Shown in pieces: positions 1-64,000 of a stretch of 64,000 bases of DNA; position 1 is the first letter of the stretch; each line of letters opens with the position of its first letter. This stretch comes from Haloglomus litoreum. Lineage in GTDB: Archaea > Halobacteriota > Halobacteria > Halobacteriales > Haloarculaceae. A program made the position numbers and the translations under genes. The DNA is taken from NCBI RefSeq assembly GCF_029338515.1, contig NZ_CP119988.1, positions 4,278,001 through 4,342,000 of the forward strand. The letters run 5' to 3'. The notes under the pieces are model-generated. The model was not told the DNA's origin. It did no database searches and saw only the letters and a program-made list of their open reading frames with translations.

Positions 1-320
1 CTCAGTTCGGCGATGGCCGTCGGGTTTCCACAGCCCAGGCCCAGGTTCGCTCCGTCCGCGACGCGCTCGAGGTCGTCGGCGGAGTAGCCCAGCGCTTGGG
101 CGTGACTGCCGCTCGGGGCATCGCCACAGCAGGACGACTCGTCCGCCGCGGGGTCGGTACCGGCGACCGAGTCGCGTCCTGTCGACAGGGCACCGCTGCA
201 GCAGGAGTCCCCGTCGCGGTCCGCCGCGATGGTGCCGTACCGCTCTCGCACGGCCTGTCGCTGTTCACTCGGGGAGAGGCCCGCCTCGGCGGTCGATTCG
301 TCGGTGGACTCCCCGGTCAT
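1..320 (-). CDS. arsM: Arsenite S-adenosylmethionine methyltransferase, N-terminal part (runs off the window)
   Basis: The visible 106 residues are the N-terminus of an ArsM-type arsenite methyltransferase, which methylates As(III) using S-adenosylmethionine. The segment ALGYSADDLERV followed by GANLGLGCGNP at about residues 77-100 is the family's entry into the SAM-binding Rossmann fold (glycine-rich motif I). Two CC pairs (residues 40-41 and 64-65) precede it and could help bind As(III). The ATG at 320 overlaps the arsR stop by four bases (ATGA), so the two genes form one translationally coupled operon. The C-terminal part lies beyond base 1. Identity is well supported by the motif and the arsR neighbour. 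Whether the protein methylates or only binds arsenic cannot be seen here. Confidence 0.85.
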   Translation of the reverse strand, partial: MTGESTDESTAEAGLSPSEQRQAVRERYGTIAADRDGDSCCSGALSTGRDSVAGTDPAADESSCCGDAPSGSHAQALGYSADDLERVADGANLGLGCGNPTAIAEL

Positions 321-703
321 AGCACGTCGTCCCTCGTCGTGTCGACCGCCGTCAGGAGCGTCTCGGCACGGGGGGTCGTGGTGTAGTAGCGCCAGCGACC
401 CTCCTTGCGCCGCTCGACGAGTCCTGCCTGATGGAGCGCACTCAGCGCCCGACTCGTGGAACTCTGGTTCACGCCGAGTTCCGGCTCCAGGTCGCAGGCA
501 CAGACCTCCTCGTCCGCCGCGGCGAGGAGGCGGAGGGCCTCGTACCGCGTGTCGTTCGCCAGCGCGGAGAACGTCCGTACGTCGAGTTCCACCTCGTGGT
601 CGGTCAGCTGGTGGGAGACACTCGAACAGCATCCGCCACCCGCGTCCGAGTCGGCCCGCGCATCTCGGCTGTCGACCGTACCGCTGTCCGGGTCGGAGAC
701 CAT
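317..703 (-). CDS. arsR: ArsR-family metal(loid)-responsive transcriptional repressor
   Basis: 128 residues with a winged helix-turn-helix of the ArsR/SmtB class. FSALANDTRYEALRLL at about 45-60 is the family start, and the recognition helix lies in VNQSSTSRALSAL near 78-90. EVCACDL (Cys68 and Cys70) sits where ArsR proteins place the As(III)-binding ELCVCDL motif, and a further Cys pair (25-26) lies in the acidic N-terminal tail. It probably represses its own operon with arsM until arsenite binds. ATG at 703 is chosen because it directly follows the palindromic operator and gives a family-sized protein. The longer upstream reading frame has no ArsR similarity. Confidence 0.9.
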   Translation of the reverse strand: MVSDPDSGTVDSRDARADSDAGGGCCSSVSHQLTDHEVELDVRTFSALANDTRYEALRLLAAADEEVCACDLEPELGVNQSSTSRALSALHQAGLVERRKEGRWRYYTTTPRAETLLTAVDTTRDDVL

Positions 704-708
704 ATTCG

Positions 709-722
709 TATATTCGAATATA
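709..722 (-). promoter_or_regulatory. Perfect 14-bp palindrome, probable ArsR operator
   Basis: TATATTCGAATATA is a perfect inverted repeat lying 5 bp upstream of the arsR start codon, in an AT-rich patch (about 701-730) within a GC-rich region. With such short spacing it would overlap the transcription start or downstream promoter, which suits a repressor. Assignment to ArsR is inferred from position and symmetry. Confidence 0.65.
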
Positions 723-870
723 AGAATGTAAGCGTTTCGGCGCCTGGCCGTCCGATACCGGATTTCGGCTCGCTGGAGTATCCTCTCGGCCCCCCTCACG
801 GCTGAAGCGGGGGCTTCCGCCTTGCATATCTCCAAGAACACAAGCCGGACCCGACCGCCGACCCCCGAAC

Positions 871-1107
871 TCAGGCCCTCGTGATCTCGACGTGCCACTC
901 CCCGGGGGCCGGTTTGGCCGTCTCGTGCTCGAAGCCGCGGTCCTCGAGCACACCGTAGAGCGGCTCCGGCTCGAAGCTGTTGATCAGCAGCAGCGACTCC
1001 CCGTCGGGCAGTTCGTCGAGCGCGGCCATGATGTCCTCGAACGGCTCGCCGTCGATCGCCCGCGCGTCCAGTTCCCTGTCCGGGTCGTCGAATCCTTCCG
1101 AGCGCAT
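871..1107 (-). CDS. Single-domain DUF2249 protein
   Basis: A 78-residue acidic protein consisting of one DUF2249 domain: an ARAIDGEPFEDIMAALDEL-like opening, a central SLLLINSFEPEPLYGVLEDRG segment (in place of the commoner NDHDPKPLY) and a closing PGEWHVEITRA strand. DUF2249 domains have no firmly established biochemical role but are frequent near respiratory and nitrogen-oxide genes in haloarchaea (recalled knowledge). It is divergent from the four-domain DUF2249 gene at 1316. A CGAT-N4-TTCG box at 1145-1156 lies 37 bp before the start, and a TATA-like GCATAGTT sits between box and start. Family call is firm, function unknown. Confidence 0.85.
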   Translation of the reverse strand: MRSEGFDDPDRELDARAIDGEPFEDIMAALDELPDGESLLLINSFEPEPLYGVLEDRGFEHETAKPAPGEWHVEITRA

Positions 1108-1144
1108 ACCCGACCGTCGGCACGGGTCGAACTATGCGTTCGCC

Positions 1145-1156
1145 CGATGATGTTCG
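1145..1156 (-). promoter_or_regulatory. CGAA-N4-TTCG family box for the DUF2249 gene
   Basis: CGATGATGTTCG, one mismatch from the CGAA-N4-TTCG inverted repeat found in front of seven other genes in the first 9 kb. The gap to the start codon at 1107 is 37 bp. A TATA-like element (GCATAGTT on the minus strand, about 1131-1138) lies directly downstream, so the box sits just upstream of the basal promoter, an activator-type position. Confidence 0.6.
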
Positions 1157-1261
1157 TGCCGGGCGAGACCTCGGTAGCTGCCGGCTCGAACCCGAAGGGC
1201 AGTCGCCTCTGCGACCGTCCCGCCGTCGGACCCCCGACTCGACCACCGTCGAGTTCGATGC

Positions 1262-1273
1262 CGAAGCGATTCG
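1262..1273 (+). promoter_or_regulatory. CGAA-N4-TTCG box for the four-domain DUF2249 gene
   Basis: CGAAGCGATTCG is a perfect match to the shared inverted repeat. It ends 42 bp before the ATG at 1316, and a TATA-like GTAATACG follows at about 1281-1288. Confidence 0.7.
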
Positions 1274-1315
1274 GCACCGGGGTAATACGTCCGCTGCGAG
1301 AACAGGGAGGCCGAG

Positions 1316-2410
1316 ATGGGAACCGAACTCGAGTTACGGGATCGCGCGAGGGAAGAGTACCGCGAACTACTGTTCGACGCGCTGACGGACGCGGATGTCG
1401 GAGAGACCATCGAGATCGTGGCGGATCGAGACCTCGACGTCCACCTCGTTCGGTATCAGATCGAGCGCGACAGGGGCCTGGAGTGGACGTACGCGGACCC
1501 CGATGACGAACCGAGGGAGTTGCAGGTGACGAAAGGCGCCACGCTGGACGGCGACCTCGGGGCCATCGACGTCCGTGACCTGCGACCCCAGCGGCGACAC
1601 CAGGCGCTGCTCACCACCTTCGACGAACTCGAGGTCGGCGAGGGGTTCGTCCTCGTCAACGACCACGACCCGAAGCCGCTGTATCACGAGCTCAAGTCGA
1701 TGCACGGCGACGTGATCGACTGGGAATACAGGAGCCGCGGCTCCGATGGGTGGCGCGTCGAGGTCGTCAGGACTGCCGAATCGGATGCCGTCGACACGGA
1801 CGTCGTCACGCGGTACGACGTCCGGGAGATCCCCAAGGAGGAACGACACCCGACGATCCACCACCGGTACGGGATGATCCCCGAGGGCGGGACGCTGGAG
1901 CTGATCGCCCCGCACGAGCCGCGGCCGCTCCACCGGGAGTTCCACCAGCGATACGGCGACTCGTTCTCCTGGGCGGTCCTCGAGGAGGAACCGGGGCGCT
2001 GTCGCGTGCACATCACGAAGGGCGACGAACCCGACGGGGACGTCGAATCGAGCGGTTCCACGGACGCGGACGCGGAGGAGGTGGCGACCGGAGCGGCGCC
2101 GGACGACGGGACAGTCGAGGTCATCGAGGAACTGGACGTCCGGGACCTCCCACCCGCCCGGCGCCACGAGCGAATCTTCGACGGATACGCCGACCTCGAA
2201 GCCGGTACCGGCTTCGTCCTCGTCAACGATCACGACCCCAAGCCGCTGTACCACCAGTTCGAGGCCGAGGCGGGACCGGAGTTCCGCTGGGAGTATCGGC
2301 AGAAGGAGCCCGGCGAGTTCAGGGTGTTGATCGGCAAGTCCGACGGGGGCGACCGCGACGCGGCCGTGGGCCGAGAGCCCACGGCGGACGGACCGGAGCC
2401 GCCGTTCTGA
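1316..2410 (+). CDS. Four-domain tandem DUF2249 protein
   Basis: 364 residues containing four DUF2249-like units at about 1-73, 83-152, 166-236 and 273-341, separated by short acidic linkers (the longest, at about 237-272, is rich in Asp, Glu, Ser and Ala). Units 2-4 each begin with a DVRxL/IP-type strand followed by an RRH or ERH segment. Units 2 and 4 share the identical core NDHDPKPLYH, unit 3 has APHEPRPLH, and unit 1 is the most diverged (ADRDLDVHLV). The repeated His/Asp core could bind a metal or a small ligand, but this is inference. It is transcribed divergently from the single-domain DUF2249 gene, and both carry the same upstream box. The ATG at 1316 fits the promoter spacing. Confidence 0.85.
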   Translation: MGTELELRDRAREEYRELLFDALTDADVGETIEIVADRDLDVHLVRYQIERDRGLEWTYADPDDEPRELQVTKGATLDGDLGAIDVRDLRPQRRHQALLTTFDELEVGEGFVLVNDHDPKPLYHELKSMHGDVIDWEYRSRGSDGWRVEVVRTAESDAVDTDVVTRYDVREIPKEERHPTIHHRYGMIPEGGTLELIAPHEPRPLHREFHQRYGDSFSWAVLEEEPGRCRVHITKGDEPDGDVESSGSTDADAEEVATGAAPDDGTVEVIEELDVRDLPPARRHERIFDGYADLEAGTGFVLVNDHDPKPLYHQFEAEAGPEFRWEYRQKEPGEFRVLIGKSDGGDRDAAVGREPTADGPEPPF

Positions 2411-2564
2411 CCGGGGTCAACGCCACCTCCTCCGCCCCTTCGGATTCGTACCGGGAGCTGACCGACGGTGTGACGCACAGCTGGGAGAACACCACAGCTT
2501 CGGCCGTGGGAAGAGGTCGGGGCGCGCCACACGGGTCGAACTCGAACGCGACAGCTGTCCGGGA

Positions 2565-2576
2565 CGAAGGCATTCG
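2565..2576 (+). promoter_or_regulatory. CGAA-N4-TTCG box for the HTH regulator gene
   Basis: CGAAGGCATTCG is a perfect inverted-repeat match ending 38 bp before the ATG at 2615. The spacing equals that at the other regulon members and so supports ATG 2615 rather than the in-frame GTG at 2594. Confidence 0.68.
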
Positions 2577-2614
2577 GGGCCACGCTTTCCCGTGTGGACG
2601 GAACACCGCGTGGT

Positions 2615-3082
2615 ATGTCCTCGGAACCACAGATAGGGACGGCCCCATCGCCCGCACCCTCACTGGTGGACATCGAGCGGGGCGCGGCACGCTACCTCTT
2701 CGCCATCGCCGTCCTTTCGCGCTCCGGGACGGGCCGGGTCACGACCGGCGAACTCCACGAACACCTGGGCGTGGCCCAACCAAGCGTCTCCGGGATGGTG
2801 TCGAAGCTCGACGACCGTGGGCTGGTCGACTACGAGAGGTACCAGGGCGTGACGCTCACCGACCGGGGCGAGGCCCTCGCCAGGCAGGTCGGCTGGCGGC
2901 TCTGTGTCGTCTCCACCTTCTTCGACTCGGAGCTGGATACGACGCTCGACGACAGGGTGGCGTTCGACATCGGCTTCGTGCTGCCGGAGCGTGGGGTACG
3001 CCGGCTCCGGGAACTCGTCGGGTCGGCATGTCTGGGGCGCTGCCCGGAGGCGAACGGTGAGGCCGAGCGGTGCGTGGCCTGA
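2615..3082 (+). CDS. DtxR/MarR-like winged-helix transcriptional regulator
   Basis: 155 residues. A winged helix-turn-helix occupies roughly residues 22-85: RYLFAIAVLSRSGTGRVTTGELHEHLGVAQPSVSG is split by a turn, followed by MVSKLDDRGLVDYERY and a wing ending in LTDRGEALARQV. This order and the phrase GVTLTDRGE are typical of DtxR/MntR metal-dependent repressors. The C-terminal part (about 95-155) ends with two Cys residues near SACLGRC. It could sense iron, manganese or redox state. A DtxR-type box lies 500 bp downstream at 3567, before the cupin pair. The start at ATG 2615 is preferred over GTG 2594 because of the upstream box spacing. MarR is an alternative family label. Confidence 0.7.
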   Translation: MSSEPQIGTAPSPAPSLVDIERGAARYLFAIAVLSRSGTGRVTTGELHEHLGVAQPSVSGMVSKLDDRGLVDYERYQGVTLTDRGEALARQVGWRLCVVSTFFDSELDTTLDDRVAFDIGFVLPERGVRRLRELVGSACLGRCPEANGEAERCVA

Positions 3083-3157
3083 ACGGGGACGCGAGCGTAT
3101 CGCGACGGTCCGGCTGCCGACCGGAGGCCAGCGACGGTTCCCCGTCGAGAGACGGGG

Positions 3158-3442
3158 TCACTCCGGATCCAGCGTGACGAAGTACGGCCCGTCCCAGTCG
3201 GTCACCCACTCCGGGGCTGCCGGGTGGTCCCGGAGCCGGTTCGCCTCGTACGATTCGTTCTCGAAGGGCTGGCCCGATGGGTCGGTTCCATCGGCCCACG
3301 GAACCGTGAAGCTGACCGGGTCTCGGTCGTCGGTCGGAATCAGCTGTTTCCGTCCCCGTTCGTGGGCCTTGCCGCCCGAATCGACCCACTCCTGGGGATG
3401 GAACGTCACCTGGATACCCGACCCGGATTCGACCTCGGACAT
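3158..3442 (-). CDS. Conserved hypothetical protein, 94 residues
   Basis: An acidic soluble protein without a recognised domain. It opens with GSGIQVTFHPQEWVDSGG, contains RGRKQLIPTDDRDPVSFTVPWADG and ends with APEWVTDWDGPYFVTLDPE. Trp and aromatic residues are unusually frequent for its size, and there is no signal peptide or membrane segment. Its promoter carries two boxes of the shared CGAA-N4-TTCG family (3480-3491 and 3509-3520), placing it in the same regulon as the oxidase and DUF2249 genes. The ATG at 3442 is supported by the 37-bp box spacing. No function is proposed. Confidence 0.75.
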   Translation of the reverse strand: MSEVESGSGIQVTFHPQEWVDSGGKAHERGRKQLIPTDDRDPVSFTVPWADGTDPSGQPFENESYEANRLRDHPAAPEWVTDWDGPYFVTLDPE

Positions 3443-3479
3443 ACGGGGAGGAGAGGACCTCCGGACTTGGCTCCCCGGG

Positions 3480-3491
3480 CGAAGGTGTTCG
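3480..3491 (-). promoter_or_regulatory. CGAA-N4-TTCG box, proximal site of the 3158-3442 gene
   Basis: CGAAGGTGTTCG, a perfect match to the half-sites, 37 bp upstream of the minus-strand start at 3442. Confidence 0.65.
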
Positions 3492-3508
3492 GGCGAGTAG
3501 AACGGAGT

Positions 3509-3520
3509 GGAACATGTTCG
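3509..3520 (-). promoter_or_regulatory. CGAA-N4-TTCG family box, distal site
   Basis: GGAACATGTTCG, one mismatch in the first half-site and a symmetric GAACATGTTC core. It lies 17 bp beyond the proximal site, the only promoter here with two adjacent boxes. It is 123 bp from the cupin gene on the other side, too far for the usual spacing. Confidence 0.5.
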
Positions 3521-3566
3521 GACCAACGCTTTTCCTCCGTCTCGTCCCACCCGAACCCGTATGCAT

Positions 3567-3580
3567 CTAGGTAGACCTAA
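3567..3580 (+). promoter_or_regulatory. DtxR-type operator upstream of the cupin pair
   Basis: CTAGGTAGACCTAA differs at one base from the TTAGG-N4-CCTAA form recalled for DtxR/IdeR-like metal-dependent regulators. It lies 63 bp before the cupin start at 3644. With a DtxR-like regulator gene 500 bp away, metal-dependent control of the cupins is a reasonable inference. Confidence 0.5.
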
Positions 3581-3643
3581 ACCGGTAGGGCGGGACCGCA
3601 TCATCGATCGCCCCGGTTCACCGGGGAGGCGGTGGGGGAAGAT

Positions 3644-4024
3644 ATGACGGCGACCGACTTCGACGCGGAGCGCTCGTACGACGACGGGCAGTTCTCCGCG
3701 GTCGAGGTGTTCCGCAGCGACCGGATGAAGGTCGTCTGCGGGTATTTCGAACCCGGGCAGTTCATCCCGGTCCACGCCCCGTCCAGCGACGTGGCGATCC
3801 ACGTTCGCTCGGGGACCGGACTCGTCCGCGACGGCGACGAGGAGCACCGCGTCGAACCGGGCGACGTGGTCGTCGTCGAGGCAGAGGCCGACCGGGGTGT
3901 CAGAGCCGACGCCGACACGCGGCTGGAGGCCCTCCTCGTCACCGCACCGCCGCCGACCGACGCCGAACACGGACCGGTCCGCGAGGGACTCCGGCGGAAC
4001 GAGTTCGACCCACACGACCAATGA
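3644..4024 (+). CDS. Cupin-domain protein (first of a pair)
   Basis: 126 residues with one small cupin barrel. FEPGQFIPVHAPSSDVAIHVRSGTGLVRDGDEEHRVEPGDVVVVEA spans both cupin motifs, but the first motif has only one of the usual two histidines (PVHAPSSD). Metal binding may therefore be altered or lost. The ATG at 3644 is preferred over GTG 3632, as it follows a purine-rich GGGGAAG. The stop overlaps the next cupin start by four bases (ATGA), so both are translated together. Likely a small-molecule-binding or sensing protein under DtxR-type control. No substrate can be assigned. Confidence 0.75.
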   Translation: MTATDFDAERSYDDGQFSAVEVFRSDRMKVVCGYFEPGQFIPVHAPSSDVAIHVRSGTGLVRDGDEEHRVEPGDVVVVEAEADRGVRADADTRLEALLVTAPPPTDAEHGPVREGLRRNEFDPHDQ

Positions 4025-4326
4025 CCACGATCCACGATCTCGACGAACTGAAGGGACAGCCCCACGCGAACGTCTTCCCCGACGCGGAGCCGAAGACGGT
4101 CAGACTCACGCTCGACGCCGGGGGAGAGGTCGCTCCCCACAGTCACCCGGGCAGGGAGATCGTCCTCTACCTGATCGAGGGACGGATCGAGTTACAGGTC
4201 GGGGAGGAGACGGACGAACTGACTGCGGGCGACATCGCCCGATTCGACGGCGATCAGGAGATCTCGCCCCGGGCCATCGAAGCGAGCACCGCGCTGATCG
4301 TCCTCGCACCCCGATCGGACGACTGA
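4021..4326 (+). CDS. Cupin-domain protein (second of a pair)
   Basis: 101 residues forming a single cupin_2-type barrel. LDAGGEVAPHSHPGREIVLYLIEGRIELQVG contains the HSH...E metal-binding pattern of motif 1, and ELTAGDIARFDGDQEISPRAIE holds motif 2, in which the usual His is absent. Unlike its partner it keeps the canonical first-motif histidines. It is coupled to the upstream cupin by an ATGA overlap. Such pairs may form a heteromeric sensor or isomerase, but no reaction is evident. Confidence 0.8.
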   Translation: MTTIHDLDELKGQPHANVFPDAEPKTVRLTLDAGGEVAPHSHPGREIVLYLIEGRIELQVGEETDELTAGDIARFDGDQEISPRAIEASTALIVLAPRSDD

Positions 4327-4391
4327 CCGGGAGCCGTCCGAACACGGAGCCAGCGACACGGCCGACAACCGGATCGCCAGCCCGGAGGATC

Positions 4392-5765
4392 TCACCGCGA
4401 CGACTCGCCGGCCGAGACCTCCTCCGCAGGCGTCGGTTCCCGGCGCGGGTCGAGTGCCCCGAGCAGGATGCGGCCGACGGAGTGTGGACTGTGCTCGTGG
4501 ATGACCAGCAGCATGTTCGTACCGAACACGAGAACCCCGATGCTCACCAGCACGCCGCCGATGCCCTGGATGGTCGCCGGGAGCCGGAGCCACTCAGCCG
4601 CGACGAGGGCGACCAGCCCGGTCACCAGCAGCGCCGCGTCGGCCACCGCCAGCCGGTCGTCGTAGAGGTCGTCGATCATCGGCACCTCCTCGAGCCCCAG
4701 CAGGTCGCTGTACCGGTGGACCCAGATGATGAACGGGACGATGTGGTACAGCGTCCCGAGGACGACGAAGCCGACGGCGCCGAGGACGAGGAGGTGGACC
4801 GCGCCGGGCGCGCCGAGCCGGTGTGCCGGTGCGGTCGGCGCCCGCAACCACGCCGGCGCCGTGATGAGCGCCCAGGCGAGTAACCCCGGCGCGGCGACCG
4901 CGTACCGCGTGTGCATCGGCGTCCAGTCGACCTGCATCTCGTAGAGCCGCCGCGCGAGTATCGTCCCGACGGCGAGTGCCGCCGCCAGGACGAGCGCGGC
5001 ACCGACCCGTGCGACGAACACCGCGTCGACCAGCCGCCCGAGTGCCAGGAGCACGACCCCGGCCGGATGTCCGACCTCCTCGACCGGTCGGAGGTACTCG
5101 TCAATCCCGTGGAGCTCGGTCTGGGTGAACATCGTTCCGAGCTGGTAGAGGGCGCCGTAGACGGTCGTCAGGACGGCGCCGAAGACCGCGAGCGTCGCGT
5201 GGGTCCCCACGACGTTGGTACGGCTGACGAACCCGCCCGTGAACAGCGGCCGCGTGAACCCCACCGCGAGGAGGAATCCCAGCACGGTGAGGGCGGCGAA
5301 GAAGCCCAGAGCGAGCAGGAAATGTCGTTCGGTCACGTCGTAGGACTCGACCGTGGCCAGCGTCCGGGCGATGTTGTAGACGAACGTCCAGAATCCCGCG
5401 AGCATGAGCCCGCCGAACGGAATCAGCCACCCCGTCGACCCGAGGACCAGCCCGGTGACGAACCCGACCAGCCCGATGACGACGAGCACCAGCTGGAGGT
5501 TCGCGAGTCGGCGCGAGTGCAGGGTGAGCCCCGACCAGACGGGGACGAACTGGGTCATCGCACCCATGATCGTGACGCAGATCCACCCCGCCAGCAGCAG
5601 ATGGACGTGCGCGAGCGTTCCCAGCCCGGGGACGGCGTCGACGGCGAGCCCGAGCCCCACCAGGACGCCGCCGAGCAGGAACCCGAGTCCCACGACGAAG
5701 TGCCGCAGCGGGACCGTCATCGGCGGCTGCTGGTCCGTCTCGACACTCCCCGGAATCGCGCCCAT
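4392..5765 (-). CDS. Heme-copper-oxidase-subunit-I-like multi-pass membrane protein
   Basis: 457 residues with about 12 predicted membrane helices. Conserved helix histidines include HVH in LGTLAHVHLLLAGWI (second helix), THATLAVFG (sixth), GAVHLLVLG and LYHIVPFIIWVHRYSD (ninth region). The pattern resembles truncated CcoN/NorB-like or NnrS-like proteins often annotated as cbb3-type subunit I. The full catalytic set of a heme-copper oxidase (an HPEVY-type motif and an adjacent HH pair) is absent, so terminal oxidase or NO reductase activity is doubtful. A heme-binding electron carrier or NO-related membrane protein is possible. A CGAACATGTTCA box precedes the start by 39 bp, as for coxA. Confidence 0.65.
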   Translation of the reverse strand: MGAIPGSVETDQQPPMTVPLRHFVVGLGFLLGGVLVGLGLAVDAVPGLGTLAHVHLLLAGWICVTIMGAMTQFVPVWSGLTLHSRRLANLQLVLVVIGLVGFVTGLVLGSTGWLIPFGGLMLAGFWTFVYNIARTLATVESYDVTERHFLLALGFFAALTVLGFLLAVGFTRPLFTGGFVSRTNVVGTHATLAVFGAVLTTVYGALYQLGTMFTQTELHGIDEYLRPVEEVGHPAGVVLLALGRLVDAVFVARVGAALVLAAALAVGTILARRLYEMQVDWTPMHTRYAVAAPGLLAWALITAPAWLRAPTAPAHRLGAPGAVHLLVLGAVGFVVLGTLYHIVPFIIWVHRYSDLLGLEEVPMIDDLYDDRLAVADAALLVTGLVALVAAEWLRLPATIQGIGGVLVSIGVLVFGTNMLLVIHEHSPHSVGRILLGALDPRREPTPAEEVSAGESSR

Positions 5766-5804
5766 ACCTCACGGTACGGTGCCGACGCCCCCTGCGTGCA
5801 TCCC

Positions 5805-5816
5805 CGAACATGTTCA
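5805..5816 (-). promoter_or_regulatory. CGAA-N4-TTCG family box for the oxidase-like membrane protein gene
   Basis: CGAACATGTTCA, one mismatch in the second half-site, 39 bp upstream of the ATG at 5765. The CATG spacer makes GAACATGTTC fully symmetric, as at 3509 and 8980. Confidence 0.6.
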
Positions 5817-6182
5817 CGACCGAACCGGAGGCACCCGGATATCGTCGAACGAGGGCGTGAAGCGAACGAGTGCGGCCGGGCGGCGACCCGGGAACGGGGC
5901 GGGACGGCGAATCGATTCGGGGATGCCTTTTACCCGCCGTGGCAGGTAGCCCCGACTGGCCGACCGGTGAGACGCGACCGCTGGCGGTCGTGCTGCTCCT
6001 CCGTACCCGGCCGACTGCCGACGATACGCGGCGGCCGGACACGGCCCACGCCCCGAGCCGAGCGGTCGGGGCCGGCACGCCGTCCGGTCGTCACGCTTCG
6101 GGTCCACGCGGTCGTCGGCACCGGATCACGGTCGGTCTCGAGTACTCCTCCCTTCCGACACCGGATAGCGACCGGGCTGGGC
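5817..6182. other. Intergenic region with an orphan CGAA-N4-TTCG box
   Basis: No convincing protein gene was found in these 366 bases; the open frames crossing it have Arg/Pro-rich, non-haloarchaeal composition. A perfect box at 5908-5919 is followed on the plus strand by GCCTTTTACCCGCC, similar to the CCCTTTACCGCC that follows the coxA box. A promoter for a short untranslated RNA or a lost gene is possible. Confidence 0.4.
5908..5919 (+). promoter_or_regulatory. Orphan CGAA-N4-TTCG box
   Basis: CGAATCGATTCG is fully palindromic and matches both half-sites. No start codon lies at the expected 37-42 bp on either strand, so its target is unknown. Confidence 0.4.
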
Positions 6183-6362
6183 TCAGGCACTCGGGCCGCC
6201 CGTCCAGGTCCAGACCACGCTCTGGAGCGACTTCGCCGCGAAGTAGCCGACGAGAGCCCACAGGGCCGCCGCATCCGGTCCCTGCACCAGGAGCCCCACG
6301 ATCGAACACAGGCCGGCAGCCACGAGTCCGGGACGACGCTGCACCGACGAGCGCAGTTGCAT
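6183..6362 (-). CDS. Small membrane protein, 59 residues
   Basis: The frame encodes a basic N-terminus (MQLRSSVQRRPG), a hydrophobic segment (LVAAGLCSIVGLLVQG), a short turn with an Asp, a second hydrophobic segment (AALWALVGYFAAKSL) and the Trp-rich end SVVWTWTGGPSA. It thus looks like a two-helix membrane protein. The start is strongly supported because a perfect CGAATCCGTTCG box lies exactly 38 bp upstream (6401-6412), as for the neighbouring regulon genes. It could be a small accessory or assembly subunit for the oxidase encoded nearby; that role is inference. No homologous family was recognised. Confidence 0.65.
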   Translation of the reverse strand: MQLRSSVQRRPGLVAAGLCSIVGLLVQGPDAAALWALVGYFAAKSLQSVVWTWTGGPSA

Positions 6363-6400
6363 GTGCTCACGGTGGCGGTGCTCCGGGTTGGGGTTTCGTC

Positions 6401-6412
6401 CGAATCCGTTCG
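6401..6412 (-). promoter_or_regulatory. CGAA-N4-TTCG box for the 59-residue membrane protein gene
   Basis: CGAATCCGTTCG, a perfect half-site match, 38 bp upstream of the minus-strand ATG at 6362. It lies 18 bp from the oppositely used box at 6431, so the two genes are divergently transcribed from paired boxes. Confidence 0.62.
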
Positions 6413-6430
6413 GGTCCTCCCTCCCCTACA

Positions 6431-6442
6431 CGAACATCTTCG
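6431..6442 (+). promoter_or_regulatory. CGAA-N4-TTCG box for the MIP18-like gene
   Basis: CGAACATCTTCG, a perfect half-site match, 38 bp before the ATG at 6481. The spacing selects ATG 6481 over the in-frame ATG at 6361. Confidence 0.6.
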
Positions 6443-6480
6443 GCGACAGGTGGACGCTGGCCGACGGCGTACGCCCGTCC

Positions 6481-7104
6481 ATGCCGGGCTTCCCATCCCC
6501 GTTCGGCGGCGACGGCGGCGCGCTGTTCGAGAGCTACGGCGAGTTCGTACCCGAGAACCTCCCGGAGCCGGGGCCGTTCCTCGAAGGGCACGACGTGCTG
6601 ACGGGGCGCGAGCACGCAGCGTTCCACCGCCTGACGCGGGCGCTGTTCGAGGAGCGGACGGTGTACGACATGACGTTCAACTACAACCTCGCCCGGCTGA
6701 ATCTGGACACGCGCCACGAGAGCGCCGGCTACCGCTACGCCGTCGAGCGCGGGGACGCCGACGACGCCATCGAGGACGACGGCGTGGACCGCGTCCTCCG
6801 CGCGGAGTTCACGCCGACGACCCCGTTCTGCCCGCAGACCCACACGCTGACGATCGGGTCGTTCCGGGCGTGGAACGGCCTCGCGGACCGACACGAGTAC
6901 GACCTCGTCCGGGTCCGCGCGGCCCCGATGCACCACCAGAGCGTCGCCATCAACGACCAGCTCGCGGAGCTGGAACGGACGTACCTCGAGACCGGCGATG
7001 CGACCGCCGAGCCCGAGGAGAGCGTGGCAGTCGGGTCGACCCCGGGGGAGGGAGCCATTGGGAACGAGGGGAGTGGCCGGGAGGTCCCCGACGCGCCGTT
7101 CTGA
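6481..7104 (+). CDS. MIP18/DUF59-like conserved protein
   Basis: 207 residues, soluble and acidic. The segment FTPTTPFCPQTHTLTIGSF (about residues 104-122) resembles the FTPTIPHCSMATLIGL signature of eukaryotic CIA2/MIP18 and bacterial DUF59 (SufT-like) proteins, which help insert iron-sulfur clusters and carry one reactive Cys. It is preceded by a helical domain with HAAFHRLTRALFEERTVYDMT and followed by RVRAAPMHHQSVAIND. The C-terminal 45 residues are a low-complexity acidic tail. Placement among respiratory genes and under the shared promoter box suits a metal-cofactor assembly or repair role, but the resemblance is short. The 40 residues before ATG 6481 look non-coding and were excluded. 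Confidence 0.6.
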   Translation: MPGFPSPFGGDGGALFESYGEFVPENLPEPGPFLEGHDVLTGREHAAFHRLTRALFEERTVYDMTFNYNLARLNLDTRHESAGYRYAVERGDADDAIEDDGVDRVLRAEFTPTTPFCPQTHTLTIGSFRAWNGLADRHEYDLVRVRAAPMHHQSVAINDQLAELERTYLETGDATAEPEESVAVGSTPGEGAIGNEGSGREVPDAPF

Positions 7105-7186
7105 AGGGCCGACCTCGGCTCGCTGCATCCCGGTATCGGTCGGAGACGCGACGAACCCGTTCACGCCGCGTCGTTCGACCTCGCCG

Positions 7187-8941
7187 CTACTCGTCCGCCG
7201 ACCCGTCCTCGGAACCGCCGTCCGCCAGGGCCGGCTCCCGGCGCCGGTCGAGCCAGCGCCACTCCCGGGTCAACAGCCCCTGCTCCGCCAGGTCCCAGGG
7301 GTCGCCGCTCTCGATCTCGACACCCTCGAGCCACGACGTGACGACGTTCCAGAGGAAGATGAGCTGTCCGGCGACGAGCAGGTAGACGCCGAGCGTCGCG
7401 AGCTGGTGGAGGTCCGTGAAGTACGCGACGGGACCGACGGACAGCTCGTAGCTCGCGTAGCGCCGGGGCATCCCCCCGTAGCCGAGCATGATCATCGGGA
7501 AGAACGTCACGTTCGTCCCGACCATGGTGAGCCAGAAGTGCCACTTCGCCAGCGTCCGCTGGTACCACCGACCCGTCACCAGCGGGAACCAGTAGTAGAC
7601 ACCGGCGAAGACGGCGAAGGCGATGCCGCCCATGATGACGTAGTGGAAATGCGCCACGACGTGGTAGGTGTCGTGGAGCACTAGGTCGACGGGGACGGCG
7701 GCCTCGAACACGCCGGTGATGCCGCCGACGACGAAGTTCGCTATGAACCCGATGCAGAACAGCATCGGCGCCCGCAACCGGAGGCTCCCGTTCCACATCG
7801 TGGTGATCCAGTTGAACGTCTTCACCGCGCTCGGGACGGCGATGGCGATGGAGACGGCCATGAACGAGGCCCGGATACGCGGGTCGATGCCCGTGCTGAA
7901 CATGTGATGGGCCCAGACGCCGAACGACAGGACACCGAGCGCGAGCGTCGAGTAGACGACGAACTTGAAGCCGAACAGCTTCCGCCCGGAGAACCGCGGG
8001 ATGATGTAGCTGATCAGCCCCATCGGGGGCAGGACGAGGATGTACACCTCGGGGTGGCCGAAGAACCAGAACAGGTGCTGCCAGAGGATCGGCGACCCAC
8101 CGTCGACCGCGAAGAACGTGGTGCCGAAGTTCCGGTCCAGCAGCAGCATGACCAGCGCGCTTCCGAGCAGCGGGAACGCGAAGATGATCTGCACCGACTG
8201 GACCAGGACCGTCCACGAGAAGATGTCGAGGTTCGCCCAGTTCACCTCGTCGTCGCGCTCGACGAAGATGGTCGCGACGAAGTTGATGGCGCCCATCGTC
8301 GCGCTGACGCCCGTCAGATGGAGCCCGAGCAGCATCAGGTCCACGCCGGGGTTCGACTGCTCGACCGAGAGCGGCGTGTAGATGGTCCAGGCGGTCTGTG
8401 CCCCCTCGATGCCGACGTTGAGCGGCGCGAGGAGCAACCCACCCCAGATGAGCAGCGCTCCCGGCGGCAGCAACCAGAACGCGATGGCGTTGATGCGAGG
8501 GAACGCCATGTCGTCGGCCCCGATGAGCAGCGGGATCATGTAGTTCGAGAACGCCGCCAGGATCGGCGTCCCGAACAGGAACAGCATCGTGATACCGTGA
8601 CTCGTCAGGAGTGCGTTGTACAGCGCCGGGTCGAGGAGGTCGGCCGGTGGCGTCACGAGTTCCGTCCGCATCAGCGTGACCGCGACACCACCCCAGGCGA
8701 ACGAGAGTACCGCGAAGACCCCGTACATGAGACCGATATCCTTGTGATCGACAGTCGTGAGCCAGCGCGCGATTCCTGTCGGTTTCTCACGGTGGTCGCG
8801 CTCGCGCCGGTCCCCGACGACGAAACCGCCGCCGGGAGTGTACGAGCGCCACGTCACGGTACGGCTGAGCAGGCTACCGACGACCACCAGAAGGACCCCC
8901 ATCACGAGCGTGGAGGCGAGGGAGACTGCGCCAATCGCCAT
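7187..8941 (-). CDS. coxA: aa3-type cytochrome c oxidase subunit I (heme-copper oxidase)
   Basis: 584 residues, 12 or more membrane helices plus an N-terminal hydrophobic segment. Key positions are present: His115 (low-spin heme, SHG), FGHPEVY with CuB ligand His296, proton-channel Glu298 and cross-linked Tyr300, CuB ligands His345-His346, K-channel Lys374 (SAVKTFNW), and HFH with His431 (high-spin heme) and His433 (low-spin heme). This is an A1-type, proton-pumping terminal oxidase that reduces oxygen to water in the cytoplasmic membrane. No subunit II (CuA) or III gene lies beside it, so it must recruit partners encoded elsewhere. A GGAACATGTTCG box 38 bp before the ATG at 8941 groups it with the neighbouring regulon. 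Confidence 0.95.
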   Translation of the reverse strand: MAIGAVSLASTLVMGVLLVVVGSLLSRTVTWRSYTPGGGFVVGDRRERDHREKPTGIARWLTTVDHKDIGLMYGVFAVLSFAWGGVAVTLMRTELVTPPADLLDPALYNALLTSHGITMLFLFGTPILAAFSNYMIPLLIGADDMAFPRINAIAFWLLPPGALLIWGGLLLAPLNVGIEGAQTAWTIYTPLSVEQSNPGVDLMLLGLHLTGVSATMGAINFVATIFVERDDEVNWANLDIFSWTVLVQSVQIIFAFPLLGSALVMLLLDRNFGTTFFAVDGGSPILWQHLFWFFGHPEVYILVLPPMGLISYIIPRFSGRKLFGFKFVVYSTLALGVLSFGVWAHHMFSTGIDPRIRASFMAVSIAIAVPSAVKTFNWITTMWNGSLRLRAPMLFCIGFIANFVVGGITGVFEAAVPVDLVLHDTYHVVAHFHYVIMGGIAFAVFAGVYYWFPLVTGRWYQRTLAKWHFWLTMVGTNVTFFPMIMLGYGGMPRRYASYELSVGPVAYFTDLHQLATLGVYLLVAGQLIFLWNVVTSWLEGVEIESGDPWDLAEQGLLTREWRWLDRRREPALADGGSEDGSADE

Positions 8942-8979
8942 ACTACGGCGTGTCCGGCAGGCGGTAAAGGGGGTTTCCG

Positions 8980-8991
8980 GGAACATGTTCG
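8980..8991 (-). promoter_or_regulatory. CGAA-N4-TTCG family box for coxA
   Basis: GGAACATGTTCG, one mismatch in the first half-site, 38 bp upstream of the coxA ATG. The intervening minus-strand sequence begins GGAAACCCCCTTTACC, a poor TATA match consistent with activator dependence. Confidence 0.62.
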
Positions 8992-9083
8992 GGGGGTGCC
9001 TTGCCCCCGAGGCTCGTGCCCGCCGCCCAGCAGCGACGGCGGGCGCGGCCGGGGCTTGAACCTCTGACGCGCCCCCCTCGCGT

Positions 9084-9875
9084 ATGGTCGTCCCCGTCCC
9101 CGTTCGAGAGGCGATGGTCCACGACATCGTGAGCGTCTCGCCGGGCACGCCGATGTCCGAGGCCATCGAGCAGCTCCGGAGCCACGGCATCGGGTCGGTC
9201 GTCGTCGAGGACGACGGCGCGGTGGTCGGCATCCTCACCGATTCGGACCTCGTCGATCTCCTGGCCTCGGGCGCGGACGTCGCCGAACACTCGGTCGCCG
9301 ACTGCATGACCGCGCCGGTCCGGACCGTCGACGACGATACGTCCATCGTCGAGGTCGCCGCGGAACTCCGGGACGCCGGTATCGACCAGCTCCCCGTACT
9401 CGAGCGCGACCGGCTGGTCGGCCTCGTGTCCGTGACCGAACTGTCGGCCTACCTGCCACAGTGTGTCCTCCATCGGGTCGAGCCACACCCGGATGCCGAC
9501 CGCGACGACTGGCACTACGAGTACCAGGACGAGGGCCCGGAGGGACTCACCGTGGGCGACCGGGCCCGGTTCTCGAAGGTGGTCGACGACGACGACGTGG
9601 CGGCGTTCGCGCGGATCAGCGGCGACGAGAACCCCGTCCACCTCGACGCGGCGTTCGCCGAGCAGACGCGGTTCGGTCGCCGCATCGTCCACGGGATGCT
9701 CGCCGCGAGCCTGTTCAGCGCGGCGCTCGCGTGCCTCCCCGGACTCGTCATCTACCTCTCGCAGGACCTGCGGTTCCTCGCCCCCGTCGACATCGGCTGG
9801 CTCCTCTACCTCGGATACAGCCTCGCACGGGACGCGGGCGACATCGCGGACTGGCTGCGACGGGTCCTGGGGTGA
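9084..9875 (+). CDS. CBS-pair/MaoC-like fusion protein with replaced C-terminus
   Basis: 263 residues. Two CBS domains (about 1-125; MVHDIVSVSPGTPMSEAI and DCMTAPVRTVDDDT) typically bind adenine nucleotides. They are followed by a MaoC/hotdog hydratase-like domain (from about 150) with the conserved FARISGDENPVHLDAAFA and GRRIVHGML segments that hold the catalytic Asp and His. The protein is closely similar to the one at 59095 up to APVDIG, then switches to 25 unrelated residues (WLLYLGYSLARDAGDIADWL onward) instead of the last about 60 residues of the hotdog. The fold's last strands are therefore missing, and hydratase activity is questionable. It probably arose by recombination with the end of another gene. 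Confidence 0.85.
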   Translation: MVVPVPVREAMVHDIVSVSPGTPMSEAIEQLRSHGIGSVVVEDDGAVVGILTDSDLVDLLASGADVAEHSVADCMTAPVRTVDDDTSIVEVAAELRDAGIDQLPVLERDRLVGLVSVTELSAYLPQCVLHRVEPHPDADRDDWHYEYQDEGPEGLTVGDRARFSKVVDDDDVAAFARISGDENPVHLDAAFAEQTRFGRRIVHGMLAASLFSAALACLPGLVIYLSQDLRFLAPVDIGWLLYLGYSLARDAGDIADWLRRVLG

Positions 9876-9884
9876 GGGCGGGCG

Positions 9885-10661
9885 CTACACCCAGCCTCGG
9901 TCCCACCGGTCGACCACGACGTACCCCTGCGAGGCGAGCAGGCGGTCGCGGTACCGCTTCGCGGCCCAGCGCACCGGGAGCTGTCGGAGGCCGAAGCGGC
10001 GGTGACTCTCCCACTCGATCCGGACCCGACTCCCGTCGTCGGTCGGGGTGGTCTCGACCTCGTAGGTCGCCCAATCCCCGTCGTCCAGGGTCACCGTCAG
10101 CGAGAGCGCGTCCGCATGGTCGCCGCCGTCCACGGCGCGGCTCTCGACGACCATCTCGTACGTCTGCAGCCCGAGGAGTGCCGAGAACTCGTAGACAGCG
10201 CCGGACTCCGCCGTTCGGACCTCGTCGGCGAGACCCCACTGTGGCGCCAGCGGTGGAGGTCGCGCTCCGGTGAAGGCGTCGCGGACGGCGGCCGGGTCGG
10301 CGTCCGTCCGGAGCTCGACGCCGCCGGCCGTCCCGAACACGGGGATGAGGAGCGCGACCGCCAGCAGGAGGACCGAGAGGAGCACGAGCCCGGTCGAGAC
10401 GACCGTCGAGAGCGCGCCCGCGACGACGCCCAGGAGCAGTGCAATCCCGATTCGGGAGAGGCGTTGCACCCACCGGTACCGTCGGAGGACATCCCGGTCG
10501 AGGGCGGGTTGTGTCGCGTGATCGGTGCTGGAGGGCACGGTCGAGGGCTGGTGCCGCCCGCCGGTTGAGTCCTGTGCTCCGAGGGGCCGCGACACCCCCC
10601 GCCGGGCGCCGGTCGGGGCCGTGGCCATCGGCCGCTGCCGCCGGGAGTCCACAAAACCCAT
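9885..10661 (-). CDS. Haloarchaeal membrane protein of unknown function
   Basis: 258 residues from ATG 10661 (an in-frame ATG at 10628 is an alternative start). The first 60 residues are low-complexity and polar. Next come RYRWVQRLSRIGIALLLG and a hydrophobic run of about 38 residues (two membrane helices), then a soluble domain of about 140 residues with alternating beta-strand character (TYEMVVESRAV, LSLTVTLDDGDWATYEVETT, SRVRIEWES). The last part, RWAAKRYRDRLLASQGYVVVDRW, is basic. No catalytic motif was recognised. It is divergent from the DUF3592 gene, about 100 bp away. Confidence 0.65.
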   Translation of the reverse strand: MGFVDSRRQRPMATAPTGARRGVSRPLGAQDSTGGRHQPSTVPSSTDHATQPALDRDVLRRYRWVQRLSRIGIALLLGVVAGALSTVVSTGLVLLSVLLLAVALLIPVFGTAGGVELRTDADPAAVRDAFTGARPPPLAPQWGLADEVRTAESGAVYEFSALLGLQTYEMVVESRAVDGGDHADALSLTVTLDDGDWATYEVETTPTDDGSRVRIEWESHRRFGLRQLPVRWAAKRYRDRLLASQGYVVVDRWDRGWV

Positions 10662-10762
10662 TCCGGTGGCGTGGTACCACCCGCCGATGTCGCCCCCCCT
10701 CCCCCACGCGTCGCCGCGACCGCCCGCTCGTCGTCTCCGGCACCCAGCAGGAGGGTCCCGGG

Positions 10763-11251
10763 ATGGCTGAGTTCTCGGTGAACGGCCCGGACAGCGTCGT
10801 CAAGTCGGTGCTGTTCGTCGTCGTCGCGCTCGCGCTCGTCGGCTACGGCGGGTACGACTACGTCCAGCAGACGGACGCGGTCGAGAACGCGGTCGAGGTT
10901 GAGGCGACGATCGTCGAGGTCGGCGTCGAGCGGACCACGTCACCCGGTGGCAGCGCCGACGTGGAGTTCGAGCCGACCGTCCGGTACGAGTACAGCTTCG
11001 AGGGGACCGCGTACACCGGGACCGAGGTGTTCCCCGGGTCGGTCACGCCGGAGTACGAGACCGAATCCGCCGCCCGGGATGTCGTCTCGGCGTACGAACC
11101 GAACACGACGGCGACCGCGTACGTGGACCCGTCGGACCCGGACGACGCGTTCCTGGAGAACCGCGTCTCGAACACCCCGCTCCTGCTCGTCGGGATCGGG
11201 CTGGTGCTGGCGCTCCTGGGCAGTGTCGCCACGCTGCGGAACCTCGGGTGA
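10763..11251 (+). CDS. DUF3592-family membrane protein
   Basis: 162 residues with an N-terminal helix (SVLFVVVALALVGYGGYDYV), an extracytoplasmic beta-rich domain and a C-terminal helix (TPLLLVGIGLVLALLGSVATL). The middle has the DUF3592 layout: a variable-length VEATIVEVGVE strand, then VRYEYSFEGTAYTGTEVFPG and an ARDVVSAYEPNTTATAYVDPSDP segment, close to the YxPGxxVxVYYNPxDP motif of that family. Function is unknown; such proteins are widespread small membrane-anchored proteins. The start at 10763 gives the usual family length. Confidence 0.75.
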   Translation: MAEFSVNGPDSVVKSVLFVVVALALVGYGGYDYVQQTDAVENAVEVEATIVEVGVERTTSPGGSADVEFEPTVRYEYSFEGTAYTGTEVFPGSVTPEYETESAARDVVSAYEPNTTATAYVDPSDPDDAFLENRVSNTPLLLVGIGLVLALLGSVATLRNLG

Positions 11252-11732
11252 CGGGACACCACCGCTCGACCGAGCACGCGACACCGGCCCCGCCGGCGAG
11301 CGGGACGGCCTCGACGGCCGGAGCCATCGCGGCGAGCCCCTACCACGATTCGACAGAAGTATCTATAATCACGGATCGAGTACCCGGATTGAACGGGCCC
11401 GATAAATGTCCTACTCGGACCTTTCGTTCCGATGTATTTGACCCCCTCTACCTACGAACCAAACCCGAGAAGATACCGTATTTACAACTGTTTTCAGAGA
11501 TTATACCGTAATAGACTCCATATCCACCCTTTTGTAGATTTGAAAACGGTAATTTTGAGATATTATCTCGAATATACTACAATAATTGTATTCTAAATAG
11601 ATAAATCAGTTTCGCACGGGCACCTCACGGACGGGTGGAAGGAGAGTGCAGTGCCGGGCCGGCCCGACGGTGCCGCCGGCACGGGGAGGCCGGACAGGGG
11701 TCCGGTTCGGCCCGGCGTCCGCACGGGGTGGC
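11252..11732. other. Intergenic region containing an AT-rich island
   Basis: From about 11343 to 11625 base composition drops from very GC-rich to strongly AT-rich, with TTTTGTAGATTTGAAAACGG and ATTATCTCGAATATACTAC segments. No haloarchaeal-type coding frame fits. It lies between two genes facing each other and may be a spacer, a remnant of an AT-rich element, or a protein-binding region. A similar island lies at about 60905-61190, and both contain GGATTGA close to GATAAATG. Confidence 0.6.
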
Positions 11733-12374
11733 TCACCCGAAGTTCTCGACCTTGGCGTCGCTCGCCGGGGCACCAGCGGCCTCCAGTGCGCCGCGGGCGG
11801 CCTCGACGAACGTACCGAACCCGTAGACGAACACCTGCTCGGCACTCGTGTCGGCGACGGCGTCCCGGACCGGCCCGGTCAGCTCCTCGTCCGTGGCGAG
11901 GACGCGGACGGTCGCCCCCGCCCGTTCGAGGTCGTCGAGTCGGTCGCGGTGGAACGGTTCGTCGTCCTGGTAGACGATGGCCGCGGACCCACCCTCGGAG
12001 ACGACACGCTCGGCGATGGCGAGCGCGGGGCCGATGCCGGGACCGCCCGCGAGAACGACCACCGACCCCTCGCCCTCGTAGTGGGCACTGCCGAAGGGAC
12101 CGCTCACGCCGACCGGCTCGCCCTCGCGGCCGTCGGCGAGCCACGGCCCCAGCGCGCCCTCGGGGTCGATGTCGACCGTTATCTCGAACGTCCGCTCCAC
12201 GGTCGGCGAGGAGATGGTGTAGATGCTGGAGACCTCCTCCCCGTCCACGGTGGCGGTGAGCTTGACGAACTGTCCGGGCTGGGCGGCGAACCCGGCCGGC
12301 GTCGTGATGTCGACCGCGACACCGCCGGAACCGATGTCTCTGACGGCATCGACGCTCGCCTCTGCTGTGTCCAT
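11733..12374 (-). CDS. FAD/NAD(P)-binding oxidoreductase, ferredoxin reductase-like
   Basis: 213 residues with the two-domain ferredoxin-NADP reductase fold. An N-terminal FAD barrel contains PGQFVKLTATVDGEE and SSIYTISSP (the RxYS-type flavin motif, here IYTISS). A C-terminal NAD(P)-binding domain contains VVVLAGGPGIGPALAI, the glycine-rich loop, and VFVYGFGTFVEAARGAL. The C-terminus ENFG matches the aromatic-ended tail of the family. There is no iron-sulfur domain, so it needs a separate electron partner such as ferredoxin. A TATA-like ATAGCTAAAC lies about 30 bp before the ATG. The exact electron donor and acceptor cannot be deduced. Confidence 0.85.
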   Translation of the reverse strand: MDTAEASVDAVRDIGSGGVAVDITTPAGFAAQPGQFVKLTATVDGEEVSSIYTISSPTVERTFEITVDIDPEGALGPWLADGREGEPVGVSGPFGSAHYEGEGSVVVLAGGPGIGPALAIAERVVSEGGSAAIVYQDDEPFHRDRLDDLERAGATVRVLATDEELTGPVRDAVADTSAEQVFVYGFGTFVEAARGALEAAGAPASDAKVENFG

Positions 12375-12476
12375 ACGGCTGCATCGATAGCCGGGGGTTT
12401 AGCTATTGTGTCGATGCCCGGGACGGGGCCGGAGAGGGCCCCCGGGCGTTAAGTGGAGCGCCGTCGAAGTGCTGTC

Positions 12477-12923
12477 ATGGCCCGGATACTGGTCGCGGTC
12501 GGTGAGGACGAGGAACTGGCACGTCGACAGGCAGCGAGCGTGGCCTCGCTGTCCGTCGCGACCGACGCGAGTACGGTGACCGTCCTCCACGCCTTCGCCG
12601 GGCAGACCACCGACACCACGGATCTCGTCGAGACGCCGCCACCGAGCGAGCAGCACCCGACGGACCGGCATCCGGCGGCGATCGCCGCGGCCGAGGCGCT
12701 CCGCGAGACGGGCTACTCCGTCGAGTTCGCGGACGCCACCGGTGACCCCGTCTCCAGCGTCGTCGAGGTCGCGGCCGATCTCGACGCCGACGCCATCGTG
12801 GTCGGCCTGGGCAAGCGCTCCCGCGTCGGGAAGCTCCTGTTCGGGAGCGACACCCAGTCGGTGCTGGTGAACGCCGGGCGGCCCGTCCTCGTCGTTCCGC
12901 CAGCAGCCACGGCCGAGGACTGA
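12477..12923 (+). CDS. UspA-family universal stress protein
   Basis: 148 residues, one Usp domain. MARILVAVGEDEELARRQA starts the first strand and VTVLHAF follows. The ATP-binding signature reads IVVGLGKRSRVGKLLFGSDTQSVLVNAGRPVLVVPP, close to G-x2-G-x9-G-[ST], so nucleotide binding is likely. Start ATG 12477 is chosen over an upstream in-frame ATG because GCGTTAAGTGG at about 12446-12456 forms a promoter box 22-30 bp before it. Monocistronic, convergent with glyA. General stress role by family only. Confidence 0.88.
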   Translation: MARILVAVGEDEELARRQAASVASLSVATDASTVTVLHAFAGQTTDTTDLVETPPPSEQHPTDRHPAAIAAAEALRETGYSVEFADATGDPVSSVVEVAADLDADAIVVGLGKRSRVGKLLFGSDTQSVLVNAGRPVLVVPPAATAED

Positions 12924-12945
12924 GGCCGGACGGCTCCCGCGTTGC

Positions 12946-14196
12946 TCACTCGTAGACCGGGTGCTCGCTGCAGAGCCGCTCGACGGTCGCCCGGGCGTCG
13001 GCTGCGACCGACGGGTCGTCCGGCGCGTCCAGCAGCGCGACGACCGTCTCCGCGACCTCGGTCATCTCGGCCGGGCCGAACCCGCGGGTCGTGACCGCCG
13101 GCGTCCCGATGCGGACGCCGCTGGTGACGAACGGCGAGCGCGTCTCCCCGGGGACGGTGTTCTTGTTCACCACGATGCCGACGTCGTTGAGCGCCGTCTC
13201 CGCGTCTGCACCGGTCAGCTCCGGGTGCGACTCCCGGAGGTCGACGAGGACGAAGTGCTTGTCCGTGCCGCCCGAGACGAGCGAGACGTCACGCTCGCGG
13301 AGCTCGCTGGCCAGCACGGACGCGTTCTCCACCACGCGCTCGGCGTAGGCCGCGAAGTCCTCGGAGCGCGCCTGTCCGAAGCCGACGGCCTTGCCGGCGA
13401 TGTTGTGCATCAGGGGCCCGCCCTGCGACCCGGGGAAGACGGCGCTGTCGAGGTCGTCGGCGTGCGTCTCCTCGCAGATGACGATGCCGCCCCGCCCCGC
13501 GCGGATGGTCTTGTGCGTGCTCCCGGTGACGAAGTCGGCCGTCCCGACGGGGTTGTCGTGCAGGCCGGTCGCGACCAGCCCGGTGACGTGGGCGATATCG
13601 GCGAGGTGGAGCGCGTCGACGCTCCGGGCGATGCCGTCGATGTGGTCGAAGTCGAACTCACGGGGGTACGCCGACGAGCCGCTGACGACCAGATCCGGGT
13701 CGAACGCCTCGGCCCGCTCCCGGACGGCGTCGTAGTCGATGCGCCCCGTCTCCGGGTCGACCTCGTACTGCTCGACCTCGTAGAGCTGCCCCGAGACGTT
13801 GACGTGGTGGCCGTGACTGAGGTGGCCGCCGTGCGACAGCGACAGCGAGAGGATGCGGTCGCCCGGCTCGAGGGCCGAGAAGTACACCGCCATGTTGGCC
13901 TGTGTGCCGGAGTGGGGCTGGACGTTGATGTGGTCGCCACCCCACAGCTCCCGGGCCCGCTCGATGGCGAGCCGCTCCACCTCGTCGACGTGCTCGCAGC
14001 CGCCGTAGTAGCGCGACCCGGGGTACCCCTCGGCGTACTTGTTCGTCAGCACGCTCCCCTGGGCCTCCATGACTGCCGGGGAAGCGTGGTTCTCGCTGGC
14101 GATCATGCTCAGCGTCGTCTCCTGGCGTCGGCGCTCGTCGGCGAGCGCCTGCGATACGGCCGGGTCAGCGGTCGAGAGTTCGTCCTGGAACATCAT
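12946..14196 (-). CDS. glyA: Serine hydroxymethyltransferase
   Basis: 416 residues, the full length for the family. It converts serine and a tetrahydropterin C1 carrier to glycine and the methylene derivative, using PLP. Landmarks are SENHASPAV (start of the fold), NKYAEGYPGSRYYGG, the PLP-lysine motif TGSTHKTIRAGRGG, and SGVRIGTPAVTTRGF near the C-terminus. It is the last gene of the gcvT-gcvH-gcvPA-gcvPB operon, which provides glycine cleavage, so the two enzymes together balance glycine, serine and one-carbon units. The ATG at 14196 overlaps the stop of a 41-codon mini-ORF by four bases. Confidence 0.97.
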   Translation of the reverse strand: MMFQDELSTADPAVSQALADERRRQETTLSMIASENHASPAVMEAQGSVLTNKYAEGYPGSRYYGGCEHVDEVERLAIERARELWGGDHINVQPHSGTQANMAVYFSALEPGDRILSLSLSHGGHLSHGHHVNVSGQLYEVEQYEVDPETGRIDYDAVRERAEAFDPDLVVSGSSAYPREFDFDHIDGIARSVDALHLADIAHVTGLVATGLHDNPVGTADFVTGSTHKTIRAGRGGIVICEETHADDLDSAVFPGSQGGPLMHNIAGKAVGFGQARSEDFAAYAERVVENASVLASELRERDVSLVSGGTDKHFVLVDLRESHPELTGADAETALNDVGIVVNKNTVPGETRSPFVTSGVRIGTPAVTTRGFGPAEMTEVAETVVALLDAPDDPSVAADARATVERLCSEHPVYE

Positions 14197-14318
14197 TCGA
14201 GGTCTGGCTGTCGGGCATCGGTCGGTCGGGGCCTCGTCGCGTCGGTCGGTCGGGACCTCGTCGCGTCGGTCGGTCGGGACCTCCTCGGGGACCGACTACC
14301 GTCTCGGTGGTCGGTCAT
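14193..14318 (-). CDS. Repeat-bearing 41-codon mini-ORF bridging gcvPB and glyA
   Basis: The frame begins with an ATG overlapping the gcvPB stop (ATGA) and ends with a TGA overlapping the glyA start (ATGA), so ribosomes could pass from gcvPB to glyA without a gap. The peptide is Arg/Pro/Thr/Asp-rich and contains an eight-residue unit three times (RPTDATRS, RPTDATRP, RPTDARQP), encoded by a 24-bp triplicated DNA repeat. The composition is basic, unlike haloarchaeal proteins, so the peptide itself may be unimportant and the frame may serve only translational coupling. Coding status is uncertain. Confidence 0.4.
   Translation of the reverse strand: MTDHRDGSRSPRRSRPTDATRSRPTDATRPRPTDARQPDLE
14216..14287. 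repeat. Three tandem copies of a 24-bp repeat
   Basis: Units at 14216-14239, 14240-14263 and 14264-14287 differ at two positions in the first copy and one in the third. Each contains GTCGGTCGG followed by a CCTCGTCG-like end. The length, a multiple of three, keeps the bridging mini-ORF open. Confidence 0.85.
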
Positions 14319-15745
14319 CCGCCACCCCCCTCGTCGAGGTCGTGCCACGCGAGCCGGGGGTTCCGGGCGGCACTCGTCTGATCGATGCGCCGGGCGGCCG
14401 TCCGGGTGGGGGCGTCGGCGAGGGTGGCCTCGTCGTCCCCGAGCGACCGGTCGAAGGCGTCGGCGAGCTGGTCGAGCGTGCGGCGGCTCTCCACCTCGGT
14501 CGGCTCGGTCATCAGCGCCTCGCTCACGATCTCCGGCCACTTCGTCGTCGGCGGGTGGACCCCGTAGTCCAGCATCCGCCTGGCCACGTTCGCGGCGTCG
14601 CGGTCGCCCGCGCTCGCGACGAACTCGTGGTGGAACGGGCCGAACGGTACCTCGCAGTCGATCTGCTCGGCGAGGTAGTTCGCGTTCAGCACCGCCTTCG
14701 CGCTCGCATCGGCGAGGCCCTCGTCTCCGAGGCGCGCGATGTAGGCGTACGCCTTCACGAGGACGAGCCAGTTGCCCTGGTAGCCGTGGACCTTCCCGAT
14801 GGAGTGGGCCGGGTCCACGAGGTCGTACTCGCCGTCGACCCGCCGGACGTGGGGGCGGGGCAGGAACTCGCGGAGTTCCTCGACGACCCCGACCGGGCCC
14901 GCGCCGGGGCCGCCGCCGCCGTGGGGCGTGGCGAACGTCTTGTGGACGTTGTAGTGCATCACGTCGAAGCCCATGTCCCCGGGACGGGCACGCCCCAGCA
15001 GCGCGTTCAGGTTCGCCCCGTCGTAGTAGAGCAGGCCGCCCACGTCGTGGACCAGCTCCGCGACACGCTCGATGTCGCGCTCGAACAGGCCCAGCGTGTT
15101 CGGGTTCGTCAGCATCAGCGCCGCCGTCTCCTCCGACAGCGCCGCCTCCAACGCGTCGAGGTCCACCCGCCCGTCCTCGCCCGACGGGAGCGAGACGACA
15201 TCGTACCCCGCCAGGGCGGCGCTCGCGAAGTTCGTCCCGTGCGCGGACTCCGGGACGATCACCTCGTCGCGGTGTCCCTCGTCGTTGTGCTCGTGGTAGG
15301 CCTGCGCGAGACGGATACCCGTGAACTCCCCGGCCGCGCCCGCGGGCGGCTGGAGGGTGACCGCGTCCATCCCGCCGATGCGCCCGAGGTAGTCCTGCAG
15401 CCGGTGCTGCAGCTCGAGAACCCCCTGTGTGCTCCGCGTCGACCTGTCGGGATGCACGGCGGCCGCCTCGTGTGCGGCGACGTCCTCGGTGAACGGCGGG
15501 TTGTACTTCATCGTACACGATCCCAGCGGGTACGGCCCGGTCGTGACGCCGTAGTTCATCTCCGAGAGCCGGGTGTAGTGGCGGGCCAGTTCCGGCTCGG
15601 ACGGCGACGGGAACGTCAGTTCGTCACGGGTCAGTTCCTCCGGGAGGTCACTATCGGCGCCCGGATCGACCGTCCGGCTCGTCTTCGCCGAGAGGAGCGG
15701 CTCGTACACCCCGTCTCCGGTGAAGCGCGCCTGGTCGTACGTCAT
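14315..15745 (-). CDS. gcvPB: Glycine dehydrogenase (decarboxylating) subunit 2, P-protein beta
   Basis: 476 residues, the C-terminal half of the split P-protein that decarboxylates glycine with PLP and passes aminomethyl to the lipoyl arm of GcvH. PLP-lysine motif: [21 protein letters not shown]. Other family landmarks are [26 protein letters not shown] and [13 protein letters not shown]. The ATG at 15745 overlaps the gcvPA stop (ATGA), giving equal subunit supply. The C-terminal 25 residues are a polar tail. Together with GcvPA, GcvH and GcvT it forms the glycine cleavage complex. Confidence 0.97.
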
Positions 15746-17118
15746 CGGGCCACCTCCGCGAGCGCCTCGGCGACCCCGTCGAGCACGTCGTCGGGGAGGC
15801 CCGCGACACGGAGTTGCAGGTCGTGCTCGCCGACGACGTGGACGGCGTAGCCGGCCGCCTCCAGGTCGGCCGCGACAGCATCGGCCGCGCGCTCGGTCCG
15901 GACGCAGAACTCGCCGACGTGGTGGCGGTCGTGGACCGGCGCGGTGACGCCCGCGACCTCGTCGAGACGAGCGGCGGCGGACCGGGCTCGGCGGACCCCC
16001 GACTCGGCGAGGTCGACCAGCCCGTCCGGGCCCAGCCACGCGGCGTGCATCGCCGCGCGGAGCGCCACCCACGCCTGATTCGTACAGATGTTGGAGGTGG
16101 CACGCTCCCGGCGGATGTGCTGTTCGCGCGTCTGGAGCGTGAGCGTGTACGCCCGCCGGCCGGCATCGTCCTCGCTCGCCCCGACCAGCCGGCCGGGGAC
16201 CTGCCGGAGGAACTCCTCCCGGCAGGCGAACAGGCCCAGCCCCATCCCGTACGCCGTCGGCAGCCCGAGCGAGCAGTCACCGACCACGATGTCCGCACCG
16301 ACCGCGGCCGGGGGTTCGAGCAGCGCGAGCGCGACGGGGTCCGAGCCCAGCGTGAACAGCGCCTCGTGCTCGTCGGCCAGCGTCCCGAGGTCGGCCAGCG
16401 ACTCCTCGATGCAGCCCCGGACGGTCGGGTTCTCGGCGTACAGTAGCACCACCTCCTCGTCGACCTGCTCTGCGAGCGCGTCCAGGTCGGCGTTGCCGTC
16501 GGCCATCGGATACGACTCGACCGTGAGGTCCTGCCCCCGGACGTAGTTCTCCAGCACCGCGCGCCGACCCTCCTGGAGATGCTCGGGCACCAGCACGCGC
16601 GTCCCCGTGGTCTGGCGCACGCGACTCGCGAGCGTGGCGGCCTCGCCCAGCGCCGTCGCCGCGTCGTACATCGAACAGTTCGCCACCGGGAGCCCGGTCA
16701 GCTCAACCAGCATCGACTGGTACTCGAACAAGGCCTGCAGGAACCCCTGCGCGACCTCCGGCTGGTACTGCGTGTAACTGGTCAGGAACTCCGAGCGGTC
16801 CGAGAGGTGTGCGACCACGCTGGGCACGTAGTGGGCGTGGTGGCCCCGCCCGAGGAGTTCGACCAGGTCGTCGTTCCGGCCGAGCATGGTGTCGATCTCC
16901 GCCCGGATCGCAGCCTCGGAGCGAGCCGGGATGTCGAAACTGCCGTCGAACCGGACGCTGCCGGGGATGTCGAAGAGGTCGGCCTCGTCGTCGACGCCGA
17001 CGACATCGAGCATCGCCGCCGTCTCCGCGGCGGTGTGTGGCGCGAACGGCGAGCCCGCCTCGGTCTCCCGGTGCCGGGGCGGGGTCCGTCCCCGGCGCAT
17101 GGACTGCTGGTCGGTCAT
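15742..17118 (-). CDS. gcvPA: Glycine dehydrogenase (decarboxylating) subunit 1, P-protein alpha
   Basis: 458 residues, the N-terminal half of the split P-protein, a PLP-fold subunit without the PLP lysine. Landmarks are [55 protein letters not shown], and the family-typical [13 protein letters not shown] and [10 protein letters not shown] segments. A 25-residue polar N-terminal extension ([15 protein letters not shown]) precedes FAPHT, where most homologues begin. ATGA overlaps link it to gcvH upstream and gcvPB downstream, so the three are translationally coupled. Confidence 0.97.
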
Positions 17119-17489
17119 TCGATCTGCTCCCGGTACGCCTCGGGCGAGAGGAGTCCATCGAGGGACGCGTCGGTCCCGAGCTCGACGAGCCATCCGTCGC
17201 CGTAGGGGTCCTCGTTGAGCAGTTCGGGCGCGTCGAGGAGGGCGTCGTTCGTCGCCACCACCTCGCCCTCGACCGGGGTGTAGAGGTCCGAGACGGCCTT
17301 GATCGACTCCACGAGGCCGAAGGCGTCGCCGGCCGCGAACGCCTGCCCCACGTCCGGGAGTTCGACGAACACGATGTCGCCCAGTTCGTCCTGCGCGAAG
17401 TCGGAGATACCGACCCGCACCGTTCCGTCCGTCTCGAGTGCCCACTCGTGCGATTCCGCGTATCGTCTGTCCGCTGGTACGTCGAACAT
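17115..17489 (-). CDS. gcvH: Glycine cleavage system H protein
   Basis: 124 residues, the lipoyl-carrying shuttle of the glycine cleavage system. The lipoylated lysine lies in [20 protein letters not shown], with [18 protein letters not shown] downstream, both family hallmarks. The N-terminus [16 protein letters not shown] matches the start of homologues, so ATG 17489 is secure. The stop overlaps gcvPA by four bases. The gap to gcvT upstream is 104 bp, so gcvH may also have its own promoter. Confidence 0.97.
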
Positions 17490-17593
17490 GTGCTTTCGGT
17501 GTCCGGTTTCGCTGTCCGCGCCGCCGCCGTCCGCTGCCGTCCCGGGCCGCCGCCCCGGGCTGTCGTGTTCGGTCGCGCTGTGCTCCGACGCGG

Positions 17594-18706
17594 CTACTCC
17601 CGCCGGGCGAGGAACCGCCGGTTCACCACCTCTCCGGGGACCGGCTCGTCGCGGATGTCGACCGCGATATGCTGGCCCTCGTCGGCGTACTCGGCCGGGA
17701 CGTACCCGAAGCCGAGGGGGACGTCCAGCGTCGAACTCATCGTCCCGCTGGTGACGTGCCCGACGCGCTCCCAGTCCGCGAGGATGTCGTAGCCGTGTCG
17801 CGGGACGCCCCGCTCGGTCAGTTCGAACCCGACGAGCCGCTCGGCCGGGCCGTCCTCCTGCTGGGCCGCGATCGCATCGCGGCCGACGAAGTCGGTGTCG
17901 AGGTCGACGACGAACGTCAGCCCCGCCTCCACCGGCGTCCGGGGCTCGTCCTCGGGGTGGAAGTCCTGCCCGGAGAGCAGGAGCCCAGCCTCCAGCCGGA
18001 GGGTGTCCCGCGCACCCAGGCCACAGGGCTGGCACTCGAGGGCGGTCCAGACCCGCTCGGCCGCCGCCCACGGGACGAGGAGTTCGACCCCGTCCTCGCC
18101 GGTGTACCCGGTGCGGGCGACGGTACATTCGACGCCGGCGACGGCGACGGTGGTCGCCGTGAACCGGTCGAGGCCGGAGACGGGTGCCGCGGCCCGGTCG
18201 TCGACGAGCGACAGTGCGTCCGGCCCCTGGACCGCGAACATCGCGTACTCGTCCGTGCGGTCCGTGACCGAGACGTCGAGTCCCCACTCCGCGGCGTGCC
18301 CCGCGAACCACTCCCGCATCATCTCCCCGTTCCCCGCGTTCGGGACGAACAGGTACGCCGCCCGGTCCGGCAGCCGGTACGTGACGGTGTCGTCGAGGAT
18401 GACGCCGTCCTCGCGGGTGATGCAGGCGTACTGTGCGTCACCGGGGTCGAGCGCGGACGCGTCGTTGGTCGTCAGCCGCTGGACGAGGGACCCGGCGTCC
18501 GGCCCCCGCACCTCGACCTCGCCCATGTGCGAGACGTCGAACTTCCCGACGGTCGTCCGCACGGCCGTGTGCTCCGCGCGGATGCCGTCGAAGGAGACCG
18601 GCATGTCCCAGCCGCCGAAGTCCGTGAACCGGGCCCCCGCCGTCTCGTGGCGGTCGTGCAGTGGCGACCGGCGGGTCGCCCCGTCGCTCGTGGCGTCGGT
18701 GGCCAT
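17594..18706 (-). CDS. gcvT: Glycine cleavage system aminomethyltransferase (T protein)
   Basis: 370 residues. It transfers the methylene group from aminomethyl-GcvH to the C1 carrier, releasing ammonia. Landmarks are [26 protein letters not shown] at the start, [27 protein letters not shown] and NAGNGEMM around the pterin site, and [10 protein letters not shown]-like [12 protein letters not shown]. It is the first gene of the five-gene operon. Upstream, a TTATTC promoter box lies at about 18872-18878, which implies an untranslated or lightly coding leader of about 140 bp before the ATG at 18706. Confidence 0.95.
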
Positions 18707-18927
18707 CCCGGTCACCCCGGCCCGTCGACGGCAACCCGCTGATCGCTCGTCGGCGTGGTGGTCGGTCCGGAACCCTCGACGCGTCGCTCGGAATGGGCCA
18801 GCCGGGTCTCCCCGACCGGTGGCCTGCTCGCTCTCGTCATGGTGTAGCACGTCATGCCTTGACCAGTACCAGAATAAGTGTTTGGGATGCTCACGGACGG
18901 GGAACCGCGATGGACCGGGGCGCCGCC

Positions 18928-21096
18928 TCAGAGCGAGAGCCGCTGGCGGAGGAACGGGTCCTCCTCCCGGGCGACCTCCGTGTCCAGGAGGGTGGCACAC
19001 GCCGGGCAGGCGAACTCCCGGAGCCGGAACGCGTCGTCGGACGCGTGGTACTGCCCGGCGTCGGCGACCGGCCGGGCCCGGACCGCCACGGCGTCCTTCC
19101 AGCCCTCGTCCATCGCCGAGAGGACCGTCCCGCATCGGTCGCAGGCGACGTAGTGGTCATCGCCGGCCGCGACGACCGCGAGCGCCTCACCGAGCCGGAG
19201 CTCGGTCGGTTCGCACGTGGCCGCGTCGACCGGCGACTCGAACCCGTCGACCCCCTCCAGCCGTGCCTCGCGGATGGCCGCCCGCTGCGCCTCGACGTCG
19301 CCCTCGACGCTGCCGTCGGGCGCGACGGGCACCCCGTGGACCTCGCGTGCGACCGCCGGCGTGACGGCACCGGACGCAACGTCGGCCGCCACGGCGTCGG
19401 GGTCGCGCTCCAGCGGGTCGCCGTAACCGCCGCTTCCGGGGAGCCGCGAGTAGAACACATCGCCCTCGTGGAGTTCGTGGACGCCCCACGTCGCGTCGTA
19501 CGCCGGCGCCTCGCGCACCGCCTCGTCGTCGGGCGGGTAGTCGTCGGCCCGGCCGAGGCCCTCCCGATAGACGGTGTAGTCGATGGTCGTCCCCGGATAG
19601 CCGCCGAAGACGCCGAACGACTGGGGGAGTTCCGTCCCGCGGCCGAACGTGACGGCCTCGATGGACTCGACGTCGTCACCGGGCATCGGCGTCACGGCGT
19701 ACTCGTGGCCGAGGCCGCCACGGTGCTTGCCCGCGCCACCGGAGTCGGCGACGGTGCGGCGGTAGAGGTACAGCAGCGGGAGCGTCGCCTCGTGGCGCTC
19801 GACGTTCCCCCACCGCGAGACGATGTTGGGCAGCTCGCCGCCCAGATCGACCCCGTCGGCGAACTCCCGCCCGCCGCCGGCGCCCGCGAACGTGTCCGTG
19901 ATGACATCGACCATCCCGCCGTCCTCGGTCTCGACCTCGACGATGTAGCCGCCGTGGGCGCCGTGCCAGACGCCGGTCGCCCGGTCGCGGTACTCGGGGC
20001 TGGACCCGACCATCTTCGATGTGACCAGCGTCGAGAGCGCGTTCACCGACTGGAGCGTGGCCACCGTCGCGATGGAGATGGGGGCCGGCCGCTCGGCGTT
20101 GACGAGCGTCCCCGACGGGGCCTCGATGTCGACAGCCCGGACGATGCCGTCGTTCCAGTGGATGTCCCAGCACAGCATCGGGAACAGCGGGGCGAACGCC
20201 CCCCCGACGGTCGCGGTGTACGTGCAGTTGAAGCCGTACTGGCTCTGCTCGTCCGTGCCGGCGAAGTCGAACGTCATCGAGTCGCCCGACTTCTCCAGCG
20301 CACACCGGATGGTGTACAGCTTGTCCTCCGGGTGGGAGTCGAGGTACTGACGGGCCTCCCAGCGCCCGTCGGGGAGGTCGAGGAGGCGCCGGCGGAGCTT
20401 GAGTTCCGACTGTCGGATGAGCTCCTCGCCGACCGCGTCGACGGTCTCGGCACCGTACTCGGCCATGAGACCCTGGAGCCGGTCCTCGGCGACGTTGTTC
20501 GCCGCGATCTGCGAACGCAGGTCGAGTTCGACCATCCCCGGGTCCCGGCTCATGTTGAGGATGGTGTCCAGCACGTCGTCGCGCATCTCGCCCCCCTCGA
20601 TGAGTTTCAGCCCCGGCGTCTGGAACCCCTCGTGGAACACGGACGTGGAGTTGGGGGAGAACCCGCCGGCGTCGACGGCGCCGATGTCCGCCACGTGGAC
20701 GAAGTTGGCCGCGAACGCGACCAGCTCGCCCTCGAAGAAGATCGGCTTGATGATGTACACGTCCGGCGGGTGGAACGCCGCCGTGTACGAGTCGTTCAGC
20801 AGGAAGACGTCACCCTCGCCGATGTCGCCCTCGAAGCGCTCGATGATGTGTTTGGTCGCCCGTGAGGCCCCCAGGTAATGATGCAGGAAGCCCGCACCGC
20901 CCGTGAGCAGGTCGCCCTCGCGCGTGTACAGTGCCACCATCAGGTCGTGGCCCTCGTTGGTGATCGGCGACCCGGAGACGCGCTTGAGCGCCTCGACGGC
21001 CTCGTCGGTCACGCGGATGAATCGGTGCTTGATGATCTGGAACGTGACGGGGTCGATCCCCTCCAGCGAGAGGTCGATGTCCTCGGACGAGCTCAT
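18928..21096 (-). CDS. hyuB: HyuB-type subunit (hydantoinase B/acetone carboxylase alpha class) with zinc-ribbon tail
   Basis: 722 residues. The first about 600 residues are a HyuB domain: VTFQIIKHRFIRVTDEAVEALKRV, NSYTAAFHPPDVYIIKPIFF, FHEGFQTPGLKL, PGSGGYGDPLERDP. The last about 95 residues add a domain with CDRC (652-655) and CPAC (697-700), resembling the small gamma subunit of acetone/acetophenone carboxylases, which holds Zn and reads REFxCPxCATLL. Plain HyuB proteins lack this tail. The enzyme is thus more likely an ATP-dependent carboxylase or cyclase-type hydrolase acting on a ketone, amide or lactam with HyuA. The ATG overlaps the hyuA stop (ATGA). Confidence 0.85.
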   Translation of the reverse strand: MSSSEDIDLSLEGIDPVTFQIIKHRFIRVTDEAVEALKRVSGSPITNEGHDLMVALYTREGDLLTGGAGFLHHYLGASRATKHIIERFEGDIGEGDVFLLNDSYTAAFHPPDVYIIKPIFFEGELVAFAANFVHVADIGAVDAGGFSPNSTSVFHEGFQTPGLKLIEGGEMRDDVLDTILNMSRDPGMVELDLRSQIAANNVAEDRLQGLMAEYGAETVDAVGEELIRQSELKLRRRLLDLPDGRWEARQYLDSHPEDKLYTIRCALEKSGDSMTFDFAGTDEQSQYGFNCTYTATVGGAFAPLFPMLCWDIHWNDGIVRAVDIEAPSGTLVNAERPAPISIATVATLQSVNALSTLVTSKMVGSSPEYRDRATGVWHGAHGGYIVEVETEDGGMVDVITDTFAGAGGGREFADGVDLGGELPNIVSRWGNVERHEATLPLLYLYRRTVADSGGAGKHRGGLGHEYAVTPMPGDDVESIEAVTFGRGTELPQSFGVFGGYPGTTIDYTVYREGLGRADDYPPDDEAVREAPAYDATWGVHELHEGDVFYSRLPGSGGYGDPLERDPDAVAADVASGAVTPAVAREVHGVPVAPDGSVEGDVEAQRAAIREARLEGVDGFESPVDAATCEPTELRLGEALAVVAAGDDHYVACDRCGTVLSAMDEGWKDAVAVRARPVADAGQYHASDDAFRLREFACPACATLLDTEVAREEDPFLRQRLSL

Positions 21097-23204
21097 GCGG
21101 CACCTCCGGTCTCGATGTCGATGCGAACGTTCCGGTAGCGGTCGAGCCGCGCCTCGTCGCCCGGGTTGACGACGATGGTCGTCACCGGCGTCAGGACGAC
21201 GGCCGGCCCGGCCACGACGTTCCCGGGAGCGAGCGTCTCGAAGTCGTACAGCGGCGCCTCCACGAGACCGTCGGCCGCGGCGAAGTGCATCTGCTCGTAG
21301 CCGACGCGGGCGTCGCTGGGGTCCGTGCCGGCCAGGTCGCGCTCGTAGAGGGCGGGCGTCTCCAGTGGCCCGATACCGCGGACCCTGAAGCCGGTGATCT
21401 CGATTCCCCCCTCCTTGAACGCCGATCCCTCGCCGTAGCGGTCCTCGTACAGCCGCTCGAACCGGTCGACGAGGGCCTCGACGTCGGCCTCGTCCAGCGG
21501 CCCGTCCGTCTCGACGGGCGTGAGGAGTTCGTGGACCTGGCGCTGGTACCGCAGGTTCACGTTCCGCTCGATGGTCGTCTCCTCCGGCGCGAACCCCTCG
21601 TCGGCGAGTTTCTCCTCGGCGGTCGTCGTGAGGTCCTCGAAGGCCGCGTTGATGTCGTCGGGGTCGAACGGTGGGTGCAGCGTCTCCACCGTCGAGAACT
21701 CGTGAGTGACGTCGGTCGAGAGCAGCCCCAGCGCGCTGTTGACCGATGCGGTGTAGGGAACGAGCACCTCGGGGATGTCGAGGGCACGGGCGTAGGAGGC
21801 CGCGTGCATTCCCGCCGCCCCGCCGATGGACGAGAGCGTGAACCGCCTGGGGTCGATCCCCTTCTCCACGGTCGTCTCCCGGATGAGGTCGGTGATCATC
21901 GAGGTGGTCAGCTGGTAGATGTCGGCGGCCGCCTGGTGGACGTCCTTCCCGAGCGGCTCGGCGATCTGCGCCTCGAACGCCTCGCGGGCCGCCTCGGGAG
22001 ACATCTCCTCGTCGCCGCCGAGGAAGTAGTCCGGCTGGAAGTACCCCTGGACGAGATCGACGTCCGTGACCGTGACGCGCTCGCCGCCGTTGCCGTAGCA
22101 GACGGGGCCGGGGTCGGAGCCGGCGCTCTCGGGGCCGACCTGCGGGACGTTCGTGTCCGGGTCGAGCGAGACGACGCTCCCGCCCGCGACGGCGATGGAG
22201 TGGATGTCGCGCTTGGGGAACTGGTAGTGGTGGCGGCCGACCATCGGCTCCTCGGCGTACTCCAGCCGGCCGTCGCTGATGACGCCGACCTTGAACGTCG
22301 TTCCGCCCATGTCCGTCGAGATGACGTTCGACTCCCCGCGCCGGTCGGCGACGAACCGGCTGCCGAGGAGGCCGCCGACCGGCCCCGACTCGATCAGGCC
22401 GACCGGCCGCTCGACGGCGTCCGCGCCCGTCACGAGGCCGCCGTGCGAGAACATCAGCAGGAGGCTGCCCTCGAACCCGAGGTCGTCGAGCGCCGCCTCC
22501 AGGTTCGTCAGGTACGTCTCCGTCGCCGGCCCGAGGTAGGAGTTGAGCACGGTCGTCGAGGTCCGCTCGTACTCGCCCGGGGTGGGGGAGACCTCGTGGG
22601 AGACCGAGACGTAGAGCTCGGGGTACCGCTCCGCCAGGAGTTCCTGCACCCGCCGCTCGTGGGACGGTTCGGCGAACGACCAGAGGAAGCAGGCCGCCAC
22701 CGCCTCGACCCCGCCCTCGACGAACGTCTCCACGGCCTCGAGGACCGCCGCCTCGTCGAGGTCGGCGACCGTCTCCGTGCGGAAGACGCGCTCGTCGATC
22801 CCCGCGATTCGGTCGTCGGGGATGAGCGGGTCGACCTTGTCCGAGCGGATGGCGTCCTTCGCCACCTCGAACGGCAGCCCGGAGTAGCGACCGTAGCCGC
22901 CCCGGGTCGCGTGGAGCGTTCCCTCGAACCCGCTCGTGGTCAACAGCGCGGTCTCCGCCCCGTCGCGCTCGAACAGGGCGTTCTCGCCGACGCTCGTCGC
23001 GTGCAGGAACAGCTCCGTCTCCCGGACCAGCCCGTCGAGGTCGACGTCCATCCCCGACGTCGCGTCGCGGAGGGAGGCGAAGATCCCCTCCGAGAAGTCG
23101 GGGTAGCTCGTCAGCGCCTTGCCGATGTAGACACGCCCGTCGTCGTCCATCACGGCCGAATCGGTGCAGGTGCCACCGATGTCCGTCCCCACGCGGTAGG
23201 TCAC
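21093..23204 (-). CDS. hyuA: HyuA-type ATP-binding subunit (hydantoinase A/acetone carboxylase beta class)
   Basis: 703 residues, ASKHA-type nucleotide-binding fold. VTYRVGTDIGGTCTDSAVMDDDG is the phosphate-1 loop (GTF in most relatives, GTC here), VISTDMGGTTFKVGVI the second, and the SSIGGAAGMHAASYA segment the adenosine region. It uses ATP to activate the substrate for HyuB, in ring opening of hydantoins or 5-oxoproline, or carboxylation of ketones. The start is taken as GTG 23204, because family members begin at this point and a GGGGGTGG stretch precedes it. A TTG at 23273 would add an unconserved leader. It is coupled to hyuB by ATGA. Confidence 0.87.
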   Translation of the reverse strand: MTYRVGTDIGGTCTDSAVMDDDGRVYIGKALTSYPDFSEGIFASLRDATSGMDVDLDGLVRETELFLHATSVGENALFERDGAETALLTTSGFEGTLHATRGGYGRYSGLPFEVAKDAIRSDKVDPLIPDDRIAGIDERVFRTETVADLDEAAVLEAVETFVEGGVEAVAACFLWSFAEPSHERRVQELLAERYPELYVSVSHEVSPTPGEYERTSTTVLNSYLGPATETYLTNLEAALDDLGFEGSLLLMFSHGGLVTGADAVERPVGLIESGPVGGLLGSRFVADRRGESNVISTDMGGTTFKVGVISDGRLEYAEEPMVGRHHYQFPKRDIHSIAVAGGSVVSLDPDTNVPQVGPESAGSDPGPVCYGNGGERVTVTDVDLVQGYFQPDYFLGGDEEMSPEAAREAFEAQIAEPLGKDVHQAAADIYQLTTSMITDLIRETTVEKGIDPRRFTLSSIGGAAGMHAASYARALDIPEVLVPYTASVNSALGLLSTDVTHEFSTVETLHPPFDPDDINAAFEDLTTTAEEKLADEGFAPEETTIERNVNLRYQRQVHELLTPVETDGPLDEADVEALVDRFERLYEDRYGEGSAFKEGGIEITGFRVRGIGPLETPALYERDLAGTDPSDARVGYEQMHFAAADGLVEAPLYDFETLAPGNVVAGPAVVLTPVTTIVVNPGDEARLDRYRNVRIDIETGGAA

Positions 23205-23364
23205 TGCGCCACCCCCGCCGGCCGATGCCGGTCCGACGACGGCCGTACAGCCACGATACCAGTTGACATACAACAGCCACCTCGCCGTCCCCGGTAATAA
23301 TCCTGTGGTCGGGACGGCCCCCCTGATGGCGGGCCGGCGAGGTGACGGGTGGCGCTCGGGACGC

Positions 23365-24168
23365 TCACGCCGCCAGCCCCCCGGCGTCGATGGGGATGGC
23401 GACGCCGGTGACGAACCGGGCGGCGTCGCTCGCCAGCCAGATCACGGCCGCGGTGACGTCGGCCGGTTCGATGCGCTCCCCGGGGTCGAGTTCGTTGTAG
23501 TGCCCGGCGTGGGCGACGCCGTCGGCGAGGAAGCTCTCGGAGTCGTCCGGCCGCTCGTCGACAGCCTCGGTCCGGACGCCGATCGGGCTCACGGCGTTGA
23601 CCCTGATGTCGTGGGGGGCCAGTTCCAGCGAGAGCGTCCGCGTGAGCGACCGCACACCGAACTTCGAGGCGCTGTACGCTCCCAGCCCCGGGATCGTCGT
23701 GTGGCCGAAGAACGACGAGGTGTTGATGATGGCGCCATCGCCCCGGTCCATCATATGTCGGGCGACGTGCTTCGCGACCAGCCAGGTCCCCTTCAGGTTC
23801 ACCTCGTGGACGAGGTCCCACTCGTCCTCGTCCAGGTCGGTGAGCCGACCCATCCGGTCGAGTCCGGCGTTGTTCACGAGGACGTCGATGCGGCCGAGTT
23901 CGCCGACCGTCGTCTCGACGGCGGCCTCGACTGCCGCCTCGTCGCGCACGTCGCACGGGACCGCGATCCCTCGACTGCCCCGGTCCTCGATCTCCTCGAC
24001 GACCGACGCCGAGAGGTCCTCGCGGACGTCGAACAGGGCCACGTCGGCGCCGGCGTCCGCGAACGCGAGTGCGTGACTGCGACCGATTCCACGAGCGCCA
24101 CCGGTGACGACGACGACGCTATCGCTGAAGTCGTAGGCAACCATCCGTGCCAGTGAGTCCCGTTCCAT
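23365..24168 (-). CDS. Short-chain dehydrogenase/reductase (SDR)
   Basis: 267 residues, classical SDR. Cofactor motif TGGARGIGR lies near the N-terminus, NNAG in DVLVNNAGLD, and the catalytic set is Ser in INTSSFFG with Tyr and Lys in YSASKFG. FDVRED with an acidic residue after the second strand favours NAD over NADP. It has an unusual insertion, RTEAVDERPDDSESFLADGVAHAGHYNELDPG, in the substrate lid and ends IPIDAGGLAA. An in-frame ATG at 24144 is an alternative start. It lies 2 bp downstream of the second SDR gene, so both belong to one operon read from the hydrolase side. Confidence 0.88.
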   Translation of the reverse strand: MERDSLARMVAYDFSDSVVVVTGGARGIGRSHALAFADAGADVALFDVREDLSASVVEEIEDRGSRGIAVPCDVRDEAAVEAAVETTVGELGRIDVLVNNAGLDRMGRLTDLDEDEWDLVHEVNLKGTWLVAKHVARHMMDRGDGAIINTSSFFGHTTIPGLGAYSASKFGVRSLTRTLSLELAPHDIRVNAVSPIGVRTEAVDERPDDSESFLADGVAHAGHYNELDPGERIEPADVTAAVIWLASDAARFVTGVAIPIDAGGLAA

Positions 24169-24170
24169 CG

Positions 24171-25016
24171 TTATGAATCTTCGTGCGTCGCGTGGTCGGC
24201 GGCGCTCCCGCCGGACCCGGCGTCCCCGGCGCTCGCGGGCGGCGACTCGGTGATGCCCCCCGTGTTCGCGTACCCACCGTCGACGACCAGCGACGCGCCC
24301 GAGACGTAGGCGGCCCAGTCGCTCGCGAGGAAGACGACCGCTCCGGCCACGTCCGACGGCTCCCCGACCCTGCCGAGCGGCACCGACTCGACGAACGACG
24401 CCATCGCCCCCTCGGGGACGACGCTCGTCATCGGCGTCTCGACGGCCCCGGGGTGGATCGCGTTCACGCGGATGCCGTCGGGGCCCAGGCGGTGGGCCCC
24501 CGCGTAGGTCAGGAGCTTCACCGCCCCCTTCGACGCGCTGTAGGTGACGGACTTGCCGTTCCCGAGGAGCCCGTTGAGGCTGGAGACGTTGATGATGCTG
24601 CCACCGGCGCCCTCGCGCATCCGCCGGGCGGCCGCCTGCGTGGTGAAGTACGGCCCCTTGACGTTCACGTCGAAGACGGCGTCGAAGTCGGCCTCGTCCG
24701 CCGTGTAGAAGTCGGTGGCCTGCTCGAACACGCCGGCGCTGTTCACCAGGACGTCGACGCCGCCGAACGCGTCGGCCCGGGCGACGGCTCGCTCGCACGC
24801 ATCCGGGTCGCGCACGTCGCACTCGACGAACGCCGTGCGAGCGCCCGTCTCGTCGGCCACCAGGTCGGCCGTCGCCGGGGCGTCGTCGGGGCCCGGAACC
24901 AGGTCGGCGACGACCACGTCGGCGCCCTGCGACGCCAGCGCCAGGGCGGCCCCCCGACCGATGCCGCTGGCGCCCCCGGTGACGACCGCGGTCCGATCCG
25001 CGAGGAGATCCTCCAT
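24171..25016 (-). CDS. Short-chain dehydrogenase/reductase (SDR)
   Basis: 281 residues, classical SDR with TGGASGIGRG, NSAG in DVLVNSAGVF (Asn-Ser in place of Asn-Asn), Ser in INVSSLNG and the YSASKGA catalytic pair. The C-terminal motif VDGGYANTGG is typical of 3-oxoacyl-type and cyclic-alcohol dehydrogenases. The last 30 residues are an Ala/Gly/Ser-rich tail. It sits between the alpha/beta hydrolase (4 bp upstream) and the first SDR (2 bp downstream) in one operon. Substrate unknown; alcohol or hydroxyacid oxidation within the catabolic island is likely. Confidence 0.88.
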   Translation of the reverse strand: MEDLLADRTAVVTGGASGIGRGAALALASQGADVVVADLVPGPDDAPATADLVADETGARTAFVECDVRDPDACERAVARADAFGGVDVLVNSAGVFEQATDFYTADEADFDAVFDVNVKGPYFTTQAAARRMREGAGGSIINVSSLNGLLGNGKSVTYSASKGAVKLLTYAGAHRLGPDGIRVNAIHPGAVETPMTSVVPEGAMASFVESVPLGRVGEPSDVAGAVVFLASDWAAYVSGASLVVDGGYANTGGITESPPASAGDAGSGGSAADHATHEDS

Positions 25017-25020
25017 GCGC

Positions 25021-25878
25021 TCACCCCTCGAAGAACTCCAGTACGAGGTCGACGAACCGGTCGGGGCGCTCGGTCTGGGCGCAGTGACCCACGTCCTCGA
25101 CGACCTCGAACCGGGTCGGGGCCGCCCCCGCCGCCACGCCGTCGTGGACCTCACGCATCGTCTCGACGGACTTGAGGACGTCCTCCGCGCCAGCGATCAC
25201 CATCGTCGGGACGTCGATGTTCGCGTAGTCGTTCGACCGGCGGAAGGTCCGGTCCTGCTCGAACGGGGCGTCGAACCGGATGGCCGCCGTGTTCTGCCAC
25301 TGGCCGGGGACCCGTGCCATCTCGACGCGCCGGTCGAGGTACGCCTCGTCCCACCAGTCCCGGTGGTAGAGCACGTCGAGGATGTCGGCCATCCCCTCGC
25401 GGGAGCCCTCGAACTCGGTGAGGATGTCGCGGAACCCCTCCGGTGGACCGCCGCCGCCGCTGACCGACACCGCCTTCGTCACCGGCCACTCCAGCGGCGC
25501 GTCCTCGCTCAGCACGCTCAGGAGGTCGCCGCCGCCGAGCGAGTTCCCCACGGCGTACGCCTCCTCGACGCAGAGCGTCTCGAGGAAGTCGCCGACGTGG
25601 GAGACGCGCAGGTCGAACTGGTCCTCGAAGCTGAACAGCTTCTCCGTGTGCCCGTACCCGATCAGGTCCGGCGCGAGCACGTGGTAGTGCTCGGCCAGCC
25701 GCTCGATGGCGTGCTCCCAACTGAACGCCGCGGCGGCTCCGAACTCGCCCGAGTGGACGAGCAGCAGCGTTCGGTCGTGTTCGCGCCCGGCCTCGACGTA
25801 GTGGGTGCGGACACCGTTCACCGAGACGGTGGCGGTCTCGTAGCTCGCTCCGGCCGCAGCGGTCGCGTTCGTGACCAT
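25021..25878 (-). CDS. Alpha/beta-hydrolase-fold hydrolase
   Basis: 285 residues. Nucleophile elbow GNSLGG (Ser113), oxyanion region LVHSGEFGA (HSGE instead of HGxG), and catalytic His in VEDVGHCAQTERPD (about 265). The family resembles carbon-carbon bond hydrolases of meta-cleavage pathways and N-formylmaleamate-type deformylases. This fits hydrolysis of a ring-cleavage product, but the substrate is not evident. The start is taken at ATG 25878, with an upstream in-frame ATG at 25899. It is the first gene of an operon with two SDRs and diverges from the luciferase-like gene across 157 bp. Confidence 0.85.
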   Translation of the reverse strand: MVTNATAAAGASYETATVSVNGVRTHYVEAGREHDRTLLLVHSGEFGAAAAFSWEHAIERLAEHYHVLAPDLIGYGHTEKLFSFEDQFDLRVSHVGDFLETLCVEEAYAVGNSLGGGDLLSVLSEDAPLEWPVTKAVSVSGGGGPPEGFRDILTEFEGSREGMADILDVLYHRDWWDEAYLDRRVEMARVPGQWQNTAAIRFDAPFEQDRTFRRSNDYANIDVPTMVIAGAEDVLKSVETMREVHDGVAAGAAPTRFEVVEDVGHCAQTERPDRFVDLVLEFFEG

Positions 25879-26035
25879 GTGCTTGGGGAACTCCCCCACT
25901 CCGCCTTAATCCCACCGCCGGACCGGCCGGGACGCGCCGCCCGGCAACACCCCCGATCGCCCGGCGCGGCCCGCCGGCCCGTCCCGGCGTACCGGGGGAA
26001 GACTTAACTCTGCGTATGCGGACGCGTTACACGGA

Positions 26036-27418
26036 ATGGACCTCGGTATCTTCCATAACGGCAGTACTAACGCCCCGATGAAACGGGCGGAGAACAACGT
26101 CGTTGTGCCCGACTGTACCGTCGAGGAGCTCCACCGGCACCAGCAGCAGGTGGTCAAAGACCAGATCCGCCACGGCGTCGTCGCCGACGAGGTCGGCCTC
26201 GATCGGGCGTTCTTCACGGAGCATCACTTCGAGCTCGCCGGCGCGGAGATGAGCACGAACCCCCTGAACGCACAGATGGCCGTCGCGGCACAGACGGACG
26301 ACATCAAGCTCTGTCAGATGGGGAACATCCTCCCCTGGCACGACCCCGTCCGGCTGGCCGAGCAGGCGGCCATGCTCGATGTCTACAGCGACGGGCGGGC
26401 GGAGATCGGTATCGGGCGGGGCTACCAGCCCCGCGAGGCAGAGGTGCTGGGCGGCATGTACTGGGGCGGGACCTGCATGGACGACGAGAAGAACCGCCAG
26501 GTGTTCGAGGAGAAGTACGAGATCATGCTGAAGGCGTGGACGGAGGACCTCGTCTCGCACAACGGCCACTTCCACCACGTCCCCCCGAACTACACCAAGC
26601 ACCACCACACCCAGGACCACGCCTACCTCGATGACGACGTCTCCGAGTACGACGTCGAGGACGTGATGGACTGGGACGAGTCCGGCGACATGTACTCCGC
26701 CAACAACACGCGCATCCTGCTGTCGACCAACTCGAAGGTCCAGCAGATACCGGTGTTCCCGCAGCCGGTGCAGGAGCCGTACCCACAGATCTGGATGCCG
26801 GTCGTCTCGCCGCGCTCGACGAAGTGGTCCGCGTCCAACGGCGTCAACGGCGTCATCACGCTCGGGCCCCGCTCGCGCATCAAGCCCGTCGTGGACGACT
26901 ACTACGACGCCGCCGAGGCGGCCGGTTGGCCCGACCGCCGTCCGGAGTACGACGGCGAGCCGTTCGCCTACGGCTGGGACGAGCGCCGCCAGCGCGGACT
27001 CGGGTTCTACCGGCTGGTGTTCAACACCGAGGTCGCCGACGAGGAGGCGTTCGAGCAGTTCAAGCTCGGCTCCGAGGCCATCTGGGACCACCTCGCAGCC
27101 TCCTACAGCGCGGAGCTGCTGCTCGACCTCTCGGACGACGAAATCGAGACGCTGCGCGAACGCCAGGGCCTCGACGAGGACCAGCACGTCCGCGCGGACT
27201 TCGAGATGCTGGAGAAGAAGTCCATCGCGGTCGTCGGCGACAGCGACCAGATCGCCGACGAGATCGCCGACATCTGCGAGACGGTCGGGTTCACGGGCCT
27301 GAACCTGCTCGGCTACTTCGAGGTGCCGGGGCTCCCGGGCGAGGAGGCCGACCGCCAGCTGCGCGTGTTCGCCGAGGAGGTCGCCCCCTACCTCGAGGAG
27401 GAGTTCCCCAGCCCGTGA
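26036..27418 (+). CDS. Luciferase-like (LLM class) flavin-dependent monooxygenase
   Basis: 460 residues, longer than the usual 330-380. The bacterial luciferase TIM barrel begins MDLGIFHNGSTNAP, with AFFTEHHFE and NILPWHDPVRLAEQAAMLDVYSDGRAEIGIGRGY as the flavin-side signature. An acidic insertion rich in His and Asp (about 190-230: HHHTQDHAYLDDDVSEYDVEDVMDWDES) is unusual and may bind metal. Members oxidise substrates with reduced flavin and oxygen, as in RutA-type pyrimidine ring opening or alkanal oxidation. A GACTTAACTC promoter box lies about 30 bp before the ATG. Its place next to the SDR/hydrolase operon suggests the first oxidative step of the pathway. Confidence 0.85.
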   Translation: MDLGIFHNGSTNAPMKRAENNVVVPDCTVEELHRHQQQVVKDQIRHGVVADEVGLDRAFFTEHHFELAGAEMSTNPLNAQMAVAAQTDDIKLCQMGNILPWHDPVRLAEQAAMLDVYSDGRAEIGIGRGYQPREAEVLGGMYWGGTCMDDEKNRQVFEEKYEIMLKAWTEDLVSHNGHFHHVPPNYTKHHHTQDHAYLDDDVSEYDVEDVMDWDESGDMYSANNTRILLSTNSKVQQIPVFPQPVQEPYPQIWMPVVSPRSTKWSASNGVNGVITLGPRSRIKPVVDDYYDAAEAAGWPDRRPEYDGEPFAYGWDERRQRGLGFYRLVFNTEVADEEAFEQFKLGSEAIWDHLAASYSAELLLDLSDDEIETLRERQGLDEDQHVRADFEMLEKKSIAVVGDSDQIADEIADICETVGFTGLNLLGYFEVPGLPGEEADRQLRVFAEEVAPYLEEEFPSP

Positions 27419-27599
27419 ACCGGCGCCCCGACCCGCGAGACCGCACCGACCGCTAAGACACCCCTCCCACCCACCGTCCTGCGCGGTCAACCCCCCTCAG
27501 GTGAGCGACGACGATCACCCACCGCCTGGCAGCCACCCCCGCTGCAGGGGGGCCGGCCGCGTCCTCGGCACCAATAGTTAAGTCGGTCCACTCGACACC

Positions 27600-28727
27600 A
27601 TGAGTCAGCAAGACATGGATGTCGACGTCGAACTCACGCCGAGACAGCAGGTCCCGACGGTGTTGGCCGTCGGGGCGCAGGTGTTCACCGTCGTCGCGGC
27701 CCTGGCTGTCGGGGCGGTGGCCCTCTGGGCCATCGACGTGAACCCCCTCGTGGCGTACGACCGCATGCTCATCGACACCGTGAGCACCCCGTTCCAGCTC
27801 ACGCGAACCCTCAACCGGGCGGCACCGCTCATCCTCGCCGGGCTCGCGGTCTACCTGCCGCTGAAGGCCGGCATCGAGAACATCGGTGCCGAGGGGCAGA
27901 TCTACCTCGGCGGCATCGTGGCCGTCTGGGTCGCCCTGAACGCCAACATCCCCGGGGCCCTGCTGCTGCCGGCCATCTTCGTCGCCGGCTTCGCCGGCGG
28001 CGCGGTCTGGGCGGTCGTCCCCGCCTACATGGCCGCGAAGTGGGAGGTCAACGAGATCCTGACGACCCTCATGCTCGTGTTCGTGGCCATCCAGGTCAAC
28101 GAGTTCCTCATCAACGGGCCGATGCAGGGCGGCATCGGCGCGTACCCCCGCTCGGACCAGATTCCGGACGCCGCGGTGCTGCTCGAGTTCGCGGGGACGG
28201 ACGTCAACATCGGCATCCTGCTGGCCGTCGCGGCGACGGTCTTCGTCTACCTCCTCCTGAACGTGACCCGGACCGGGTACGAGTTCGTCCTCCTCGGGTC
28301 GAACCCGGACGCCGCCCGGCAGGCGGGCGTGAACGCCTTCCGGAAGAGCCTGCTCATCCTGCCGCTCGGTGCCGCGTTCGCCGGGCTCGCCGGCATGGTC
28401 GAGATCGCCGGCAACCAGGGACAGCTGGGCTCGCACTGGAGCCCGGGCTACGGCTGGACGGCCATCCCCATCGCCCTCCTGGGGCGGCGCGGCGCGTTCC
28501 AGACGATGCTCGCCGGACTGTTCTTCGCCGTCCTGTTCGTCGGCGGCTCGAGTCTCGGGGTGAGCATGGGCATCCCCGCGGCGATCTCGGACGTGATCGA
28601 GGCACTCGTGATCCTCTTCCTCATCGCCGCGGAGTTCATCCGCAGCTACCGCATCGACGTGAAGGTGGATGGTGAATCGGTCGGGAGCTCCATCCGACAG
28701 CTGTTCGCCACCGGGGGTGGAGCGTAG
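27600..28727 (+). CDS. ABC transporter permease, BMP/nucleoside type (first)
   Basis: 375 residues, about 9-10 membrane helices, matching the larger permease of BmpA-type importers that take up nucleosides and related compounds (YufP/NupP-like). Landmarks are APLILAGLAVYLPLKAGIENIGAEGQIYLGG and the cytoplasmic loop NPDAARQAGVN, which contacts the ATPase. The gene has its own promoter (AATAGTTAAGTC about 20-27 bp before the ATG). It is followed directly by the second permease with no intergenic base. Confidence 0.9.
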   Translation: MSQQDMDVDVELTPRQQVPTVLAVGAQVFTVVAALAVGAVALWAIDVNPLVAYDRMLIDTVSTPFQLTRTLNRAAPLILAGLAVYLPLKAGIENIGAEGQIYLGGIVAVWVALNANIPGALLLPAIFVAGFAGGAVWAVVPAYMAAKWEVNEILTTLMLVFVAIQVNEFLINGPMQGGIGAYPRSDQIPDAAVLLEFAGTDVNIGILLAVAATVFVYLLLNVTRTGYEFVLLGSNPDAARQAGVNAFRKSLLILPLGAAFAGLAGMVEIAGNQGQLGSHWSPGYGWTAIPIALLGRRGAFQTMLAGLFFAVLFVGGSSLGVSMGIPAAISDVIEALVILFLIAAEFIRSYRIDVKVDGESVGSSIRQLFATGGGA

Positions 28728-29723
28728 ATGCTCTCCCCCCCACTCCCACTCCAGTCGGGACTCTCGATCGAGTTCGTCAGCGGCCTCGTGGACGTGACCG
28801 TCGCCGCCTCGACGGTACTGATCCTCGCCGCGCTGGGCGAGATCGTCGCCCAGAAGGCGGGCGTCCTCAACCTGGGGCTCGAGGGCATGATGCTGTTCGG
28901 CGCGCTATCGGGGTTCGTCGCGGCGACCGCGACGGGGAACCTCTACCTCGGATTCGGGGCGGCGATACTCGTCGGGATGGCCGTCGCCGGCCTACACGCG
29001 TTCCTCTGTATCTCGCTGAAGTCCGACCAGGTCATCAGCGGCCTGATGATCACGCTGCTCGGAATCGCCGTGACGACGTACTTCGGGAGCTCGCGCAACG
29101 GGGAGGCCATCGATGGGGCGAACGAGGTGATGGTGCCCCTCGTCGGCGAGTACCTCGTCCAGGTCCCCATCATCGGCGAGGCGTTCTTCCGGGCGGCGCC
29201 GACGGACTACCTCGCGCTGTTGCTGGTTCCCACGGTCTGGTACTTCCTCTACCGGACCAACCTCGGACTGGAGCTGACGGCCGTGGGCGAGGACCCCGCG
29301 ACCGCCGACACGGTCGGGGTGCCCGTGTTCAAACTCCGCTACGCGGCGACGCTGTTCGGCGGGGCACTCGCCGGCCTCGCGGGGGCCCACCTCTCGCTGG
29401 TGTTCTCGGAGCTCTGGGTGAACAACATCGTCGCCGGCCGCGGGTGGATCGCGGTCGCGCTGGTGCTCGTCGCGCGCTGGCGCCCGTTCCGGGCGCTGCT
29501 CATCGCCTTCGTCTTCGCCGGACTGGACGCCTTCCAGGTCCAGTCACAGGGGCTCGACCTCGGGAGCGGCCCCGTCCTGAGCTTCCTGATGGACCCGACG
29601 GTGATGCTCATGTACCCCTACCTCGCGACGATCCTCATCCTCTGGCTCGCCTCGCGTGGCGAGGTCCGCGAGCGCCTGGGTGGCCCCGCGGCGCTCACCC
29701 AGCCGTACATCCGAGAGGAGTAG
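28728..29723 (+). CDS. ABC transporter permease, BMP/nucleoside type (second)
   Basis: 331 residues, about 8-9 membrane helices, the smaller permease of the BMP-type importer (YufQ/NupQ-like). It contains the family block LAALGEIVAQKAGVLNLGLEGMMLFGA and the coupling loop ELTAVGEDPATADTVGVPVFKLRY, followed by GALAGLAGAHLSL. Its ATG begins at the base after the first permease's stop. The partner ATPase is at 32798 and the binding lipoprotein on the opposite strand at 30001. Confidence 0.9.
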   Translation: MLSPPLPLQSGLSIEFVSGLVDVTVAASTVLILAALGEIVAQKAGVLNLGLEGMMLFGALSGFVAATATGNLYLGFGAAILVGMAVAGLHAFLCISLKSDQVISGLMITLLGIAVTTYFGSSRNGEAIDGANEVMVPLVGEYLVQVPIIGEAFFRAAPTDYLALLLVPTVWYFLYRTNLGLELTAVGEDPATADTVGVPVFKLRYAATLFGGALAGLAGAHLSLVFSELWVNNIVAGRGWIAVALVLVARWRPFRALLIAFVFAGLDAFQVQSQGLDLGSGPVLSFLMDPTVMLMYPYLATILILWLASRGEVRERLGGPAALTQPYIREE

Positions 29724-29790
29724 TACCAGGGCCAGGCGGGAGGACGGTCCTCGGCCGTCGTCTCTCGTCCGCCGACAGTTCTCTCCCGTC

Positions 29791-29860
29791 CGTCCCTCGA
29801 CAGTTCTCCTCGGCCGTTCTCCCCGACCACCCGTCGACCGTCCCTCGACAGTTCTCCTCG
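29791..29860. repeat. Pair of 22-bp direct repeats in a convergent intergenic region
   Basis: Two identical 22-bp copies (29791-29812 and 29839-29860, core CTCGACAGTTCTCC), with weaker CGACAGTTCT and GTCGACC echoes around 29772 and 29832. They lie between the convergent permease and lipoprotein genes, in an otherwise gene-free 277-bp stretch. Confidence 0.7.
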
Positions 29861-30000
29861 ACCATCCGTCGACGGGCCCGTCCCGCGGCTGGTGTCGATC
29901 CGGACGGAGCACGGGCGGCTGTGGTCCGCGGTTCGTGGCGGCCGCTCACGTGGCGGCCGCTGGTCGGGGATCGGGTGCGAAAGAAAAGCCGGAGCCGCGA

Positions 30001-31167
30001 TCAGGACTGGACGCCGTCGATGTACTCCCCCATCGTCGTGTTCCGCTCGTACTTGTTCATCGACTCCCACTTCGTCCCGGCCCAGATCTCCGTCTCACCG
30101 CTGATGACTGCCTCCTCGGTCGAGGCGACCTCGTCCTTGACGTCCTGCGGGACGTTCGGGCCCCACTCGTCCAGGAGAATGCCCTCCTTCTCCAGCCCGT
30201 AGAAGTTCAACCGCTGTTCGGGGAACTCGAATCGACTCTTGTCCATCAGGCGTCCTTCCTTCGCCGCCATCGCGGTCGCCTCGTAGAACGGCTCCCAGTT
30301 CCAGACACAGGACGTGATGTACTCCTCACCGCCGACATCCGCGAGTGTGTCCGCGTACCCGACGCTCATGACGTCGTTGTTCGCGGCGGTCCGCGTCACG
30401 GCGGGGGAGCTCTGGTGGTCCGCGAGCACGTCGGCGCCCTCGCTGATGAGCGCCTCCGCCGCCTGCTGCTCCTTCGTGGGGTCGAACCAGGTGTTGATCG
30501 TCCGGACCTCCATGGTCACGTCGGGGTTGACGGACTTCGCGCCGAGCATCATCGCGTTGATCTCGCCGTACAGGACGGGGATCGGGAACGCGACGACGAA
30601 CCCGAGCGTGTTCGTCTCCGTCATCATGCCGGCGGCGACACCGGAGAGGTAGCGCGCCTCCGCGATGTTCCCGACGTACTGGCCGACGTTCTTCGGGCTG
30701 TCCTCGACGCGGGAGACGCGGACTGACTCGAGGTAGACGTCCGGGTTCTCCTTCCCGACCTGAACGCAGGCGGGTCCGTAGTCGAACGTCGTCCCCTCGA
30801 TGATGTCGTACCCCTGATTGACGAGGTCGTTGAAGACGTCGGTGGCCTCGGAGGCAGCGACGTCCTCTACCTTCGTGGTCTCGAGCCAGTCGAACTTCTC
30901 GGTCACGGCCTGCCGTCCGACCTCGTGGCGGTGGTAGAACCCACTGTCCGAGAGCGGCTCTGCGTACACGTACGCCGCCTTGACCGTGTCCTTCGGGGTG
31001 GGGCTCGCGCCCGAATCGTCGTCGGTCGGGCTGTTAGACCCACCACCACCGTCGCCACCGTCGCCACCGTCGCCACCGTCGGCGCCGCCTGACTCGAAGC
31101 ACCCGGCGAGGCCGAGGGCTCCTGCACTGCTAATCGTCGCTAATGCTTGTCTGCGAGTGTATGTCAT
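30001..31167 (-). CDS. BMP-family substrate-binding lipoprotein
   Basis: 388 residues. The N-terminus TYTRRQALATISSAGALGLAGCFESG has a twin-arginine motif and a lipobox (LAGC), so it is a Tat-exported lipoprotein, as usual in haloarchaea. A Gly/Asp-rich linker (GGADGGDGGDGG) follows, then a BMP-type (PF02608-like) binding domain: AYVYAEPLSDSGFYHRHEVGRQAV, ISEGADVLADHQSSPAV, VPQDVKDEV. It delivers the substrate, probably a nucleoside, purine/pyrimidine or related compound, to the permeases at 27600-29723. It is convergent with them and divergent from the amidohydrolase, an unusual split arrangement. A TAAATAG box precedes it. Confidence 0.9.
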   Translation of the reverse strand: MTYTRRQALATISSAGALGLAGCFESGGADGGDGGDGGDGGGGSNSPTDDDSGASPTPKDTVKAAYVYAEPLSDSGFYHRHEVGRQAVTEKFDWLETTKVEDVAASEATDVFNDLVNQGYDIIEGTTFDYGPACVQVGKENPDVYLESVRVSRVEDSPKNVGQYVGNIAEARYLSGVAAGMMTETNTLGFVVAFPIPVLYGEINAMMLGAKSVNPDVTMEVRTINTWFDPTKEQQAAEALISEGADVLADHQSSPAVTRTAANNDVMSVGYADTLADVGGEEYITSCVWNWEPFYEATAMAAKEGRLMDKSRFEFPEQRLNFYGLEKEGILLDEWGPNVPQDVKDEVASTEEAVISGETEIWAGTKWESMNKYERNTTMGEYIDGVQS

Positions 31168-31320
31168 TGTCGTACCTATCCCCACCATAAGCCTTTCTCT
31201 ATTTAGTTCTATCCATCGTGGCGGTTTATCGCGTTCCGGCTCGGTTCCGTTGGGGTTCGTCCAGTCGAGGGCGCCATCTATTGGACATAGAGTTAAGGGA
31301 CTTCCCTCGAATCGACAGAC

Positions 31321-32766
31321 ATGGTCGATCTCCTCCTCGACGGCGGGGTGCTCCTCACCCAGGACGACGAGCGGACCGTGTTCGACGACGGGGCGGTAGC
31401 GATAGACGACGGGCGGATCGTCGCCGTCGGGCCACGATCCGACGTCGCGGACGCCCACGACCCCCGCCAGACCATCGACACGACCGGGCACGTCGTCTGT
31501 CCGGGGTTCGTCGACGCGCACCTCCACACCGCCGACGTACTGCTCCGCGGCCGGTCGGGGCACGACCGCGCCCTCTTCGACTGGCTCTACAACGTCAAGA
31601 GCCCGGGCTTAGCCGCGATGGACGCCAACGACCACGCACTGGCGACCCGGCTCGTCTGTGCCGAGGCGACCCGGGCGGGGATCACGACGCTCGTCGACAA
31701 CGATCTCGAGGGAGGCTGGTACGACGGGAAGCCGGAGGCGAAGCTCGACGCGTACGCCGAGTCGGGGCTCCGGGTCGCGTACGCGAGGGGGTTCCTCGAC
31801 GAGCCGCCCGACGCGGGGTTCGAGGCGTTCGTCGACGACGTCACGGCCCGGGAACCGGGCGTCGAGCACGTGCCCCTCGAGGAGCTGGTCGAGGAGACCG
31901 CCCACGCCATCGGCCATGCGGAGGACCTGATCGAGACCCACCACGGGCGGGCGAACGGCCGCCTCTCGGTCTGGGTCGCACCGGCCGTGGTCGAGGGGGT
32001 CTCGCCGGAGGGACTCCGCGCCGCTCGACAGCTCGCCGTGGACCACGGGGTCTCGACCACGACGCACGTCGCCGAGACCGCCCAGCAGGCCGGCGACACC
32101 CTCTCGGCCGTCGAGTACCTCCGCAACGTCGGCTATCTCGGCCCGGAGACGCTCCTCGGCCACTGTGTCCACGTCGACGACCGGGACGCCCGGCTGCTGG
32201 CCGGCTCCGGGACCCGGGTCGCCCACAACCTGCTCACGAACCTGCGGCTCGGAGCGGGACTCGCACCGGTCGAGACGCTGCGGGCCCGCGGCGTCCCCGT
32301 CGGGCTGGGGACCGACAACCCGTCGCTGAGCGACACGGTGGACGTGCTCGGGGACGCCCGGTTCGCGGCGACCGTCCACGACGGCGCCCACGAGGACCCC
32401 GGACGCGTCCGGGCGCAGGCGGCGCTGGACATGGCCACCCGCGAGGGGGCCCGCGCGGTCGGGATGGCCGACGTCGGGTCGCTCGAGGCCGGGACCCCGG
32501 CGGACGTCGTCGCCGTGGACTGCGACCGACCCGGGCTGGTCCCCCGGCAGGACCCGGTGACGACCCTCGTGTACGGGGCGAGCGGGCGAGACGTCACCAC
32601 CGTCGTCTGCGACGGCGAGGTGCTGCTGCGCGACGCCGGGCGGTCGCGGGTGGAGCGCCGACGGCCGGACCTGCTCGACCGGGCGCGGGCGGCGGCGACC
32701 CGGATCGCCGACACGGCCGGACTCCCCGCCGCCAGCGACGCTGGCGAGGGGAGGGGCCACCGGTAG
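31321..32766 (+). CDS. Amidohydrolase, ATZ/TRZ (5-methylthioadenosine deaminase/chlorohydrolase) class
   Basis: 481 residues, amidohydrolase TIM barrel with composite N- and C-terminal beta sandwich. Metal ligands: PGFVDAHLHTADVL (HxH), STTTHVAETA (His), GHCVHVDD (His) and GLGTDNPSLSD (Asp). This single-metal pattern is shared by cytosine, guanine and S-adenosyl-type deaminases and by triazine hydrolases. An aminohydrolase acting on the heterocycle taken up by the neighbouring ABC transporter is the likely role. An AGAGTTAAGGG box lies about 24-33 bp before the ATG at 31321. The ABC ATPase gene follows after 31 bp. Confidence 0.9.
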   Translation: MVDLLLDGGVLLTQDDERTVFDDGAVAIDDGRIVAVGPRSDVADAHDPRQTIDTTGHVVCPGFVDAHLHTADVLLRGRSGHDRALFDWLYNVKSPGLAAMDANDHALATRLVCAEATRAGITTLVDNDLEGGWYDGKPEAKLDAYAESGLRVAYARGFLDEPPDAGFEAFVDDVTAREPGVEHVPLEELVEETAHAIGHAEDLIETHHGRANGRLSVWVAPAVVEGVSPEGLRAARQLAVDHGVSTTTHVAETAQQAGDTLSAVEYLRNVGYLGPETLLGHCVHVDDRDARLLAGSGTRVAHNLLTNLRLGAGLAPVETLRARGVPVGLGTDNPSLSDTVDVLGDARFAATVHDGAHEDPGRVRAQAALDMATREGARAVGMADVGSLEAGTPADVVAVDCDRPGLVPRQDPVTTLVYGASGRDVTTVVCDGEVLLRDAGRSRVERRRPDLLDRARAAATRIADTAGLPAASDAGEGRGHR

Positions 32767-32797
32767 CTTTTTCCCCGCACATCCGGGTTACTGAGTC

Positions 32798-34435
32798 ATG
32801 GTAACTGCTGACGGAGGGGACTCCCTTCCGTTCCTGGAGATGCGGAACATCCACAAGACGTTCCCCGGCGTCGTGGCGAACGATCAGATCGACTTCGCCG
32901 TCGAGCGGGGGGAGATCCACGGCCTCCTCGGCGAGAACGGCGCCGGAAAGAGCACGCTGATGAAGATCCTCTACGGGCTCTACCACCCCGATGGGGGTGA
33001 GATCCGCCTCGACGGGCGACCGGTCGACCTCGAGTCACCACAGGACGCCATCGAGCTCGGCATCGGGATGGTCCACCAGCACTTCAAGCTCATCCCGAAG
33101 CTCACCGTCGCCGAGAACGTCGTTCTGGGGCTGCGCGAGCCGGCCGGAAGCGCCGGGAGCGACGGGGGGCCGCTGTCGAAGGGACCGCTGGCCACCCTCT
33201 GGTCGCTGTTCACCCGCGACCGGGAGCGGACCGACGAGCGCGTCGCCGAACTCGCGGCCCGGTACGGTCTGGAGGTGGACCCGGCGCGCGAGGTGTGGCA
33301 ACTCGACGTGGGACAGCAGCAGCGCGTCGAGATCCTGAAAGCGCTGTACAGGGACGTCGAGTTGCTGGTACTGGACGAGCCGACCGCCGTGCTGACGCCC
33401 GCGCAGATCGACCGACTGTTCGAGACGCTGGAGCGGCTCCGGGCGGAGGGCCTCACCATCATCATCATCACGCACAAGCTCGGCGAGCTGACCGACATCA
33501 CCGACCGGGTGACGGTCCTGCGCGACGGTCAACGCGTCGACACGGTCACGACGGACACGGTCTCCGAGAGCGACCTGGCCGAGATGATGGTCGGGCGCGA
33601 GGTGCTCCTGGACGTCGACATCGAGCGACGACAGCCCGGGGCGCCGGTCCTCCGGACCGACGCGCTTCGCGTCGAGAACGACCGCGGGATCGAGGCCGTA
33701 TCCGGCGTCGACCTGACGGTCCACGAGGGCGAGGTCGTCGGGATCGCCGGCGTCAGCGGGAACGGGCAGCGCGAACTCGTCGAGGCGGTGGCCGGCATCC
33801 GCGACGCGACCGGCGGCAGCATCACCGTCGGGGAGACGACGCTCGACCCGGGCGACACGCGCGCCTTCGTCGAGGCCGGGGTCGCCTACATCCCCGAGGA
33901 CCGCCACAAGTACGGCTGCGCACCGGGGCTGGACCTGACGCGGAACGCCATCATGAAGACGTACCGGTCGAGCGACTACGATCGGATCGCCGGTGTCGGC
34001 CTCGACTACGGCGCGGCACGCGAGTACGCCGAGCACATCGTCGAGGAGTTCGACGTGCGCGTCCCGGACGTGGATGTCCAGGCCAGGAACCTCTCAGGGG
34101 GGAACCTCCAGAAGTTCATCATCGGGCGGGAGCTGAGCCGGAACCCCCGGCTCGTCCTCGCGAACCAGCCCTCCCGCGGGCTGGACGTGGGCGCCATCGA
34201 GTACGTCCAGTCCGTGATGCTGGAGCAGCGCCAGGCCAACACCGGCATCCTCCTCCTCTCGGAGGACCTGGACGAGGTGCTCGAACTCAGCGACCGCATC
34301 GTCGTCATGTACGACGGGGAGCTGATATACGAGACGACCGCGGCGGACGCCGACCGGGACACCGTCGGCGCGTACATGACCCGCGGTGCCGAGGGGGAGC
34401 GCGGCGGCGAGACCCGCCAGCGGGGCGACGTGTGA
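32798..34435 (+). CDS. ABC transporter ATPase, two-domain BMP/nucleoside type
   Basis: 545 residues with two nucleotide-binding domains. NBD1: Walker A GENGAGKST (45-53), degenerate signature LDVGQQQRV and Walker B LLVLDEPTAVLT. NBD2: Walker-A-like GVSGNGQREL, signature LSGGNLQKF, and LVLANQPSRGLDVGA in which Walker B Asp and Glu are Asn and Gln, so one ATP site is degenerate, as usual in RbsA/YufO-type importers. It energises the permeases at 27600-29723. Its own box GTAGCTTTTT lies about 30 bp upstream. It is followed after 2 bp by the F420-type oxidoreductase gene. Confidence 0.92.
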   Translation: MVTADGGDSLPFLEMRNIHKTFPGVVANDQIDFAVERGEIHGLLGENGAGKSTLMKILYGLYHPDGGEIRLDGRPVDLESPQDAIELGIGMVHQHFKLIPKLTVAENVVLGLREPAGSAGSDGGPLSKGPLATLWSLFTRDRERTDERVAELAARYGLEVDPAREVWQLDVGQQQRVEILKALYRDVELLVLDEPTAVLTPAQIDRLFETLERLRAEGLTIIIITHKLGELTDITDRVTVLRDGQRVDTVTTDTVSESDLAEMMVGREVLLDVDIERRQPGAPVLRTDALRVENDRGIEAVSGVDLTVHEGEVVGIAGVSGNGQRELVEAVAGIRDATGGSITVGETTLDPGDTRAFVEAGVAYIPEDRHKYGCAPGLDLTRNAIMKTYRSSDYDRIAGVGLDYGAAREYAEHIVEEFDVRVPDVDVQARNLSGGNLQKFIIGRELSRNPRLVLANQPSRGLDVGAIEYVQSVMLEQRQANTGILLLSEDLDEVLELSDRIVVMYDGELIYETTAADADRDTVGAYMTRGAEGERGGETRQRGDV

Positions 34436-34437
34436 CG

Positions 34438-35451
34438 ATGTCCATGGAGTTCACCATCAGCCTCGCCAACGAGGTCACGTTCGACGCCTTCGAGGACTGT
34501 CTCGCCGTCGTGGACGACCTCGCGTACGACACCCTGTTCGTCGGCGACGAGCGGCTCAACCGCAACAGCTACACGCTGCTCGCGCTGGCCGCCGACCGGA
34601 CCGACCGGGTCGACCTCGGCACCGCGGTCACGAACCCCTACACCCGCCACCCGGCGATGACGGCGGCCGCAATCGCCACCGTGGACGACCTCTCGGGCGG
34701 CCGGGCGAAACTGGGTCTCGGCGGTGGCTCGCCCATCGTGCTCGACCCGCTCGGCATCGAGCAGGAGGACCCGATCGGCGCGGTCCGGGACGCGGTCCGG
34801 ACGATCCGGCCGCTGCTGGCCGGCGAGTCCGTCGGCATCGAGAGCGCGCAGTTCGCCACCGACGGCGCGACGCTGGACGTGACGCCGGTCTCGGAGGTCC
34901 CCATCTACATCGCCGGGCGGGGGCCCAGCATCCTCGGGCTGGCGGGGTACCGCGGCGACGGCGTCCTGGCCGGGGCGGGGCTGGCGAGCGTCGAGGGGAT
35001 GGCCTACGCCCGCGAACGCATCGCGGACGGGGCCGAGAAGGCCGGGCGGTCGGTCGATGACCTGGACGTGGTCTGCTGGGCGTTCCTCTCCATCGCGTCC
35101 GACCGCGAGGCCGCCCTCGACGCCGTGAACCCGCTGGTCGCCAGCATCGTCGACAAGACGCCGATGCCCGCGCTGACGGCCATCGGGATCGACGAGGCGG
35201 ACGCGGCGGCGGTCAAGGCTCTCGACGACGTGGGCGACCGCTCCGCGGCCGACCTCCGAGAGCACGTTCCCCGGGCGGTGACCGAGCAGTTCGCCGTCGC
35301 CGGAACGCCCGAGGAGTGCCGGAACCACGTCGAGCGGCTCCGTGACGCCGGCGTGGACCACCTCGGCACGCTCGTCTTCGAGAACGAGGAACACGACCCC
35401 CGAGAGACGCTGGAGGTCTTCTCCGACGCGGTCGCGCGGCCGCTCGGGTAG
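34438..35451 (+). CDS. F420/FMN-dependent luciferase-like oxidoreductase (Mer-like)
   Basis: 337 residues, TIM-barrel LLM protein of the 5,10-methylenetetrahydromethanopterin reductase-like subgroup. Landmarks are TLFVGDERLNRNSYTLLALAA, DLGTAVTNPYTRHPAMTAAAIATVDDLSGGRAKLGLGGGSP and VPIYIAGRGPSILGLAG. The probable cofactor is F420, which haloarchaea make. The start is ATG 34438, with a second ATG at 34444. It lies 2 bp after the ATPase stop, so it belongs to the transporter operon and probably acts on the imported substrate rather than in C1 metabolism. Confidence 0.85.
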   Translation: MSMEFTISLANEVTFDAFEDCLAVVDDLAYDTLFVGDERLNRNSYTLLALAADRTDRVDLGTAVTNPYTRHPAMTAAAIATVDDLSGGRAKLGLGGGSPIVLDPLGIEQEDPIGAVRDAVRTIRPLLAGESVGIESAQFATDGATLDVTPVSEVPIYIAGRGPSILGLAGYRGDGVLAGAGLASVEGMAYARERIADGAEKAGRSVDDLDVVCWAFLSIASDREAALDAVNPLVASIVDKTPMPALTAIGIDEADAAAVKALDDVGDRSAADLREHVPRAVTEQFAVAGTPEECRNHVERLRDAGVDHLGTLVFENEEHDPRETLEVFSDAVARPLG

Positions 35452-35473
35452 CGGTACGGAGCTGCCGTGCCGG

Positions 35474-36730
35474 TCAGTTCAGCCGGGTCACCGCGTACCC
35501 CCGTTCCTCCATCCCCGTCACGATGCGGGCGGTCTGCTCGTGACCGCTCGTCTGGATGTGGAAGTCGAGATAGGCCTCGCCGATGGTCAGGTCCTCGACC
35601 TCCCGGTCGTGGCGGACGGTGCGGATGTTCGCCCCGTGGTCGGCGATGACCCCCGCAATCTCCTCCATCTTCCCGGGTTCGTCGTCGATGCGGATCCGGA
35701 GTCGGATGAGCTGCTCGCGCTCGGTCAGCGCGTGGGTCACGATGGTCCGGAGCATCGTCATGTCGAGGTTCCCTCCGCTGAGCAGCGGGACCACGGTCTC
35801 GTCGGCCACGTCGAGGTCGTCGCCGAGGAGGGCGGCGACGGAGGCCGCGCCGGCCCCCTCGACCACCTGCTTCGCCCGTTCGAGCAGGACGAGCACCGCC
35901 CGCGAGATCTCGTCATCGGTGACGGTGACGACCTGGTCGACGTGGTCGGCGATGTGGTCGTAGGTCAGCGCCGAGATGCCGCCGGTCGCGATCCCGTCGG
36001 CGACCGTGTCGACGTCCGCGACCGTGTGGGGTGCCCCCTTGTCGAGGCTGTCGGGGACCGTCGCGGCGCCCTCGGCCTGCACGCCGACGACCCTGACATC
36101 GGGGGCGACGTGTGACAGGGCCGTCGCGACGCCGCTCACCAGCCCGCCGCCGCCGATGGGCACGACGACGGTGTCGAGGGTCGGGCAGTCCTCGTACAGT
36201 TCGAGGCCCAGCGTCCCCTGGCCGGCGACGATGTCGGGGTCGTCGTAGGCGTGGATGAACGCCGCGTCCGTCCCATCGACGAGCGACCGGGCGTGGTCCA
36301 TCGCGCCCCGGAAGTCGCGTCCCTCGAGCACCACCTCGGCTCCGTAGCCGGCGGTGGCGTCGATCTTCGTCTGCGGTGCTGTCTTCGGCATCACGATGGT
36401 GACGTCGACCCCGAGTTCCGTCCCCGCGAGGGCCACGCCCTGGGCGTGGTTGCCGGCGCTCGCGGCGACGACCGGACGGGCCCCATCCTCGTCCGCGAGC
36501 TGGGCGATGGCGTTGTACGCGCCGCGGGGCTTGAACGAGCCCGTCCACTGGAGGTGCTCCATCTTCAGGTGGACCGCCCCACCGACCAGTTCCGAGAGCG
36601 AGCGGCTGTACTCCACGGGGGTCCGCTTGACCACGTCGGGCGCCCCGTCCAGCCGCGTCCGGGCCGCGCGGATGTCCTCGATGCCGAGTCGCGGACCGTC
36701 ACCGTCCGAGGCGGGTGCCGGCCGGGTCAT
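35474..36730 (-). CDS. ilvA: Threonine ammonia-lyase (dehydratase) with ACT domain
   Basis: 418 residues. PLP-lysine motif GSFKPRGAYNA (Lys67), serine/threonine site SAGNHAQG, phosphate loop IGGGGLVSG, and a C-terminal ACT regulatory domain (LIRLRIRIDDEPGKMEEIAGVIADHGANIRTVRHD). It deaminates threonine (or serine) to the 2-oxo acid and ammonia. ACT length and order fit the TdcB/IlvA2 type found in archaea. It is coupled to the upstream RidA gene by an ATGA overlap; RidA removes the reactive enamine/imine product of exactly this reaction. Confidence 0.93.
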   Translation of the reverse strand: MTRPAPASDGDGPRLGIEDIRAARTRLDGAPDVVKRTPVEYSRSLSELVGGAVHLKMEHLQWTGSFKPRGAYNAIAQLADEDGARPVVAASAGNHAQGVALAGTELGVDVTIVMPKTAPQTKIDATAGYGAEVVLEGRDFRGAMDHARSLVDGTDAAFIHAYDDPDIVAGQGTLGLELYEDCPTLDTVVVPIGGGGLVSGVATALSHVAPDVRVVGVQAEGAATVPDSLDKGAPHTVADVDTVADGIATGGISALTYDHIADHVDQVVTVTDDEISRAVLVLLERAKQVVEGAGAASVAALLGDDLDVADETVVPLLSGGNLDMTMLRTIVTHALTEREQLIRLRIRIDDEPGKMEEIAGVIADHGANIRTVRHDREVEDLTIGEAYLDFHIQTSGHEQTARIVTGMEERGYAVTRLN

Positions 36731-37104
36731 CCCTCGGTCGCCACCATCACCAGTTCGAGCGCGGCACCCTCGGGGAGGTCGCGGACCTCGACCACGTCGC
36801 GGGCGGGGGGCGGGCCCTCGAAGTACTCGGCGTACACCTCGTCCATCGCCGGGAAGTCGTCGACGTCACGGAAGTACGCCGTCGTCCGGACGACGTGCTC
36901 GAAGCCGGTCCCAGCCTCCGCCAGGATCGCCCCCAGGTTCTCCATCACCTGCCGGGTCTGCTCGGCGACCGACCCCTCGACCGGGGTGCCGTCGGGCGTC
37001 ACGGGGATCTGCCCGGCGGTGAACACGAACCCGTTCGCGACCGTGGCGTGGGAGTAGGCCTGCTCTTCCGGCGGTGCGCCGCTGGTGGAGACTGCGCGGA
37101 ACAT
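36727..37104 (-). CDS. ridA: RidA-family reactive intermediate deaminase
   Basis: 125 residues, YjgF/YER057c/UK114 fold. Landmarks: AYSHATVANGFVFTAGQIPVTPDG, QVMENLGAILAEAGTGFEHVVRTTAYFRDVDDFPAMDEVYAEYF, PPARDVVEV with the conserved Arg that binds the 2-imino acid carboxylate, and LEGAALELVMVA-like end. It hydrolyses 2-aminoacrylate-type products. It precedes and overlaps ilvA (ATGA). A TTATTC box lies upstream at about 37127-37133. An alternative Rut/aminoacrylate role in the pyrimidine-like pathway nearby is possible. Confidence 0.93.
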   Translation of the reverse strand: MFRAVSTSGAPPEEQAYSHATVANGFVFTAGQIPVTPDGTPVEGSVAEQTRQVMENLGAILAEAGTGFEHVVRTTAYFRDVDDFPAMDEVYAEYFEGPPPARDVVEVRDLPEGAALELVMVATEG

Positions 37105-37251
37105 GCAATCTCCAACGGTGACCACCCGAATAAGCGTTGTGTCACTTGCTGCCACGCTAGCGCGTGGTGTTTGACCACCCGCCACGGTGGAGTGTGGCCG
37201 CCGGCGCGGGGCGGGTAGCTTTTTGTCACGGTAGCACGACCCACGAGTGTC

Positions 37252-38265
37252 ATGCACGATAGACGGCCCGACGCCGCCTTCCTCGACAGCGGAGTTGCCT
37301 CGTTCATGGGGACGCCGACGCTCGACCCGTACGACGCCGACGCGATGGCCGCCACCGACGCGTCCGTCGGCGTCGTCGGGTTCCCGTTCGACAGCACCTG
37401 CATCAGCCGCTCCGGCGCGAACATGGGGCCGCAGGCGGTCCGTGCGGCCAGCCGGCAGACCCGCCACTACCACTTCGAGTACGACACCGACCTCCGGGAC
37501 CACTACACGATGGTCGACTGCGGTGACGTGCCCACGGTTCCGGGGAACTCGCCCGAGAGCCTGGACCGTGGCGCGGCCCTGCTCGGGCGGCTCCTCGACG
37601 CGTCGATGCTGCCGGTGCTCGTCGGGGGGGACCACAGCGTCACGACCGCCGGGGTGCGGGCGCTGGGCGAGCGGGCCGACGACCCCGGACTCGTCCTCGT
37701 CGACACCCACTTCGACACCGCCGACGAGGTGGCGGGCGAGCGGTACAACCACTGCTGCCCCATCGCTCGCGCCGTCGACGAAGGGGGATTCGACCCCGAG
37801 CGCGTGAGCATCGTCGGCCTCAGCGCGCCGACGAACCCGCGCGAGGAGCTGGAGGTGGCGCTCGACCAGGGGATGAACCTCTACTCGCTGGACGAGGTGG
37901 CCCGCCGGGGCGCGGCGACGGTCGCCAGCGAGGCCGCCGCGGCGGCGTTCGACGGGGCCGACGCCACCTACCTGACGCTCGACATCGACGTGCTCGACGC
38001 CGGGAGCGCCCCCGGGACGGGCGTTCCGACCAACGGCGGGCTCTACTCCCGGGAGTTCCTCCAGGTCGTCGGGGCGGTGGCCAGTCACGGTCTCGACGCG
38101 CTCGACGTGGTCGAGGTGTCGCCACAGCTCGACCCCGCGGGCGTGACGAGCCGGATGGCCGTCCGGGCCGTCGTGGACGCGCTCGCGGCGAGCGCGCTCG
38201 GCGAGTCACACGCCGTCGGAACCGGAACCGCGGCCGCGGCGCAGTGTCGACGGTCGCGCGAGTGA
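37252..38265 (+). CDS. Arginase/agmatinase (ureohydrolase) family protein
   Basis: 337 residues, binuclear-metal ureohydrolase. Ligands: GGDHS (His128), VDTHFDT (Asp151, His153, Asp155) and TLDIDVLDAGSAPGTGVP (Asp244, Asp246). All six ligands are kept although the common DAHxD reads DTHFD and the usual DPxxAPG reads DAGSAPG. Agmatine, guanidinobutyrate or another ureido/guanidino compound is the likely substrate, releasing urea or an analogous product. A GTAGCTTTTT box lies about 30 bp before the ATG. It is 105 bp upstream of the first amidase gene. Confidence 0.88.
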   Translation: MHDRRPDAAFLDSGVASFMGTPTLDPYDADAMAATDASVGVVGFPFDSTCISRSGANMGPQAVRAASRQTRHYHFEYDTDLRDHYTMVDCGDVPTVPGNSPESLDRGAALLGRLLDASMLPVLVGGDHSVTTAGVRALGERADDPGLVLVDTHFDTADEVAGERYNHCCPIARAVDEGGFDPERVSIVGLSAPTNPREELEVALDQGMNLYSLDEVARRGAATVASEAAAAAFDGADATYLTLDIDVLDAGSAPGTGVPTNGGLYSREFLQVVGAVASHGLDALDVVEVSPQLDPAGVTSRMAVRAVVDALAASALGESHAVGTGTAAAAQCRRSRE

Positions 38266-38370
38266 GCGTCCCCCGACGGGCGACCGTCCCGACCGGGTGA
38301 GTGGCCCCGGCGGTCGTCCATCCCGACGCCGTGGCGAACATTTATCTCCGTCTGGGATACACGCTACTCC

Positions 38371-39921
38371 GTGTCACACCTACCACCCACCGTCCGCCCA
38401 CCCACGGAGGGGGAGCTGCGGGCGGCCGCGGACCGGTTCCATCTCGACCTCTCCGAGGAGGAACTGGCTGACTTCATGGAGCTCGTCTCGGGGCAGCTGG
38501 CGGTGTACGAGGCCATCGCCGCGATGACGGAGCCGAAGCGCGAGCACACGTCGAGAGAGCGGGACCCGGGCTACCGGCCGGGGACGGACGAGGACCCGAA
38601 CAACGCGCACCTGCGGATCTGCGAGGTACGCGGCGCGGACGCGGGCCCGCTCGCGGGGTACGAGGTCGGCGTGAAGGACAACATCGCGGTCGCCGGCGTC
38701 GAGATGACCGCCGGGTCGGTCGCCCTGGAGGGGTACGTCCCGAGCGAGGACGCCGTCGCCGTCCGCCGACTCCTCGACGCCGGCGCGACGGTCACCCGCA
38801 AGAACAACATGGACGCGCTGGCCGTCTCGGGGAGCGGCGAGCCGACGCCGACCGGCCCCATCATCAACCCCCACTCCGACGACCACCTCGCCGGCGGCTC
38901 CTCCGGGGGGTCGGCGGTCGCCGTCGCGACCGGCGACGTCGACGTCGCCGTCGGGACCGACCAGGCGGGGTCGCTGCGCGTCCCGGCGGCGTGGTCGGGC
39001 TGCGTCGGCCTGAAGCCCACCCACGGCCTGGTCCCGTACACCGGCGCGATGCAGCAGGGCGTCTCGTGGGACCACGTCGGCCCGATGGCCCGGACGGTCG
39101 AGGACGCCGCGAAGCTCCTGCAGGTGCTGGCGGGGCCACACCCCAGCGACCCGCGGTCGCGGGGGATGTCGCCCGGCGATTACGTGGGGTCGCTCGACGC
39201 CGGCGCGGACGGCCTCACCGTGGGCGTGCTGGAGGAGGGGTTCGGGACCGAGCACAACGAGCCCGGCGTCGACCGGACGGTGGAGGCGGCCATCGACGGG
39301 CTCGCCGACGCCGGCGCCGGCGTCGAGCGGGTGTCGGTCCCCCGCCACGCCGACGGCGTCCTCATCGCGCTCGGCGTGGAGGTCGAGGACCTGGCCGCCA
39401 TGTGGGAAGCGGAGGGGGTCGGCCACTACGTGGGCGGGACACGCGACCGGCAGTTCGCCGCCGAGTTCGCGAAGGCCCGGCGGGCCAGCGCCGACGACTT
39501 CGCGCCGACGGTCAAGCAGCTCTGCCTGCTCGGCGGCTACCTCCGCGAACACCACCACTCGCGGTTCTACACGAAGGCCGTCAACCTCGCCCAGGCGCTC
39601 ACGTCGGAGTACGAGGCCGCACTCGAGGGGGTGGACGTCCTGGCGATGCCGACCGCGCCGACCACCGCGTTCGAGATCGAGTCGGACCTCTCGCGTGTCG
39701 AGCTGGTGAGCCGGTCGCAGGGGAAGGCCGGGCGGACCCAGAACACGATGCCGTTCAACCTCTCGGGCCATCCCGCCGTCTCCGTCCCGGCGGGGACGAG
39801 CGACGGGCTGCCGGTCGGGCTGATGCTCGTCGCCGGGCAGGGGGCCGAGGAGACGCTCGTGCGGGCCGGCGCGGCCGCCGAGGCGGCCGTCGACTGGGAC
39901 CCCCGGGCCGCGATCCGCTGA
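38371..39921 (+). CDS. Amidase-signature hydrolase (first of two tandem paralogues)
   Basis: 516 residues, GTG start. Amidase-signature catalytic triad Lys102 (VGVKDN), Ser177 (AGGSSGGS) and Ser201 (TDQAGSLRVPA). An about 75-residue helical N-terminal extension (ADRFHLDLSEEELADFMELVSG) is shared with the amidases at 40367 and 62388. This type hydrolyses amide bonds of small molecules (aryl or alkyl amides, ureides). A TTTATC promoter box lies at about 38339-38345. It is followed by a cupin gene and a close paralogue, so the pair may act on successive or related amides. Confidence 0.92.
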   Translation: MSHLPPTVRPPTEGELRAAADRFHLDLSEEELADFMELVSGQLAVYEAIAAMTEPKREHTSRERDPGYRPGTDEDPNNAHLRICEVRGADAGPLAGYEVGVKDNIAVAGVEMTAGSVALEGYVPSEDAVAVRRLLDAGATVTRKNNMDALAVSGSGEPTPTGPIINPHSDDHLAGGSSGGSAVAVATGDVDVAVGTDQAGSLRVPAAWSGCVGLKPTHGLVPYTGAMQQGVSWDHVGPMARTVEDAAKLLQVLAGPHPSDPRSRGMSPGDYVGSLDAGADGLTVGVLEEGFGTEHNEPGVDRTVEAAIDGLADAGAGVERVSVPRHADGVLIALGVEVEDLAAMWEAEGVGHYVGGTRDRQFAAEFAKARRASADDFAPTVKQLCLLGGYLREHHHSRFYTKAVNLAQALTSEYEAALEGVDVLAMPTAPTTAFEIESDLSRVELVSRSQGKAGRTQNTMPFNLSGHPAVSVPAGTSDGLPVGLMLVAGQGAEETLVRAGAAAEAAVDWDPRAAIR

Positions 39922-39972
39922 GGCGACGGGGCGGGACACAACTGTTAACACACTCCCTGGAGAGATGAGGGT

Positions 39973-40365
39973 ATGCGTCTCGTCAGCCTCGATGACGTCG
40001 ACAGACCAACCGTCGACGACGGGTTCCGGCTCGCGGAACTCGCCGCCGGCGACCGGACCAGTATCCTGCACTACACCATCGACCCGGGCGTCCGCGTCCC
40101 CCGCCACCAGCACGAGCACGAGCAGCTGGGGTACGTGTTCGCCGGCGAACTCACGTTCCTGCTCGACGACGGGACCGAGGTGACCGCCGGGCCGGACGAC
40201 ACCTACACCATCGACGCCCACGAGGGCCACGCCGCCGTCAACCGCGGCGAGGAGACGGTACTGGGGATCGACATCTTCAGCCCGCCGCGGACGGATCTCG
40301 ACTGGGAGTCGTGGGTCACCGAGCGACACGCAGCCGAGGGAGCGACCGGGACGGAGGGCGAGTGA
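39973..40365 (+). CDS. Cupin-domain protein between two amidases
   Basis: 130 residues, cupin_2 barrel with motif 1 PGVRVPRHQHEHEQLGYVFAGE (HxH...E pattern, with extra His) and motif 2 TAGPDDTYTIDAHEGHAAVNRG (includes His). All usual metal ligands are present, so it may be a metal-dependent isomerase, dioxygenase or ureidoglycolate-lyase-like enzyme. A CTGTTAACAC box lies about 26 bp before the ATG. The next gene starts 1 bp after the stop, so it shares an operon with the second amidase and may act on its substrate or product. Confidence 0.82.
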   Translation: MRLVSLDDVDRPTVDDGFRLAELAAGDRTSILHYTIDPGVRVPRHQHEHEQLGYVFAGELTFLLDDGTEVTAGPDDTYTIDAHEGHAAVNRGEETVLGIDIFSPPRTDLDWESWVTERHAAEGATGTEGE

Positions 40366-40366
40366 G

Positions 40367-41866
40367 ATGGCGCTCCGCCCCCCGACCGAGGCCGACGTCC
40401 GCGCCATGGGCGAGCGGTTGCACCTCGACCTCTCGGACGAGGAGGTGGCGGACTTCCGCGACCTGCTCGCCGACGGGCTGGAGGCCTACGAGACCGTCCG
40501 CGACCTGCGCGGGACCTACCGGTCGACGCCGACGCGCGAGCGCGACAGCGGCCGGCGAGTCCGCGAGGACGACCCGTACAACGCCTGGATCACCGCGTGT
40601 CACGTCGCCGGCGACGACGGAGGACCGCTCGACGGATGGCGGATCGCCGTCAAGGACAACGTCGCGGTGGCCGGCGTCGAGATGACCTGCGGGTCGCGGG
40701 TCGTCGAGGGGTACGTCCCGAACCACGACGCGACCGTCGTCCGGCGGCTGCTCGACGCCGGGGGGGACGTTGTCGGGAAGACGAACATGGACGACATGGC
40801 GTTCACGGGCAACGGCCACTCCAGCGCGTTCGGGCCGACGCTGAACCCCCACGACCCGTCGCGCCTCGCCGGCGGCTCCTCCGGCGGGAGCGCAATCGCC
40901 GTCGTCGAGGACGAGGCCGACCTCGCAATCGGGGCCGACCAGGGCGGGAGCATCCGCGTCCCGGCGGCGTGGTGTGGCATCGTCGGCCACAAGCCCACCC
41001 ACGGGCTGGTCCCCTACACCGGCATCGTCGGCATCGAGAACACCATCGACCACGTCGGCCCGATGGCGGCGGACGTGGAGACGGCGGCTCGGGCGCTGAC
41101 GGTCATGGCGGGGCGGGACCCTGACGACCCCCGACAGCCAGGGACGGTGCCGGAGCGCGACTACGCGCGCGACCTCGATCCGGACCCGGCGTCGCTGTCG
41201 GTCGGCGTCGTGAGCCAGGGATTCACCCGGCCGGAGGCGGACGACCGGGTCGAGGAGCGCGTCCGGGCGGCGGTGGACGCGCTCGCGGACGCGGGCGCCA
41301 GCGTTGAGGAGATCTCGCTGCCCGAACACGACGACGCCGAGGCCGTCTACGACGTGGCGCTCGCCGAGGGAACCTACGCTGCGATGGTTGGGGAGGGGGT
41401 CGGACACAACTGGCTCGGCTGGTACGACGAGGGGTGGGTGGAGGCGTTCGGGAAGTTCCGGCGCGCCCAGGGCGGGGACTTCCCGCCGACGGTCAAGTAC
41501 ACGCTCCTGCTGGGCGCGTACAGCAGCGAGGCGTACCACTCCGCCTACTACGCGGCGGCGATGAACCTGCGTCGGGAACTGGTGGCCGCCTACGACGAGG
41601 CACTCGCCCCGTTCGACGTGCTGGCGATGCCGACGACGCCCCAGCTCCCGAACGAGTACGTCCCCGACCAGGACCGCGTCGCGTTCATCGACGACGCGTG
41701 GGGGAGCCTCGCGAACTGCTGCCCGTTCAACGCCACCGGCCACCCCGCCCTGTCGGTACCGGTCGACCCCGTCGACGGACTGCCGGTCGGCCTGATGCTC
41801 GTCGGGGAGCAGTTCGACGACGGGACGGTCCTCGACGCGGGGCGGGCGGTCGAGGCGGTCGTCTGA
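40367..41866 (+). CDS. Amidase-signature hydrolase (second of two tandem paralogues)
   Basis: 499 residues, catalytic triad Lys96 (IAVKDN), Ser171 (AGGSSGGS) and Ser195 (ADQGGSIRVPA). The same N-terminal helical extension is present as in the 38371 amidase, and the central blocks GLVPYTG, DHVGPMA and EEISLPEHDDAE-like segments align well, so they are paralogues. It is translated 1 bp after the cupin. Amide hydrolysis in the island's pathway is inferred, with no substrate identified. Confidence 0.92.
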   Translation: MALRPPTEADVRAMGERLHLDLSDEEVADFRDLLADGLEAYETVRDLRGTYRSTPTRERDSGRRVREDDPYNAWITACHVAGDDGGPLDGWRIAVKDNVAVAGVEMTCGSRVVEGYVPNHDATVVRRLLDAGGDVVGKTNMDDMAFTGNGHSSAFGPTLNPHDPSRLAGGSSGGSAIAVVEDEADLAIGADQGGSIRVPAAWCGIVGHKPTHGLVPYTGIVGIENTIDHVGPMAADVETAARALTVMAGRDPDDPRQPGTVPERDYARDLDPDPASLSVGVVSQGFTRPEADDRVEERVRAAVDALADAGASVEEISLPEHDDAEAVYDVALAEGTYAAMVGEGVGHNWLGWYDEGWVEAFGKFRRAQGGDFPPTVKYTLLLGAYSSEAYHSAYYAAAMNLRRELVAAYDEALAPFDVLAMPTTPQLPNEYVPDQDRVAFIDDAWGSLANCCPFNATGHPALSVPVDPVDGLPVGLMLVGEQFDDGTVLDAGRAVEAVV

Positions 41867-41925
41867 CGATCACGTCGTGTGACACCACCCAACACACTTA
41901 TACGCCGGTACCGAGATATCCGCCC

Positions 41926-42465
41926 ATGGACCAGATGTTCGCGCCGTGGCGCCTGGAGTGGGTCCAGCGCGACGACAGGGAGGAGACGTTCGACGGCTGT
42001 GTTCTCTGTGGGCTGGCGGACGGAGACGACCGCGAGCACCGCATCCTCGCCCGCAACGACCACGCCTACGTCGTCCTGAACAACGCGCCGTACGCGCCGG
42101 GACACTCGATGGTCGTCCCGACGGACCACGTGGGGGAGTACCACCACCTCGACGAGACGACGATGCTCGCGCTGGACCGCCTCCAGAGCGCGACGATGGA
42201 GACGCTGGAGAACGTCTACGCCCCGCAGGGGTTCAACGTCGGGATGAACATCGGCAAGGCCGGCGGCGCCTCCATCGAGGACCACCTCCACGTCCACGTC
42301 GTCCCACGGTGGGAGGGCGACGCCACCTTCATGCCCACCACTGCCGACACGCAGGTCATCGTCGAGGCGCTGGACGAGAGCTACGAGAAGCTCCGCAAGG
42401 AGTTCCGGAGAGTCGCCGGGGCAGGGGGCGTGGAACCGGAGGGTGCGATCCGGGTCGACGGCTGA
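41926..42465 (+). CDS. HIT-family hydrolase
   Basis: 179 residues. The His-triad motif is HLHVHVVPRWEGD (HxHxHxx), with an N-terminal CVLC zinc pair (Cys31 and Cys34 or nearby) and NAPYAPGHSMVVPTDHV. It is a typical Ap4A-hydrolase/Fhit-like nucleotide-binding enzyme that may hydrolyse dinucleoside polyphosphates or nucleoside monophosphate adducts. A CTTATACG TATA box lies about 24-30 bp before the ATG. It may be a housekeeping gene inserted in the region. Confidence 0.9.
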   Translation: MDQMFAPWRLEWVQRDDREETFDGCVLCGLADGDDREHRILARNDHAYVVLNNAPYAPGHSMVVPTDHVGEYHHLDETTMLALDRLQSATMETLENVYAPQGFNVGMNIGKAGGASIEDHLHVHVVPRWEGDATFMPTTADTQVIVEALDESYEKLRKEFRRVAGAGGVEPEGAIRVDG

Positions 42466-42523
42466 CTGGCGGGCGGCGAGCAGGAGCAACGAACGGGACG
42501 ACCCGACCGCAGTCGCGGGGCGG

Positions 42524-43198
42524 TCACTGGAGTTCGGCGACGATGTCTCGGCCCTCGACGTAGACGAGGTTCTCCGCCCGTGCGTAGTTCCGGGCCGCGG
42601 TCGGGGGGAGCGCCCGGCCCGTCTCGTCGTCCAGCATCTCGCAGACGACCGTCGCGGGGGCCCGGCCGGCCGCACGGGCCAGGGCGAGGCTCAGCTCCGT
42701 GTGGCCCCGGCGCTCGGCGAGGAGGCCGGACGCGCCACGGAGGAGGTGGACGTGGCCGGGCGCGCGGAACGTCGCCGCGAAATCGACGGAGGCAGGGGCG
42801 GCCGCCGCCGCCCCCAGTTCCGAGATGGTCAGCGCGCGGTCCTCGTCGGGGATGCCCGTGCGCGTGTCCCGGTGGTTCACCGTGAGCGAGAACGAGGACC
42901 GCTCGTCGTACGAGAGGTGGTCGCTCGACGCGGCCGGGTGGTCGAACTCGTCGGCGAGGAACGGCAGATCGAACGCCGCGGCGGTGGCCTCGTCGAGCGC
43001 GACGCAGACGAGCCCTCCCGCGTCGTTCCGGAGTCGGGCCACGTCCGCGGGCGTCACCGCGGCAGCCGGGTAGACGAGGTCGGTCTCCCCCTCGCGGTCG
43101 TCGAAGTCGTGAACGAGGACGGGCGATCCGGTACGGAACGCCCGGACGGCCCGCTCCACGCTCGAAGCAGCCTCCGGCACGGGTTCACTCTGCGACAC
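42524..43198 (-). CDS. ribB: 3,4-dihydroxy-2-butanone 4-phosphate synthase
   Basis: 224 residues, forms the four-carbon precursor of riboflavin from ribulose 5-phosphate. Landmarks are VLVHDFDDREGETDLVYPA (the DxREGExD metal motif), SYDERSSFSLTVNHRDTRTGI and GHVHLLRGASGLLAERRGHTELS. It overlaps the riboflavin kinase/regulator gene upstream by 14 bp. Joint control of both by the upstream palindrome at 43937 is likely. Confidence 0.95.
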   Translation of the reverse strand: MSQSEPVPEAASSVERAVRAFRTGSPVLVHDFDDREGETDLVYPAAAVTPADVARLRNDAGGLVCVALDEATAAAFDLPFLADEFDHPAASSDHLSYDERSSFSLTVNHRDTRTGIPDEDRALTISELGAAAAAPASVDFAATFRAPGHVHLLRGASGLLAERRGHTELSLALARAAGRAPATVVCEMLDDETGRALPPTAARNYARAENLVYVEGRDIVAELQ

Positions 43199-43889
43199 GG
43201 AGGATCACCTCGCTCCCGGCGTCGATGGCCAGTTCGGCCCGCAGTTCGACCGGCGCGATGACCTCCACGATCCGCTCGTCGTGGTGGGTCCGGTCGGGGA
43301 CGAGGATGTGCGCCGGCGAGAACTCCCCCTCGCCCGCCTCGACGGTCACGGGGTAGCAGGTCGCGGCGCCGTAGGTCCGCTCCTCGTCGCTCCACTCGTC
43401 GATGCGGACGCCGTCGGCCATCGTCTGGAGCCGGTCCCGGTGGGGGGTGTCGTCGCCGACGGCCACGTTGAGCGTCCCGGGGAACGGCTCGTACCCCAGC
43501 CGCGCCTCGAACTGGCGCTGGTACCCGTCCAGCGAGATGTAGTGCTTGCCCTCACCCATCCCGTCGGTGACGGTCCCGGCCAGGGTCGGTTCGTCCCCGG
43601 CGGCGAACAGGCGGCGGTACTCGTAGTACTCCCCGTGCAGGACGGACTCACCCTTCTCGGTGATGCTGACGTTCTGGCCGTCGTCGACCAGCTGCCGCGA
43701 GACGTGGTCGGTCTCCTCCAGTTCGCGCAACCGCCGGGAGACCGTCTGGGCCGAGACCCCGAGTTTCCCCGAGAGTTCGCTACAGGAGACGTGGACCGGC
43801 CGCCCCAGTCCGCCGTCGAGTGCGAGCTGTTTGAGCGTCGCCAGCTCGTTGTAGTCTATCGAGTCGTGTTCGCGTGGCGCGATCATCAT
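43185..43889 (-). CDS. CTP-dependent riboflavin kinase fused to HTH regulator (RbkR-type)
   Basis: 234 residues from ATG 43889 (a second ATG at 43886). A winged HTH at about 10-75 (ELSGKLGVSAQTVSRRLRELEETDHV) is followed by an archaeal riboflavin kinase domain (YEPFPGTLNVAVGDDTPHR, TYGAATCYPVTVEAG, HHDERIVEVIAPVELR). Such RbkR proteins make FMN with CTP and also repress riboflavin genes. The HTH keeps its recognition residues, and a perfect 18-bp palindrome lies 47 bp upstream. The longer frame from 43922 has no added conservation. Gene symbol left empty because ribK and rbkR are both in use. Confidence 0.9.
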   Translation of the reverse strand: MMIAPREHDSIDYNELATLKQLALDGGLGRPVHVSCSELSGKLGVSAQTVSRRLRELEETDHVSRQLVDDGQNVSITEKGESVLHGEYYEYRRLFAAGDEPTLAGTVTDGMGEGKHYISLDGYQRQFEARLGYEPFPGTLNVAVGDDTPHRDRLQTMADGVRIDEWSDEERTYGAATCYPVTVEAGEGEFSPAHILVPDRTHHDERIVEVIAPVELRAELAIDAGSEVILRVAE

Positions 43890-43936
43890 GGTTCGGTGAA
43901 CTTCTGTGTACAGCGTTAGCACGCCGGCAGCCGTGC

Positions 43937-43954
43937 CGTAACGATATCGTTACG
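43937..43954 (-). promoter_or_regulatory. 18-bp perfect palindrome, probable RbkR operator
   Basis: CGTAACGATATCGTTACG is a perfect inverted repeat 47 bp upstream of the riboflavin kinase/regulator start. It is followed on the far side by ATAATAAAAC. Position and symmetry fit autoregulation of the ribB operon, by established RbkR behaviour. Confidence 0.65.
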
Positions 43955-44012
43955 CCATAATAAAACTTGGTGTCGGAGGGGCTCGTGATCCGGTTCGGAT
44001 ATATCTAACAGC

Positions 44013-44786
44013 TCATGTCGACTCCGCGAGCAGCTTCAGCTCGAGTTCGTTGCTCGCGGCGAGGAGCAGGTCCGGAAGCTCCGTCCGGAACCGGTCTCCC
44101 TTCATGCGTTTCGCGGGGCCCGTCACGATGATGGACCCGACGGGGGCCTCCTCCTGGAGGACGGGAACGGCGACCGAACGCATCCCGAGCGTCGTCTCCT
44201 CGTCGTTGAACGCGACACCGCGCTCCCGGATCGTCTCGAGCTCCGCGAGCAGCGCCTCCGGGTCCGTGACGGTGTGTTCGGTCATCCGGGGCAGCCCATG
44301 GGTCTCGAGGATCTCCCGGACGCGCGACTCGGGGAGGTGAGCCAGGATGGCCTTCCCCGCGGCGAGGTGGTGCATGTGGCTCCGCTTCCCGACCCACGCT
44401 CCCACGGTGAGCGCCCGCTGGCCGGCCGACCGGTAGAGGTCTATCACGCGGCCGTGTTCCTCGACGGTGAACCAGACCAGTTCCTCGGTCTCGTCCGCGA
44501 CCCGGTCGATGACCGGCCGGACGACACGCTCGGACGGGAACCGGTTGGTGGCGTGCATCCCGTGGTCGAGGAACCGGAGGCTCAGGTAGAACGTGTCCCC
44601 CTCGCGGACGAGGTACTCGCGGGATTCGAGCGTCTGCAGGTACTCGTGTGCGGTGCTCTTCGCGATGTCGACCCCGGATGCGACCTCGCTCGTGGTGGCC
44701 CCGTCGAGGTCGCGAATCAGTTCGATGATATCGAACACCCGTTCGGCGGTCTTGATTCCCCGCGAGTTCGTCGTATCGTCCGTCAT
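44013..44786 (-). CDS. IclR-family transcriptional regulator
   Basis: 257 residues. N-terminal winged HTH (VASGVDIAKSTAHEYLQTLESREYLVREG) and C-terminal IclR effector domain with MHHLAAGKAILAHLP, AFNDEETTLGMRSVAVPVL and PVGSIIVTGPAKRM. IclR regulators commonly control pathways for aromatic or nitrogen-heterocycle use. Being at the end of the catabolic island, it is the best candidate for its local regulator. The start is taken at ATG 44786, as the upstream extension is unconserved. A GAACGTTC palindrome lies at about 44878-44885. Confidence 0.9.
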   Translation of the reverse strand: MTDDTTNSRGIKTAERVFDIIELIRDLDGATTSEVASGVDIAKSTAHEYLQTLESREYLVREGDTFYLSLRFLDHGMHATNRFPSERVVRPVIDRVADETEELVWFTVEEHGRVIDLYRSAGQRALTVGAWVGKRSHMHHLAAGKAILAHLPESRVREILETHGLPRMTEHTVTDPEALLAELETIRERGVAFNDEETTLGMRSVAVPVLQEEAPVGSIIVTGPAKRMKGDRFRTELPDLLLAASNELELKLLAEST

Positions 44787-45000
44787 GAGTCGAGGGACGG
44801 CTCCTTCCCACCTAAATCTTCGCCCGCCGACTGTGGACCAGGGTGGCACCGTCCGTTCGGAGCCTCCAGGAATATCGAACGTTCATTGTTATCTATCCAC
44901 ATTCCCGCCGGCCGTCGATCCCCCACGGTCCACCGCTCCCGACCGGACGCGCGGGGGCGAAGTCGCGAGCATCGTTACTCGTGTTAGTCCTGGGCGATTC
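44787..45000. other. Intergenic region upstream of the IclR gene
   Basis: No gene seen. Contains the short palindrome GAACGTTC at about 44878-44885 flanked by AATATC and ATTGTT, a possible but unproven regulator site, and GC-rich sequence without clear promoter elements. Confidence 0.4.
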
Positions 45001-45130
45001 GAGCGTGACCCCACAGGGAGCCCCAGCCATTACAGTACTACTCATGTAATGCTCCCTGCCGAGCGCGATCCCACAGGGAGCCCCATCCATTACAGTATTA
45101 CTCATGTAATGCCCCCTGCCGAGCGCGACC
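45001..45130. repeat. 60-bp tandem repeat containing a long hairpin
   Basis: Two full units (45001-45060 and 45061-45120) plus the first 10 bases of a third. The units differ at five positions. Each holds nested inverted repeats, CAGGGAGC...GCTCCCTG (outer; CCCCCTG in the second unit) and CATTAC...GTAATG (inner) around a loop of about 13 bases. No spacer pattern or protein relation was found. A minus-strand frame here reads as a 20-residue repeat but has no other coding support. Confidence 0.8.
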
Positions 45131-45245
45131 CTAACGAGGGATGCGGCCGACATCGCGGGGCCCTCACAACGAGTTATTCAATTTAAATATTTGTAACACT
45201 GCCCGACGAAAAGATTTAGAACGACCGTCCCCAGATCCGACCAGG

Positions 45246-45644
45246 ATGGTCAAGCTAGAGGGTATCGACGGGGCGCGGTTGCGAGCGGCACTCTCGGAGG
45301 TGGAGACGGCCAAGGGAGCCAAACGACTGATGGTGGCGCTGGCGTACAAGGACGGCGTCGACGTCGACGTGCTCACCGCCCGGTACGGCATCCCGCAGTC
45401 GACCGTCTACTACTGGCTCGACCGCTTCGAGGAGCGCGGACTCGAGGACGCGCTGGAGGACGACCACCGTCCGGGGCGCCCACCGAAGCTGACCGACGAG
45501 CAACGCGCCGCGGTCGAGACGTGGCTCTCGGACCCCCCAGAGGGGGCCGAGCGATGGACGGCGGACCGCCTCCGGCGACGGATCAGCGAGGAGTTCGGCG
45601 TCGAGTACTCGGCCGCCCACGTCGGCCGGGAGTTCCTCACCTGA
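45246..45644 (+). CDS. IS630-type transposase N-terminal HTH domain, truncated
   Basis: 132 residues: LTARYGIPQSTVYYWLDRFEERGLEDALEDDHRPGRPPKLTDEQ is the two-HTH N-terminal module of IS630/Tc1-mariner-type transposases. It ends at GVEYSAAHVGREFLT, the point where intact proteins continue into the catalytic DDE domain. No DDE motif follows in any frame, so the element is incomplete. It may be a degenerate insertion or a stand-alone DNA-binding remnant. AT-rich DNA (about 45170-45225) precedes it. No terminal inverted repeats were recognised. Confidence 0.65.
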   Translation: MVKLEGIDGARLRAALSEVETAKGAKRLMVALAYKDGVDVDVLTARYGIPQSTVYYWLDRFEERGLEDALEDDHRPGRPPKLTDEQRAAVETWLSDPPEGAERWTADRLRRRISEEFGVEYSAAHVGREFLT

Positions 45645-46409
45645 GGAATGAGTCCAAGAACTACCATCGTAACCGTTGGCCGCCTCGGATCCCCAATCCG
45701 ACTACTCCACCCGCCTCAACCGATGCATCGACGGATCGTCCTCGAAGAACCAGTACCCCTCTCTACAAGGATATATCTCGTCTGATTCGACCTCGTCGGC
45801 GCAAGCGGACACACCAGGACCCCCGGGACACCCATGGCCCCGGCCACGGACCTGCCGACCGGGACGTTCACGAGGTTCCCGCGACCCGCATCCAGCATTA
45901 CGGGACGACCGCCTTCGTGCAGTGGACGACGCCGTGGAGGTTCACGGCGATGATGTGCTTCCAGTCCGCGGGGTCGATCTCGTGGGGCGGTCTGCCCCCA
46001 CCGTACAGGCTCAGGAGGCCGACACGCGCGTTGTTGACCAGCGTGTCGACGCCACCACAGGCGTCGACGACGGCGTCGAGGGCCTCGCCCACCGCGTCGG
46101 CGTCGGTCACGTCCGCCGGGCAGATGAGCGTCTCCCCGACCACCCGTCGTCGGCCGTCTCGACGAGGCCGCCGCCCTGCACAGCGCCTCGACCGCACGGT
46201 CGACGGTCGACCGGGAGTCACCGAGGTCCTCGATGAGGTCACGCTTCCAGGCGGGCGAGTCGGTCCAGGTACTCGCGGCGTGAGAGCGCGGTGTCCAGCA
46301 TCCCGAGAGACGGCTGTGCGTGCCCGCACAGGGATGAAACAGGCGCCGATACCGGACACGTATCTCGTCCGAGACCCGTCGACGGACCGGACGTGCCGGC
46401 GCGCCGTGC
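45645..46409. other. Gene-poor scar region
   Basis: Apart from the SDR pseudogene at 45863-46143, no credible gene is present. The plus-strand frame crossing it has Arg/Pro-rich composition. A minus-strand tail LDTALSRREYLDRLARLEA near 46240-46300 may be the end of another decayed protein. Confidence 0.5.
45863..46143 (-). pseudogene. Frameshifted SDR fragment related to the gene at 60022
   Basis: The translation holds GETLICPADVTDADAV, VDTLVNNARVGLLSLYGGGRPPHEID and DWKHIIAVNLHGVVHCTKAVVP, which match residues about 70-150 of the SDR at 60022-60756. A TAA stop then falls where the intact gene has His-Met. In the shifted frame MLDAGRGNLVNV continues the alignment before similarity ends. So a one-base deletion broke it, and both ends are lost. 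It retains NNAR in place of the catalytic NNAG. It lies beside a transposase remnant. Confidence 0.8.
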
Positions 46410-48347
46410 TCAGACGGGCAGGAAGTTCCAGTACGACAGCTCCCAGAGCACGACCAGCCCGGCGAGCGCGAGCCCCGTGTAGTGGACCCGGGTGCCGAGG
46501 CCCCATTCCGACTGGCGCCAGGCGAGCGCGGCGATACCGACGATCGCGAGGACGACCGGAACCACCAGGTACGGGACCGCGAGCGCGGCGTCGACGAACG
46601 GATGCTCGCCCGCCATCACGGCGAACGGAGCGCTCGCGGCGACGTTCAGGGCCGCGAGCAGCACCAGCAACAGGACGACCAGGAGGCCGACGAGGCCCCG
46701 GGCGGCCCACGTCCGGCGTGACCACGGTGGCTGGTCGATGCGCCAGCGGTAGGCCGCGAGCAGGCCCCAGCCGAGCACCGACAGCGAGAACAGCGCGAGA
46801 CTCCCGAGGGCCACGACCAGCGTCGTCCCGGCGGTCTCGTGGACGGGGAGCTGCTGGAACGCCGCCGCGGGGTTGCGGTCGAGGAACAGGACCATCCCGT
46901 CGTCGGAGTCACGGAAGACCAGCAGGCCGTCGCCGTCGACCTCGCGGTAGACGTTCGGCTCGAGTTCGACCCAGCGGGTCGCACCGAAACCGAACTGTGT
47001 GGCAGCCGCCGACCGGAGGAGCAGTTCACCGTCGGCGAGCGGGACGACCTCGACGGTCTGGGCCATCGCGGCGAACTTCCACCACGACGTGTACGGCACG
47101 CGGGTCGCGCGGAACTCGCCCGCCAGCGCGGCGGTGCGGTCGGCGGCGCCGGCCGACGGCGAGACCGCGGACGGCGACTCGCCGGGGTAGTAGCGGTCGA
47201 GGAACGCCTCGAGGAACGCGTTGCCGGCCGCCCCGCCGCCGGGCGCGTTGTACGAGACGAACACGCCGACCTCCTCCCCGGGGAGCAACAGCAACTGGGT
47301 GTAGAACAGTTCGGTCGCGCCGCCGTGGCCGATCGCGCGGACGCCGTTGCGGTCCTGCTCGACGAAGCCGTAGGCCATCCCGTTCAGTCGGTCGTCGTGC
47401 GTGAACTGCCGGCTGTGCATCTGACGGACGGTCGCCGGCTCCAGGATGCGCCCGCCGTCGAAGCTCCCCTCGCCGAGGTGCGCGAGCATGAACCGGCCCA
47501 TGTCGGTCGCGGTGGCGCTCATCGAGCCGGCGGGCGGCGTCCCGACGTACTCGAACCGGCCGGCCACGAACGCGCCGTCACGGTACCGGTAGCCGATCGC
47601 GAGGTCGTCGGCCAGGTCCCCGGGGACGGGCTGGCGGAACGTCGAGCGGTCCATCCCGAGCGGATCGAGGACGCTCGCCTCGACGTACTCGTCGAACGGC
47701 GTGTCGGCCCGCTCGGCGACGACGTGGCCGGCCAGGGCCGCCCCCCAGTTCGAGTAGGCCGCCAGCTCACCCGGCGGGCGGACACGGGCGGGACGGGTAT
47801 CGGTGAGGGCCTCCCCGAGCGGCTGCACGGCCGACTGGTCGTACAGGAACAGCCCCTCGTAGACGTCCTCGAAGCCGGCGGTGTGGGTGCCGAGGTGCCG
47901 GAGCGTCACCGGCTCGTCGTAGGTGGCCGGGACCTCGACCGGCGAATCGTCGAGGTAGCTGTTCACGTCGGCATCGAGGTCCAGGTCGCCCGACTCGACC
48001 CCCTGCATCACGGTCGTGTACGTGACGAGCTTCGAGACCGACCCGACCCGGAACAGCGTCCGGTTCGCACGGACCGGGACGTCGTTGGCCACGTCGGCGT
48101 GACCGTACCCCTTCGCGAACAGCAGTTCGCCGTCCTTCACGACCGCCACCGTCGCGCCGGGGATGTGATGCGTCTCCAGCTGACTGGTCACCAGCCCGTC
48201 CACGAACGGTTCGAGGTCGGCCACGGTGAGTTCGGGCGGCGCCGGCTGTGTGGCCGGGCCGGCAGCCGCGGCCGGGGCAGCGACCTGCGCCAGCACGACC
48301 GAGAGCAATACGAGGAGCAGCGTGGAGGTACGGATAGGAGCCCACAT
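46410..48347 (-). CDS. Secreted/membrane beta-lactamase-fold serine hydrolase
   Basis: 645 residues. Signal-like N-terminus (TSTLLLVLLSVVLAQVAAPAAA), then a class C beta-lactamase/D-Ala-D-Ala carboxypeptidase-like domain: Ser103-x-x-Lys106 (SVSK), Tyr198-Ser-Asn (YSN) and HGG (IGHGGAT). The C-terminal about 150 residues hold four membrane helices (LVVALGSLALFSLSVLGWGLLAAY, GLVGLLVVLLLVLLAALNVA, LAVPYLVVPVVLAIVGIAAL, YTGLALAGLVVLWEL). As archaea lack peptidoglycan, an esterase or peptidase acting outside the cell is more likely than antibiotic resistance. Confidence 0.88.
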   Translation of the reverse strand: MWAPIRTSTLLLVLLSVVLAQVAAPAAAAGPATQPAPPELTVADLEPFVDGLVTSQLETHHIPGATVAVVKDGELLFAKGYGHADVANDVPVRANRTLFRVGSVSKLVTYTTVMQGVESGDLDLDADVNSYLDDSPVEVPATYDEPVTLRHLGTHTAGFEDVYEGLFLYDQSAVQPLGEALTDTRPARVRPPGELAAYSNWGAALAGHVVAERADTPFDEYVEASVLDPLGMDRSTFRQPVPGDLADDLAIGYRYRDGAFVAGRFEYVGTPPAGSMSATATDMGRFMLAHLGEGSFDGGRILEPATVRQMHSRQFTHDDRLNGMAYGFVEQDRNGVRAIGHGGATELFYTQLLLLPGEEVGVFVSYNAPGGGAAGNAFLEAFLDRYYPGESPSAVSPSAGAADRTAALAGEFRATRVPYTSWWKFAAMAQTVEVVPLADGELLLRSAAATQFGFGATRWVELEPNVYREVDGDGLLVFRDSDDGMVLFLDRNPAAAFQQLPVHETAGTTLVVALGSLALFSLSVLGWGLLAAYRWRIDQPPWSRRTWAARGLVGLLVVLLLVLLAALNVAASAPFAVMAGEHPFVDAALAVPYLVVPVVLAIVGIAALAWRQSEWGLGTRVHYTGLALAGLVVLWELSYWNFLPV

Positions 48348-48560
48348 ACCGGAGTAGACACGTCGAGAGGGCAGAAATACGCGCGCTCGTTCTCACGGGG
48401 TGGTAATGGAGCGGAGCCGTGGGGGGCGGGCACCCTCATCACCGACCGTCGTAGCGCCGGTCCCCGCCGGACGGACGCCGGACCGCACGCACCCGTTCCC
48501 GGGACGACTCCCCAGCGACCACCCCGGGGAGCCACTCGGGACGGCCGGGGTGACGGGCGC

Positions 48561-49349
48561 TCACTCGGTCCTCTCCGGGGGGTCGGGACGCTTCCGGACG
48601 ACGAGGACGGGCGCCACCGCCCCCTCCGCGACGCGCTCGGTCGCGTCGCCGAGCAGGGACGACAGCAGCGAGGGGCCGCCGGCACCCATCACGATGATGT
48701 CGAACTCGTCGGACCGGTCGACGATGTCCCGGACCGGGGCGTCGGAGTCGGAGTGCTCCGTGTCGATCTGTTCCGCCGGGAGCCCTCTGTCGAGCAGCGT
48801 CTGCCTGGCCCGCTCGACGGCCGCGTCCGCGTCGAACTCGCCGCCGGTGTCCAGTCCCCAGAGCGTCACCGCACCGGCACGGCCGGCCAGCAACGTCGCG
48901 ACGAGGTCCGCGAGGCGGCCGACGTCGACCGCGCCACGGATGGGGACGACCACGTCCTCGATCGCCCCCGTCGGGTTCGGGAGGAGGGTGGCGGTGGCGC
49001 CGACCTCGGCGGCCACCCGCTCGACCGTCTGGTCGCGGTCGTGGGTGAACGCGACGCGGGTCTCCACCCCGCGGCCGACGCCACGGAAGGCGTCCGCGAT
49101 GTCCTCGATCGCGGTCCGGGCCCGCTCCTCGAACTGCATGCTCGCCTGCTCGGTCGGTGTCTGCTCGGGCAGGACGTGATACCCCAGCAGGACGATGGAG
49201 GCGGGCGCGAGGAACTCGACGAGCGGCTCGGAGATGGCCCTGCCCTCCAGAACCTCGACCGGGATGAGGACCCGCGGCGGTTCCCGGATGTCGAGGTCCT
49301 GGTCGGACGTGCTGTCGGCGGCCAGCGGCGCGGGATCGTCGTCGGACAT
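48561..49349 (-). CDS. UspA-family protein associated with an amino-acid permease
   Basis: 262 residues with two Usp-like halves: PRVLIPVEVLEGRAISEPLVEFLAPASIVLLGYHVLPEQ and a C-terminal half ending EFDIIVMGAGGPSLLSSLLGDATERVAEGAVAPVLVVRKRP. The second keeps a G-x2-x-x9-G-like loop with S in place of some Gly, so nucleotide binding is uncertain. The first half has lost the binding loop. Its ATG follows the permease stop with no gap, so it probably regulates that permease, a pairing common in haloarchaea. Confidence 0.88.
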   Translation of the reverse strand: MSDDDPAPLAADSTSDQDLDIREPPRVLIPVEVLEGRAISEPLVEFLAPASIVLLGYHVLPEQTPTEQASMQFEERARTAIEDIADAFRGVGRGVETRVAFTHDRDQTVERVAAEVGATATLLPNPTGAIEDVVVPIRGAVDVGRLADLVATLLAGRAGAVTLWGLDTGGEFDADAAVERARQTLLDRGLPAEQIDTEHSDSDAPVRDIVDRSDEFDIIVMGAGGPSLLSSLLGDATERVAEGAVAPVLVVRKRPDPPERTE

Positions 49350-50786
49350 CTAGAGCACCCCTTTGAGCATCACGTCGGCGGCGTAGTACTTGTACCACCC
49401 GGCGGCCGCGAGCATGATGGCGATGCCGATGACCTGCGAGGCGGGTTGCATGAACCCGATGAGGCCGAAGCTCGCGAGGGCACCGACGCCCGCGACGAGC
49501 GGGTACGCCGGCACCCGGAAGTCCGGGTCGTACCACTCGGGTTCGTCACGGCGCATCGCGATGAGCGCGACGCACATCAGCCCGTACATGACGAGGTGGA
49601 GGAAGGAGGCGACCTCGGCCAGCACCTCCACCTCGCCCAGCGCGACCAGCACGAGGACCGGGCCGCCGGCCATCGCCAGCGCGACGTGGGGGGTGCCGTA
49701 CTTCAGGTTCATCCGGCTCGCGACCTTCGGCAGGAGGGCGTCCCGGCTCACGGCGAAGACGGCCCGCGAGGTCGAGAGGATGGAGGCGTTCGCACTCGAG
49801 ACGGTCGCCAGGAGGCCGGCGAGGAGGATGGCAAGCGCGCCGGCGCTCCCGACGAAGTTCCGAGCCACCTCGACGATGGCCGTCTCGCCGAACGTCTCGA
49901 GCCGCGCACTGCCGAAGGCGCTCGTCGCCACGAAGATGGTCGCGACGTACAGCACCGCGACGATGAGGACCGACCCGACCATCGCCAGCGGGAGGTTCCG
50001 GCCGGGCTGTTTGATGTCGCCGGCGACGGTCGCGACCTGCGCGAACCCGAGATACGACGTGAACACCAGCGCCGCCGTCGTGAACATCGGGAACGGCCCG
50101 TACCGGAAGAAGGTCTCCGGAGTCGACTGGCTGCCGAACACCCCCAGCGCGTCGAGGCCACCGAACCCCAGGAACAGCACGAGGATGGTGAGCAACAGCC
50201 CGACGACGTAGTTCTGGAGCTTCGCGGCGTTCTCCGTCCCGAACAGGTTGAGTGCGGTGAGGAGGACGCCGAACACCAGCGCCATCGGCATGACGATGGG
50301 GACCCCGCCGAGACCCACCCCCGCCTCGGCGAGTAGGGCGGCGGCGTAGTTCCCGAAGCCGACCAGGTAGAACGCCGTCGCGAACACCAGTCCCAGCCAG
50401 ATACTGATGCCGACGACGGCGCCGGGGAGCGCCCCGAGCGCCCGCGAGATGAAGTAGTAGCCGCCGCCGGATTTCGGCATCGCGGTGGCCAGCTCCGACG
50501 CCGGCAGCGCCACCAGCAGCGCGATGACGGCCCCGATGGCGAACGACCCGGCGGCCGCCGGGCCCGCACGCCCCGCCGCGAGGCCGGGGAAGACGAAGAT
50601 GCCCGCGCCGATCATCGTCCCGACGCCGATGGCGATGCCGCCGACCAGGCCGATGGAGCGTTCGAGTTCGGTCCCTTCCTCCGTGACGGTCGCCTCCGCC
50701 GACGCCTCCGTCGAGAGCCCGACCTGCTCCGGCGCCTCGCCGGCCCTGTTCGTCGTCCCTGTCCCCGACTCGGGGGTCGTGCCCAT
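49350..50786 (-). CDS. APC-family amino-acid permease
   Basis: 478 residues with about 12 membrane helices. A 45-residue polar N-terminal tail is followed by [25 protein letters not shown], the APC-family first-helix unwound segment (GxGIF-like GAGIF), and [14 protein letters not shown]. It imports or exchanges amino acids with cations or another amino acid. A partner UspA gene follows immediately. Substrate specificity is not visible. Confidence 0.93.
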
Positions 50787-50929
50787 ACGGGGAGGGCACC
50801 CGCTGGGGACAAGAAATCAAGGGCCAACGCGGACCCACGGACCCGGAACGGCCGGTAGCACGACTGAGCGACCGTCTCGCTGGCGAACTCGTCCGGACGA
50901 CCCGCCCCGCGACGCGGCGACCGGCGCCG

Positions 50930-51565
50930 CTACGAGTTCGAGACCCAGCCGAGGTACTGCCGGGCCTCCTCGTCGGACACCTGCCCGAAGTCGCGGTAGA
51001 ACGAGCCGACGGCGCCGAAGTGGGCCGGCTCCTCGACCGCGATGACCTCGTCGGCCTCGGATTCGAGGTCGGACAGCGACTCCGGCGGCCCGACCGGGAC
51101 CGCGAGGACGACCCGCTCGGCGCCGGCCCCCCGGACCTGCCGGAGACAGGCCCGCGCGGTGGCGCCCGTGGCGACCCCGTCGTCGACGACGACCACGCGC
51201 TTGCCCGCGAGGTCGGGCGCCGGTCGGTCACCGCGGTACTTCGCGAGCTTCTCGCGGGCGGTCTCGGCCGCCCGCTCGCGCTCGGCCGCGATGTACGCCT
51301 CGCCGACCCCGTGGCGCTCGATGATCCCGTCGTTGAGCCAGACGCTCCCGTCGCTCGTGGCGGCGCCGATGGCGAACTCCTCGTTGCCGGGCATCCCCAT
51401 CTTCTTCGCCGCGATGATGTCCAGCGGGACGTCCAGCCGGTCGGCGACCGGCCGCGCGACCGGCAACGCCCCGCGCGGGATGGCGAGGACGAGGTCCGCC
51501 TCGACGCCGCGCGCCGTGAGACGGTCGGCGAGTTGCTCGCCCGCGTCCGTTCGGTCCTGGAACAT
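50930..51565 (-). CDS. Phosphoribosyltransferase-fold protein
   Basis: 211 residues, type I PRTase. The PRPP-loop motif is VVVVDDGVATGATARAC and the hood/N-terminal part is VLAIPRGALPVARPVADRLDVPLDIIAAKKMGMPGNEEFAIGA. This subgroup (with GNEEFAIGA and a YRGDRP-containing insert) is often called a predicted phosphoribosyltransferase; its substrate is unknown and no base-specific motif is present. The start ATG 51565 matches the family start FxDRTDAGEQLADRL. Confidence 0.9.
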   Translation of the reverse strand: MFQDRTDAGEQLADRLTARGVEADLVLAIPRGALPVARPVADRLDVPLDIIAAKKMGMPGNEEFAIGAATSDGSVWLNDGIIERHGVGEAYIAAERERAAETAREKLAKYRGDRPAPDLAGKRVVVVDDGVATGATARACLRQVRGAGAERVVLAVPVGPPESLSDLESEADEVIAVEEPAHFGAVGSFYRDFGQVSDEEARQYLGWVSNS

Positions 51566-51976
51566 ATCCGGGAGCACGCGCCAGAGGCGCAAAAGCGCCG
51601 CGCCGACTCCGGGGAGCGTCGGACCTCGTCGTCGGTATCGTCCGTCGTGGCGACGAACGGGGCCAGGGCCGGGGACGACGCGAGGAAGCCGACCGCGCCG
51701 AGCGTCTCCATGGTGGTGCGGGTCCCGTGGACCCGCTCCGGGGACAGCAACGCGGGCGTTCCGTGACGGCTGCCGCACCCGGGCGACGAGGTCGGACGGG
51801 GGGAGACAGCCCGCATTACTCGGCCTGGCGCCGAGCTTACTCCTCGATAACCCCGGCGTATAGCGGCGGCACGGCGGTAACCGGGGCGTTCAGTTCCCGT
51901 TCCCGGCGGCGTTCGCCGGGCCTAGGGATCCGATGCCGGATAATAACGAAGAGCGAAGGCGGAGAGGGCCGAGACC
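51566..51976. other. Gene-free intergenic region
   Basis: 411 bases between divergently read genes with no frame of haloarchaeal composition. An imperfect TATA-like ATAATAACG lies at about 51941-51950, about 30 bp before the surface-protein start, and is probably its promoter. Confidence 0.5.
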
Positions 51977-54900
51977 ATGACAGCGCCGTCGGCCGGTCGG
52001 CTCGTTGCGGTCAGCGTCGTCTCGCTCCTCCTCGTGCTGGGCGCGGGGACCACCGGAATCGTGCTGTCCGGGGCGGACCCGGGCGGCGGGGGCGACGCCG
52101 GGGCGTCGGCGGACCGGGCGAGCGCGCAGCCGGGCGGCGTCATCTCGGGGACGGTGAACCTGAGCGACGCCCGGACGACGGTCCTCGGGAGCGGCCCCGG
52201 GGACCAGCTCGGTGGGGGTGACCAGAACGCCCGGCCCATCGCGGCCGCCGGCGACGTGAACGGCGACGGCGCCGAGGACCTGCTCGTCGCGGCACCGATG
52301 AACGACACGAACGGGAACGAGTCGGGAGCGGTGTACCTGTTCTACGGCCCGGTCGACGACGGGAGCCTGAACGCCACGACCGCCGACGTCACGCTGTACG
52401 GGGACGACGCGGGTGACCGCGCGGGGTTCTCGGTGGCCGGCGGCGACGTGAACGGCGACGGACTCAGCGACATCGTCGTGGGCGCGCCACGCGCCGAGCG
52501 CCCGCGCGACCCGCCGGAGGGCGGCGGCGCCGTGTTCGTGGTGTTCGGCAGGGACGACGGGGGGCGGAAGAGCGGGCTCCCCGAGCGTGCCAACCTCAGC
52601 GAGGTCGGAACCGCGGTGTACGGCGCGGGGAGCGGCGACCGGGCGGGCTGGTCGGTCGCCGTGCCGGGGAACGTCACCGGCGACCCGGCGTCGGATGTGC
52701 TCGTCGGCGCGCCGGGCAACGACAGCGGCGGGCTGGCGGCCGGCGCCGCCTACCTGTTCACCGACGAGACGCTCGGCCTCGACGCCGAGAACCGGACGCT
52801 TGCGGCGGCGAACGCCACCTACGTCGGTGAGGGCGTCCTCGACCGCGCGGGCTGGTCGGTCGCGGGCGCCGGTGACTTCGACGGCGACGGGCGGCGCGAC
52901 CTGGTGATCGGCGCGCGGAACAACGATACGACCGTCCCGCTGGCCGGCGCCGCCTACGTGGTCACCGAGAACCGGACGAACCGCTCCTCGCTCGGCGACG
53001 CGCGGCTGAAGCTCGCGGGGACCGATTTCGCGAGCGGCGCCGGCTGGTCGGTCGCGGGCGCCGGTGACTTCGACGACGACGGCCACGACGACGTGGTCGT
53101 CGGGGTGCCGTTCGACGACGGCGCCGGACGGAACGCCGGGGCCGCGGCCCTCGTCTACGGCGACCCGGAGCGCAACGGGACCCTCCCGCTCTCGGCGGCC
53201 AACCTGACGTTCCGTGGCGAGGCGCCGCGCGACCGCGCCGGCTACGCCGTCTCCTCGGCGGGATCGGGCGACATCACCTGCGACGGTGTCGACGACCTGC
53301 TGGTCGGCGCACCGGGCAACGACAGCCGTGGCCGCGACGCGGGCGCGGCGTACCTGCTGTACGGCAACGCGACGGCGCCCGACCGGGGGACCCGGAACCT
53401 CTCGGCCGCCGACGCCCGGCTGGTCGGCGCGGCGGCGGGTGACCGGGCCGGCGCCGCCGTCGCCGCCGCCAACGACACGAACGGCGACCGCATCGAGGAC
53501 GTGCTCGTCGGCGCGCCGGGTGTCGACCGGAACGGGCGGGACAGCGGCGCGGCGGCGGTCGTGGCCGGCGAGTGCCCGCCGGACCGCGTCCCCACCCCGA
53601 CGCCGACGCCGGAGCCCACCCCGACGCCGGAACCCACCCCGACCCCGACCGCGACGCCGACGCCGACGGAGACCCCGACCGCGACGCCGAAACCGTTCAC
53701 CCCGCAGTTCCGGTTCGACTGCACGGCCGTGACCGTCGTGGCGCGCTCGTACGACACCGTCCGGCTGACGTTCGCCGACGGCGCCCAGGAAACCTTCCGC
53801 GGCCGGTTCCGCGGCGACAACGAGTTCGGCGGCACCGGCGACAACGCGGGCAAGGTCGTCCGCGCCGCCGAGGTCCGGCGCGGCGACGACGCCGCCCGCC
53901 GCGAGAACCCGAGCCTGGAGCGGTGTCTGGCGACGCCGACACCCACCGCGACGCCGACGCCGACACCCACCGCGACGCCGACGCCGACACCCACCGCGAC
54001 ACCCACCGCGACACCCACACCGACACCCACCGCGACACCCACACCGACACCCACCGCGACACCCACCGCGACACCCACACCGACTCCAACGCCGGAGCTC
54101 GCCCCGGTCGATGTCGCCGTCAGGTGTCGGTCCCGAGGGGCGGCGTTGACGGCGAGGAACCCGAACGACGTCCCCGTGCAGGTCGACGTGAGCGGTCCCG
54201 GCGATTTCGAGCGCCGCGTGACCGTCGAGGCCGGCGACGAACGGACGTTCGGACCGCTCCGGGACGGCGAGTACACCGTCGTCACGCTCTCGGCGTTCGA
54301 CGAGAACGTCTTCCGCGTCGGCGAGGAGTCCGTCGAGGTCGACTGTGCGACGCCGACGCCGACAGCGACACCCACGCCCACACCAACGCCGACGCCGACA
54401 GCGACACCCACGCCCACACCAACGCCGACGCCGACAGCGACACCCACGCCCACACCAACGCCGACGCCGACAGCGACACCCACACCGACGCTCGACTCGG
54501 TTCGCGTCTCGGTCGAGTGCACGACGACAGGGGGCGTGCTGACCGCGAGGAACCCCAACGGCGTCCCCGTACAGGTCGATGTCAGTGGCCCCAGTGACTT
54601 CGAGCGCCGCCTGACCGTGCCCGCGGACGACGAGACCACGTTCACCGGATTGCGGAACGGCGAGTACACCGTCGTCACGCTCTCGGCGTTCGACGAGAAC
54701 GTCTTCCGGATCGGCGAGGAATCCGTCGAGATCGACTGCGCGACGCCCACGCCGACACCGACCGCGACACCAACAGCCACGGCTACGCCCACCGCGTCAC
54801 CGACGCCGACGCCAACAGCAACGCCCACACCGACACCAACACCGACTGCGACCCCAACGCCCACGCCGACCGCCACACCAACGCCGACGTTGGAGCCGGT

Positions 54901-56086
54901 CGAGCTCTCCGTCGACTGCACGGCGGAGGGTGGAGCGCTGACTGCCACCAACCCGAACGGCGTCCCGGTCCAGGTCGACGTGAGCGGGCCCGGTGACTTC
55001 GAGCGCCGCCTGACCGTCCCCGCGAACGACGAAACGACGTTCACGGGACTCCGGAACGGCGAGTACACCGTCGTCACACTCTCGGCATTCGAGGAGAACG
55101 TCTTCCGCGTCGGCGAGGAGTCCGTCGACGTCGACTGCGCGACGCCGACGCCGACCGCGACAGCAACGCCGACGCCAACTCCCACACCGACGCCGACCGC
55201 GACAGCAACGCCGACGCCAACTCCCACACCGACGCCGACCGCGACAGCAACGCCGACGCCAACTCCCACACCGACGCCGACCGCGACAGCAACACCCACA
55301 CCCACGCCGACCCTCGACCCGGTCGACATCTCGGCCGAGTGCGCGGCGACCGGGGGCGCGCTGACCGCGCGGAACCCGAACGGCGTCCCGGTACAGGTCG
55401 ACGTGAGCGGCCCCGATGACCTCGAGCGCCGCGTGACCGTCCCCGCGAACGACGGGACCACCTTCACCGGACTGGGGAACGGCGAGTACACCGTCGTCAC
55501 GCTCTCGGCGTTCGACGAGAACGTCTTCCGCGTCGGCGAGGAGTCCGTCGAGGTCGACTGTGCGACACCCACACCGACGCCCACCGCGTCACCAACAGCC
55601 ACGGCCACACCGACGCCGGAGCCCGTCGCGACGCCGACACCCACCCTGACCCCGGCACCGGTCCCCGGACCGAACGCCGTCGGGTTCGTGGCGTTCTGCT
55701 TCCCGTCGGACCAGGTGCAGTCCTCGACGGTCGTCCTGACGGACGTGACGTTCGACGGGGGCGACGTGGAGCGACTGGAGTACGAGGTCGCGGGGCCGGA
55801 GCCGACGAACGTCACGCACAAGGCCGGCACGGGCATCTACGAGCAGGCGGGCAACGGCACCGGCACCGTCGTCCAGGGCGTCGGGACACTGGTCGGTCAG
55901 ACGGGTCGAGACCGGTTCGGCCGGACACCGAACGCCCCCTGTGCGCCGGGACAGGGGATGCTGAAGTTCGAGGACGGAGCGGTCTTCACCGGTTCGAGCG
56001 GCCGGTTCCCGGGGAACGGCCCCGGCGACGATGACGTCGTGGTCAGGTTCCCCACGGGAGTGCCGCTACCGCCCGAGAGGCCCTGA
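51977..56086 (+). CDS. Large secreted protein: FG-GAP propeller, repeated modules and Thr-Pro linkers
   Basis: 1369 residues. After a signal or anchor helix ([21 protein letters not shown]) come seven FG-GAP/integrin-type repeats at about 60-530, each with a DxNGDG- or DFDGDG-like calcium loop followed by DLLVGAP-like text; seven repeats predict a beta-propeller. A unique domain (576-650) follows, then four near-identical modules of about 80 residues (starting about 707, 840, 972 and 1112) with two Cys and the text [14 protein letters not shown]...[25 protein letters not shown] linkers separate them. A last domain of about 140 residues ends the protein, without a C-terminal membrane helix or PGF-type sorting tail. 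Probably cell-surface or exported, adhesive or ligand-binding. Confidence 0.85.
53935..54095. repeat. In-frame Thr-Pro minisatellite (linker 2)
   Basis: Near-perfect 18-bp and 24-bp direct repeats built from CGACACCCACCGCGACGC-like units, encoding TPTATPTP-type linker sequence. Confidence 0.85.
54345..54490. repeat. In-frame Thr-Pro minisatellite (linker 3)
   Basis: Three to four copies of a 36-bp unit (core ACGCCGACGCCGACAGCGAC), identical between copies, encoding [12 protein letters not shown]. Confidence 0.85.
55140..55310. repeat. In-frame Thr-Pro minisatellite (linker 5)
   Basis: Tandem copies of a 42-bp unit containing ACGCCAACTCCCACACCGAC, essentially identical, encoding [12 protein letters not shown]-type linker. 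Confidence 0.85.
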
Positions 56087-56276
56087 ACGGGGCGGCGACG
56101 CCCAGGTCGTCCCCGACGCCGGGCGAGCCGGGCGACAGTTCGGGGGACCCGGGTCCCCTCGATGGACCCCGGGAATGAGTGGCCCCAACCGGCAGCACTC
56201 CGCGGTGGTCGCGCACGGAGCGCGGCGGGGAGCCGGAACGGTAACGCCGAATATGTCGCCCGACGAGAGAGGCCAT

Positions 56277-56573
56277 ATGAGCGAGTCGACGCCGGGTGAC
56301 CACGAGAGCTATCGCACGAACCTCGCCGAGGAACAGACCCGACTGGCCCGGGAGCGGACCATCCTCTCGCACATCCGGACGGGATTCGCCTCGTTCCTCT
56401 TCGGCGTCGCCATCTTCGGCCTGTTCGGAGACCTCCCGTCGAATCTCGCGGGCGGATTCTTCGTCCTCGTCGGCCTCGTCTTCCTGGTGACCGGATGGGT
56501 CTCCTACGTCAGGAGCAACCGCCGGACGCGCGAGCTGATCGAGGAGTTCGAGCGGCCGTTCCGGCGCTGGTAG
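56277..56573 (+). CDS. DUF202-family small membrane protein
   Basis: 98 residues. EEQTRLARERTILSHIRTGFASFLFG is the DUF202 signature (LAxERTxLAxxRT), followed by two membrane helices (FASFLFGVAIFGLFG and LAGGFFVLVGLVFLVTGWVSYV). Role unknown; it resembles the membrane subunit-like parts of VTC-type proteins. An upstream in-frame ATG at 56253 lies within the CGAATATG promoter box that sits about 25 bp before ATG 56277, so 56277 is preferred. The VIT1 gene reads towards it from the other strand. Confidence 0.85.
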   Translation: MSESTPGDHESYRTNLAEEQTRLARERTILSHIRTGFASFLFGVAIFGLFGDLPSNLAGGFFVLVGLVFLVTGWVSYVRSNRRTRELIEEFERPFRRW

Positions 56574-56578
56574 TCCGC

Positions 56579-57712
56579 TCATCCCACGAGGGTCACGCCG
56601 ATGAGGCTCCCGACACCGTAGGTGAGGAGGGCGGCGACGAGCCCGATACCGACCTGCCGGGCACCCGAGTAGAGGGCGCTCCGGCCAGTCAGGACAGTGA
56701 TACCCGCGCCGACGACGAACAGCCCGAGGGCACTCAGGAGCAGGCTCGTCCCGACGGCGACGAGCCCCGACAGGGCGAAGAAGGGGAGGACCGGCACGAT
56801 GGCCCCGAGTGCGAACAGCAGGAACGAGGTGCCGGCCGCCTCCCACGCCGACCCACCCAGTTCCTCTGGGTCGATACCCAGCTCCTCGCGGGCCAGCGTG
56901 TCCAGTGCGGTCGCATCGTCGGCCACGAGCCGCTCGGCGAGGGTGGCGGCCTGCTCGGGCGGGAGCCCCTTCGCCTCGTAGATGAGCGCCAGTTCCCGCC
57001 GCTCCTCCTCGGGGACCTCGGCGAGTTCGGCCGCCTCGATACCGAGCTGCCGCTGGTACAGTTCACGCGAGCTCTGGACGGAGAGCCACTCGCCCATCGC
57101 CATCGACCCCGCGCCCGCCAGCAGGCCCGCGAGGCCCGTGACGAGGATGACCGTCGCGTCGAGTGCGGCACCGGCGACCCCCATCACGAGGCTCAGGTTC
57201 GAGACGAGGCCGTCGTTCGCACCGAGGACGGCCGCCCGGAGGGCGTTCCCACTCGCGGCCCGGTGCCGACCCTCCAGGCGGGCGAGCACGCTCCCCTCCA
57301 CACCCCGTCCGGGAGCGGTCTCGATGGCCGCGAGCAGGCGGTCGTGCGAGCGTTCGTCGGCGACCATCCCGGTCCCCTCGACCTCGGGCTGGGCGGTGTA
57401 GCCGTCGCCACCCGTCGCCTCGCCGGCCCGCATCGTGGCGACGACGAGCGTGGCCCCGAAGCGGCGGGCGAGCCACGCGAGGACCCGTGCCCGCCACGAG
57501 GGGGCCGCCTCGGTGACGGTCGCGCCAGCTTCGCGGAGCCGCTCGGCCCAGAACGCCGCGTGCTCGCGCTCGGTCGCGGCCAGCCGGCGGTAGACGTCCG
57601 CCAGCTGTGGCTGTGACTCCGCGTCCGCCATCGCCTCGTACACCGTGGCGCTGTCGACCTCGTCCTGGCGGTTGCGCCGATAGCGCGCGATGTCGTCGTG
57701 TTCGCCCGGCAT
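56579..57712 (-). CDS. Ferritin-like domain fused to VIT1/CCC1-type metal transporter
   Basis: 377 residues. The first about 150 residues are a rubrerythrin/ferritin-like four-helix domain with Glu and His ligand candidates (VDSATVYEAMADAE, ATEREHAAFWAERL, DERSHDRLL). The rest is a VIT1/CCC1-like transporter with about five helices (AAVLGANDGLVSNLSLVMGVAGA, SMAMGEWLSVQSSRELYQRQLG, FLLFALGAIVPVLPFFALSG). Such fusions move iron or manganese across a membrane, with the soluble domain sensing or delivering metal. The ATG is well defined. The gene is convergent with the DUF202 gene and divergent from the DUF5788-like gene. Confidence 0.9.
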   Translation of the reverse strand: MPGEHDDIARYRRNRQDEVDSATVYEAMADAESQPQLADVYRRLAATEREHAAFWAERLREAGATVTEAAPSWRARVLAWLARRFGATLVVATMRAGEATGGDGYTAQPEVEGTGMVADERSHDRLLAAIETAPGRGVEGSVLARLEGRHRAASGNALRAAVLGANDGLVSNLSLVMGVAGAALDATVILVTGLAGLLAGAGSMAMGEWLSVQSSRELYQRQLGIEAAELAEVPEEERRELALIYEAKGLPPEQAATLAERLVADDATALDTLAREELGIDPEELGGSAWEAAGTSFLLFALGAIVPVLPFFALSGLVAVGTSLLLSALGLFVVGAGITVLTGRSALYSGARQVGIGLVAALLTYGVGSLIGVTLVG

Positions 57713-57811
57713 CGTCGACCGGCTGAGGTTCGACACGAGGGACGATAACGGTACGTGTCCGCCCGCCCCCGCGGCACAACGGCTTCCCGCACGCGGCCCG
57801 ACGTAGCACGT

Positions 57812-58240
57812 ATGAGCGGGGACGAGACACCCCTCGACGACGGCCACCGCGAGGACCTGCTGACTCGGGTCGAGCGCAAGGGCGCGGTCGTCGGGAGCCG
57901 GGTGCCGGAGACGGTCACCATCGGGGACACCGAGGTAGCCCTGCGCGCGTTCGTCCGCGAGACCACGGCCCGGGACACGGTTCCGCCGGAGCAACGCGAC
58001 CACGTCCGCGCCGTCCTAGAGACGCTCCGCGGCGAACGAGCGGTGCGCAAGGACCGGCTCGAACACGACCGGCTCACGGTCGCCGAGGCGACGGCGCTGG
58101 CCGACTCCATCGTCGGCATCGACCGGGCCATCGCGGCGCTCACCGACCTCCGACCGGCCTCGCCCGGGACCGAACGACGCGCCGAACGACTGGCCGAGGA
58201 CCGGTCCTGGGTGGCATTCCTCCGGCAGCTCCGGGAGTGA
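57812..58240 (+). CDS. Haloarchaeal hypothetical protein (DUF5788-like)
   Basis: 142 residues, charged and largely helical, no membrane segment. VERKGAVVGSRVPETVTIGDTEVALRAFVRET opens a mixed alpha/beta region; RDHVRAVLETLRGERAVRKDRLEHDRLTVAEATALADSIVGIDRAIAAL is a long helical hairpin. It resembles the haloarchaeal DUF5788 family from memory. Function unknown. ATG 57812 is preferred over an upstream in-frame start whose extra residues are Arg/Pro-rich and lack haloarchaeal composition. Confidence 0.7.
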   Translation: MSGDETPLDDGHREDLLTRVERKGAVVGSRVPETVTIGDTEVALRAFVRETTARDTVPPEQRDHVRAVLETLRGERAVRKDRLEHDRLTVAEATALADSIVGIDRAIAALTDLRPASPGTERRAERLAEDRSWVAFLRQLRE

Positions 58241-58292
58241 GCGGGGCCGGCCTGGGAAGGGATGATGCCACTGGGAGCCGATACATCGACCG

Positions 58293-58997
58293 ATGCGGCC
58301 CACCACGCCGACGCGGCAGACCCTCCACCGGCTCGAGGACCGGATCGAGTTCGCCGAGCGGGGCCGCGACGTACTGGAGCGCAAGCTGGAGGCCCTCGTC
58401 TTCGAGTTCGGGGATGTCCTCGACCAGTACGAGTCCACCCGCAGCGACCTCGACAAGGCCTACGCGACGGCCCAGTCCGAACTCGACCACGTCCGCGCCG
58501 TGGAGGGCGATATCGAGCTCAGGGGAATCGCCCGGGCTCGCAAGCACCACCCCACCATGACCACGGCATCGAAGAACCTGATGGGTGTCAGGGTGCCGCT
58601 GTTCGAGCCCCGCGACATCACGGTCGACATCACCGAACACGGGTACGGGCTCGTGGGCACCAGCCCCGTCGTCGACGAGGTCGTCGACGCCTACGAGGCG
58701 CTGCTTGAGCAGGTCGTCGTCGCGGCCGAGGTCGCGACGGCGCTCCGGATACTCCTCGACGAGATCGGAACCACCAGACACCGGGTCAACGCCCTCGAGA
58801 AGGCGGTACTGCCGGACCTCCGTGCGGAAGCGTCGTACATCCGTCGCCACCTCGCGGAGCGCGAACGCGACGAGCGGGTCCGGCAGAAGTGGTTCAAGAG
58901 CGGTGGCGGGGGAACACAGCGACGACGCGGGCGGGGACGCCTGCAGCGACGGCGGGCGGGCGGGGACGAGCAGCCGGACGGACGGCGCGGCGACTAG
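58293..58997 (+). CDS. Solo V-type (A-type) ATP synthase subunit D paralogue
   Basis: 234 residues. The helical-hairpin fold of AtpD is recognisable: PTRQTLHRLEDRIEFAERGRDVLERKLEALVFEFGDVLDQ (N-terminal coiled coil), ASKNLMGVRVPLFEP (central), GYGLVGTSPVVDEVVDAYEALLEQVVVAAEVATALRILLDEI and RVNALEKAVLPDLR (C-terminal coil). Canonical haloarchaeal AtpD aligns throughout, but this copy lacks the usual atp operon neighbours and ends in an Arg/Gly-rich tail. It may be a specialised rotor-shaft variant, or not a rotor subunit at all. Confidence 0.85.
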   Translation: MRPTTPTRQTLHRLEDRIEFAERGRDVLERKLEALVFEFGDVLDQYESTRSDLDKAYATAQSELDHVRAVEGDIELRGIARARKHHPTMTTASKNLMGVRVPLFEPRDITVDITEHGYGLVGTSPVVDEVVDAYEALLEQVVVAAEVATALRILLDEIGTTRHRVNALEKAVLPDLRAEASYIRRHLAERERDERVRQKWFKSGGGGTQRRRGRGRLQRRRAGGDEQPDGRRGD

Positions 58998-59094
58998 CCG
59001 CGTAGCGCTCGGCCAGCCGCGGGCCCCGCAAGGCGACTCCGGGGAGGCCGACATCGGCGCGACGACTAAGCGCCTGGCGGTCCGATTCCCCCTC

Positions 59095-59985
59095 ATGGTC
59101 GTTCCAGTCCCCGTTCGAGAGGTGATGGTCCACGACGTCGTGACGGTCCCGCCGGAGGCACCGGTGAGCGAGGCCATCGAGCAGTTCCGAACCCGTAACA
59201 TCGGCTCGGTCGTCGTCGAGTCCGAGGGTGCGGTGGTCGGCATCCTCACCGACTCGGACCTCGTCGACCTCCTGGCCTCGGGCGGGTCCGTCGCCGAGCA
59301 TTCGGTGGCCGACTGCATGACGGCGCCGGTGCGGACCGTCGACATCGAGGCCCCCATCGTCGAGGTGTCCGCGACGCTCCGGGACGCCGGCATCGACCAG
59401 CTCCCGGTGCTGGAGGGTGAGCGGCTAGCCGGCCTCGTCTCCGTGGCCGAGCTGTCGGCCTACCTCCCGCAGTGCGTCCTCCGGCAGGTCGAGGCACACC
59501 CCGACGCCGACCGCGAGGACTGGCACTACGAGTACCAGGACGAGGGAGCGGAAGGCCTCACCGTCGGCGACCGGGTCCGGTTCTCGAAGGTCGTGGACGA
59601 GGCCGATATCGAGGCGTTCGCCCGCATCAGCGGCGACGAGAACCCCGTCCATCTCGACGCGTCGTTCGCCGAGGGGACGCGGTTCGGCCGCCGCATCGTC
59701 CACGGGATGCTCGCCGCGAGCCTCTTCAGCGCGGCGCTCGCGCGCCTCCCGGGGCTCGTCATCTACCTCTCGCAGGACGTCCGATTCCTCGCCCCCGTCG
59801 ACATTGGCGACCGGGTCCGGGTCGAGTGCGAGGTCATCCAGGACCTCGGGCACGGCCGGTACCGGCTCTCGACGACGGGCGAGGACGAGTCCGGGGAGCA
59901 GGTACTCGTCGGGGAGGCAGTCGTCCTCGTGGACCCGCTCCCGACCGACGAGGCGGCCCCGGCGGAGGCGTCGGCCGAGACCTGA
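59095..59985 (+). CDS. CBS-pair/MaoC-like fusion protein (intact paralogue)
   Basis: 296 residues with a CBS pair (about 1-125) and a complete MaoC/hotdog hydratase-like domain (about 150-285): FARISGDENPVHLDASFAEGTRFGRRIVHGML carries the catalytic Asp/His region, and DIGDRVRVECEVIQDLGHGRYRLSTTG and GEAVVLVDPL complete the fold. CBS domains likely sense AMP/ATP and tune hydration of an enoyl-CoA-type substrate. Around 83 percent of residues look shared with the gene at 9084 up to APVDIG, after which that copy diverges. ATG 59095 matches the start of the other copy. Confidence 0.88.
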   Translation: MVVPVPVREVMVHDVVTVPPEAPVSEAIEQFRTRNIGSVVVESEGAVVGILTDSDLVDLLASGGSVAEHSVADCMTAPVRTVDIEAPIVEVSATLRDAGIDQLPVLEGERLAGLVSVAELSAYLPQCVLRQVEAHPDADREDWHYEYQDEGAEGLTVGDRVRFSKVVDEADIEAFARISGDENPVHLDASFAEGTRFGRRIVHGMLAASLFSAALARLPGLVIYLSQDVRFLAPVDIGDRVRVECEVIQDLGHGRYRLSTTGEDESGEQVLVGEAVVLVDPLPTDEAAPAEASAET

Positions 59986-60021
59986 CCCCGCCGGTCGTCC
60001 GGGCTGTTGCCGGACGGCGCC

Positions 60022-60756
60022 TCAGCCCAGCCGTGCCTCCCACTCCTCGGCCGGCATCGACTCCCCGGAGACGCCGTCCGGCCCCTGTTCGGCCAGCAAC
60101 ACTGCGGCCTCGTTCATCACGTCCGCGGGCAGGATCTCGGCCTGCTCGTCGGCGGGCAGGTGGTCCCAGAACCCCGTCGCGACCCGACCGCCAGGGTCGA
60201 GGCAGTTGCTGTTGATGCCCGTGTCCTCGTAGTCCAGCGCGAGCGTCTTGTTCAGCCCCTCCAGGCCGTGTTTGGAGGTGTTGTACGGCGCGTAGCCCGG
60301 GGCGGCGTACCGGCCCAGCCCCGAGGAGATGTTGATGAGGTTCCCTCGGCCCGCGTCGAGCATGTGCGGGACGACCGCCTTCGTGCAGTGGAAGACGCCG
60401 TGGAGGTTCACGTCGATGATGCGCCGCCAGTCCTCGGCATCGATCTCGTGGAGCGGCCGCCCCTCGCCGTAGAGGCTCAGAAGCCCGATGCCGGCGTTGT
60501 TGACCAGCGTGTCCACGCCATCCCAGGCGTCGACGACCGCATCGACCGTGCTCGCGACCTGCTCGGGGTCGGTCACGTCCGTGGGCAGGACGAGCGTCTC
60601 GCCCGCGGCCTCGGCCGCCACGGCCGCCAGGTCGTCCTCACTGCGCGAGGACAGCGCGACCCGCGCGCCCTCGTCGCTGTAACGCAGCGCCATCTGCCGG
60701 CCCAGTCCCGCGCTCGCACCCGTGACCACGATCCGTTCGCCGTCGAGTCGGTCCAT
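60022..60756 (-). CDS. Short-chain dehydrogenase/reductase (SDR)
   Basis: 244 residues, classical SDR with TGASAGLGRQM, NNAG in TLVNNAGIGLLSL, Ser in INISSGLG and YNTSKHG (Tyr and Lys catalytic). The ARVALSSRSEDD end of strand two, with Arg and Ser, favours NADP. The segment from GETLVLPTDV to NLINISSG is closely shared with the pseudogene at 45863. The C-terminal lid ending (PDGVSGESMPAEEWEARLG) lacks the usual GG motif. No partner gene is evident. Confidence 0.9.
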   Translation of the reverse strand: MDRLDGERIVVTGASAGLGRQMALRYSDEGARVALSSRSEDDLAAVAAEAAGETLVLPTDVTDPEQVASTVDAVVDAWDGVDTLVNNAGIGLLSLYGEGRPLHEIDAEDWRRIIDVNLHGVFHCTKAVVPHMLDAGRGNLINISSGLGRYAAPGYAPYNTSKHGLEGLNKTLALDYEDTGINSNCLDPGGRVATGFWDHLPADEQAEILPADVMNEAAVLLAEQGPDGVSGESMPAEEWEARLG

Positions 60757-61299
60757 GGTCGCCCATCGCCCACCGGCAGGATGAGTGTGTGGGTGGACCG
60801 ACCCGGTGCCGGGAGCGACGGCCCGTACCGCTCCGCCGTGGGACCCGGCGTCGCGACCGCGATTGGCACCCGGCGGAGCGCCCGTGACCGCACGGGGACA
60901 GCCGGTGGAGAAATATAAATCGAAAATGAACAGCTTAGAAATATTATTCGAGCAATTATTTACATTTAAGCCCATTTTAGACGAGTTTTCCAGAGTAATC
61001 TACCAGAACCGGATTGATAAATGTTAATATATATTTATATCCAATATATAAGTTCGTAATATTCTTACTTATTCTCCTACGAGCTTGCTATCCCCATTAG
61101 CCTTCAGAAACCATTATTAGATGCCAAATAAGACCCATAAATTACTATTAGCCCCATTTCGAAGATGTAGTACCCAGTTCCGAATCCGGTGTCCGGCGGA
61201 CCTGCCACCGCTGGAGCGGACGGACGCCCGGGCAGGGAGGTCAGTCGCGACCGGGAGCGCACACCGGGCACGCCGCGGCACATCGGAGGCCGCGTCGGG
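60757..61299. other. Intergenic region containing a second AT-rich island
   Basis: From about 60905 to 61190 the sequence is strongly AT-rich (TATATATTTATATCC, TTCGTAATATTCTTACTTATTC) between GC-rich flanks. No convincing coding frame. It resembles the island at about 11343-11625 in length and composition; both contain CCGGATTGA near GATAAATG. Possible roles are spacer or remnant of a mobile element. Confidence 0.6.
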
Positions 61300-62286
61300 T
61301 CACAGTTCGTCGGCGAGGGCCCGGATGCGGTCGAGGTGGACCTCGCCCTCCGTGATGACCGCCTCGTCGTCCAGGGTCACGGTCGGGTCCAGCACCACGC
61401 CGTCGAGGTGGATGTCGCACTGGGTCGTCCCGCCGAGGCTCTCGTTGTCGCCGATGGCGAAGTGGACGGTGCCGAGTTTCTTCTTGTCCTCGGCGAGGTT
61501 GCCGACGAGGCGGGCGTCGGGGTTCGTCCCGATGGCGAACTCGGCCATGTTGCCGGCGTTCTCGTGGCCGTCCATGATCTCGCGGAGGCGGTCGGCCTCG
61601 GTCCCGCCGCGGACCTCGGAGACGAACCCGTCCGTGAACTCGAGTTCGATGGGGTCGTCCAGCAGCCCGATGTTGTCCATCGAGTAGTCGATGACGACGG
61701 TGCCTTCGGCGGTCCCCTCGGCGGGCGAGGTCGGCGACTCGCCCGGCGGGAGCGCGGAGAAGCCGTAGTCGTGGAAGAGCCCGTCGAGCGAGAACGCCGG
61801 TCGGTCGGTCAGGTCCATCCACACGTCGGTCCCCGCCGGGCTCGTGACGCGCGCCTCGGAGGCGGCGTCGAGCACGTCCCGGACGGCGCCGGTCGCCTCG
61901 GCGAGCCACTCGTAGTCGGTGTTGATGCCGCCGTCCAGCATGAGCTCCTCGTCGACCCCGCGGAGGATGACGATCCGCGTCCCGGCGTCGGCCGCGGCGA
62001 GGCGGGCGTGCGTATGCGTGATGGAGTGTGTCGTCGCGGTGAACGCCACGTCGGCGGTCTTGAGCGCCTCGGCGGCGACCGCGGGCGGCTCGTTCCCGTG
62101 CGCCTCGGTCTCGGGCATGACGAGCAGGTTCGCCGACGCGCCGACGCCGCGGACGGCGGTCGCCAGCGACATCGCCACCGGCCCCTTCCGGCCGTCGGTC
62201 AGGACGAGGACCTCCTCGTCGGGCTCGACGGCGGCGAGTTGCGAGACGATGCGCTGTGCGACGCTGCTCAGCTCCAGTTCGATCAT
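61300..62286 (-). CDS. M29 aminopeptidase/2,5-dihydroxypyridine dioxygenase (NicX)-like protein
   Basis: 328 residues, COG2309-like. The metal region lies in the C-terminal half: ELEFTDGFVSEVRGGTEADRL, ENAGNMAEFAIGTNPDARLVGN (Glu ligand) and KLGTVHFAIGDNESLGGTTQCDIHLDGVV (His ligands). Relatives are metal-dependent aminopeptidases and the Fe(II) ring-cleaving NicX of nicotinate degradation. An N-terminal Rossmann-like part (EEVLVLTDGRKGPVAMSLATAVRG) matches this family. With the amidase next door, a role in nitrogen-heterocycle breakdown is attractive but unproven. Confidence 0.82.
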   Translation of the reverse strand: MIELELSSVAQRIVSQLAAVEPDEEVLVLTDGRKGPVAMSLATAVRGVGASANLLVMPETEAHGNEPPAVAAEALKTADVAFTATTHSITHTHARLAAADAGTRIVILRGVDEELMLDGGINTDYEWLAEATGAVRDVLDAASEARVTSPAGTDVWMDLTDRPAFSLDGLFHDYGFSALPPGESPTSPAEGTAEGTVVIDYSMDNIGLLDDPIELEFTDGFVSEVRGGTEADRLREIMDGHENAGNMAEFAIGTNPDARLVGNLAEDKKKLGTVHFAIGDNESLGGTTQCDIHLDGVVLDPTVTLDDEAVITEGEVHLDRIRALADEL

Positions 62287-62387
62287 CGAGCGTCGATGGG
62301 GCGGGGGGCGTCAAATAGTTTCGTCCCGCCGGGAGCCGGGGGGCGGGGCAGCGACTCGCAGCGACAGCGAGGCGAGAGCCCACCCGC

Positions 62388-63890
62388 TCACAGCACCGGT
62401 TCGAGTCCCGCCGCGACCCGGAACAGCCGTCGCTCGTCGAACCGCCGCCCGAGCAGGTGGAGGCCGACGGGGAGCTCGTCGACGGTGCCGCAGGGGACCG
62501 TGAGCCCGGGCTGCTCGGTGACGTTCGCGATACGGGTGTTTCCGGTGATGCCGTAGTCGAGGTCGCCGGCGTCCTCGTGGCGCGGGGCGACGATGGGCAC
62601 GGTCGGCGCGACGACGGCGGCGGCTTCGGCCCCGTCGAGCGCGTCGGCCACCCGCTCGCGGAGTTCCCGGCGGGCCGCCAGGGCCCGGGAGTAGTGCCGG
62701 CCGCCGTGGGCGGTGAGCAGCCGCGCACCGGCGAGGATCCGCCCGCGGTAGAACGAGTTGAGTTCGCCGCTAGCTGCCTCGGCGCGCCGGGCGAACCCGA
62801 CCTGGTCGCGCGACTCGCCGCCACCGCCGCGCCGGAGCGGTACCCCCCCGTCCCGCCAGTACTGCGCGAGTTCGGGGTAGGTGACACAGCCCTTGATGGT
62901 GTCCACCCGGTCGAACGCGGGCAGCGACACCTCGGTCACGGTCGCGCCCGCGTCCGCAAGCGAATCGAGGGCGTCGTCGACGTGGGCGGCGACCGACGGA
63001 GCGCTCCCCTCGAACGCCTCCGTCAGGCGGACGACGGTCAGCTCCTCGAGCGGAACGGGGTCCTCGGCCGCCGCGGCGTACCCGCCGACCGTGTAGTCGT
63101 CGTGTCCGGCCGCGGCCATGCTGGCCGGGTCGCGTTCGGTCTTCCCGGCCAGCGCGTCCAGCGTCGCCGCCGCCGTCTCGACCGTCCGCGAGATGACGCC
63201 GACGTGGTCCAGCGAGTACGTGTTCTCCATCACCCCGTCGATGGGGACGACGCCGTAGGTCGGTTTCACGCCGACGAGGCCACAGAGCGCGGCGGGGACG
63301 CGGACGGAGCCCCCGGTGTCCGTCCCGAGGGCCACGTCGACCTGCTCCGCGAGGACGGCTGCCGCCGAGCCGCCGGAGGAGCCGCCGGGGAACCGGTCCG
63401 TGTCGTCGGGGTGGCTGATGCGCCCGTCGACCGCGACGCCGCGGCCGCCGCCGGCGAACTCGTCGAGGTTGCATTTGGCGGCGATGGTGGCGCCGCCGGC
63501 CCGGAGGCGGTCGACGACCGTCGCGTCCTCGTTCGGGACGAACCCCTCCATCACGGCGGACCCGCACTGCATCGGCACGCCCGCCACGGCGATGTTGTCC
63601 TTCAGCCCGACCGCCAGGTCCGACAGCGGCCCGTCGTCGGTGGGCGGGACCGAGCAGACGGTGACCAGCGCGTTGTACGGGTCCTCCTCGGCCGTGGGCT
63701 CGCGCCAGGACCGGTCACCGGTCGTCCCGGGCGGGTCGAGTCGGACGTCGTACACCTCGTCGAGCGGGCGCAACCGACGGTTCACCCGCTCGACGAGGTC
63801 GGCCGCCTCGCGTTCGTCCACGTCGATCCCCCACTCCTCGGCGAGCGACAGCAGGTCGTCCTCGGAGAGCAGCCTCGTGGTTCGTCGCAT
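62388..63890 (-). CDS. Amidase-signature hydrolase (third)
   Basis: 500 residues. Catalytic triad Lys97 (VGLKDN), Ser171 (PGGSSGGS) and Ser195 (TDTGGSVRVPA). N-terminal helical extension (SEDDLLSLAEEWGIDVDEREAADLVERVNRRL) is similar in layout to the amidases at 38371 and 40367. It is followed downstream by the M29-like gene after 101 bp, so an operon is possible. TATATGG-type sequence near 63912-63918 could be its promoter. Amide hydrolysis, substrate not determined. Confidence 0.92.
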   Translation of the reverse strand: MRRTTRLLSEDDLLSLAEEWGIDVDEREAADLVERVNRRLRPLDEVYDVRLDPPGTTGDRSWREPTAEEDPYNALVTVCSVPPTDDGPLSDLAVGLKDNIAVAGVPMQCGSAVMEGFVPNEDATVVDRLRAGGATIAAKCNLDEFAGGGRGVAVDGRISHPDDTDRFPGGSSGGSAAAVLAEQVDVALGTDTGGSVRVPAALCGLVGVKPTYGVVPIDGVMENTYSLDHVGVISRTVETAAATLDALAGKTERDPASMAAAGHDDYTVGGYAAAAEDPVPLEELTVVRLTEAFEGSAPSVAAHVDDALDSLADAGATVTEVSLPAFDRVDTIKGCVTYPELAQYWRDGGVPLRRGGGGESRDQVGFARRAEAASGELNSFYRGRILAGARLLTAHGGRHYSRALAARRELRERVADALDGAEAAAVVAPTVPIVAPRHEDAGDLDYGITGNTRIANVTEQPGLTVPCGTVDELPVGLHLLGRRFDERRLFRVAAGLEPVL

Positions 63891-63959
63891 GCGCCGGGAT
63901 GGGACTGGTTGCCATATAAAGCTGACCGAGCCCCCACTGGGTTCGTGGGCGCCGCTACC

Positions 63960-63985
63960 CCCGGGAGATAGCTATTTGTCGCCGC
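63960..63985 (+). promoter_or_regulatory. Promoter-like box at the window end
   Basis: GATAGCTATTTGTCG at about 63967-63981 is similar to GTAGCTTTTTGTC in front of the genes at 32798 and 37252, where it lies about 30 bp before the start. A plus-strand gene beyond the window end is likely. Confidence 0.35.
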
Positions 63986-64000
63986 GGCCGGTCGTTCGGG

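Follow-up and report, generated by a model that had tools for sequence, protein, structure and literature searches.

Four reductases of haloarchaeal denitrification are known, while the accessory proteins of the pathway remain largely unidentified, and we know of no membrane microprotein in archaeal denitrification that is comparable to the one described here. Small accessory subunits, CcoQ-like subunits for example, are familiar components of haem-copper oxidases and NO reductases. With regard to regulation, the denitrification promoters of Haloferax mediterranei carry the semi-palindrome CGAAYATDKTYG (PMC10062603, PMC11218638); the motif is present in the nir, nor and nos promoters and its mutation reduces nor and nos promoter activity (PMC10062603). 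DUF2249 genes are among those induced in denitrification, and the DUF2249 proteins DrpA and DrpB of Thermus have been proposed as nitrate sensors (PMC11218638).

Here we examine a gene encoding a protein of 59 residues in Haloglomus litoreum, located in a stretch of 64,000 nucleotides (NZ_CP119988.1, positions 4,278,001 to 4,342,000) that we refer to as the window. The explanation that we favor as a whole, and to which we give a probability of roughly 0.4, is that this is a gene of a denitrification-type regulon whose product would have a docking or assembly role within an NO/denitrification module.

The 59-residue gene and its product

The initial annotation held that promoter spacing reveals a membrane protein gene at this position (Table 1), and in this it was right: the frame is almost certainly a real protein-coding gene. 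Translation of the open reading frame gives MQLRSSVQRRPGLVAAGLCSIVGLLVQGPDAAALWALVGYFAAKSLQSVVWTWTGGPSA. Convincing homologs were found only in haloarchaea, where 16 genera at least, from five families, have the gene. A profile search of 292 genomes of the class located it in 37, a count that is a lower bound, as a limited number of candidates was scored per genome, and whose weakest few matches are less certain. Close relatives (90% identity) are carried by two genomes of the same genus, and a scan of named genomes yielded three relatives, among them one in the close relative Haloglomus halophilum. A phylum-wide sample contained no convincing relative outside the class; a match in genome G380, which lies outside it, was rejected, since it is a hydrophobic tail belonging to a longer protein and has no box. 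Selection on the protein is purifying, with dN/dS of about 0.26-0.30 against the same-genus relatives and 0.23-0.54 in pairs with enough changes.

A tblastn search of PLSDB plasmids identified homologs in Haloarcula hispanica (WP_023843008.1; homolog HAH_RS18480), Halorhabdus tiamatea (WP_008528591.1) and Halomicrobium mukohataei (WP_012807408.1) with 36-46% identity to the protein in the window. All three are RefSeq "hypothetical proteins" without a name, domain or assigned function, and their RefSeq starts are the same as those predicted from the promoter box. The frame had been described as too short for usual gene calls, which is not generally true given that these relatives are already called in plasmid records. 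It had also been suggested that a lack of conserved homologs in syntenic genomes would count against the gene; homologs do exist, with synteny that is partial, extending to the two same-genus genomes and to Halorhabdus tiamatea, which has the same three genes.

AlphaFold models the product as a helical hairpin (mean pLDDT 73) with helices at residues 11-27 and 29-54, in agreement with the two hydrophobic segments originally described. The basic N-terminus that was also described is not conserved across the homolog family, and to call the C-terminus Trp-rich was an overstatement, there being two Trp residues near it of which the first alone is widely kept. Near-invariant positions in the family alignment are limited to G23, G39, F41, K44 and S48; no Cys, no His and no other obvious ligand is conserved in the alignment, and C19 is not invariant. 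At curated cut-offs the protein in the window matched no family in Pfam or NCBIfam, 26 members of the family gave no consistent Pfam or NCBIfam assignment, and a fold search with the protein returned no relative.

Table 1. Features of the window in the vicinity of the 59-residue gene
Feature	Position	Strand	Basis or remark
59-residue gene, two-helix membrane protein	6183..6362	minus (6362 to 6183)	homologs, dN/dS, AlphaFold, start agreement with RefSeq
Palindromic promoter box of the 59-residue gene	6401..6412		CGAATCCGTTCG on the plus strand, CGAACGGATTCG on the coding strand; 38 bp before ATG
Spacer of the 59-residue gene	6363..6400	minus	BRE-like GACGAAAC adjoining the box
Second box, CGAACATCTTCG	6431..6442		38 bp before ATG 6481 of the MIP18-like gene; also in two same-genus relatives
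MIP18-like protein, 207 aa	6481..7104	plus	alignment; start fits the box rule
Box TGAACATGTTCG	5805..5816	minus	39 bp before the cox457 ATG
cox457, haem-copper-oxidase-fold membrane protein, 457 aa	4392..5765	minus	weak Pfam COX1; AlphaFold fold
Box CGAACATGTTCC	8980..8991	minus	38 bp before the coxA ATG
coxA, cytochrome c oxidase subunit I (CoxA/CtaD-like)	7187..8941	minus	Pfam COX1 E=3.7e-151; NCBIfam CtaD_CoxA E=9.5e-200
Box CGAAGGCATTCG	2565..2576		38 bp before ATG 2615 of a DtxR/MntR-like regulator (2615-3082, plus)
Box CGAACACCTTCG	3480..3491	minus	37 bp before ATG 3442 of a 94-aa protein (3158-3442, minus)
Two DUF2249 genes	871..2410	minus (871-1107), plus (1316-2410)

As had been reported, the gene is flanked by an oxidase-fold gene, here termed cox457, and a MIP18-like gene. 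The MIP18 label itself was not confirmed: the protein had no match in Pfam or NCBIfam and nothing meaningful was found in a PDB profile search. It occurs in 195/292 haloarchaeal genomes and has a conserved FTPTTxFCPQ motif. Its start is most likely the ATG at 6481 and not that of the longer frame from 6361, and because of this start the two genes do not overlap. On the other side, the cox457 protein (present in 190/292 haloarchaeal genomes) is predicted by AlphaFold to have about 12 transmembrane segments, its best PDB folds being cbb3 CcoN and cNOR NorB, and a PDB profile search returned nothing. Since an adjacent His pair (HH) was absent from all eight cox457 relatives inspected, cox457 may not be an oxidase; from its sequence it may be a haem-copper-oxidase-fold protein without a CuB/FeB site.

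Among the other genes of the window, the DUF2249 gene at 1316-2410 encodes four DUF2249 stretches and that at 871-1107 groups with DUF2249 by blastp. Two adjacent small cupin genes are found at 3632-4326 on the plus strand, and relatives of both recur near homologs of the 59-residue gene in several other genomes.

The promoter box and its distance to the start codon

A perfect box exactly 38 bp ahead of the ATG was the observation on which the gene had been proposed, and we found the box at that distance. Searched for as an exact sequence, the 12-mer has a single occurrence in the window, and allowing as many as two mismatches gives a count at chance level. The general palindrome CGAANNNNTTCG is over-represented (8 sites in the window, 0.9 expected), and its combination with a start codon at a downstream distance of 37-38 bp far more so (5 against 0.11 expected). 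Genome-wide, a pattern search for boxes at 37-39 bp from a following ATG returned 18 sites, compared with 4 for the reversed control; the 18 include four in the window and five at 123-131 kb. The latter region of the same genome (locus L057, G000:C1:116001-136000) holds a second cluster with DUF2249, MIP18-like, cox457-like, HTH_10 and rSAM genes and five boxes at the 38-bp spacing, and no copy of the 59-residue gene was found there.

The spacing is preserved in the family as a whole. Of 34 homolog loci, 28, drawn from five families and 16 or more genera, have a perfect CGAANNNNTTCG whose distance to an in-frame start codon is exactly 37 or 38 bp. Over the same 34 loci, eleven permuted palindromes of identical composition, which were allowed the same choice among several in-frame starts, scored 0/34 and the true box at other spacings scored 0-2/34. 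At two of the six box-less loci a box at 38 bp precedes the same-strand gene upstream: at L112/G257 that gene starts at 7587 (box 7626-7637) and at L111/G130 it is the MIP18-like gene, which starts at 7619 (box 7658-7669) and whose stop codon, as happens in some genomes, overlaps the ATG of the small gene. The others are L090, L091, L092 and a locus in G028 that appears rearranged. The G028 copy (L034, 9850-10450; G028:C2, ~142000) has an upstream part that overlaps an ABC-transporter frame, and it looks rearranged or decaying.

Downstream of the box, 24 distinct promoters of the family have a BRE-like GAA and conserved C residues in common: numbered by box position, there is an A at position 17 in 23/24 and at 18 in 21/24, and a C at position 21 in 19/24 and at 23 in 20/24. 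No clear TATA was found in the spacer of the window genome; AT-rich, TATA-like stretches at about -26 in some of the promoters would be consistent with leaderless transcripts. Judging from these promoter sequences, the transcript of the 59-residue gene is probably leaderless. Such a transcript, with an activator binding immediately ahead of BRE/TATA, would fit the geometry.

It could be argued that the frame is spurious and that the box at 6401-6412 serves the divergent MIP18-like gene alone. The box does also lie 68 bp upstream of the MIP18-like ATG, and the frame is short and set in GC-rich sequence in which spurious frames abound. This scenario is hardly credible, however, as a separate box at 38 bp precedes the MIP18-like gene, the 59-residue protein is under purifying selection and the distance from box to start is constant in at least 16 genera despite different neighbors. 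Because the neighboring genes vary among genomes while the spacing stays, the box belongs to the 59-residue gene, and service to the divergent gene only was rejected on the same grounds.

Genomic partners and probable membership of a denitrification-type regulon

The company that the gene keeps points to what may be an NO/denitrification maintenance module, whose members would be the MIP18-like protein, DUF2249 proteins, the haem-copper-fold protein and RIC. In Fisher tests that ignore shared ancestry, all 37 genomes with the small gene also had cox457 (37/37, 3e-8) and the MIP18-like gene (37/37, 9e-8), and 29/37 had nirK (p=0.003), which is present in 166/292 genomes overall. Since eight of the 37 have no nirK match, the link is to the module and not to nitrite reduction itself. 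Furthermore, the gene occurs in about 13% of class genomes and the module in about 65%, and it is therefore not essential to the module.

Co-location with denitrification/NO genes accompanies this co-occurrence. DUF2249 proteins are the most recurrent neighbors, and a DUF2249 gene of about 77 aa follows directly downstream on the same strand at eight loci (L033, L038, L100, L101, L103, L110, L111, L112). Genes for nirK, ric, DUF2249 and NirJ/Ahb-like proteins lie near several homologs; in several genomes of one group (f12) the small gene comes directly after the MIP18-like gene, itself adjoining nirK. On pHH400 of Haloarcula hispanica the next gene is CopD-like and lies on the opposite strand; beyond it come a DtxR-like regulator, DUF2249 and ric.

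The box of the 59-residue gene is a perfect match to CGAANNNNTTCG, the pattern of the denitrification-type regulon. With respect to the exact consensus CGAAYATDKTYG it deviates centrally and is not among the matches with at most one mismatch, whereas the boxes of the MIP18-like gene, cox457 and coxA do match CGAAYATDKTYG at that threshold. On the evidence of box, spacing and partners, the gene very probably belongs to a denitrification/low-oxygen-type regulon. As the box is of the haloarchaeal denitrification-promoter class, the inducing condition is likely to be low oxygen together with nitrate, nitrite or NO. HTH_10 regulators are encoded near several homologs, and an HTH_10 activator of the Bat/NarO type is the likely predicted binder of the box. 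The 14-kb neighborhood of nirK in the same genome contained no such box, which makes any tie of the small gene to nitrite reduction in this organism an indirect one.

Possible roles of the small protein

For the protein itself we tentatively favor a putative docking or assembly role in the NO/denitrification module over, in decreasing order, a subunit of cox457, a signaling peptide and a subunit of CoxA. The two-helix hairpin would work with the maintenance module by helping to dock module proteins at the membrane, or to stabilize them there, during the assembly or repair of metalloenzymes exposed to NO. A more specific form of this proposal, in which the family would consist of two-helix membrane microproteins that recruit DUF2249/MIP18-like proteins to the membrane so that haem and copper enzymes exposed to NO are protected or rebuilt, is doubtful.

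That the protein is a small structural subunit of cox457, positionally like the one- or two-helix subunits of respiratory oxidases, is rather unlikely. Such a role would agree with the adjacency of the two genes in this genus and in Halorhabdus tiamatea, with the presence of cox457 in every genome that has the small gene and with the cbb3/NOR-like fold of cox457. However, about 150 of the 190 cox457 genomes have no detectable small gene, so that occurrence is not one-to-one, the two genes are far apart in many genomes, and cox457 is, in having no HH pair, not a standard oxidase. A signaling or regulatory membrane peptide that senses or passes on a redox/NO signal with DUF2249 proteins is distinctly unlikely, since the family has no conserved residue of the kind that would serve as a ligand, even though the DUF2249 gene at eight loci, the HTH_10 or DtxR-like regulators at several and the DUF2249/DrpA sensor proposal (PMC11218638) all speak for it. 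The initial annotation preferred a link to the aa3-type oxidase CoxA, for which the protein would be a small subunit or an assembly factor that had been missing. In its favor, coxA is two genes away and has a box of the same class 38 bp before its start, but a coxA relative is near only six of about 30 loci and mostly non-adjacent, and the recurrent neighbors are DUF2249, MIP18-like and cox457 genes; we consider it very improbable. A membrane role beside the NO/denitrification module is the part of the earlier suggestion that is likely to stand, with coxA set aside as not being a consistent partner.

What has been gained is a conserved small-protein family with predicted starts, together with its promoter element and a few candidate partners (MIP18-like, DUF2249 and haem-copper-fold proteins), all of it open to experiment in haloarchaea that can be manipulated genetically, Haloarcula hispanica among them. 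The rule of 37-38 bp from box to start is also a practical finder for further leaderless small genes of the regulon.

Among described families, HIG_1_N and the glycine-zipper 2TM family of Pfam share the two-helix hairpin, and a few members of the small-protein family match them, below threshold and not significantly (best E 0.58 and 0.053, respectively). CcoQ-like accessory subunits resemble the protein in being small, membrane-embedded and encoded beside an oxidase-fold protein, but there is no match in sequence or fold, and the present family is two-helix, sporadic and not bound to one oxidase gene. A further likeness is found in the promoter: the box (CGAA-N4-TTCG) and CGAAYATDKTYG of Hfx. 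mediterranei are of the same 12-bp semi-palindrome class, although the central bases are variable in the former (mostly CGAAYNNRTTCG), unlike in CGAAYATDKTYG, and the distance to the start is 37-38 bp as opposed to 66-79 bp to the ATG in nir, nor and nos of Hfx. mediterranei. Compared in this way, the 59-residue gene is an unnamed, new member of an already known regulon.

Follow-up and report, generated by a model that had tools for sequence, protein, structure and literature searches.

AtpD2 of Haloglomus litoreum, a member of a rare clade of subunit D paralogues and a possible alternative shaft for the ATP synthase

Rotary ATPases are regulated by inhibitors, by disassembly and through subunit isoforms, and to our knowledge no swap of the rotor shaft has been described in an archaeon. 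The closest described relatives of the protein considered here are the D subunits of A/V-type ATPases (Pfam family PF01813), including NtpD of E. hirae and the V1-D subunit of Thermus. Residues 73-80 of the Thermus protein form a short helix seated in a socket of subunit C, and when this helix is swapped or deleted V1-Vo assembly persists and ATP synthesis and proton pumping are abolished (PMC4355294). Contacts of E. hirae D with the catalytic ring are made by R165, R166, A169 and L170, and exchange of both arginines weakens ring binding without abolishing it (PMC3772951). For haloarchaea, an atpD unlinked to the other atp genes has been published (PMC3403918), the D gene standing apart in Natrialba magadii and Natronomonas pharaonis, with one D gene mentioned for each species in these sources as against the second copy reported here (PMC3403918, PMC11948995). 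An atpD outside the atp operon is therefore not odd in itself; a second atpD is.

A second subunit D gene far from the atp cluster

The window analysed here is a stretch of 64,000 nucleotides, positions 4278001-4342000 of C1, the single 4.70-Mb contig of the H. litoreum genome (G000). Within it lies an intact forward-strand frame of 234 codons with an ATG start, here called atpD2, and the features of its product and of the adjacent upstream gene are as follows.

57812-58240, forward strand: DUF5788 gene, a divergent extra copy directly upstream of AtpD2 (PF19101, E 5.5e-39)
58293-58997, forward strand: AtpD2, 234 aa, paralogous to subunit D of A-type ATP synthase (PF01813 and fold model)
58314-58505, forward strand: N-terminal long helix, residues 8-71 (predicted; pLDDT of the block 77-97)
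58509-58538, forward strand: short helix, residues 73-82 (predicted; 73-80 align with the subunit-C-docking helix of Thermus)
58554-58613, forward strand: beta hairpin, strands 88-96 and 99-107 (predicted)
58665-58901, forward strand: C-terminal long helix, residues 125-203, with the RVNALE motif at 164-169 (predicted; motif retained)
58899-58994, forward strand: Arg/Gly-rich C-terminal tail, residues 203-234 (by composition)

AtpD2 matches PF01813 (ATP-synt_D) at 163 bits (E 8.1e-48; cut-off 25.7 bits) over residues 11-202, spanning positions 2-195 of the 196 in the profile, so that it belongs to the family over the profile's length; the reverse strand of the frame has no Pfam match. The canonical D gene of the same genome scores higher on this model (199.6 bits) and lies at C1:3512350-3512931 on the reverse strand, adjoining atpC, atpF, atpA and atpB and about 823 kb from AtpD2 on the contig. 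An earlier note on this DNA had taken AtpD2 for a paralogue of subunit D, proposed that the canonical gene be located, and named as the alternative that AtpD2 might be the only atpD of the genome, merely relocated. With a separate canonical gene in place beside the other atp genes this alternative is ruled out, AtpD2 being neither the sole D of its genome nor linked to atp genes, and the identification as a paralogue stands. The protein is also diverged, as the note had it, with 48% identity to the canonical copy, and the Arg/Gly-rich tail is borne out by 10 Arg and 10 Gly, with 4 Asp plus Glu, in the 32 residues past residue 202. The further description of the gene as alone holds with respect to the atp cluster but not to its immediate surroundings, since a DUF5788 gene on the same strand ends 52 bases upstream and the pairing recurs in a second genome, G374. 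The G+C content of AtpD2 (0.70) is that of the window, and its GC3 is 0.89 versus 0.95 in canonical D. Between atpB and the canonical atpD there is a wax-ester-synthase/DGAT gene (L064:11760-13253); such a WS/DGAT-atp cluster has already been published for haloarchaea (PMC11948995).

Homology of AtpD2 to A/V-type subunit D extends over residues 4-203, with the same predicted long helices, short helix and beta hairpin and with R164 and P174 kept; AtpD2 differs in its location outside the atp cluster, its changed short helix, its near-neutral charge and its basic tail. An AlphaFold2 model was built from 26 aligned D proteins with AtpD2 first (11 of the 13 paralogues described below and 15 other D rows), and has a mean pLDDT of 83.8, with a weak tail in which residues 223-234 fall below 50. 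The helical hairpin, short helix and beta hairpin of subunit D are all found in this model, and all 36 of its Foldseek matches in the PDB with E <=0.001 are chains of V- or V/A-ATPase entries (best E 8e-11). The D-subunit fold is predicted to be intact in AtpD2, by a model that is not independent of the family because canonical D rows are part of its alignment. Twenty-one columns, including R164, V165 and P174, are identical across all 26 aligned rows.

Descent and distribution of the paralogues

A diverged second D gene was found in at least 13 of the 552 genomes examined in the order (G000-G551). The genomes were searched in overlapping sets, namely 146 of the window's family (Pfam model), 392 from the order and 125 of a second family (AtpD2 as query), and 170 of a third family (a paralogue as query); some are incomplete, and the count is a lower bound, as up to seven candidates per genome were scored in the order-wide set and diverged second copies may be missed in families covered only there. 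The carriers are H. litoreum, G374, G361, G066, G369, G373, G393, G487, G490, G491, G494, G547 and G550; AtpD2 and the G374 copy are referred to as group A, and the other 11 paralogues as group B. With the Pfam model a second D was not found in three congeners of H. litoreum, each of which gave one D match. Extra matches found at contig ends in G004, G136 and G223 are 81.6-88.6% identical to the canonical D or to each other, and were set aside as draft-assembly duplicates; the two matches of G542, which score equally with a group B query (E 1.2e-36 each), were dropped as canonical-like, and a match in G092, at 21 bits, as being under the cut-off.

The closest relative of AtpD2 is the G374 copy, from another family, at 52-55% identity, and group B proteins are 36-40% identical to AtpD2 (those of G369 and G393 39% each), group A being nearer to canonical D than group B is. 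A maximum-likelihood tree was built from 48 rows, comprising the 2 and 11 paralogues, 31 canonical-type rows (one of them, G578, from outside the order) and an outgroup of 4 rows taken from other families in the phylum. All 13 paralogues form one clade in this tree, with support of 100/99, inside the AtpD of the order; branches are long, with a warning of long-branch joins from the tool, and support for AtpD2 and the G374 copy as sisters is weak (79/34). An independent sign of common descent is that S21A, L83R, Q190R and I195R are common to both group A members and all 11 of group B, the old residue being kept in at least 90% of 30 canonical rows. AtpD2 is thus from a rare paralogue clade, known so far from this archaeal order only. 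The subunit D family is already known; in the literature searched on ATP synthase D paralogues, nothing was found that points to this clade or to its pairing with DUF5788.

Two Haloferax plasmids, pSVX82-2 and pBNX82-2, also carry a D paralogue. These copies belong to group B, being 89-95% identical to those of G369, G373, G393 and G487 and 37-40% identical to AtpD2, and, where AtpD2 follows a DUF5788 gene, they are instead followed by rdfA and an SMC-related gene. Both plasmid records are annotated and name the paralogue plainly "V-type ATP synthase subunit D", which hides the difference. They are two of seven plasmid records with a match, and the one inspected among the other five holds a D inside a whole V-ATPase gene cluster. 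A viral origin was considered and dropped, as no relative turned up when viral contigs were scanned once with 11 aligned paralogues; eight unannotated phage records from Listeria, Enterococcus or human faecal sources have weak matches (23.5-30.6%). Among named genomes, in a search whose reach is limited to close relatives, there was a single distant match, at 29%, in a MAG. Outside the order, five genomes of one genus (G552, G561, G579, G587 and G599) have two convergent D genes with about 0.6-0.7 kb between the matches.

Departures from canonical D, partners and gene neighbours

AtpD2 aligns with the short helix of Thermus D at the same residue numbers, 73-80. A pattern derived in this analysis, D[VIL][AST]VRGAA, fits all 30 canonical rows (G578 left out), 23 of them exactly as DVAVRGAA, and none of the 13 paralogues; AtpD2 reads DIELRGIA, retaining D73, R77, G78 and A80, and the G374 copy QVVIDGLV. 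Some group B proteins were begun at an inner start codon and lack N-terminal residues in this comparison, in those of charge and conservation and in the tree of the paralogues. The fraction of conserved positions kept at 72-82 is 0.60 in AtpD2 versus 0.38 in the four outgroup D rows (three of which are almost the same sequence), so that the short helix of AtpD2 is not exceptional against outgroup D, which departs there even more. Less well kept in AtpD2 than in the outgroup are residues 31-55 (0.42 vs 0.74), 83-115 (0.48 vs 0.74) and 136-160 (0.55 vs 0.72), and these losses could reflect loss of the contact with subunit F. Overall, of the 159 positions with a conservation of 90% or more in canonical D, AtpD2 keeps 84.

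The ring-contact residues R165, R166, A169 and L170 of E. hirae correspond to H163, R164, A167 and L168 of AtpD2, the last three unchanged, under a numbering obtained from the alignment plus an offset deduced from the additional residues with which the crystal chain begins. H163 alone says little, given that exchange of both arginines only weakens ring binding in E. hirae. AtpD2 keeps PTR and RVNALE, and the G374 copy PTR and RVRALE; in group B the latter motif has become RVNYL (10 of 11) or RVNTI (1 of 11), and in these 11 copies the first of the two ring-contact arginines is replaced by a hydrophobic residue. On NF001542, the NCBIfam equivalog model for D (cut-off 261 bits; subfamily cut-off 72, which AtpD2 exceeds), AtpD2 scores 214.1 bits, the G374 copy 215.1 and three group B copies 142-154, all five below the equivalog cut-off; four canonical copies score 365-372 and a D from another family of the phylum 349, which puts the paralogues at a greater distance from working D than this protein of another family. 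The net charge of the 13 paralogues ranges from -7 to +6, that of the 30 canonical rows from -15 to -32 (G578, left out, has -2), and that of the four outgroup rows from +3 to +9. This shift is not confined to the tail, as the part ending at residue 202 has -18 to -8 in canonical D and -7 to +4 in the paralogues; the tail charges of the two sets overlap, two group B tails having -11 and -8.

A single atpF and a single atpC score over the cut-off in each of the 13 carrier genomes, so that a paralogue would need the canonical subunit C as its partner, and a second full ATPase was rejected because no second F or C gene was found over it. Nei-Gojobori dN/dS values for five pairs of group B paralogues are 0.16, 0.20, 0.22, 0.25 and 0.26, those for canonical D pairs 0.03, 0.03, 0.15 and 0.21, and that for an rdfA pair 0.27; as judged from these alignments, group B is under purifying selection, looser than that on canonical D. 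AtpD2 and the G374 copy give about 0.40 versus 0.21 for the canonical pair of the same genomes, and the DUF5788 pair beside them 0.80, values made rough by saturation and strong GC3 bias, and selection on AtpD2 itself is less certain.

In G374 the order of DUF5788 and paralogue is the same as in the window, with 76 bases between them; AtpD2 is therefore not wholly alone, DUF5788 being directly upstream in both members of group A, and the two genes probably share one transcript. A promoter and terminator scan, with models of bacterial promoters, gave nothing. One more DUF5788 copy is present in H. litoreum, at C1:3659600, and two more in G374. In a DUF5788 tree of 28 rows (a truncated G009 row and the locus duplicate of the window copy being left out), the copies beside AtpD2 and the G374 paralogue are sisters (SH-aLRT 91) within a six-row second subfamily (98). 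No atpD occurs within the 12.4-12.5 kb read around the other genes of this subfamily (G001, G003, G046 and G073); response-regulator and DUF7504 KaiC-like genes lie near DUF5788 in three of these genomes (G001, G003 and G073) and, in G004, beside a similar gene. DUF5788 is present in all 20 genomes chosen, and a literature search for it found no paper. Its model (pLDDT 82.5) has no PDB match with E <0.001, and no function is therefore read from its fold.

Within 5 kb either side of the 13 paralogues no gene family is common to all loci except the paralogue itself (with overlapping frames), the most widespread other family being found at five. Directly downstream of the group B paralogue in G369, G373, G393 and G487, and on the two Haloferax plasmids, are rdfA and an archaea-specific SMC-related gene (L103, L104; L091, L092, L093, L130). 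The four genomes are of one genus, and as their rdfA is 88-96% identical to that of the plasmids they are probably Haloferax; in G490 merely a C-terminal piece of the SMC-related gene is near the paralogue. A link to rdfA was set aside as a general mechanism, being limited to these occurrences. Rod shape in Hfx. volcanii depends on RdfA and the SMC-like Sph3, and 24 genomes are reported to contain 42 adjacent rdfA-SMC pairs (PMC10869688); the term ATP synthase is absent from the main text of that paper. Other neighbours of group B include, in G361 and G550, of two genera, a divergent GH15 glucodextranase-like gene (L090 6832-8883 and L126 8198-10414), methyltransferase genes in G490 and G491, and CorA in G494.

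Possible roles of AtpD2, and the genes around it

The explanation that we favour, with a probability of about 0.4, is that AtpD2 serves in trans as an alternative shaft, entering the catalytic ring but coupling poorly to the membrane rotor. AtpD2 would act in trans on the single ATP synthase of the cell, and, as it retains most of the motif for ring contact along with the long helical hairpin, it could enter the A3B3 ring, probably together with the shared subunit F. The changed short helix would seat badly in the socket of subunit C and leave the motor uncoupled or parked, so that AtpD2 would tune or store the catalytic head rather than serve in making ATP; the basic tail might provide a brake or a new contact, perhaps with the co-encoded DUF5788 protein. 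This reading draws on the predicted fold and the largely retained ring motif combined with a departure at the C-docking helix, and on the single A-ATPase, the one thing common to all carriers in which a D-shaped protein could be used; the lack of a universal neighbour speaks for it, being the picture expected of a gene whose product acts on a housekeeping machine. The 21 invariant columns, the retention of R164, A167 and L168, the uncoupling seen on helix swapping in Thermus and the constraint on group B count in the same direction. Counted against it are the 84 of 159 conserved positions, the 214 bits against a cut-off of 261, the outgroup comparison of the short helix, the ring-motif changes of group B, and the fact that the gene was not found in 539 of the 552 genomes, which makes the paralogue dispensable. 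That the carriers should regulate their rotary ATP synthase by exchanging its shaft for a paralogue dedicated to uncoupling or parking, one that would fit the ring and not the membrane rotor, possibly with DUF5788 as partner, is a more specific proposal and an unlikely one. The paralogue clade offers natural shaft variants for separating ring binding from torque coupling.

Nearly as likely as the trans-acting shaft is an exaptation, in which the paralogue has left the ATP synthase and become a basic coiled-coil adaptor, with DUF5788 as partner in the lineage of the window and RdfA and the SMC-like protein as partners in Haloferax; this would be a case of a rotor subunit turned adaptor. The loss of acidity in all 13 paralogues, the loss of ring-motif residues in group B and the scores of all five paralogues tested below the D equivalog cut-off argue for such a departure, and the DUF5788 pairing in both group A members, together with rdfA and the SMC-related gene downstream in four genomes and two plasmids, would supply the partners, of which RdfA and Sph3 are known to be required for rod shape (PMC10869688). 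No partner is common to all 13 loci, however, where GH15, methyltransferase, CorA and other genes are also neighbours, and rdfA-SMC pairs are widespread compared with a paralogue found in at least 13 of 552 genomes, so that the two may lie together by chance; the AtpD2 model, moreover, still predicts both the short helix and the hairpin of subunit D. The note had suggested that AtpD2 could replace the shaft under some condition or serve in another helical-hairpin role. Should AtpD2 be a fully working second D that substitutes for the canonical one under some stress, its predicted intact fold, its PTR and RVNALE motifs (PTR and RVRALE in G374) and the four residues kept in the short helix would be accounted for, but the short helix is changed in all 13 paralogues with one subunit C per genome, exogenous short helices uncouple the Thermus enzyme (PMC4355294), the net charge differs from the canonical one, and the equivalog cut-off missed by AtpD2 is passed easily by the four canonical copies tested and by the D of another family; such a condition-specific replacement seems quite improbable. 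A similarly low probability is given to AtpD2 being a relict or neutral accessory gene, recently acquired or decaying and without present function in the strain. The patchy distribution, which misses the three congeners, and the dN/dS of about 0.40 for AtpD2 and G374 and 0.80 for the adjoining DUF5788 pair would suit this, but not so the intact frame, a base composition like that of the window with GC3 near the canonical value, the 52-55% identity to the G374 copy or the constraint on group B.

Several genes in the window were recorded beside these results. The interval 56031-57740 holds a DUF202 gene and, on the reverse strand, a ferritin-like/VIT1 fusion gene; a close relative of the VIT1 gene is found near the group B paralogue of G066, and one of the DUF202 gene near that of G361. 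A protein of 1369 aa that looks secreted, with long Thr-Pro linkers and repeated segments, is encoded at 51977-56086 on the forward strand. Two CBS-MaoC fusion genes, at 59095-59985 and about 9084-9839, are 80% identical to each other, and since the best matches in the three congeners span the MaoC part only, at 54-55%, the fusions look strain-specific.
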